From a virus, in IMG/VR virus record IMGVR_UViG_3300009151_000317, positions 1 through 26,606 of that record: 26,606 bases of DNA; one strand, 5' to 3'. Below are positions 1 through 26,606 of this stretch, in pieces (within the stretch, counting starts at the first letter, position 1; every line of letters begins with the position of its first letter). Position numbers and translations under genes: made by a program. Below the pieces are notes generated by a model. It was not told where the DNA came from. It did no database searches and saw only the letters and a list, made by a program, of their open reading frames with translations.

Positions 1-6
1 AGTTTT

Positions 7-26
7 GGGGAGGGGTGACCCTCCCC
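7..26. repeat. 8-bp perfect inverted repeat upstream of the primase gene
   Basis: The arms GGGGAGGG (7-14) and CCCTCCCC (19-26) are exact reverse complements around a GTGA loop. No T run follows on either strand, so it is not a standard intrinsic terminator. It lies just before the primase start and may be a leader hairpin or the end of an upstream unit outside the window. Confidence 0.5.
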
Positions 27-39
27 ATCTTCAATAGAG

Positions 40-1578
40 ATGCCAATGGAACAACTACAACGATTTCAGGACATATTCAGGGGTCTGGATATTGCCTATG
101 GGACATACGTAATTAAAGCGGAAAGAGGCGATGGAAAGCAAGCAGGTAAGGCAACAGTTGTTAGAAAACCCCCAACAGATGATCTATGGCAAAAGCACCT
201 TGAAGGCGTTGACCCGAGTTTGGGAATTATTCCAATCCGGGCGGATAACTCCTGCATCTGGGGGTGTATTGATATTGACCAGTATCCTTTGGACCACAAA
301 GGCCTAGTCGAAAAAATTGCGCAGTTGAAACTGCCGTTGGTTGTTTGTCGCAGCAAATCTGGAGGCGCACATGTTTTTCTCTTTACAAAAGAACCGGCCC
401 CAGCCCGGGATTTTCAACAGTACCTCAAGGATGCGGCAGCACTGCTCGGCGAAGCTGGCCGAGAGATTTTTCCTAAGCAGGCCGAAATCCTTGTTGATCG
501 AGGAGACACCGGAAACTTCCTCAACCTCCCGTACTTTGGGGGTGACGCGGGAACAAGGTATGCATTCAATGACGACGGTACGGCAGCCACGTTGGAAGAG
601 TTCTTTGTTCTATACGAAAAAAACGTCCAAGGCCTCCCGCTTAATTTTCCTGAACCGCCTAAGCAAGCGGAGAGTCCCATCAAAGATGGCCCACCTTGTT
701 TACAGGCTCTATGCGCACAGGGCTTCCCAGAGGGGACGCGCAATAATGGACTATTCAACATTGGAATCTATCTTAAGAGGGCCGCGCCCGGAGCTTGGGA
801 AGACAAGCTGGTGGAGTACAACATTAAGCATGTGGCTCCCCCTCTCCCGAACAACGAAGTGCAGGTCATCGTTAAACAGGTCGGCAAGAAAGAATATCAG
901 TACAAGTGTAAAGATGCGCCCCTCAATAGCTTCTGCAATTCGGGCCTATGTAGATCGCGCAAATATGGCATCGGAGGAAACGGTCCTGATGCGCCTCAGA
1001 TAGCCTCGCTGTCCAAGTACGCATCTGATCCACCATTGTGGTTTTTGGATGTCAACGGCAAGCGCGTGGAGCTTGAAACAGATAGCCTGTTCACACAAGC
1101 TGCATTTCAAAAAGCATGCGTTGAAAAACTCAATGTTCTGCCGCCTACCTTGCGCAAGCAGGACTGGGAGAACATGCTCAATGCGCTGCTCAAAGAGATG
1201 GTGGAGACAGAACAGATCGCCGAGGCCAGTGAAGATACCAGTCTGGTTGGCCGCTTCATGGACTTGCTTGAAGAGTTCACCACCCACATGCAGCAAGCAA
1301 TGGACAGGGATGAAGTTTTGATGGGCCGACCATGGCGCGATGACGATGAGGCCAAGACGTACTTCAGGATGAAAGACCTTGACAACCATTTGAAGCGCAA
1401 CAACTTCATGGGCATGACCGCGCCTAAGATGGCACAACGATTGCGCGACATTGGCGGTGAGCCGATATCGTTGCTACTCAAAGGCCGCGCTACCCGTTGC
1501 TGGCGCATACCCAGCTTTGGCAAACAGGAAGCACCATTCGATACCCAAACCAAACGCACCGAGGGGAGCCCGTTTTGA
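40..1578 (+). CDS. Archaeo-eukaryotic-type primase (TOTE-primase-like), 512 aa
   Basis: Probably makes primers for phage DNA replication. The N-terminal half carries the primase-fold motifs: the metal-binding DID at residues 78-80 in WGCIDID, the SGGAH nucleotide-binding motif at 107-111, and a later acidic residue near 153-156 before GNFLNLPYF. This pattern matches the AEP superfamily, especially the TOTE-type primase domain of phages. A second module (about 215-312) has a PPC motif at 218-220 and cysteines 290, 299 and 304, which could bind a metal or Fe-S cluster. The C-terminal 200 residues look helical and were not recognised. An in-frame stop at 16-18 places the start at ATG 40 or ATG 46; neither has a strong ribosome site. 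It is the first of four overlapping replication genes. The family call is firm; a helicase or polymerase activity in the C-terminus cannot be judged. Confidence 0.85.
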   Translation: MPMEQLQRFQDIFRGLDIAYGTYVIKAERGDGKQAGKATVVRKPPTDDLWQKHLEGVDPSLGIIPIRADNSCIWGCIDIDQYPLDHKGLVEKIAQLKLPLVVCRSKSGGAHVFLFTKEPAPARDFQQYLKDAAALLGEAGREIFPKQAEILVDRGDTGNFLNLPYFGGDAGTRYAFNDDGTAATLEEFFVLYEKNVQGLPLNFPEPPKQAESPIKDGPPCLQALCAQGFPEGTRNNGLFNIGIYLKRAAPGAWEDKLVEYNIKHVAPPLPNNEVQVIVKQVGKKEYQYKCKDAPLNSFCNSGLCRSRKYGIGGNGPDAPQIASLSKYASDPPLWFLDVNGKRVELETDSLFTQAAFQKACVEKLNVLPPTLRKQDWENMLNALLKEMVETEQIAEASEDTSLVGRFMDLLEEFTTHMQQAMDRDEVLMGRPWRDDDEAKTYFRMKDLDNHLKRNNFMGMTAPKMAQRLRDIGGEPISLLLKGRATRCWRIPSFGKQEAPFDTQTKRTEGSPF

Positions 1579-1829
1579 CTCTAAAAATTAATGGATATGA
1601 CGAAGCAGTCATCGGCCCTGCATACGTGTGGGACAGCAGTGGCACCCAGTCTTTAACGCTGGTCTACGACGCGGAGATCATCCGCGACATCTTGATGGCC
1701 AGAGACGGCATGGATTTCGGGGAAGCCCGGGAGTACATTGAATACAACATCGAGGGCGCTTACGTTGGCCCGACAACTCCCATACTTGTCTGGAAGCATG
1801 ATGAGTACTACGGGGAAATGGATGACTGA
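1575..1829 (+). CDS. Small unknown protein in replication operon, 84 aa
   Basis: Family not recognised. The start is TTG 1575, which overlaps the primase stop (TTGA) and follows GAGGGGAG (1561-1568) by six bases; no ATG is available near the beginning. The protein is acidic, with NGYDEAVIG near the start, a helix around ARDGMDFGEAREYIEYN and the ending HDEYYGEMDD. It overlaps the helicase gene by eight bases, so it is translationally linked to the primase and the helicase and probably serves replication or its control. Confidence 0.7.
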   Translation: MTLKINGYDEAVIGPAYVWDSSGTQSLTLVYDAEIIRDILMARDGMDFGEAREYIEYNIEGAYVGPTTPILVWKHDEYYGEMDD

Positions 1830-3324
1830 TATCCACAAAATCTTTGGCCCGCCGGGCTGCGGCAAGACAACCTACCTGCTTAACGTGGTGGACAAGGAAT
1901 TGGGGGCTGGGGTTTCCTCAGCAAGGATTGGCTACTTTTCTTTCACCAGAAAGGCTGCCAACGAAGCACGGGACCGAGCGATCGCCAAGTTCCCACAGCT
2001 CAATGCCAAGACCGACTTCCCCTATTTCCGGACGTTACACAGCCTTGCGTTTCAATGTCTTGGTGTGCGATCTGAAGACATTATGCAGGCGGAACACTTC
2101 CGGGAGTTTGCTGCCCAAGCAGGGATTGAGCTGGAGTTGTCCACCGACATGGAATTGGATTTGGTCAAGCCTGACAACCCCATTTTGAACGAGATCAACA
2201 TTGCCCGGATCAAGGGTGAGGACTTGCGCACGCACTACAACAAGTGCGGGCTTGACATCGAATGGCACCACTTTGAGTTTGTTGAGCGCACTTACCGGCA
2301 CTACAAGAGAAGTAAGAACTTACTTGACTTCACCGATTTGCTGGAAATGATCGTGATGGATTCCGATCGTTTACCAGCACTGGAAGTGCTGATCGTGGAC
2401 GAGGCCCAAGATTTATCCCGTCTGCAATGGATGATGGTAGAAGCGTTGGCTACGCGTGCCAAGCGGACATTTCTTGCCGGTGACGACGATCAAGCCATTT
2501 TCTTCTTTGCCGGTGCAGACGTGAAGAGCTTCCTTGCTTTTGAGGGCAACGTCACCATCCTGAACCGTTCCTACCGCGTCCCGGCCAAGGTGCACAGCTT
2601 GGCCAACCTGATTGTCAACCGCATCCAAGAGCGTCAGCCCAAGATATGGGAGCCCCGAGAATTCGAGGGCTCCCTGAAAACCTATCACCGGTTTGACGAC
2701 ATCCCAATTCAAGACGGGCAGTGGCTGATCATGGCCAGCACCAATTACATGCTCAACCCGATCCATGAATGGCTCAAGTCCATCGGCATCCTGTTTGAGC
2801 GCAACGGCATACCAAGCCTCTCCCCGCAGATTGCCCACGCCGTAGTGGACTGGGAACGCCTACGCCGGGGCCAACAGATAGGCTACGCCAGCGTCCAAGC
2901 GGTGTACCGGTACCTTGATACCAGCGGCGTGGCCCGGGGCTACAAGACGTTCAAAACAGGCGACATCAACGGTCTGTACACCATTGATGAATTGAAAGAA
3001 AAGCACGGTCTCCTGACCGATGTTGTCTGGTATGAAGCCCTGACCAAGATTTCTGATGACAAGAAAGAATATCTGATCTCCCTATTACGCCGTGGCGTGA
3101 AGCTATCGCAGCCGCCTAAGGTGCGCCTGTCCACTATCCACGGTGCCAAGGGCGGGGAGGCGGATCACGTTGCGCTGCTCATGGACTTGAGCCCGAAGTT
3201 TGCCAAGGAATATGCGAGCAACGGGGACAACGTCCAACGCCTGTTCTATGTCGGGGTCACCCGCGCCAAACAATCATTGCACCTAGTGCTACCCAAACAC
3301 GCCGAAAAAGGATTCCGACTGTGA
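1822..3324 (+). CDS. UvrD/PcrA-like superfamily 1 DNA helicase, 500 aa
   Basis: ATP-dependent DNA unwinding, presumably at the phage replication fork or in recombination. All SF1A landmarks are present in order: Walker A GPPGCGKTT (residues 9-17), motif Ia SFTRKAANEARD, motif II IVDEAQD, motif III LAGDDDQAIFFFAGA, motif IV NRSYRVP, motif V LSTIHGAKGGEADHV and motif VI LFYVGVTRAKQ. It is shorter than cellular UvrD (about 700 residues), so the 1B/2B insertions are probably reduced. The start chosen is ATG 1822 inside the previous gene, with GGGGAAA upstream; the frame is open further upstream but that part is a shadow of the preceding gene. It overlaps the polymerase start by four bases (GTGA). 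Confidence 0.93.
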   Translation: MTDIHKIFGPPGCGKTTYLLNVVDKELGAGVSSARIGYFSFTRKAANEARDRAIAKFPQLNAKTDFPYFRTLHSLAFQCLGVRSEDIMQAEHFREFAAQAGIELELSTDMELDLVKPDNPILNEINIARIKGEDLRTHYNKCGLDIEWHHFEFVERTYRHYKRSKNLLDFTDLLEMIVMDSDRLPALEVLIVDEAQDLSRLQWMMVEALATRAKRTFLAGDDDQAIFFFAGADVKSFLAFEGNVTILNRSYRVPAKVHSLANLIVNRIQERQPKIWEPREFEGSLKTYHRFDDIPIQDGQWLIMASTNYMLNPIHEWLKSIGILFERNGIPSLSPQIAHAVVDWERLRRGQQIGYASVQAVYRYLDTSGVARGYKTFKTGDINGLYTIDELKEKHGLLTDVVWYEALTKISDDKKEYLISLLRRGVKLSQPPKVRLSTIHGAKGGEADHVALLMDLSPKFAKEYASNGDNVQRLFYVGVTRAKQSLHLVLPKHAEKGFRL

Positions 3325-5186
3325 GAACCATGCCTCTATTTCCCATCTCCACTGAGTGGGTAGCCCCGGACACCTTCCCCAATTTATCAACCGCCAAGGA
3401 GATTGCAATTGATCTGGAAACTTCTGACCCGAACATGGAATCTTTTGGGCCGGGATGGCCCCGTAATGACGGCTTCATTGCTGGTTACGCTGTTGCTGTG
3501 GATGGTTGGAGCGGATACTATCCTGTTGCTCACGGCGGCGGTGGCAATCTTGATAAACGTCTTGTTGAACGGTGGGTAAAAGATGTACTCGCTACTGACG
3601 CTGACAAGATCATGCATAACGCGGCTTATGACTGCGGTTGGCTTAGGGCCTCTGGATTCACTATCAATGGCCGAATTTGCGACACCATGCTTGCCGCCCC
3701 GCTTCTCGATGAGAACCGCTTCTCGTACAGCCTCAATGCGCTTGGCTTCGATTACCTTAAAAAGGTCAAGTCGGAGGCCTTACTCAAGCAGGCAGCAGCC
3801 GACTTTGGCGTTCATCCCAAGAAAGAATTATGGAAACTCCCCGCCATGTATGTTGGGGACTACGCCGAGCAGGACGCGGCGCTGACCCTAGAGCTGTGGA
3901 AGCACTTCAAGATCAAGATGCGTCAGGACGAGGTTGAGTCAATCTTTGATCTGGAAACCTCCGTCTTCCCAATTTTGATGAACATGACCCTGCGCGGCAT
4001 CCGCTTTGACCGGGCTAAATGCGGCATGTTGATCGATAGGCTTATTGTGCGGGAACATCAGATTCACCAAGAGCTGAAGTCTGCCTGTGGAAAATCTGTG
4101 GACATCTGGGCTGCCCAATCAATTGCCATGGCCTTTGACAAGCTGGGCGTAGCCTACGGCAAGACGGCTGCCGGGGCACCGAGCTTTACCAAGAGTTTCT
4201 TGGATGACTGTGCACATCCTGTGGCTAAGTTGATTGTTGAGGCCCGCGAGACCAACAAGACCCACGGCACTTTCCTCCAGCCCTACATGGACTTCAGCAA
4301 GAAGACCGGCAGGATTCATCCGCACGTGAACCAGATGCGCAACGATGACGGCGGCACCATTACTGGACGGCTGTCCATGAACAACCCCAACTTGCAACAG
4401 GTACCGGCCCGCCACGAAATCATCGGCCCTATGGTGCGTTCGCTCTTTTTGCCGGAAGAGGGTGAGCTATGGGCAGCCAACGACTTCAGTTCCCAAGAAC
4501 CGCGCCTCTTGGTGCACTATGCAAGCCTCTTGGACCTGCCGAGTGCGTACAGGATGGTGGATGCATACCGTGATGACCCCAGCACCGATTTTCACCAAAT
4601 GATTGCCGACATGGCCGGGATCAAGCGAAAGCAGGCCAAGACCATTGGCCTTGGCTTGATGTACGGCATGGGCAAGGCAAAACTGGCTGCGGAGCTGGGA
4701 TTGGACATCGAAGAAGCGTCCGCCCTGATCAACACTTTCCACATTAAGGTACCGTTCCTTAAAGGCACCGTGAACGCGGTGATGAAACGGATTGAACACC
4801 CAGCGTCCGGCGGGTCCATCAGGACGCTACTGGGGCGCAAGTGTCGGTTCCCGCTGTGGGAGCCGATTGAGTGGGGCGTGAACAAGGCGCTGCCCTATGA
4901 GCAAGCGATCGTGGCCTATGGCCCAAGGATCAAGCGTGCAGGCACGTACAAGGGCTTGAATAAGCTGATTCAAGGGTCAGCCGCAGATCAGACCAAAGCG
5001 GCCATGGTGGCGCTCGCCAAGGCCGGGTTTGACCCCATCTTGCAAGTACATGATGAGCTGGCGCTGAGTGTCCGGAACCGGGATGAGGCACAGGCTGCTG
5101 CCGAGATCATGGCCAACGCTGTGCGCTTAGAAGTTCCCAGCCGCTGTGATGTGGAGATCGGCCCGAGCTGGGGAGAGGCGAAATAA
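3321..5186 (+). CDS. Family A DNA polymerase with 3'-5' exonuclease, 621 aa
   Basis: Replicative polymerase of the phage. The proofreading domain has Exo I DLE (D31, E33), Exo II HNAAYD (N100, D104) and Exo III YAEQD (Y181, D185). The polymerase domain has motif A NDFSSQEPR (D388, E393), motif B KRKQAKTIGLGLMYG (K440, Y448) and motif C QVHDE (H577-E579), plus LIQGSAADQTK near 549-559. No 5'-3' exonuclease domain is present, as is usual in phage enzymes. The position equivalent to Phe762 of E. coli Pol I is Leu444. The start is GTG 3321, overlapping the helicase stop, with AAAAGGA about nine bases upstream; ATG 3330 is an alternative. It is the last gene of the rightward replication block. Confidence 0.96.
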   Translation: MRTMPLFPISTEWVAPDTFPNLSTAKEIAIDLETSDPNMESFGPGWPRNDGFIAGYAVAVDGWSGYYPVAHGGGGNLDKRLVERWVKDVLATDADKIMHNAAYDCGWLRASGFTINGRICDTMLAAPLLDENRFSYSLNALGFDYLKKVKSEALLKQAAADFGVHPKKELWKLPAMYVGDYAEQDAALTLELWKHFKIKMRQDEVESIFDLETSVFPILMNMTLRGIRFDRAKCGMLIDRLIVREHQIHQELKSACGKSVDIWAAQSIAMAFDKLGVAYGKTAAGAPSFTKSFLDDCAHPVAKLIVEARETNKTHGTFLQPYMDFSKKTGRIHPHVNQMRNDDGGTITGRLSMNNPNLQQVPARHEIIGPMVRSLFLPEEGELWAANDFSSQEPRLLVHYASLLDLPSAYRMVDAYRDDPSTDFHQMIADMAGIKRKQAKTIGLGLMYGMGKAKLAAELGLDIEEASALINTFHIKVPFLKGTVNAVMKRIEHPASGGSIRTLLGRKCRFPLWEPIEWGVNKALPYEQAIVAYGPRIKRAGTYKGLNKLIQGSAADQTKAAMVALAKAGFDPILQVHDELALSVRNRDEAQAAAEIMANAVRLEVPSRCDVEIGPSWGEAK

Positions 5187-5670
5187 CCAATACGACTGGG
5201 GACTGGTGAGGAATTACCAGAGGTGGCGCAAGCCTTTCAGCGGCAACCACATGAACCAGTCAATCCCCATGCGTGTTAGTTGTTGATGTCTGGGCTTGAT
5301 ACCAGATTGACAGCCCACTAGCCGCTGTCGCCGGTCGGTTGAGCGTCCCCAGAGCCAACTCCAATTGTCCTATCAGTACCTTAGCAGTTCAGGCCATGCC
5401 GTATCCAGCAACCCTGCATCGAATGTTTCTGCACCGTACCTAGCGTGTCCATCCACGCCGCACCAACAAGACTGAGAACTGTTGCAGTTGCGACCTGCAT
5501 GGAGCACCGGGATGAAAGGCTTATTGACAGCTCCCCCGCGAGTGGCTTGTCCTTCAGAGGCCCAATGACCGGCTTCATACCCACCAATTCTCAGACTTAT
5601 TGGCCCGAGGAATATTTATACACCCTACCTCGGACTGGTGTTGTCAGTTTTCACCAACTAGGTCTCAACG
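5187..5670. other. Convergent non-coding gap between replication block and leftward operon
   Basis: No convincing gene was found. Transcription from both sides meets here, yet no hairpin followed by a T run was seen. Structures noticed: GGGGACTGGT near 5204-5213 can pair with ACCAGTC..CCCC near 5254-5267; GACAGC/GCTGTC near 5310-5330; and CCGAGG (5605-5610) with CCTCGG (5628-5633). Just after the polymerase stop, one frame reads a short peptide-like stretch (YDWGLVRNYQRW) ending near 5287, but it has no ATG or ribosome site. The segment could hold a structured RNA or a decayed gene. Confidence 0.5.
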
Positions 5671-6009
5671 TCAAAATCTTAACAGCTTCTTGAAGATTGT
5701 CCAGAACCTTGTCTTGGTGACCGCCATGTCTTCAAACAAATCAAGCTGCGTAATGGTGAAACGGTATTCCCCCTTCCCGCGCCCCGAAACGAGGACCGCT
5801 TCGATCTTGCTTTCGTTGGCCAACTTCAACCCACAACGGCGGACCACGGAGGCAGGCAGGTGAGTGAAAGCTGCAATCTCCGAAGTCTTCAGCGTGTAGT
5901 TGTTCAAGCGTAACGCAGCAAGGAACATGGCCCGAATTTCCGCCGGTTTCCTTGTAGGCATTGGCTTAATTACTGTGCTAACCCCGGACTCAAACGCATC
6001 GTTCTTCAT
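5671..6009 (-). CDS. Putative small winged-helix/HTH DNA-binding protein, 112 aa
   Basis: The middle of the protein reads like a helix-turn-helix: LKTSEIAAFTHLPASVVRRCGLKL (about residues 40-63, described by its first and last parts), followed by a wing-like SGRGKGEYRFTI. This fits a small regulator that binds DNA, but no named family was recognised. It is the last gene of the leftward operon; its ATG overlaps the stop of the upstream DUF6378-like gene by four bases. The basic, aromatic C-terminus (RFWTIFKKLLRF) is amphipathic. Function is inferred from the HTH-like pattern only. Confidence 0.7.
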   Translation of the reverse strand: MKNDAFESGVSTVIKPMPTRKPAEIRAMFLAALRLNNYTLKTSEIAAFTHLPASVVRRCGLKLANESKIEAVLVSGRGKGEYRFTITQLDLFEDMAVTKTRFWTIFKKLLRF

Positions 6010-6479
6010 CGCGCATTCCCTTGCAGCCGGTCAGCAACCAGTGTTGCGTACCCTGCAATATCGACCCAGTGATCCACCACGTCAGGGTTGCCGTTAACGA
6101 TGCGGCCCATTTTGTGCACGATCATCTCCAGCGCTTCCCACTGGTCATCGGCAAAGGCTTTGTTGTGCCTTGCTGCATGCTCGGCCAGAGATCGTTTTAA
6201 TGACTGCATGAGCGCAGCGCCGTCTTTGAACAAACCGTAGTCCTTGGCCCGGGTGTCCAAAACACTATTTACGCTGAAGTCCGGTAAACGTGGCTCAGGC
6301 ATCGGCACCATCTCAGGGGGTGCAAAGACACCTATCTGATTGTCTAGTGCCTTCTTGCGCAACTGGTAGCCCAGTCCCGGGGTAATGCCAAACTTCTTTG
6401 CCACGGTGCCTACCTTAGCGTTTGGGTGGCTCATGATGTACTCCATGAACTTTTGTGACTTGCTGCTTTGTTTTCTCAT
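6006..6479 (-). CDS. DUF6378-like protein with N-terminal HTH-like segment, 157 aa
   Basis: Residues about 75-157 match the phage domain DUF6378 as I know it: DTRAKDYG near the start, EALEMIVHKMGRI in the middle and DHWVDIAGYATL near the end. The domain is widespread in phages and its function is unknown. The first 45 residues (VGTVAKKFGITPGLGYQLRKK) look like a helix-turn-helix, so this may be a fusion of a DNA-binding part to DUF6378. A proline-rich linker (FAPPEMVPMPEPRLP) joins the two. It overlaps the next gene by ATGA and sits in the middle of a translationally coupled string. Confidence 0.8.
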   Translation of the reverse strand: MRKQSSKSQKFMEYIMSHPNAKVGTVAKKFGITPGLGYQLRKKALDNQIGVFAPPEMVPMPEPRLPDFSVNSVLDTRAKDYGLFKDGAALMQSLKRSLAEHAARHNKAFADDQWEALEMIVHKMGRIVNGNPDVVDHWVDIAGYATLVADRLQGNAR

Positions 6480-6709
6480 TCCTCTTCATCCTCTTCGTGT
6501 TGATCATGACCAAAATTGGTTAAAAAAAGATACTGCCTGATACTGCCTTCCTCTAAGCCCTTCTTATGGGACTTTTCCAATATTTCTAGATTTACTTTCT
6601 CGAACGGATTCCACGTGCTTTTGTCGATGCGTTTTGAATCGGACAAGAGCTTCTTCTTCCATTTTTTCTGGGGGAACAATGGTTTCTTCCGTTGTAAATT
6701 TATGGCCAT
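6476..6709 (-). CDS. Doubtful small gene overlapping the zinc-ribbon gene, 77 aa
   Basis: This frame ends in an ATGA overlap with the DUF6378-like gene, exactly like the other junctions of this operon, and fills an otherwise unexplained 84-base gap. It begins at ATG 6709 after GGGAG, inside the zinc-ribbon gene in another frame. The overlapped part is very basic and looks like a shadow; the unique part is helical and ends in an acidic tail (HEEDEEE). It may be a real overprinted gene, or the displaced end of the zinc-ribbon protein after a frameshift. Confidence 0.3.
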   Translation of the reverse strand: MAINLQRKKPLFPQKKWKKKLLSDSKRIDKSTWNPFEKVNLEILEKSHKKGLEEGSIRQYLFLTNFGHDQHEEDEEE

Positions 6710-6797
6710 TTGCGCACTCCCTTCGTCTCCTGTATCTAACAGGGGTTGTTCTCGTTTCAAGGATCACGGACCACGCAGCGCATTCGGGGCAGTTCAT
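6564..6797 (-). CDS. NrdR-like zinc-ribbon microprotein, 77 aa
   Basis: The N-terminus MNCPEC..(24 residues)..RRRECANGH is a four-ligand zinc ribbon like that of the NrdR regulator N-terminal domain (CPxC, then C and H/C), followed by KFTTEE. NrdR's ATP-cone is absent, so this is a stand-alone zinc ribbon as found in many phages, possibly a nucleic-acid or transcription-related factor. The start ATG 6797 overlaps the upstream stop (ATGA) and has GGAGG four bases upstream; the frame is open further upstream but that stretch belongs to the neighbouring gene. The C-terminal 30 residues are charged and helical. Confidence 0.8.
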   Translation of the reverse strand: MNCPECAAWSVILETRTTPVRYRRRRECANGHKFTTEETIVPPEKMEEEALVRFKTHRQKHVESVRESKSRNIGKVP

Positions 6798-6955
6798 CTT
6801 GCCTCCATGCATTTGTGTTTCTCGCCTGCTGTTCGTGTTAAGAAAATAAGCTGGCACTTGGTGCACCTGTACACCAACCCCTGCTCAACGATTGTCCTGC
6901 GCTCACCGCGCTCCCCGCGTAACTTGCCAAAGAATGTTCTGATTGCTTCAAGCAT
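6794..6955 (-). CDS. Very short Cys/His zinc-finger-like protein, 53 aa
   Basis: Translation shows a basic N-terminal helix (MLEAIRTFFGKLRGERGERR) followed by YRCTKCQLIF and HKC, a plausible C2HC zinc site (C31, C34, H47, C49). The start ATG 6955 lies eight bases inside the previous gene's end and is preceded by AAGGAG at seven bases; the stop overlaps the zinc-ribbon start (ATGA). The perfect fit into the chain of overlaps is the main support, since the gene is short. Function unknown; RNA or protein binding is likely. Confidence 0.75.
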   Translation of the reverse strand: MLEAIRTFFGKLRGERGERRTIVEQGLVYRCTKCQLIFLTRTAGEKHKCMEAR

Positions 6956-7151
6956 TCTGTTGCTCCTTCCATCGTTTACACATCTGCATCACTGTCTTGG
7001 TTTTCTTTTTCTTGTCGCACACTGCGCTCACGGACTTGTACTTCGCCTTGGCTTGCAATGACAGGGGTGCTGGAGGCGGTGGTGGGTCCGGGAATAGACC
7101 GTTCCAGCCTACCGTACCCAATACAGCACTGAGAATTAGTCGGTCAAACAC
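6948..7151 (-). CDS. Small protein with hydrophobic N-terminus and proline linker, 67 aa
   Basis: The start is GTG 7151, overlapping the upstream stop (GTGTTTGA), with AAGGAG seven bases upstream. The N-terminal 20 residues (MFDRLILSAVLGTVGWNGLF) could be a signal or membrane anchor; then comes a run of prolines (PDPPPPP) and a lysine-rich C-terminal half with two cysteines. It may be a membrane-anchored or exported peptide. No family was recognised. Confidence 0.65.
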   Translation of the reverse strand: MFDRLILSAVLGTVGWNGLFPDPPPPPAPLSLQAKAKYKSVSAVCDKKKKTKTVMQMCKRWKEQQNA

Positions 7152-7680
7152 TGTTTTTCTCCTTAATTTTGGCTTGCAAGGCTTCCCCAAACGCAAGCTG
7201 CCCCTGCATCTGATGACCACCACGATGTTCTTTTAAGATTTCAAAATAAACATTCTGAATTTGTGTGCGAGTCAAGTCAACCCATGTGCGCTGTGGTGGG
7301 GTGATGTTGTTCTCGCCGATGTAGGCGATCAACGGGACTTTCTTACACTCTCGCCCAGTGACCAGGTTTTCTTGCAAAGATTCAATGACGGCTTCAAATC
7401 GTTCAATCTCAGACTCTCCAAACTCTGCTCCTTCAAGATTGTCCTCAATTCCAGCAAGTGTTAGTTCGCCAATGCAAATGTAGTCTGACAAGTCTTTTTT
7501 GGCGGCAGTCCATTGGGCAAAATGCAAAGCATCTGCCACAGGCTCTTGTTCTGGCTGTGTCAAGGCTTCTTTGATGGCGGCAATTGCTTTGTCAAAAGCG
7601 GGTCGCTCATATTTCAAGCGATAGCTATTTACACAGTCTTCCAGCAATGGAAGCGCCAGCTTCAATGCTTCTTGTGTCAT
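7144..7680 (-). CDS. Unknown phage accessory protein, 178 aa
   Basis: The N-terminus has a helical segment that I associate with accessory proteins of phages of Burkholderiales (AIAAIKEALTQPEQEPVA, about residues 32-49). The middle is acidic and helical (EIERFEAVIESLQENL). A later part, PPQRTWVDLTRTQIQNVYFE, resembles short repeated modules in phage hypothetical proteins. ATG 7680 overlaps the upstream stop (ATGA) with GGAGG seven bases before it. No enzyme motif is visible. The host hint is an inference from memory. Confidence 0.75.
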   Translation of the reverse strand: MTQEALKLALPLLEDCVNSYRLKYERPAFDKAIAAIKEALTQPEQEPVADALHFAQWTAAKKDLSDYICIGELTLAGIEDNLEGAEFGESEIERFEAVIESLQENLVTGRECKKVPLIAYIGENNITPPQRTWVDLTRTQIQNVYFEILKEHRGGHQMQGQLAFGEALQAKIKEKNSV

Positions 7681-7892
7681 GCTTCCGCCTCCACGGGTAC
7701 GTCACGCCATTCGCCACGATTTGGTGACGGCAAAGGGTTTCCATCTTTATCCTCAACATGAATCGCAAGCACAATGTTTTTGTTTTCCCACCATTGCTGG
7801 AGGATGCGTATTTTTTGATACGTAGGGTTGCAAAACAAATCAACAGTAACTTTTTCACGCTCAACAAAGCGCAGCTTATTTGTTGGTGTCAT
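7677..7892 (-). CDS. Unknown small protein, 71 aa
   Basis: Soluble, with a basic beginning (NKLRFVEREKVTV) and a central IRILQQWWENKNIVLAI. It is preceded by AAGGAG at seven bases and joined to both neighbours by ATGA overlaps. No family was recognised; the position alone suggests an early accessory role. Confidence 0.7.
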   Translation of the reverse strand: MTPTNKLRFVEREKVTVDLFCNPTYQKIRILQQWWENKNIVLAIHVEDKDGNPLPSPNRGEWRDVPVEAEA

Positions 7893-8104
7893 GTGTAGTC
7901 TCCTTCCTGTGTATGTTCTGTCAGTCTGTTCTCAAGGCGCTTGATCCGCTTCTCGTTGTACTGCACGATGGATACGGCGTACTCCACGGCAGACTCAGCC
8001 TCCAGCTTCTTCTGATGCGCTTCACGCAGTTCCTTGGCGATGATCTCCCGCAGGGTGCGGGAGCGCAAAATCTCACGGATAAATTTACTTACCGTGTCTC
8101 TCAT
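7889..8104 (-). CDS. Small coiled-coil protein, 71 aa
   Basis: Almost entirely helical and highly charged, with heptad-like spacing from residue 15 to 62 (LREIIAKELREAHQKKLEAE and EKRIKRLENRL). GGAG stands five to six bases before the ATG, and the gene overlaps both neighbours by four bases. It probably forms a dimer or binds a partner protein; no family was recognised. Confidence 0.7.
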   Translation of the reverse strand: MRDTVSKFIREILRSRTLREIIAKELREAHQKKLEAESAVEYAVSIVQYNEKRIKRLENRLTEHTQEGDYT

Positions 8105-8355
8105 TTGTTCTCCAATTGTGGTTGCGGTAGTTTGTCAACGAATGCCTGACCCATGCGTATGCTGTCTGCATTCCAAATATCCATGTCGTTGAGAAACGCT
8201 TCTTCGGTTTGTCCGTGGCAGTAAACACGAAACCGCTTTTGATAATTGTTGATGTCGTATTCAGACTCCATGCGCTCGACAGGTTTGTTGCAGACTGCGC
8301 ACAACGGAAGACCATGCAAGGCCAAAGCAAACTTGTTTTGCTCAGTGAGTTTCAT
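8101..8355 (-). CDS. Small CxxC protein, 84 aa
   Basis: The segment LPLCAVCNKPVERM has a CxxC, and a later YCHG could add a further Cys/His ligand, so a partial zinc-binding knuckle is possible. The rest is acidic and helical. AAGG is six bases upstream of the ATG and the overlaps are ATGA on both sides. No family was recognised. Confidence 0.7.
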   Translation of the reverse strand: MKLTEQNKFALALHGLPLCAVCNKPVERMESEYDINNYQKRFRVYCHGQTEEAFLNDMDIWNADSIRMGQAFVDKLPQPQLENK

Positions 8356-8675
8356 TTGTTGCCTTCCGTTGCGATTGATTCAGTGCGATTACGAGTGCAG
8401 TTCTTGCCACAAGATTCTGTGTAATGGCGCTCGGTATTTACCTGCTCACCACATCGTGTGAAGTAGTGCGTACCATCGTCCACAAACCTGTAGACCTTGC
8501 AACCATCTGCTTCGGACAAGAGTCGCGGCACGCGCATCTCAGCTTTTTGTTCATCGCTTGGGCCAAACGTTGACTGCAATACCCAAATAATGCCAAGAAT
8601 AAAACCAAGCGCAAGTAGTGCTGCAAGAGTCACAAAGCCTATGATTGTGAGGTGGTCCAAAAGATCGTCAATCAT
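8352..8675 (-). CDS. Membrane-anchored Cys-rich protein, 107 aa
   Basis: One transmembrane segment near residues 10-33 (IIGFVTLAALLALGFILGII) is followed by a soluble tail containing GCKVYRFVDDGTHYFTRC and three further cysteines. The motif resembles short phage proteins with a GC.VYRF...HYF..C signature (DUF4884-like), usually next to a signal or membrane helix. The tail would face the periplasm if the N-terminus is inside, where the cysteines could form disulfides. Ribosome site GGGAG at eight bases; ATGA overlaps. Family assignment is tentative. Confidence 0.7.
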   Translation of the reverse strand: MIDDLLDHLTIIGFVTLAALLALGFILGIIWVLQSTFGPSDEQKAEMRVPRLLSEADGCKVYRFVDDGTHYFTRCGEQVNTERHYTESCGKNCTRNRTESIATEGNK

Positions 8676-8926
8676 TTCTTCATCTCCCGAATGTAGATAG
8701 CCAGCGAACTGATGGTGTCTTTGCCAAAGCCTTTGAGCTTTTCAACATGCAGCGCCACTTCTTCAATCACGCCGTTGCGAAGTTCGTTAAAGAACTCCTG
8801 CTGGGTCTTGGCTTTCATTTGCATCTCTTCATCAAACGCTTTCTTTACCCTGTTCATACTCTCAACATGGTTGTAGTCTTCCAAGGTCACATAGCTGACC
8901 TCTGTTGGTTTGTTAAATTCAGTCAT
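8672..8926 (-). CDS. Unknown small helical protein, 84 aa
   Basis: Predicted to be helical and charged (NRVKKAFDEEMQMKAKTQQE), without cysteines or membrane segments. The ribosome site before ATG 8926 is weak (GAAAG), so expression probably depends on coupling to the upstream gene whose stop it overlaps. No family was recognised. Confidence 0.65.
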   Translation of the reverse strand: MTEFNKPTEVSYVTLEDYNHVESMNRVKKAFDEEMQMKAKTQQEFFNELRNGVIEEVALHVEKLKGFGKDTISSLAIYIREMKK

Positions 8927-9153
8927 GCAATTCTTTCGCTGATTGTTAATTTAAAAACCTGCCAAGGTTCGGGCTTTTCTTTCCAATGGTCAACGTTCCA
9001 GCCTTCTGGATACTTTTCCAACTGGATGTCCATGTTCGCTTTATGTTTAAGTGCTGCCTCTTCTGTGAAAAACAGCGTACCTTTGGGGTTAGGGTCATTT
9101 GGCGAAACTGCCATAAACCCCTGTTGATCAGGAATTCTTGAATCCTTAGTCAT
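8923..9153 (-). CDS. Unknown small protein, 76 aa
   Basis: Start chosen at ATG 9153 because GGAGG lies five bases upstream; an in-frame ATG nine codons earlier lacks a ribosome site. The sequence mixes FMAVSPNDPNPKGTLFFTEE with a tryptophan-rich end (WNVDHWKEKPEPW), suggesting a compact soluble fold. Overlaps: eight bases with the membrane peptide upstream, four with the next gene. No family was recognised. Confidence 0.7.
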   Translation of the reverse strand: MTKDSRIPDQQGFMAVSPNDPNPKGTLFFTEEAALKHKANMDIQLEKYPEGWNVDHWKEKPEPWQVFKLTISERIA

Positions 9154-9268
9154 TTCGTCCTCCGTTTTGCAAAAAATCAATCGCTGCTATCAGGATTGCG
9201 CCGACGACCACGACCAACACGCCGCCAATCAGTAAAAGAATCGTCCACGTGAATACGTTCTCTAACAT
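9146..9268 (-). CDS. Single-span membrane peptide, 40 aa
   Basis: Translation gives MLENVFTWTILLLIGGVLVV followed by more Val/Ala/Ile and a short polar tail ending GGRND: one transmembrane helix. GGAG stands seven bases before ATG 9268, and the stop overlaps the next start by eight bases, giving strong context support despite the size. It overlaps the coiled-coil gene 9177-9365 by 92 bases in another frame. Function unknown; a small inner-membrane effector is plausible. Confidence 0.65.
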   Translation of the reverse strand: MLENVFTWTILLLIGGVLVVVVGAILIAAIDFLQNGGRND

Positions 9269-9365
9269 GTTCTTTCTCCAAAAGATGAATGCGTTCGCGC
9301 AACGCTTGGTTTTCTACCAGCAGCCCGCGCCACGCCTCAAGGACCAGTCTTGTATCCTCGTCCAT
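9177..9365 (-). CDS. Small coiled-coil protein overlapping a membrane peptide gene, 62 aa
   Basis: The first 37 residues form a likely coiled coil (LVENQALRERIHLLEKEHVR); the arginine-rich tail (RRVGRGRRRN) is read from the same bases as the membrane peptide. ATG 9365 follows the upstream stop by six bases but has no clear ribosome site, so it would rely on re-initiation. Either both overlapping genes are translated, or this frame is a remnant. Confidence 0.45.
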   Translation of the reverse strand: MDEDTRLVLEAWRGLLVENQALRERIHLLEKEHVRERIHVDDSFTDWRRVGRGRRRNPDSSD

Positions 9366-9371
9366 AACGGG

Positions 9372-9527
9372 TCAGTGAAACCAAAGATAAAAACCGTGCA
9401 AGATTCCAATTGGGAACACAAGTGCCCCGGCAATCAAGAATCCCCACAAGCCTTGTGCAAAGCAAGTGAAGACATGCGTGAGCCATGCAATGAAACAGGC
9501 TATGCCAATAAATGATCCCCAGTTCAT
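9372..9527 (-). CDS. Small two-helix membrane protein, 51 aa
   Basis: Translation shows two hydrophobic segments, SFIGIACFIAWLTHVF and GFLIAGALVFPIGILHGF, ending in WFH. The pattern W..H....C....W..L.AGA..P.GI.HG matches a common class of tiny phage inner-membrane proteins of unknown function, from memory. ATG 9527 overlaps the upstream stop (ATGA). Confidence 0.75.
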   Translation of the reverse strand: MNWGSFIGIACFIAWLTHVFTCFAQGLWGFLIAGALVFPIGILHGFYLWFH

Positions 9528-9727
9528 AAATCTATCCCAGCCTTCCTCTGCATGTACGCCAAGCGGGCATACAAATCGACCATGCTGTTTTGCAAGAATT
9601 CCTTAAGGTTTAAATTGTGATGTGCCTCGCGGATCACGGACCCCGGCACAATGACCTCGGCCAAACAGCCATGCTGCTCAATCACAATCTTCAAATTACC
9701 GTCCACGTCCCAATCGTTGTTGTCCAT
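9524..9727 (-). CDS. Unknown small protein, 67 aa
   Basis: Two ATGs stand together (9730 and 9727); the second is four bases from GGAGG and is preferred. The protein is acidic at the start (DNNDWDVDGNLKIVIEQHG), then helical. It has no membrane segment and no recognised family. It is coupled to both neighbours. Confidence 0.7.
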   Translation of the reverse strand: MDNNDWDVDGNLKIVIEQHGCLAEVIVPGSVIREAHHNLNLKEFLQNSMVDLYARLAYMQRKAGIDL

Positions 9728-9993
9728 CATTCCTCCGCCATAAAGTTGGTTGCATCGTTGTAAAAGGTCAAGAACATGTCTATCGCAGAATGCTTGTCAA
9801 GGCCCGTGGCCCGGGCACCGCCCGCCGCTACCATCATTGCCGCCAAGACAGATATCTGAGGTGAATCAGAATGCCTGAACATGGTCTTGGCAATCTCCGT
9901 GGCCACACGCTGTACGTCGGCCTTGGCTGCTCTTATCTCCTCCGGAATCAATTCCCGACCCTTGTCCTTGCCGGTGTCTTTACCGTCAGTCAT
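9727..9993 (-). CDS. Unknown helical protein, 88 aa
   Basis: Start ATG 9993 has GAGGAG seven bases upstream and overlaps the upstream stop by eight bases; the frame is open upstream but not supported there. A charged start (TDGKDTGKDKGRE) is followed by helices, including ISVLAAMMVAAGGARATGL and a C-terminal DMFLTFYNDATNFM. No family was recognised. Confidence 0.7.
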   Translation of the reverse strand: MTDGKDTGKDKGRELIPEEIRAAKADVQRVATEIAKTMFRHSDSPQISVLAAMMVAAGGARATGLDKHSAIDMFLTFYNDATNFMAEE

Positions 9994-10255
9994 AAACATT
10001 CTCCTCGGCCAAAGCCTGATATGCCAACTGCGCCTGCTCAATGATGTCGTTTGTAGTGTCCTCTGACAATAACTCAGAAATGTCCACGCCGCCTAAATAA
10101 GCATAGAACACGGACCAAGACTCGGCCAAGCCAACACTTGGATCAGCATCCTCTGCCTCCAACCAACAGTCCAAAGAATGCTTTGTCTTGCCGTTCAGAA
10201 AAGTGTATGTGTAGTTCAACAGGCCCGCATAAGGGCTGAAATGGGTATCAATCAT
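9986..10255 (-). CDS. Small protein sharing a motif with its upstream neighbour, 89 aa
   Basis: ATG 10255 has GAGGAG seven bases before it; a GTG two codons earlier is less likely. The segment VDISELLSED..NDIIEQ (about residues 59-77) matches LDITALLTED..FDVFEQ in the next upstream gene, so the two may be diverged paralogues. The middle carries CWLEAEDADPSVGL and AYLGGVDIS, a pattern I associate with phage accessory proteins of unknown function. Confidence 0.7.
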   Translation of the reverse strand: MIDTHFSPYAGLLNYTYTFLNGKTKHSLDCWLEAEDADPSVGLAESWSVFYAYLGGVDISELLSEDTTNDIIEQAQLAYQALAEENVYD

Positions 10256-10499
10256 GGCCACGCTCCTCGAACAAACCTAAAGGACCACTTTCATCGTACC
10301 AATCGTGTATCTGCTCGAACACGTCAAAGAAGTCGTCTTCAGTAAGTAGTGCGGTAATGTCCAAGGATAACGGACCGTGGACCACGGATACAGTCTTTAT
10401 GAATGTGTTGCCCTCGTTGTTCCTGCCGTACATTACCTGAACGGGGACCCTGAGCAAAAGGTCTGCCGTCTGTAGCTGGGTTAGTTGATCTTGACTCAT
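10248..10499 (-). CDS. First gene of the leftward operon, 83 aa, unknown
   Basis: ATG 10499 is preceded by the shared ribosome-site element AGAAAGGATAG (10506-10516). The protein contains LRVPVQVMYGRNNEGNTF and a C-terminal part LDITALLTEDDFFDVFEQ similar to the next gene. It is acidic and soluble. As the first gene after the promoter at 10542-10570 it is probably well expressed early. No named family was recognised. Confidence 0.75.
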   Translation of the reverse strand: MSQDQLTQLQTADLLLRVPVQVMYGRNNEGNTFIKTVSVVHGPLSLDITALLTEDDFFDVFEQIHDWYDESGPLGLFEERGHD

Positions 10500-10505
10500 A
10501 CTCTG

Positions 10506-10516
10506 CTATCCTTTCT
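10506..10516 (-). promoter_or_regulatory. Shared ribosome-site element AGAAAGGATAG, leftward copy
   Basis: Reads AGAAAGGATAG on the minus strand, upstream of ATG 10499. The same word precedes five genes on the plus strand, and a sixth has a one-base variant. Confidence 0.75.
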
Positions 10517-10534
10517 TGAATTACATGTGTTAGG

Positions 10535-10568
10535 GACACGTAGTATGGCTTAGAGGACACTACGTGTC
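10535..10568. repeat. Perfect 10-bp inverted repeat overlapping the leftward promoter
   Basis: GACACGTAGT (10535-10544) and ACTACGTGTC (10559-10568) are exact reverse complements 14 bases apart. They overlap both the -10 and -35 boxes of the leftward promoter, the expected position for a repressor operator. Confidence 0.65.
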
Positions 10569-10570
10569 AA
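10542..10570 (-). promoter_or_regulatory. Sigma70-like promoter for the leftward operon
   Basis: On the minus strand TTGACA (10565-10570) is followed after 17 bases by CATACT (10542-10547). The -35 box is perfect; the -10 box has four of six consensus bases. Transcription would start about 30 bases before ATG 10499. Confidence 0.7.
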
Positions 10571-10608
10571 GTACATTTTGTTGTGTTTTTCATAGGGGTT
10601 TACCCTTG

Positions 10609-10630
10609 TATATATCGTTTTGGATATATA
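10609..10630. repeat. 8-bp palindrome TATATATC/GATATATA
   Basis: Arms at 10609-10616 and 10623-10630 with loop GTTTTG. It could be a protein-binding site or easily melted DNA. Confidence 0.5.
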
Positions 10631-10896
10631 GAACAGGGTTTGTTATGCAATTTTGGGAATCTATATAGGAGTTTTGGAGGTAAGAGGTGTTTTTTTTATT
10701 TTTTTTGTGGGAATAGACGTGATAGACGTAATGGTGTAATAAGTCAATGAAATCAAGGAGTTATTGGTGTACAGTACATTACGTTGTAAGTTTAGGAGTA
10801 ATTTACTGGGGTGTCCCTACGTTTAGAGGAGGTGATTTTTTTTTTACTACTCTTCCTCCCAGATCCCTATATAGGAGGTCTTGATTGGGATTGACC

Positions 10897-10925
10897 TTGA
10901 CAGAGCGCTTTACGCTATCTATACT
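10897..10925 (+). promoter_or_regulatory. Near-consensus sigma70 promoter, rightward
   Basis: TTGACA (10897-10902), a 17-base spacer and TATACT (10920-10925). Eleven of twelve box positions match consensus. It would drive 10956-12233. The spacer contains AGCG..CGCT, a short inverted repeat. Confidence 0.8.
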
Positions 10926-10955
10926 TGGATGTTAGATATTTACAGGAATTAGTCC

Positions 10956-11171
10956 ATGATACAGATTGAAGCAAATATCCCGATACCCGAGGACCGCACG
11001 ACCTACCCTTTCAGGGACATGGACCCGGGCGATAGCATCCTGTTTAAGGGCGAGAAGCAGGCGACCTCTGCTAGGGTGGCAGCGATACGCTTTGCCAAGG
11101 TCCATAAGCCCGGCTGGGTGTTCTCCATGCGCAAGGTTGAGAACGGCTGGCGGCTGTGGAGGACTGCATGA
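10956..11171 (+). CDS. Small conserved phage protein, 71 aa
   Basis: The protein contains RTTYPFRDMDPGDSILF, then ARVAAIRFAKVH and a C-terminal WRLWRT. This arrangement resembles a family of short phage proteins with a YPF..M..GDSF beginning and an arginine/tryptophan ending; its function is unknown. It lies about 30 bases behind the strong rightward promoter and overlaps the terminase small-subunit start by ATGA. The ribosome site AGGA is eight bases from the ATG. Confidence 0.75.
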   Translation: MIQIEANIPIPEDRTTYPFRDMDPGDSILFKGEKQATSARVAAIRFAKVHKPGWVFSMRKVENGWRLWRTA

Positions 11172-11827
11172 CCAAGCGGGATGTCTGGAACGTGCCCCCT
11201 GTGGTGCCTGACAAGGCCAAGCAGAGGCTTGCGGGCGAAGTCCGACCCCTGAGGCAGCAAAAGGTCTTGAACGCCAAGGAATGGAAGTTTGTGCAGGAAT
11301 ACGTGTCTGGCGATGGCCGGGTGACCTTAAAAGAGGCTGCCATGCGTGCCGGGTACAAGGAGGGCTCGGCCTCGGTCATGGCGTGGAAGTTGACCAACCC
11401 GAAAGAATATCCCCATGTTGTGGCTGCCATTCAGGCCTACCGCGCTGAGTTGGCCTCGAAGTACAACACCTCGTACGAGCGGCACATGAAAGACTTGCAG
11501 GATATTCGGGACAAAGCTTTGGCTGCGGGGGCGTTTGCTGCTGCCGTGCAGGCGGAGTACAGGCGCGGCCAAGCCTTGGGCACCATTTACGTTGAGCGCA
11601 AGGAAATCAGGCACGGGACAATTGACTCGATGTCGAAAGAGGAAGTGCAGCGCAAGCTTGACGAACTGAAACGGCTCTACGGTGGCCCGCCGCCGACTGC
11701 CTTGATTGATGCCAGCACGGGCAAAGTGCTTGATACCATCGACCGGGAGAAAGACCCGGCCTTTGACTCTGGTGTGGCCGAACCTCCTTTAGACGTTTTT
11801 GAGATAGACCGTGGCGACGACACCTGA
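11168..11827 (+). CDS. terS: Terminase small subunit, 219 aa
   Basis: Binds phage DNA to begin packaging. The N-terminal part has the HTH-like pattern of terminase small subunits: WKFVQEYVSG..VTLKEAAMRAGY (about residues 38-63), followed by a helical region (TSYERHMKDLQDIRDKALAA) likely used for oligomerisation. The C-terminus is acidic and would contact the large subunit. ATG 11168 has GGAGG five bases upstream and overlaps the preceding stop. Unusually, the large subunit gene is about 4.5 kb away rather than next to it. Confidence 0.8.
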   Translation: MTKRDVWNVPPVVPDKAKQRLAGEVRPLRQQKVLNAKEWKFVQEYVSGDGRVTLKEAAMRAGYKEGSASVMAWKLTNPKEYPHVVAAIQAYRAELASKYNTSYERHMKDLQDIRDKALAAGAFAAAVQAEYRRGQALGTIYVERKEIRHGTIDSMSKEEVQRKLDELKRLYGGPPPTALIDASTGKVLDTIDREKDPAFDSGVAEPPLDVFEIDRGDDT

Positions 11828-12233
11828 GGCGAAATTCTCCGCACGCGTGCGCGATGGACTCAAGGCCTTGGGCTGTGACATCGAGCGAATTGAAAACCGG
11901 GTGAACCTTGGCGTGCCCGACATGCTGGTGGGCGTGGACGATTGCTTTGTGATGATGGAATTGAAAGTGGTGCACAGTGGCTTGAAAGTGAAATTGCGGC
12001 CGCATCAAATTGCTTTTTTGGTTCGACATGCTGCCAAGGGCCGACCGTGCTTTGTCCTTGCCTTACGCGCGGGCGGGGAAGTGCTTAAGCCTGAGCAGGT
12101 TTTTCTCTACCATGGGCGCGATGCTTTGGCTTTGGCTGCCGATGGCCTTCGGCTGCCCCCGTTGGCGGTCTGGCCCTCCCGGGGGATGAATTGGGCGGAG
12201 CTTAAAGAAAAGCTATCGGCACCGGTGGATTGA
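11811..12233 (+). CDS. VRR-NUC-like PD-(D/E)XK nuclease, 140 aa
   Basis: Small endonuclease, perhaps resolving branched DNA before packaging. The catalytic pattern is clear: GVPDMLVG (PD), MMELKV (ExK) and LRPHQIAFL with the trailing glutamine, as in the VRR-NUC family. The start is GTG 11811, overlapping terS by 17 bases; no ATG is available before the nuclease core. The core is complete; the last 30 residues were not recognised. Confidence 0.8.
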   Translation: MATTPEAKFSARVRDGLKALGCDIERIENRVNLGVPDMLVGVDDCFVMMELKVVHSGLKVKLRPHQIAFLVRHAAKGRPCFVLALRAGGEVLKPEQVFLYHGRDALALAADGLRLPPLAVWPSRGMNWAELKEKLSAPVD

Positions 12234-12246
12234 TCGAAAAAATCAA

Positions 12247-12298
12247 TTGGACATTTGGCTGGATTCTGTCAAAATAGTGGCTGCTGAAATAATTCAGC
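12247..12298 (+). promoter_or_regulatory. Possible promoter followed by a small hairpin
   Basis: TTGGAC (12247-12252), 17 bases, CAAAAT (12270-12275), then GCTGAA/TTCAGC (12283-12298) with a four-base loop close to the expected transcript start. AGAAAGGATAG follows at 12303-12313. Confidence 0.5.
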
Positions 12299-12316
12299 GA
12301 ACAGAAAGGATAGAGA

Positions 12317-12565
12317 ATGAAGACAAAAACCCTTTGCGTTTATTGGGCGCACGCTCAGCGAGACGGCCCTTCTAAAATTTTCAAATTAAAACGGGATGCG
12401 ATACAGTGGGGGCGCGATACTTTTGACGGGGTTTTCATTGTCGAACCGATCAATAAAGCCAAGCTATCGGAACGGCTGGAATATTTAGAAAATCAATTGG
12501 GAATTGTGCCGGAGCTGGCCTACACTGGCCGCCTTACCAATCAAGAAAGGATAGAGTTATGTTGA
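12317..12565 (+). CDS. Unknown small protein, 82 aa
   Basis: First gene of the accessory island. AGAAAGGATAG (12303-12313) precedes the ATG. The N-terminal half is basic (SKIFKLKRDAIQWGRD) and the C-terminal part has a short helix (AKLSERLEYLENQLG). The last codons read through another AGAAAGGATAG copy that serves the next gene; the two genes overlap by seven bases. No family was recognised. Confidence 0.75.
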   Translation: MKTKTLCVYWAHAQRDGPSKIFKLKRDAIQWGRDTFDGVFIVEPINKAKLSERLEYLENQLGIVPELAYTGRLTNQERIELC

Positions 12566-13263
12566 AAACCGTTGCAATATCAGCCAATAAAAAAACCGGC
12601 CCGATAGCTGTTACTTATCGCGCTGGTGAACATGAAACCTATGGCACGTGTCCGCGTAGCTGCGCACTGCACCCCAAAAGCGAGACCGGCACCGACCATA
12701 TCGACGCGGATTATTTGGCCGCTGTTTATGATTCTGTACCGCGCCGGGGTATGGCATGGGCTTATTCACACTTTGCCGCTGAGGCGCTGCCGATACCGGC
12801 ACCGGGTAAAACGACAATTAACGCGAGCTGCGACACCATCGCGGACGCGGTGCGCACTGTAGAGCTTGGCCGCCCGGCGGTTTACGCTGCCCCGGTGGAC
12901 ACTGCCGAGAGCTGGCCGCGTAAAATTCACGGGGTGACGTTTGCCCGTTGTCCCGCTGAGCTGGCCGAATCGTTTACGTGCGCGGACTGTGGCGGCGGTT
13001 CGCCGCTATGCGCCCGGGGGGATCGGGAATTTGTCGTTGTTTTTGTTGCCCATGGCACCGGAAAAAAACGGGTAGGCACGGATGACGCGGGCGGCTGCTA
13101 CGCGGCCAGTGGTCCGGTGGCGATACAGTGGCACGGCACGCGGAAAACCGGCCACGCCAATGACGCGCAAGCGGTGCGGGCTTTTGCCCGGGGGTTGCCT
13201 GTTGGTTCGCTATTGCGGCACCATATCGCGGGCGATATCGGGCGCGAGGTGGCAGCATGCTAA
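12559..13263 (+). CDS. DUF7227-like Cys-rich phage protein with rearranged motif order, 234 aa
   Basis: Motifs seen: KTGPIAVT (residues 12-19), TCPRSC (30-35), ASCDT (89-93), FARCPAELAESFTCADC (128-144), LCA (150-152), AHGTGKK (164-170), GCYAASGPVAIQW (179-191) and RHHIAGD (220-226). These are the hallmarks I know from a common phage family of unknown function (DUF7227). In the usual order GCYA..GP..W and R..AGD directly follow the first CPxxC near the N-terminus; here they lie at the C-terminus, as in a circular permutation. The many cysteines suggest a metal site. AGAAAGGATAG lies just before the ATG. The call is good; the permutation rests on memory of the family. Confidence 0.7.
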   Translation: MLKTVAISANKKTGPIAVTYRAGEHETYGTCPRSCALHPKSETGTDHIDADYLAAVYDSVPRRGMAWAYSHFAAEALPIPAPGKTTINASCDTIADAVRTVELGRPAVYAAPVDTAESWPRKIHGVTFARCPAELAESFTCADCGGGSPLCARGDREFVVVFVAHGTGKKRVGTDDAGGCYAASGPVAIQWHGTRKTGHANDAQAVRAFARGLPVGSLLRHHIAGDIGREVAAC

Positions 13264-13319
13264 TTGTGGCGGTCTTACTGTGGCTGTTTATTGGGTGGCT
13301 GCTCGATAGATACGGTTAA
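13257..13319 (+). CDS. Tiny membrane peptide, 20 aa
   Basis: ATG 13257 overlaps the preceding gene's end and has GAGG seven bases upstream. The peptide MLIVAVLLWLFIGWLLDRYG is one hydrophobic span with a charged end. The overlap and ribosome site are good but the length is minimal, so it could be chance. Confidence 0.45.
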   Translation: MLIVAVLLWLFIGWLLDRYG

Positions 13320-13351
13320 TTGAAAACCCCGAACCGATAGGAATAATTCAA

Positions 13352-13405
13352 TTGACCGGCGCGAACAATAGACTAGAATTCAACACATCAGAAGCCGGGC
13401 GGCTT
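13352..13405 (+). promoter_or_regulatory. Possible promoter followed by a small hairpin
   Basis: TTGACC (13352-13357), a 16-base spacer and TAGAAT (13374-13379), each box one base from consensus. A hairpin AAGCC/GGCTT (13392-13405) with a four-base loop follows, then AGAAAGGATAG (13418-13428). Confidence 0.55.
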
Positions 13406-13432
13406 TTGATTCAACTCAGAAAGGATAGCAAC

Positions 13433-14389
13433 ATGGCACACATGATCGATACAACAACCGGCACGGCTGCAATGGCATACGCCGGACAAACCCCATGGCA
13501 CGGCTTAGGCCAAGCACTGACGGCGGGCGCTGATATTCCAACATGGACACGTGAGGCGGGCTTAGCTTATAGCGTGCTGGAATCTCCTGTACTGTTTCGC
13601 ACGAAGGCAGCAAGCGAACCGGAGGCATTCAAAGGCCGCAAAGTATTGCACCGCAGCGACACCGGCGCACCTTTGGCCGTAGTATCTGACGGGTACAACG
13701 TGGTCCAACCCGCTGACGTTATGGGCTTTTTTGATTCACTGGTCAAGCTGGGCGGCTTTCAATTGGAAACCGCCGGGGCGCTTAGCTATGGGCGGCGCGT
13801 TTGGGCGCTGGCCTCAGTAGGCGCGGGCGCTGACGTGGTAGACGGTGACACGGTCAAGCCTTATTTACTGCTCGGCACGTCATACGATGGAACCATGGCC
13901 ACGGTTGCAAAATTCACCACGGTTCGCGTGGTTTGCAATAACACTATCACGGCGGCGCTGGGAGATAACACCGCAGCCGTGCGCGTGCTGCACAGTGAGC
14001 GATTCGACGCTGACAAGGTACGGTTAGAGCTGGGCATAGTGGCGAATCATTGGGAGCGCTTTTTAATTGAATCGCGCAAGCTGGCAGGCGTGACTATGGG
14101 CGCGGATGATGCGGACGCGTTTGTAACTGAGCTGCTCAAGCCATACCACACAGGCCGGATTGAAATCAGCGATTCGCGGGCATACAAGCGAATCATGCAA
14201 TTATTCAACGGTGCAGCTATCGGTTCGGAGCTGGGCGGCGTAGTTGGCACGCGCTGGGGCATGCTGAATTCAGTGACTGAATTAGTTGATCATGAGCGCG
14301 GACGCAGTAACAATACGCGCCTTGAATCGGCATGGTTTGGCACTGGTGCCGCGATTAAAAACCGCGCATTGGAGCTGCTCGCTGCTTAA
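13433..14389 (+). CDS. DUF932 phage/plasmid-like protein (TIGR03299 type), 318 aa
   Basis: The N-terminus MAHMIDTTTGTAAMAYAGQT and the following PWHGLGQAL match the beginning of the DUF932 family found in phages and plasmids, whose function is unknown. Further typical parts are SDGYNVVQPADVMGFFDSL (residues about 84-102), PYLLLGTSYDGTMA and VVCNNTITAAL in the middle, and a C-terminal LNSVTELVDHERGR. The length is normal for the family. The start ATG 13433 follows AGAAAGGATAG; the frame is open further upstream but lacks support. It has its own promoter and is followed by GC-rich hairpins. Confidence 0.85.
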   Translation: MAHMIDTTTGTAAMAYAGQTPWHGLGQALTAGADIPTWTREAGLAYSVLESPVLFRTKAASEPEAFKGRKVLHRSDTGAPLAVVSDGYNVVQPADVMGFFDSLVKLGGFQLETAGALSYGRRVWALASVGAGADVVDGDTVKPYLLLGTSYDGTMATVAKFTTVRVVCNNTITAALGDNTAAVRVLHSERFDADKVRLELGIVANHWERFLIESRKLAGVTMGADDADAFVTELLKPYHTGRIEISDSRAYKRIMQLFNGAAIGSELGGVVGTRWGMLNSVTELVDHERGRSNNTRLESAWFGTGAAIKNRALELLAA

Positions 14390-14532
14390 CTGCTGCACAA
14401 TAGTGCTTGTTTTCATTCGAGAATCAGGCATTATTGTGCATGTTTGCCCCGTTAAGTTGCCACATGTAAACCGATCCTCGGCCCTCGCACGGTTGCCGGT
14501 GTAGATTGTGGCGCGGGCCGTGGTCCATGGCC

Positions 14533-14572
14533 CGCGCACCGGCTGCCGCCGGTGCGCGTTTGCTGGTTTTTT
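14533..14572 (+). terminator. 11-bp GC hairpin with downstream T-rich stretch
   Basis: CGCGCACCGGC (14533-14543), loop TGCC, GCCGGTGCGCG (14548-14558), then TTT and after a few bases a run of Ts. Terminator-like for the DUF932 gene, although the main T run is somewhat displaced. Confidence 0.55.
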
Positions 14573-14589
14573 GCCCGTTGCCCTTTGCT

Positions 14590-14623
14590 CGCGGGCCGCG
14601 CAGCGCGGCCCGCGTTACTTTTT
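14590..14623 (+). terminator. 11-bp GC hairpin followed by TTACTTTTT
   Basis: CGCGGGCCGCG (14590-14600), loop CAG, CGCGGCCCGCG (14604-14614), then TTACTTTTT. Good intrinsic terminator form. Confidence 0.7.
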
Positions 14624-14661
14624 CCCACAATGGTGGCGGCGGGGGCGGGTGGGCTCGCCGG
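14622..14661. repeat. G-rich repeated element, copy 1
   Basis: Forty bases that match 16063-16102 with three mismatches. The core is GGGGGCGGGTGGG followed by CTCGCCGGGG, giving four G tracts of three or more, a G-quadruplex pattern. It lies directly after a terminator. Confidence 0.75.
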
Positions 14662-14707
14662 GGTAAAGATAATCTATTGCTGGCGCTGGTTCGATAGAAA
14701 CAATTCA

Positions 14708-14737
14708 TTGGACGCGGACCGGGGCCCGTGATGTAAT
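14708..14737 (+). promoter_or_regulatory. Possible promoter for 14783-15365
   Basis: TTGGAC (14708-14713), an 18-base spacer and TGTAAT (14732-14737). AGAAAGGATAG at 14768-14778 follows. Confidence 0.5.
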
Positions 14738-14782
14738 TCTCTTACGCCTTGATCTTGGGGCGCACTTAGAAAGGATAGAGAA

Positions 14783-14938
14783 ATGACAGACGAGCAATAT
14801 AAATTTCCATGCGAAGACTTAGCACATGCCACCTATAAGTGGGGCATTGAGTATTCCAACGATGAAGATGGTGACGAGGTTACCCATGTCGAGTGGTTTA
14901 CAACAGAAGAAGAACGCAACCAATTATTGAAAGGATAG
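14783..14938 (+). CDS. Small acidic protein, 51 aa
   Basis: Translation gives an acidic protein with YKWGIEYSNDEDGDEVTHVE and the ending NQLLKG. AGAAAGGATAG precedes ATG 14783. Its last codons, AAA GGA TAG, are themselves the ribosome-site element of the next gene, which starts four bases after the stop, so the two are tightly coupled. No family was recognised; the charge could suggest DNA mimicry, but nothing proves it. Confidence 0.7.
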   Translation: MTDEQYKFPCEDLAHATYKWGIEYSNDEDGDEVTHVEWFTTEEERNQLLKG

Positions 14939-14942
14939 CAAA

Positions 14943-15365
14943 ATGAACAACCCCCTTAAAGGATGGTATAGCGACTTGTTCGGCAGCCGTGGCGTGGACG
15001 TAGCAGCAGCACTCGATTACGTGGATCAGTTGGCAACCGCCAGCAGTGACGGCGTGGCAGTGCAAACAGCAGCACGCGTGCTGCTCAATACTGTGATCGG
15101 CGCAGTCGATCAGATACTCAGCGCCCGCAGTCCGGAGAAGATAGCTATCACCGATCTAATCGATCAGCGAATTGAATCGGTGATAGATCAGAAGATTAGC
15201 GACTGGATGGATAGCAACATAGACATCGATGACAAGATCAACGACTGGGTGTCGAATAACCTCGACCTGCACGACCACAACATTAGCGACATAATCACGG
15301 ATTGGATGAACAACAACCTAGACGATAAAATCGCTGATATGGATTTAGTTGTAAGAGTGCGTTAA
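14943..15365 (+). CDS. Repeat-containing acidic protein, 140 aa
   Basis: The N-terminal half (NPLKGWYSDLFG then helical, LLNTVIGAVDQILSA) is followed by imperfect repeats rich in Ile/Asp/Trp: ISDWMDSNIDIDDK, INDWVSNNLDLHDHN and ITDWMNNNLDDK (about residues 80-134). The spacing suggests a rod or oligomerising helices. TGAAAGGATAG precedes ATG 14943. No family was recognised. Confidence 0.75.
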   Translation: MNNPLKGWYSDLFGSRGVDVAAALDYVDQLATASSDGVAVQTAARVLLNTVIGAVDQILSARSPEKIAITDLIDQRIESVIDQKISDWMDSNIDIDDKINDWVSNNLDLHDHNISDIITDWMNNNLDDKIADMDLVVRVR

Positions 15366-15378
15366 TTCCTGTTATAAT
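15349..15378 (+). promoter_or_regulatory. Promoter with consensus -10 TATAAT
   Basis: TTGTAA (15349-15354), an 18-base spacer and TATAAT (15373-15378). It lies at the end of the preceding gene and points to 15426-15887. Confidence 0.6.
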
Positions 15379-15382
15379 TCAA

Positions 15383-15406
15383 GCACTGGATCAGCCGATC
15401 CAGTGC
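15383..15406 (+). promoter_or_regulatory. 10-bp perfect hairpin at the expected transcript 5' end
   Basis: GCACTGGATC (15383-15392), loop AGCC, GATCCAGTGC (15397-15406). The expected start of transcription from TATAAT is near 15385, so the RNA would begin with this stem. It may protect the mRNA or bind a regulator as DNA. No T run follows, so it is not a terminator. Confidence 0.65.
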
Positions 15407-15425
15407 AACCTAGAAAGGATAGATT

Positions 15426-15887
15426 ATGAAACGCAAAACTAATCCACTGATTCAGGCAATCAGTGAAGCTTCCGACAAATCCCGCAGAGATGGCCATGAG
15501 CTAATCAGCAAGGCTAAGATGCTGGAAGAAAAGCGAATGAAGATCAGGGCTAACTACTCTGCCATCTTTAAAGACCTAGACCTGTCAGTGCATAACTTGT
15601 ACATGCGGACAAGTTATTACAAACCCTCGATCGAAGTTAGCCTGAACAAACTGGAAAGCTTTAAAGATGTCCAACTGGTCAAACTGTTGGACTTCTTCGC
15701 GTCCCAAACTGAGAAGATGGGAACAAGGGACTGGGCTAACTACTTGAACCGCGACTACACTTTCGAGCTGGAAGATGTAGTCGTTAACATATCTGCTTAT
15801 GTCAGATCAGACAGTCCGACATGTCGCAAGGTGCAAGTCGGAGTGAAGATAGAAGAGGTCGCACAGTACGAGTTAGTCTGCGACTGA
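15426..15887 (+). CDS. Unknown protein, 153 aa
   Basis: A basic, helical N-terminus (ISEASDKSRRDGHELISKAK, then LEEKRMKIRANY) is followed by a mixed domain with TFELEDVVVNISAYVRSDSP and a beta-rich end (VQVGVKIEEVAQYELVCD). AGAAAGGATAG precedes the ATG and the gene has its own promoter, 5' hairpin and two downstream terminators, so it forms a single-gene unit. No family was recognised. Confidence 0.75.
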   Translation: MKRKTNPLIQAISEASDKSRRDGHELISKAKMLEEKRMKIRANYSAIFKDLDLSVHNLYMRTSYYKPSIEVSLNKLESFKDVQLVKLLDFFASQTEKMGTRDWANYLNRDYTFELEDVVVNISAYVRSDSPTCRKVQVGVKIEEVAQYELVCD

Positions 15888-15925
15888 TCCGCGCACTGGT
15901 CGGCGCTGCCAACCAGTCCAGACCC

Positions 15926-15956
15926 AAGGCCCACACCGCAAGGTGTGGGCCTTTTT
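15926..15956 (+). terminator. Intrinsic terminator after 15426-15887
   Basis: AAGGCCCACACC pairs with GGTGTGGGCCTT around a GCAA tetraloop, followed by Ts to 15956. A textbook form. Confidence 0.93.
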
Positions 15957-16002
15957 ACTTTCCCCTTTAGAATCAACGACTTAGGCCATCATAGAGAAAG
16001 TT

Positions 16003-16033
16003 AATCGGTGCGCTCGCACCGATTGTTATTTTT
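16003..16033 (+). terminator. Second intrinsic terminator
   Basis: AATCGGTGC (16003-16011), loop GCTC, GCACCGATT (16016-16024), then GTTATTTTT. It gives double protection before the large terminase unit. Confidence 0.8.
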
Positions 16034-16062
16034 CATTTGACACGCTCGATTTTTTGATATCC

Positions 16063-16102
16063 TTCCCTCAATGGTGGTGGCGGGGGCGGGTGGGCACGCC
16101 GG
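16063..16102. repeat. G-rich repeated element, copy 2
   Basis: Matches 14622-14661 with three mismatches over 40 bases; again located behind a terminator pair. The fourth G tract is shorter here (GG). Confidence 0.75.
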
Positions 16103-16311
16103 TACACCTGTCAGTCATACTTCCTTAGGGGGGAGGGCCACTTTAGGCCCCGTCAGCGCAAGCGAAGGACATAGGCCCTGTTTTAAACAAACAAAAGACT
16201 CCTAAAAACCTGACCCCCCACCCCCGGCCTCCCCACAAAAGACCCCCCTTGCTTGGAAAAAAGCTTGGGGTGGGTTAATATATAAAAAATTCAGAACCTG
16301 AAGGTCTGCCC
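16103..16311. other. Non-coding C-rich leader before the large terminase gene
   Basis: No gene. It contains an AGGGGGGAGGG stretch near 16127-16137 and four C tracts between 16214 and 16248 (6, 5, 4 and 6 long), which on the minus strand form a G-quadruplex-like pattern. With the terminators and repeat upstream, 15888-16311 is about 420 bases without coding. Confidence 0.55.
16253..16281 (+). promoter_or_regulatory. Possible promoter for the structural block
   Basis: TTGGAA (16253-16258), 17 bases, TAATAT (16276-16281), in an AT-rich stretch about 30 bases before the terminase start. Boxes are only moderate matches. Confidence 0.45.
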
Positions 16312-17784
16312 GTGAACACCGCCACGCCACAAGATGTCGAAGCCGAACGCCTCCGACTCGAACTCCGCCTCCAATTATTGGATGCCCAAGAGAAAGCCAA
16401 CAGCACCTTTCTTGACTTCTGCAAATACGTGTGGCCCGAGATGCTCGTTGGGGAACACCACAAGATAATTGCGGAAGCCTTTGACCGCGTCATTGCTGGT
16501 AAATGCAAGCGCCTGATGATTGCCATGCCTCCTCGGCACGGAAAGTCCCAGCTCGGCAGCTACCTGTTCCCGGCCTATGTCATGGGAAAAATCCCCGACA
16601 GCAAGTTGATCGTTGGTTCGCACACCGCCGAACTTGCCCAACGCTTCGGTCGCATGATCCGTAACCTTGTAGAAGAAGACCGTTACAAGGAACTCTTTCC
16701 CAATGTTGGCCTGTCTGTTGACTCCAAGGCTGCCGGTCGGTGGAACACGAAGGGCGGCGGTGAGGCGTTCTTCATTGGTAAGGGCGGTGCCATGACCGGA
16801 CGCGGCGGCAACATCGTGATCCTTGACGACATCTTGGATGAACAAGACGCTTTGTCCGACACCGCGATGGAGAACACGTGGGAGTGGTACACGTCCGGCC
16901 CCCGGCAGCGGTTACAGCCCGGTGGTTCAATCATCGTCATCAACACACGCTGGAAGACTGACGACCTAAGTGGTCGCTTACTTCGTCAGCAGGGTCAGTT
17001 GAAGTCTGACCAGTGGGAGGTAATCGAGTTCCCTGCCATATTGCCCAGCAACAAACCCCTGTGGCCGGGATACTGGAGCCTTGATGAGTTAGAGAAGGTC
17101 AAGGTTTCCATTGGCATGAAGAAGTGGAATGCCCAGTGGCAGCAGGCCCCGACGAACGATGAGGGTGCCATTCTCAAACGGGAATGGTGGCGCAAGTGGA
17201 AGTCTGAGACTCCTCCGCTCTGTGAGTATTTGATCCAGACGTACGACACGGCGTACAGCAAAAAGGAGAGTGCTGACTTTTCTGTAATCAGCACGTGGGG
17301 CGTGTTTATCCCCAGTCTTGACTCGGGCCCGAACCTGATGTTGTTGAACGTGAAGAAGGGTCGGTGGGACTTTCCGGAACTCAAGCGCATTGCCAAGGCT
17401 GAGTACATGTACTGGAATCCTGACAATGTCCTGATCGAGGCCAAGGCGACTGGCACGCCGTTGCAGCAGGAGTTGCGCAAGATTGGAATCCCTGTGACTA
17501 TGTACAGCCCCGGCGGACGACGCAGTGGCCAAGACAAGATCAGCCGGGCCAACGCGGTCGCTCCTTTGCTGGAGTCTGGAATGATTTGGTATCCGGAAGA
17601 TTTGGAGTGGGCGCAGGAAATGGTGGAAGAGTGTGCTGCTTTCCCCAATGGTGCACATGATGATCAGGTGGACTCAGCGGTCATGGCTTGGATGCGCTTT
17701 CGTCAGGGCAACTTTATATCTTTGCTGGATGACGATTTGGAGCAGCCGGAACCTGCGGATGACAAGTACGAATACTACGGTTGA
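16312..17784 (+). CDS. terL: Terminase large subunit, 490 aa
   Basis: DNA-packaging ATPase and nuclease. ATPase part: Walker A PPRHGKS (residues 73-79), Walker B IVILDD (168-173) and the coupling segment INTRWKTDD (210-218). Nuclease part with an RNase H-like fold: D312 in QTYDTAYS, E376 in VLIEAKATG, and D450/D451/D454 in GAHDDQVDSA. The C-terminal half matches the TIGR01630-type phage terminases. Length is normal. The start is GTG 16312 with AAGG seven bases upstream; no in-frame ATG occurs before the conserved part. The next gene overlaps or closely follows. Confidence 0.96.
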   Translation: MNTATPQDVEAERLRLELRLQLLDAQEKANSTFLDFCKYVWPEMLVGEHHKIIAEAFDRVIAGKCKRLMIAMPPRHGKSQLGSYLFPAYVMGKIPDSKLIVGSHTAELAQRFGRMIRNLVEEDRYKELFPNVGLSVDSKAAGRWNTKGGGEAFFIGKGGAMTGRGGNIVILDDILDEQDALSDTAMENTWEWYTSGPRQRLQPGGSIIVINTRWKTDDLSGRLLRQQGQLKSDQWEVIEFPAILPSNKPLWPGYWSLDELEKVKVSIGMKKWNAQWQQAPTNDEGAILKREWWRKWKSETPPLCEYLIQTYDTAYSKKESADFSVISTWGVFIPSLDSGPNLMLLNVKKGRWDFPELKRIAKAEYMYWNPDNVLIEAKATGTPLQQELRKIGIPVTMYSPGGRRSGQDKISRANAVAPLLESGMIWYPEDLEWAQEMVEECAAFPNGAHDDQVDSAVMAWMRFRQGNFISLLDDDLEQPEPADDKYEYYG

Positions 17785-17858
17785 CACGCCCTACACCACC
17801 AGTAGAATCGGGCGATATTCCCAAACCGGCGCAGCCGGTACATGAAGGACCCCGGACC

Positions 17859-20800
17859 ATGGCCCAAGAATCGATCGACGACCTCATCAATGCTGTGATG
17901 CAAACGGAGTCCCGTGGCAAGCGGTACACGGACGGTAAGCTTACCACCTCGCCTAAGGGTGCGGAAGGCGAGATGCAGGTCATGCGAAAGACGCAACGCG
18001 ATCCGGGCTTTGGTGTCAAGCCTGCTCAAGACAACAGCGCAGAAGAGATTGCCCGCGTAGGCAAGGATTACTTGAAGGCTATGGTCAACAAGTTTGGGGA
18101 CAAGGATACTGCGCTTGTTGCTTACAACTGGGGTCCGGGCAACACGAACAAATGGCTGGCAGCCGGTGCGGACCCGACTAAATTGCCAAAGGAAACGCAG
18201 GCTTATCTGGCCAAGGTCAACAGCAATCTTGGCACGGCCACCGCTTCTACCCCCTCCGCTCCCACTTCTCCTGCTTCTCCTACACAAACCACTTCTACTG
18301 CCAAATCTGCCCGCGTAGCTGCGGCACCGGCTTCTGTCACGGAGCATCCAATGCTGGCCATGTTGGGCCCGAACTATCAGGCGGCGTTGGCGGTAGCCAT
18401 GCTGGCGGATCAGGGCGAGAAGGAAGGCAAGAGTGAGGATGATGAAAGCGAATCGGAGAAGATGATGAAGGAGTACATGGCTACCCCTGCGCGGCCCGTG
18501 GCCCTTGCTCAGGCAGACATGAGCTATCAGTCTCCGTTTCCGGAAATACAAAAACCACAGCAACAACAACCTGTAGGTATGGCAGAAGGTGGTGATGTGT
18601 CTGCCCCTGATATTGGTGACGCGCCAGCACGGGAAGATTTAGCTCGCATGTTTGCCAATCAAGAGATGGTTGCGGGCATGGGGGACATGACTACCGCAGG
18701 AGTGGGCAGAAATTTTGATGTGGGCGGCGGTAATTTAAATATTGGCGCTGCCCTGACAAGCATGACCAGAGATGAAAAGCAAGAGCTGGCCAAGAATTTG
18801 ATGGCGGCGTACACGCACAATATTGGCAACGCAACCGTTGGCATGAATGTCAACAAGCCGCTGGATATTCCGGCGGATGTGTACCAAGCAGCTTTGATGG
18901 GTTCCATGCCAATCGGTCAGGGCCGTGCAATGATCTCGGCCCAAGGAACGCGGGTCAATGGCCAAGACTATCCAGTCAATCAGATGATTGGGTATGAGCA
19001 TCCGGTGGGCCCCGGTCAATTAAGCTTTAATGCTTCTCAGATGAAAGATTTTCCTGAGAGCAGGCAATACCAATTGCAATACCGCATGCCTATTGGTCGC
19101 GCTGACGGCGGAGATGTAGCGCCCCCCGTTACTGAAGAAGACCCCCTCCGAAACTTGCCGCCCGCCTCCCCGCAAGATACAACTGCTATGGACAAATATA
19201 GGCTGGCTCTTTGGGCGGAAAAAAACAATCCAGACATGTTGACTACCAATAACAATGAGCTTGCAGCATTATTGATGCGAGGCCGTAGGGATAGTCGAAC
19301 ATACGATGATCGGTCAGAAGAAGAGCCAAGATTGGAGCAAAGAAGAAACGTAAGCCCTTATAACTCCCCCGAAGAATTTCAAAATATGCCGGGTGACAAC
19401 ATTTTTGGAATGCGACGTGAAATGCCTCGCCCTGAAAGCTTTGATTACCCCCGACTTGGAAGAGGGGATGATTACCGTAGGCCAGAACAAGAAGCACGAC
19501 AAAAGCGGGATGAGATTACAAGACAAGCGATGGAACTAGGGTTTCCTTTTAGAGGAACGTATTACGCAAATGGCGGTGTGGTGCACCGGGCCGGTGGCTC
19601 TCCTGACACGGGCGAGCGCATGACTCCTCAGCAGATCGAGCAGCTTGCTGCCGACCAAGTTGCGCTCAATACGTACCAACCGCCTACTGCCCGCCCATCT
19701 ACGGGCATGAACAGAAACATCACGTACCGCAATGGTGAAGACACGGCAGCGGTCATGCAGGGCGCGGCGAATTTACCGTATGACTTGTTGGGAATTCCTC
19801 GCGACATTCCCAACATGATCATGACACCGTTTGGCTATGGGGTGGAAAAGCCAGTGATGGGTTCTGATTGGCTCAAGGAACAGGCCACTGCGGCAGGTAT
19901 TCGTCCACCTCCTTCTACAAACCCAACTCTTCGCGCTTTTCATAATGTTGGCGAGGTAAGCGCTGGACTTGTAAACCCCGGACCAATCGCCGCCAAGGTT
20001 GGCCAGACAGCGGAAAAAGCTATTGCCACGGGCGGCAAAACGGTAGCCAAAGAAATGTTACGCGGCCTAGAAGGCCAAGGCGTGTTGGCTCCAATCAGTC
20101 CGCAGGACTCTATCATGTACGCGGTCAAACCAAAAGGCGGCGCGTTCACAGGAACACGTGAATATGAGTATCCTCGTCCGGGCACAGAAGGAAGAGTGGC
20201 GTTTGAGGATTCGGTAACAAGCCTTATTAAGTCCGGTGAGCTATTGCCCGACCTGCGTACTGATCTGCCAATACCAATGCAATCAAGAAAAGCGCTTGAT
20301 GGCTGGGTAGAGGACAAGATTGGAAGCTACATCCGCAAAGACATGGCAACAAAAAATGACCCTTTTGTCAAAGCTGTGGACGAAGGCAAAAAATTACATT
20401 TGCTTGAAGATTTGGGCGATATAAAGCCAATGAGCGGTCTTGCAAGAAGAAGGGACAGAGAAGGGTTTCCGGCATGGGGTTCTGCAAAAACACCGTTAGG
20501 CAGGAAACTAGAAAAACAAATTGATTCTTCTATGTGGTCAGAAGACATTGGAGATGTGAATGCCTACAACATGCATCCCTTGATGGAGGGCTTCAGAGAT
20601 ACCAACCCCAACATGCCGATATATACCCCCGGCTCACAACTTGCAAATAGGATGCAGTTTCCTAAGATGATTGAAGGTATGGAAGACATGTTAGCGGGAA
20701 GGAAGTACACCGCATACGGAGACATTTCCGTCCCAATCCCACAAGAATATCAACTTACCCCTGAAAAGCTACAAGGCATGTCCCCCGTCCAAGCTTCGGA

Positions 20801-21638
20801 GAAAGTTGCCTTGTTTAATCAATGGCGGGATGGAGAACGCCAGATACAAGCAGCCCAGTATTTGGACAAGCATGGCAACGTCTACAAAAAATACGACAAC
20901 GGTCGCAAGTGGATTGCTATGGACGATCTTGCACAAGAACCAAAACAATCGGAGTTGGTGCAACAAGCAGGTTGTTTAGGGGGCTGGTGTACAAAGGATG
21001 AAAGTTTTGCCTTAAGCAATGGTAGTGGGGATAATCGCCTGCATCTTTTGTTTGATGAAAAGGCCACACCAAAAGTCCAGCTTACCGTGACAACTGTGCA
21101 ACCCAACACTTCTGATTTTATTACGCACATGGATGATGCCCAGTACAACGCCATGCTGGGCAAATACGGGGAAAGAATACGCAATTACACCGCCTACGAT
21201 CCTTTTATTGAATCCACCCCAGAATATAATCAATGGCTCTCTACCCAAGGCCCAAAACAAGAACGAATCACGGAGATACAAGGGCAGTTTGGTAGAAACA
21301 ACATAGCAGACGACCCAAATTCTGGAAAATTTTTGAAAGAAGTTCAAGACTTTGTTAAAAGCAAGGACTGGGGCACTGTTGCAAACTTAGACGGCATCAA
21401 CATGATTGATCTGGATGACTATCTGCCCACGCTATCTCGCGGTTTGAATCCAGAACAGACAAATCAGTTGAGTGACTTCATGAAAAGTTTAAATGGCGGA
21501 TCGCGGTACGCGGATAAACAGGAAGGCGCAAATATCTTGAAAGAAGCAAGCCTGCGCGTATTCCGCCCTTTGTCCCCTCCCAAACACGCAACTGGTGGTA
21601 TGGTAGAACGTCAGGCCAGCACTGCTCGATATATTTAA
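17859..21638 (+). CDS. Giant virion-type protein: lytic transglycosylase plus degenerate PcfJ-like region, 1259 aa
   Basis: The N-terminal 100 residues form a soluble lytic transglycosylase domain: catalytic Glu17 in MQTESRG, GEMQV (37-41) and AYNWGPG (88-94). It would cut peptidoglycan during DNA entry. A low-complexity Pro/Ala/Thr/Ser linker follows, then glycine-rich parts with repeated short motifs (MAEGGDV, RADGGDV, YANGGVV, HATGGMV). Around residues 1010-1200 lies a region resembling the PcfJ-like domain of polyvalent proteins: GCLGGWC (1038-1044), later ITEIQGQFGRNN and an end like LKEVQDFVKS. The usual His of HCVGxY is Gly here. ATG 17859 has GAAGGA upstream; a TTG at 17781 overlapping the terL stop would add 26 residues. 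It is probably an injected internal protein. Confidence 0.8.
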   Translation: MAQESIDDLINAVMQTESRGKRYTDGKLTTSPKGAEGEMQVMRKTQRDPGFGVKPAQDNSAEEIARVGKDYLKAMVNKFGDKDTALVAYNWGPGNTNKWLAAGADPTKLPKETQAYLAKVNSNLGTATASTPSAPTSPASPTQTTSTAKSARVAAAPASVTEHPMLAMLGPNYQAALAVAMLADQGEKEGKSEDDESESEKMMKEYMATPARPVALAQADMSYQSPFPEIQKPQQQQPVGMAEGGDVSAPDIGDAPAREDLARMFANQEMVAGMGDMTTAGVGRNFDVGGGNLNIGAALTSMTRDEKQELAKNLMAAYTHNIGNATVGMNVNKPLDIPADVYQAALMGSMPIGQGRAMISAQGTRVNGQDYPVNQMIGYEHPVGPGQLSFNASQMKDFPESRQYQLQYRMPIGRADGGDVAPPVTEEDPLRNLPPASPQDTTAMDKYRLALWAEKNNPDMLTTNNNELAALLMRGRRDSRTYDDRSEEEPRLEQRRNVSPYNSPEEFQNMPGDNIFGMRREMPRPESFDYPRLGRGDDYRRPEQEARQKRDEITRQAMELGFPFRGTYYANGGVVHRAGGSPDTGERMTPQQIEQLAADQVALNTYQPPTARPSTGMNRNITYRNGEDTAAVMQGAANLPYDLLGIPRDIPNMIMTPFGYGVEKPVMGSDWLKEQATAAGIRPPPSTNPTLRAFHNVGEVSAGLVNPGPIAAKVGQTAEKAIATGGKTVAKEMLRGLEGQGVLAPISPQDSIMYAVKPKGGAFTGTREYEYPRPGTEGRVAFEDSVTSLIKSGELLPDLRTDLPIPMQSRKALDGWVEDKIGSYIRKDMATKNDPFVKAVDEGKKLHLLEDLGDIKPMSGLARRRDREGFPAWGSAKTPLGRKLEKQIDSSMWSEDIGDVNAYNMHPLMEGFRDTNPNMPIYTPGSQLANRMQFPKMIEGMEDMLAGRKYTAYGDISVPIPQEYQLTPEKLQGMSPVQASEKVALFNQWRDGERQIQAAQYLDKHGNVYKKYDNGRKWIAMDDLAQEPKQSELVQQAGCLGGWCTKDESFALSNGSGDNRLHLLFDEKATPKVQLTVTTVQPNTSDFITHMDDAQYNAMLGKYGERIRNYTAYDPFIESTPEYNQWLSTQGPKQERITEIQGQFGRNNIADDPNSGKFLKEVQDFVKSKDWGTVANLDGINMIDLDDYLPTLSRGLNPEQTNQLSDFMKSLNGGSRYADKQEGANILKEASLRVFRPLSPPKHATGGMVERQASTARYI

Positions 21639-21647
21639 GGACACAAC

Positions 21648-24194
21648 ATGCCCATCGAAAAACGAATCACAGGCGACAACTACTCCGACGAGGGTACGGA
21701 TGTCGAGATTGAATCACAAGACGCGCCGGAGAATTTACCCGACGTTGAAATCCACTTTGATTCAGAAACTGGTGACCTGCTGGTAAATCTGGGCAAAGAA
21801 GACGACGCTGACGTGCCTTTCGATGCCAACTTGGCCGAGGTCGTCGATTCGGACATCTTGGGCAAGATCAGCGGTGAGTTGATGCTGTTGTTTGATGCCG
21901 ACCGTTCTTCACGCAAAGAATGGGAAGACCAGTACAGCAAGGGCATGAAGCTCTTGGGTTTCAACATTGAAGAGCGCACCAAACCGTTCAAAGGCGCAAG
22001 TGGCGTGAGCCACCCCTTGCTGACCGAGAGCATCGTGCAGTTCCAGTCCACTGCGCTCAAAGAACTCTTGCCTGCTGAAGGCCCCGTGCGCACGCAGGTG
22101 CTGGGCAAGGAAACACGCGAGAAGCTCATGCAAGCCGACCGTGTTCGGGACTTCATGAACTACCAGATCACTTCGGTGATGGAAGAGTACACACCCGATT
22201 TTGACCAGCTCCTGTTCTACACGGGCTACGGCGGCTCAACCTTCAAGAAAGTCTACTACGACGAGAACAAGGGGCGCATGACCAGTGCGTTGGTGCTGCC
22301 GGACAACCTGTACATCCCGTACTGGGGTAGCGCTGTCATGAGCGAATGCGAGCGCATCATCCACCGCGTTCCAATGTCCACAAACAACTACAAGAAAGCG
22401 GTTGTGCGCGGTCAATACTTGGACGAGGCACAGCCTCAATCCTTGAATGACAACGGCCAAAGCACCATCAAAAAGGCCGTGGACAAAGTCGTGGGCATGT
22501 CGCCCAACGCTGAGGAAGAAGAAATCAGCCTGCTTGAGTTCCAGTTGGATTACGACTTGGAAGGCTTTGAGCACAAGGATGAAGACGGTGAAGTCACCGG
22601 CATTGCGCTACCCTACATCATCACGTTGGACGAGAACACTGGCGATGTCGTCGGTATCCGCCGCAACTGGAAAGAGGGCGACAAGCTTTTCAAGCGCAAA
22701 CAGTACTACGTCCACTACCGCTTGGTCCAAGGCCCGGGGGCCTATGGCCTCGGCTTCTTACAACTGGTTGGTGGCCTGTCCAAGACCGCCACTGCTGCGC
22801 TACAACAACTGCTGGATGCCGGTACGCTGGTAAACCTGCCAGCGGGCTTCAAGGCCAAAGGCGCACGGATCATGAACGATGACGTGCCAATCCAACCGGG
22901 TGAGTGGCGCGATATGGACGCAGGCGGCGTGGAGCTTCAGTCCTCCTTGCTTCCCCTGCCGTACAAAGAGCCCAGCCAAACGCTCATGGCGCTGCTTGGA
23001 TTCTGTGTGGAAGCTGGCCAGCGCATGGCCAGCATCTCTGACATGCAGGTTGGCGACAGCAACCAAAACGCTGCGGTGGGAACGACGATTGCTCTGCTTG
23101 AAAAGGGCAGCTCGGTCATGTCGGCCATCCACAAGCGGTTGCACTACAGCCAAAAGCTGGAGTTCCAACTCTTGGCCAAAGGTTTTGCCGAGTACCTGCC
23201 GGATGAGTATCCGTACGATGTCCCCGGTGAGAGCCGCGTCATCAAGAAAAAGGACTTTGACGACCGCATCGACGTGCTGCCCGTCTCTGACCCCAACATC
23301 TTTTCCGTGGCCCAGCGCATCACCATGGCGCAGACCCAGCTACAACTGGCTCAGAGCGCCCCGCAGATGCACAACATGTACGAAGCCTACCGTCGCATGT
23401 ACGAAGCGATTGGCGTGCGCGATATCGATCAGATTTTGAACAGCCAGAACGTGGACAAGCCCAAGGACCCGGCCAGCGAGAATGCGCAGGCGCTGGACGG
23501 CTCACCATTGAAGGCCTTTGCTGGCCAACAGCACGATGCCCACATCCTGACGCACATCTTGTTTGGCATGTCACCCATGATGCAAGGCATGCCAAACGTG
23601 GCGGTCAACTTGCAAAAGCACATTTTTGACCACATCCGTTTGAAAGCGGAAGAGGACACCGAAGTCGATCTGTTCCAGCAGTACGGCACCGATCCGGAAA
23701 AGATGGTGTCTGCCCTGCAACGCGAAGCAATGATCGCTACAAAGGTTGCCCAAGGCTTCCAAGAAGTCAAGCAATTGCAACAGCAATTGCAAGGCACCCC
23801 ACCTGCTGATCCGCTGGTTGACCTGAAGAAACAGGAGTTGCAGCAGAATGCTCAGAGCGATCAGGCAAAAAATGCCATCGATCAGGCCAAATTGCAGCTT
23901 GATCAGCAGAAAGAACAGGCTGATCAACAAGAAGGTCAGGCCAAGTTGATGCTTGAAGTGCAGAAATTGCAGCATGGCCAACAAAAACACGCTTTAGACA
24001 CGTCGTTTAATGCCCACAAGCACCATGTTGACACCAATTTTGGTGCCCACAAGCACCATGTTGACACCAATTTTGGTGCCCACAAGCATCACGTCGACAC
24101 GATGCAAGCGGCGCAGAAGGACAACACGGACGCTTTGCTTCAAATGCAACAGCAACAGCAGCAACAAGGAGCCCAAAATGCGGAACAAGCCTAA
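21648..24194 (+). CDS. Portal protein, 848 aa
   Basis: Forms the ring at the head vertex through which DNA is packaged and ejected. The sequence resembles the large portal proteins of aquatic phages: an acidic N-terminus, SGVSHPLLTESIVQFQSTAL, FYTGYGGSTFKKVYYD, the stem/wing part with NQNAAVGTTIALLEKGS, and DILPVSDP-like VLPVSDPNIFS. The last 150 residues are glutamine-rich and contain three tandem 11-residue His-rich repeats (24006-24104), ending in a poly-Q stretch. AAGGA precedes the ATG. It follows the giant protein by nine bases and carries the start of the next gene within its end. Confidence 0.9.
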   Translation: MPIEKRITGDNYSDEGTDVEIESQDAPENLPDVEIHFDSETGDLLVNLGKEDDADVPFDANLAEVVDSDILGKISGELMLLFDADRSSRKEWEDQYSKGMKLLGFNIEERTKPFKGASGVSHPLLTESIVQFQSTALKELLPAEGPVRTQVLGKETREKLMQADRVRDFMNYQITSVMEEYTPDFDQLLFYTGYGGSTFKKVYYDENKGRMTSALVLPDNLYIPYWGSAVMSECERIIHRVPMSTNNYKKAVVRGQYLDEAQPQSLNDNGQSTIKKAVDKVVGMSPNAEEEEISLLEFQLDYDLEGFEHKDEDGEVTGIALPYIITLDENTGDVVGIRRNWKEGDKLFKRKQYYVHYRLVQGPGAYGLGFLQLVGGLSKTATAALQQLLDAGTLVNLPAGFKAKGARIMNDDVPIQPGEWRDMDAGGVELQSSLLPLPYKEPSQTLMALLGFCVEAGQRMASISDMQVGDSNQNAAVGTTIALLEKGSSVMSAIHKRLHYSQKLEFQLLAKGFAEYLPDEYPYDVPGESRVIKKKDFDDRIDVLPVSDPNIFSVAQRITMAQTQLQLAQSAPQMHNMYEAYRRMYEAIGVRDIDQILNSQNVDKPKDPASENAQALDGSPLKAFAGQQHDAHILTHILFGMSPMMQGMPNVAVNLQKHIFDHIRLKAEEDTEVDLFQQYGTDPEKMVSALQREAMIATKVAQGFQEVKQLQQQLQGTPPADPLVDLKKQELQQNAQSDQAKNAIDQAKLQLDQQKEQADQQEGQAKLMLEVQKLQHGQQKHALDTSFNAHKHHVDTNFGAHKHHVDTNFGAHKHHVDTMQAAQKDNTDALLQMQQQQQQQGAQNAEQA
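24006..24104 (+). repeat. Three 33-bp tandem repeats in the portal gene
   Basis: Units begin at 24006, 24039 and 24072 and encode FGAHKHHVDTN or close variants. The first two units are nearly identical at DNA level; the third has several silent changes, suggesting recent expansion under protein-level selection. Confidence 0.9.
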
Positions 24195-24321
24195 AGTAAT
24201 GTCAAAAATTGCACAAAAAACGCAAAAACGGGTCCCAAAAGCCCCGCCAAGTGGAAAAAACCCGCCCGGTGTGACGTACGTTTACCGAAAAGATGCTTTC
24301 AACAAGGTAAAGCTGGCGTAG
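24178..24321 (+). CDS. Small basic protein, 47 aa
   Basis: ATG 24178 lies inside the end of the portal gene and has AAGGAG six bases upstream. The protein is strongly basic (many Lys/Arg; KAPPSGKNPPGVTYVYRKDA) and could bind DNA or the portal. The ribosome site and overlap make it credible. No family was recognised. Confidence 0.7.
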   Translation: MRNKPKVMSKIAQKTQKRVPKAPPSGKNPPGVTYVYRKDAFNKVKLA

Positions 24322-24387
24322 TTTGTTGTATGATGTGAGTACACCCTTCGGACAGGGGCCATACTGTCTGCTTCATTGGAGTAATCC

Positions 24388-24573
24388 ATGCTTGAATTTG
24401 CAGAAACCGTGTTATCTAGCGTTCGTCGCCTCCAGAGGGATACTCATGAGACGATTTTGGGCGGTGGAATACGGGATATGGAGCAGTATAAATTTTTGAT
24501 GGGCCGTCTCGATGGGTATCGAAATGTTGAAGAGGCTGTAAAAGACCTTTTGAACAAAAATCCCAACCTTTGA
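24388..24573 (+). CDS. Small helical protein, 61 aa
   Basis: ATG 24388 follows GGAG by six bases. It is mostly helical (FAETVLSSVRRLQRD, EEAVKDLLNKNPNL) and lies in the head-gene cluster, so a small virion or assembly factor is likely. A short hairpin (GACAG/CTGTC near 24353-24372) stands in the gap before it. No family was recognised. Confidence 0.75.
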   Translation: MLEFAETVLSSVRRLQRDTHETILGGGIRDMEQYKFLMGRLDGYRNVEEAVKDLLNKNPNL

Positions 24574-24582
24574 GGACTGCAC

Positions 24583-25056
24583 ATGACAGAAGTTACTGCA
24601 TTGGAACAAAAATGGGCACAGGAAGCGGAAGACGAAGCCGCTCAGGCGGCATCTAATGCCGTTGCGGACGCAGCAGCGTCCGTGATAGCCCGAAAAGAAC
24701 ACGATGATCAGGTAGAGAACATTCGGGAACACCTTCCCAAAGCCACAGGCTGGCGTTTGATTGTTTTGCCCTACCGTGGCGCACGCAAAACCAAGGGCGG
24801 CATTGAATTGTCGGACCAAACCCTTGAGCGCCAGCAACTTACAACCACATGTGCATACGTTTTGTCTGTGGGCCCTCTGGCCTACAGAGACGAAGTCAAA
24901 TTCCCCACCGGCGCTTGGTGCAAGGAGGGGGATTGGATCATTTTTGGCCGTTACGCGGGTGCGCGTATGGCCATTGACGGCGGCGAAATTCGGATTCTGA
25001 ACGATGACGAAATTCTGGCCACCATAAACGACCCAGAAGACATTCTGCACATGTGA
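24583..25056 (+). CDS. GroES-like co-chaperonin, 157 aa
   Basis: Residues about 52-150 read like chaperonin-10: GWRLIVLPYRGARKTKGGIEL, VLSVGPLAY, WCKEGDWIIFGRYAGAR, IRILNDDEILATI. The mobile loop that touches GroEL would be near KTKGGIELSD (69-78). The first 50 residues are a helical, Ala/Glu-rich extension absent from bacterial GroES. The likely role is to pair with host GroEL for folding the capsid protein, as known for T4 gp31. It is placed directly before the scaffold gene. GAGGA is close to the ATG. Confidence 0.88.
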   Translation: MTEVTALEQKWAQEAEDEAAQAASNAVADAAASVIARKEHDDQVENIREHLPKATGWRLIVLPYRGARKTKGGIELSDQTLERQQLTTTCAYVLSVGPLAYRDEVKFPTGAWCKEGDWIIFGRYAGARMAIDGGEIRILNDDEILATINDPEDILHM

Positions 25057-25064
25057 GGTAAGAA

Positions 25065-25997
25065 ATGGCCACAATAACACCGGATAGTCAGTTGGAGTTT
25101 GATCTAGGCAACGACGAAGTTGCCACAGACATCTCCATCAATGAGGAAGGCAACGCAGAGGTCCATGAAACCTCTTCGGCCAATGCGCAATCCAACCGTG
25201 AAGAGCTTGAGACAATTAGCGATAACGTCCAAAAGCGTATCTCTAAACTTACTGCTCGCATGCGAGAAGCCGAGCGCCGAGAGCAAGCTGCCATTGAGTA
25301 CGCCAAGGGTTTGCAATACCAAACACAAGGGCTCCAACAAAAGCTTGTCCACACGGATTACAGCCGCCTGAGCGAAGCTAAGACACGTTTAGATACGCAA
25401 CAGTCCACGCTTAAAGCCATCATCCGTAAAGCACGCGAAGAAGGCGACATTGATACAGAAACCGAGGCAAACCAGCGCTTAACGGACCTGACCATGGAGC
25501 AGCGCCAAGTTGCGGGATGGCTACAAAGCCAAGGCCAACAGGTACAGGCTTATCAACAGCAGCCTCAAAACTACCAGCAGCAAGTCCAGCAACAGCAGTA
25601 CCAAGCTCCGGCACAGCCGCAACGTGCTGCTCCCAGTGCACAAGCTGAAGATTGGGCCGAGCGCAATCCTTGGTTTGGCCAAGACAAGATGCTGACCTAT
25701 GCTGCATGGGGCATTCACGAAACATTGGTAAGTGAAGAGGGTGTTGACCCCAATTCAACAGAGTACTATACTGAATTAGATCGTAGACTCGTTGAAGAGT
25801 TTCCAAACAAATTTCAGAGAAGTAATTCTGCCCAACCAACCAGACAACAGCGCTCCGCACCCGCTGTTGCACCTGCCACCCGTAGTTCGGGGATCAATAA
25901 CGTGCGCCGTACTGTTCGGCTTTCGCCGAGTCAGGTTGCCATTGCAAAGAAACTGGGTGTTCCGATTGAGGAATACGCCAAGTACGTCAAGGAGTGA
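25065..25997 (+). CDS. Head scaffolding protein, 310 aa
   Basis: Assembles inside the procapsid and is then removed. Typical order: acidic N-terminus (1-45), long coiled coil (about 45-165, including LTARMREAERREQAAIEYA), a Gln-rich linker (165-205), and the conserved WAERNPWFGQD..LTYAAWGIHETL followed by EYYTELDRRLVEEFP. The C-terminus is basic (NNVRRTVRLSPSQ), as expected for the coat-binding end. GAGG is six bases before the ATG. It stands between the co-chaperonin and virion genes. Confidence 0.85.
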   Translation: MATITPDSQLEFDLGNDEVATDISINEEGNAEVHETSSANAQSNREELETISDNVQKRISKLTARMREAERREQAAIEYAKGLQYQTQGLQQKLVHTDYSRLSEAKTRLDTQQSTLKAIIRKAREEGDIDTETEANQRLTDLTMEQRQVAGWLQSQGQQVQAYQQQPQNYQQQVQQQQYQAPAQPQRAAPSAQAEDWAERNPWFGQDKMLTYAAWGIHETLVSEEGVDPNSTEYYTELDRRLVEEFPNKFQRSNSAQPTRQQRSAPAVAPATRSSGINNVRRTVRLSPSQVAIAKKLGVPIEEYAKYVKE

Positions 25998-25999
25998 AC

Positions 26000-26476
26000 A
26001 TGAGCGAAAAACTTACCATCGATAGAGCTTCCCGTGCGGTTTCAACCCGTGAAAAAGAAGAACGTCGCAAGCCATGGAAACCACCTTCACGCTTGGATAC
26101 ACCACCGCCTCCCGAAGGATATGGATACCGTTGGATTCGTGCAGAAATCAACGGTTTTCTCGATAAGCAAAACGTCTATAGCAGCTTGCGCGAAGGTTAT
26201 GAACTCGTTCGACTGGAAGACGTGCCTGAGGAATATCGTGGCATGCTGCCTACCGTTGAGGATGGCAAACATGCTGGCGTAATTTCGGTTGGGGGCTTGC
26301 TCCTTGCCAAAATTCCCAACGAGACGGCTCAGGAGCGAAATGCTTACTTCCGACAAAAGGCCCGTGACCAGATGATGGCAGTGGATAACGAGATGTTGCG
26401 AGAAAACGCTCACTCTACAATGCGCATTGAGAACCCCGAGAGAAGTTCAAGGACGACTTTCGGACCCCGGGCGTAA
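26000..26476 (+). CDS. Virion-associated protein between scaffold and capsid genes, 158 aa
   Basis: Sequence features include GYGYRWIRAEINGFLDKQNV, EGYELVRLEDVPEEY, EDGKHAGVISVGGLLLAKIP and DQMMAVDNEMLRENAHSTM, ending in ERSSRTTFG. I know this pattern from proteins in the same position in other aquatic phages; function unknown, probably structural. ATG 26000 is five bases from AAGGAG; a GTG six bases earlier is the alternative. Confidence 0.75.
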   Translation: MSEKLTIDRASRAVSTREKEERRKPWKPPSRLDTPPPPEGYGYRWIRAEINGFLDKQNVYSSLREGYELVRLEDVPEEYRGMLPTVEDGKHAGVISVGGLLLAKIPNETAQERNAYFRQKARDQMMAVDNEMLRENAHSTMRIENPERSSRTTFGPRA

Positions 26477-26508
26477 TCCCGGTATCCACAACCTTTTAGG
26501 AGCTTCAA

Positions 26509-26606
26509 ATGGCAAATACAAATAAGCCTTTTGGTCTGCGTCCGCTTGGTAACTTGTCTGCTACTGGTGCACAGAAGCAATACGGCTATCAAATCGCGGA
26601 TAACCA
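26509..26606 (+). CDS. Probable major capsid or head protein, 5' fragment (32 codons)
   Basis: The visible start MANTNKPFGLRPLGNLSATG resembles a family of phage head proteins beginning MANTN.PFGLRP. AGGAG is six bases before ATG 26509, and the position after the scaffold gene supports a capsid role. It is cut by the window end, so the identity (main coat or decoration protein) is open. Confidence 0.7.
   Translation, partial: MANTNKPFGLRPLGNLSATGAQKQYGYQIADN

Follow-up and report, generated by a model that had tools for sequence, protein, structure and literature searches.

An SLT transglycosylase domain joined to a PcfJ-related core in a phage protein encoded between the terminase and portal genes

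The open reading frame and its SLT domain

The window, the whole stretch of DNA analysed here, is the 26,606-base virus record IMGVR_UViG_3300009151_000317, and the virus it encodes is a virus of bacteria. A long open reading frame (ORF) on its plus strand is separated by 74 bases from the gene of the terminase large subunit (TerL) and by 9 bases from the portal gene. The neighbouring genes and the features of the encoded protein are listed below.

16312..17784, plus strand: TerL, directly upstream (PHROG 38, E 7e-112)
17859..21638, plus strand: whole ORF, 1259 aa, polyvalent-type protein in the TerL-portal interval (uninterrupted translation; synteny in relatives)
17880..18164, plus strand: SLT lytic transglycosylase domain, residues 8-102, catalytic Glu17 present (Pfam PF01464, E 2.2e-11; Slt70 match)
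18579..18599, plus strand: GGxV border motif MAEGGDV, residues 241-247 (motif scan)
18600..19097, plus strand: module without profile match, residues 248-413, flanked by two GGDV motifs (Pfam, PHROG and NCBIfam searched)
19098..19118, plus strand: GGxV border motif RADGGDV, residues 414-420 (motif scan)
19563..19583, plus strand: GGxV border motif YANGGVV, residues 569-575 (motif scan)
20106..20870, plus strand: N-terminal part of the conserved core, residues ~750-1004, KPKGG ... WRDGERQ ... KKYDNGRKW (alignment with relatives; AlphaFold model of 793-1252)
20871..21458, plus strand: PcfJ-related domain of the GGWCT class, residues ~1005-1200 (hhalign, alignment, Foldseek viral library)
20970..21041, plus strand: class signature GCLGGWCT-x9-GSGDNRL, residues 1038-1061, in place of HCVGGYC (common to 58 viral contigs)
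21267..21293, plus strand: ITEIQGQFG, residues 1137-1145, counterpart of IxQIKGKxN, fourth strand and loop (alignment, model)
21342..21356, plus strand: VQDFV, residues 1162-1166, a helix common to the PcfJ-type cores compared (alignment)
21585..21605, plus strand: C-terminal GGxV motif HATGGMV, residues 1243-1249 (motif scan; kept as GGMVERQ in the clade)
21648..24194, plus strand: portal protein, directly downstream (PHROG 1216, E 5.5e-41)

The N-terminal domain is, as judged from its sequence, an intact SLT transglycosylase. Its match to the Pfam SLT profile scores 43.8 bits against a cut-off of 21.3, and all three SLT motifs are intact (E17 in MQTESRG, GAEGEMQV and AYNWGPGN), so that the claim of an earlier note, that a complete SLT domain with E17 opens a 1259-residue protein, holds over a translation free of stops. 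Slt70 was obtained as a weak PDB sequence match of this domain (E 0.002), and PHROG endolysin families likewise match it.

Residues 248-413 gave no match in Pfam, PHROG or NCBIfam, and an iterated search from residues 247-416 was discarded because it drifted into the SLT domain. The GGxV motif recurs near module borders in the window protein and in most relatives, and with the pattern used for these borders it was absent from the portal; such a short motif could serve as a signal for processing or docking. Elsewhere in the window, positions 24583-25056 encode a co-chaperonin GroES (PHROG 3188, E 8e-18), which has the same placement in phage DSL-LC04, and positions 40-1578 encode a primase resembling the AEP domain of TOTE conflict systems (PF22548, E 3.5e-12), with helicase and family A DNA polymerase genes downstream of it.

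The PcfJ-related core and the GGWCT class

The C-terminal part of the protein had no direct match in Pfam (searched to E 10), NCBIfam or PHROG. The PcfJ profile PF14284 missed the window protein even at E 10, and it did match other core-bearing relatives, 8 of 16 in one set and 25 of 37 in another. When residues 851-1259 were used as a tblastn query against 50,697 phage records, exactly one match was found (E 4e-5), in DSL-LC04, a record that is itself a metagenome assembly. The matched gene, of 825 aa, is annotated as a PcfJ-like protein, also lies between TerL and portal, carries HCVGGYC and matches PF14284 at E 5.2e-9. Profile-profile comparison by hhalign linked the window clade to the HCVGGYC clade (E 1.9e-26 over 352 columns) and the latter to seven plasmid PcfJ proteins (E 1.1e-16); the direct comparison of the window clade with plasmid PcfJ reached only E 0.06. 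An AlphaFold model of residues 793-1252 (pLDDT 86, pTM 0.78), in which the GCLGGWC motif falls within the least certain stretch, had several PcfJ-like proteins among its best Foldseek matches in the viral library (E 5e-18 to 6e-12). Residues ~1005-1200 are therefore homologous to PcfJ, the link running through the syntenic HCVGGYC relatives and the model. The earlier note had proposed a PcfJ-like region at about residues 1010-1200 and a structural check against PcfJ-like folds, and both the sequence chain and the fold search agree with it. The two C-terminal elements that it had pointed out are also in place: the stretch ITEIQGQFGRNN begins at residue 1137 of the 1259-aa protein, and VQDFV follows.

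In a quick tree the GCLGGWC clade formed one group with support of 99 on a very long branch, and because of this length its placement inside PcfJ is unsure. No relative emerged when bacterial and archaeal genomes were scanned with a profile, and a Pseudomonas plasmid PcfJ used as query had no match in viral contigs.

GCLGGWC (residues 1038-1044, DNA 20970-20990) stands where HCVGxYC was expected, and the motif histidine is missing from all six clade members and from the wider GGWCT class, just as the earlier note had read from the window alone. In the numbering of the L074 crop, His116, Thr145 and Glu147 are invariant in 61 of 61 sequences of the other forms compared, among them one phage protein found by a plasmid PcfJ query; the Thr and Glu belong to the strand that follows the motif. 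In the window clade the three are replaced together in six of six members (His by Gly, Thr by Gln, Glu by Thr), as are Arg136 by Phe and Tyr121 by Trp, and the change from Thr to Gln is fixed across the GGWCT class.

A DNA-pattern search recovered the signature GGWCT-x9-GSGxNRL from 58 viral contigs (43 distinct domains), always in long ORFs. The pattern itself fixes part of this signature; therefore only residues outside it are independent evidence, and W1018, G1038, A1051, Q1074 and I1137 are invariant there. The window clade is under purifying selection, with dN/dS of about 0.06-0.19 in the least saturated pairs for the PcfJ-related part. By its alignments, GGWCT...GSGxNRL is a separate, constrained class with invariant residues of its own. 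The term degenerate, which had been attached to this region, does not suit a class that is spread over 58 contigs and kept by purifying selection.

Further arrangements of the core were observed. In two phages a single protein contains two complete cores (L047:1989-6395 and L048:2319-6692), the first core with GGWCT...GSGPNRL and the second with HCVGGYC or HSVGGYG. The first tandem copy is the nearest to the window core, which scores 102 bits with it and 87 with the second copy of L047. In a third, split-site form (L024, L025, L026, L049, L057 and others), HSVRGY is followed by an insert of ~30 residues and then GYGLGGW or GYGHGGW; His, Thr and Glu are retained and Cys is changed to Ser.

The fold of the core offers a lead. 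A model of a canonical PcfJ domain (mea4489f882a7) reached pLDDT 94, and among the PDB matches listed for this and the window-core model, those of better probability were almost only GNAT acetyltransferases, with ESCO1 best (prob 0.92-0.93) and NAT10 and GCN5 also present. None of the GNAT matches reached E <= 0.001, TM-scores were low, and at the sequence level no GNAT profile was matched. The order of helices and strands is similar to that of GNAT, and in the models this order, together with the QIKGKGN loop that follows the fourth strand in canonical members, would fit the GNAT pyrophosphate loop. A GNAT relationship of the PcfJ fold, as suggested by these models, is a lead and not a result.

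A conserved slot with exchangeable modules

In the first set of relatives, TerL precedes and portal follows the gene in 57 of the 66 loci with both flanks visible. For the GGWCT class, counted with near-duplicates included and wherever the respective side was visible, 43 of 43 loci had TerL upstream, and 46 of 46 had portal downstream. Modules around the core vary. They include a muralytic domain of SLT or of another, SLT-like type, HExxH modules (at most two), and ART-PolyVal and LPD23; the last two are fused to the same core in relatives, which bears out the polyvalent-type setting that had been suspected.

The window protein belongs to the GC subclass of the GGWCT class. Where the 5' end is visible, an SLT-profile match was present in 15 of 19 GC-subclass ORFs, two of the 15 being weak and of the second SLT-like type; three further ORFs were assigned to this second type by eye, and one (L175) has neither. 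HExxH modules, one or two each, occur in 12 of the 19, in about four kinds and in shuffled order. The kinds HELEHS, HEGQHAIQ, HETEHLLARQ and HEMTHAADRQ stand singly or paired between the muralytic domain and the core (for example L153, L168, L174, L179, L189, L194 and L195). The window protein has no HExxH module, and the GK and GR subclasses have neither the muralytic N-terminus nor an HExxH module.

Most of the wider family lacks SLT. Several canonical relatives encode it as a separate gene distant from the PcfJ gene, and two such separate products match the family 'internal virion protein with endolysin domain' (phrog_342). In L061, SLT lies inside a separate 737-aa protein (3448-5658) just upstream of the PcfJ-type gene (6452-8899).

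Because modules vary around one core, the window protein and its relatives can be regarded as polyvalent proteins, a group marked by two or more domains of disparate activity and a virion-gene neighbourhood, both of which are found in the window protein. The interval between TerL and portal is a slot where modular, probably virion-borne proteins get reshuffled.

Possible roles and comparison with known systems

From the gene position and the SLT fusion, we infer that the protein would be packaged and ejected. The polyvalent protein would be expressed from the head-gene cluster, take its place inside the virion or at the portal vertex, and leave with the genome on ejection. The N-terminal SLT domain would then cut murein for DNA passage, and the remainder would enter the cytoplasm, where the C-terminal GGWCT-class core may affect the host, through binding or through a changed chemistry, since the His/Thr/Glu trio invariant in the other PcfJ-type sequences compared is missing. 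We consider this scheme the best of those weighed and, as a whole, about as likely as not. It agrees with the presence of the catalytic Glu, with a muralytic N-terminus that is near-constant in the GC subclass and swapped between two SLT-like types, with the TerL/portal slot, with the occurrence of ART-PolyVal, LPD23 and HExxH on the same core, with the low dN/dS and joint replacement of His, Thr and Glu, and with the resemblance of separate SLT proteins of canonical relatives to an internal virion protein with endolysin domain. Against it stand the lack of SLT in most of the wider family and the prospect that the core is an assembly part. What the core does can only be guessed, because no biochemical activity of PcfJ has been established in the literature searched.

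This prospect, that the constant core is a part for head or portal assembly or for encapsidation and anchors variable cargo (SLT, zincin, ART) to portal or capsid, is a serious possibility, albeit somewhat unlikely. The core is constant, its modules vary and it almost always lies beside TerL and portal; loss of the canonical His, Thr and Glu fits a non-enzymatic role, and in the N4 virion RNA polymerase the C-terminal region is required for encapsidation (PMC5512222). However, PcfJ domains are widespread on plasmids, away from any phage head cluster, a distribution that implies a use apart from virions, and two cores of different classes in one protein would be unnecessary for anchoring. An endolysin for lysis from within, with the fusion incidental, would explain why PHROG endolysin families match the SLT domain too, but it is improbable because DSL-LC04 encodes an M15A-like peptidase and a holin elsewhere; the fusion is also stable across the GC subclass within the head cluster.

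Two further alternatives were rejected. Decay of the PcfJ region into a non-functional remnant would account for the missing His, Thr and Glu and for the failure of Pfam to recognise the domain, but it is very hard to reconcile with a signature kept in 58 contigs, invariant residues outside the search pattern, dN/dS well under 1 and a confident fold model. An ADP-ribosyltransferase-type fold unrelated to PcfJ can be given practically no credence: ART-PolyVal domains do occur in some relatives, though as separate modules, the top viral matches are PcfJ-like, and for neither model do the 50 PDB matches listed name an ADP-ribosyltransferase. What stands of the earlier interpretation is the SLT fusion, the PcfJ homology and the loss of the histidine; the degenerate label and the ADP-ribosylation-type fold are abandoned.

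A more far-reaching proposal, which we put forward tentatively and think rather doubtful, is that PcfJ represents an unrecognised, very divergent GNAT-like fold of phages and plasmids, of which the GGWCT class would be a second form whose ligand site has been rebuilt. Virions would deliver this form either instead of the canonical one or in tandem with it, fused to exchangeable wall-cutting and zincin modules. Although genes for PcfJ are a recurrent feature of plasmids and phages, no function has been reported for them in the literature searched; the GGWCT class now supplies residues by which a function can be tested, Gln1074 and GSGxNRL in this class and His, Thr and Glu in the canonical form. 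The PcfJ gene adjoins a gene annotated as the Cas9 inhibitor AcrIIA9 family in four plasmids of those fetched (L031, L034, L035 and L037), a neighbour that hints at a counter-defence link for PcfJ.

PcfJ-like phage proteins as such are already known and present in UniProt and GenBank; in the open-licence papers searched, no description was found of the GGWCT class, of the TerL-X-portal slot or of proteins with both forms in tandem. With the PcfJ-like proteins (PF14284; PcfJ of plasmid pCF10; proteins annotated as PcfJ-like from DSL-LC04 and from uncultured Caudovirales phages in UniProt), the window protein shares a homologous domain with common helices and strands and the VQDFV/IxQIxG region, and with that of DSL-LC04 an identical gene position. 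In contrast to the canonical members, it has Gly, Gln and Thr for His, Thr and Glu and its own GGWCT-x9-GSGxNRL, and is missed by the Pfam model. T7 gp16-type internal virion proteins are long phage proteins with an SLT domain at the N-terminus. The window protein is likewise long with an N-terminal SLT domain, but its gene lies between TerL and portal, its remainder is PcfJ-related, and phrog_342 is matched only by the separate SLT proteins of relatives. The polyvalent proteins (Iyer et al., 2017; PMC5512222), whose late-gene neighbourhood was read as a sign of virion inclusion and whose description does not name PcfJ in the main text, differ in that the recognisable parts of the window protein are SLT and the PcfJ-related core only; they resemble it in being large, multidomain and encoded in a virion-gene neighbourhood, and its relatives carry ART-PolyVal, LPD23 and HExxH.
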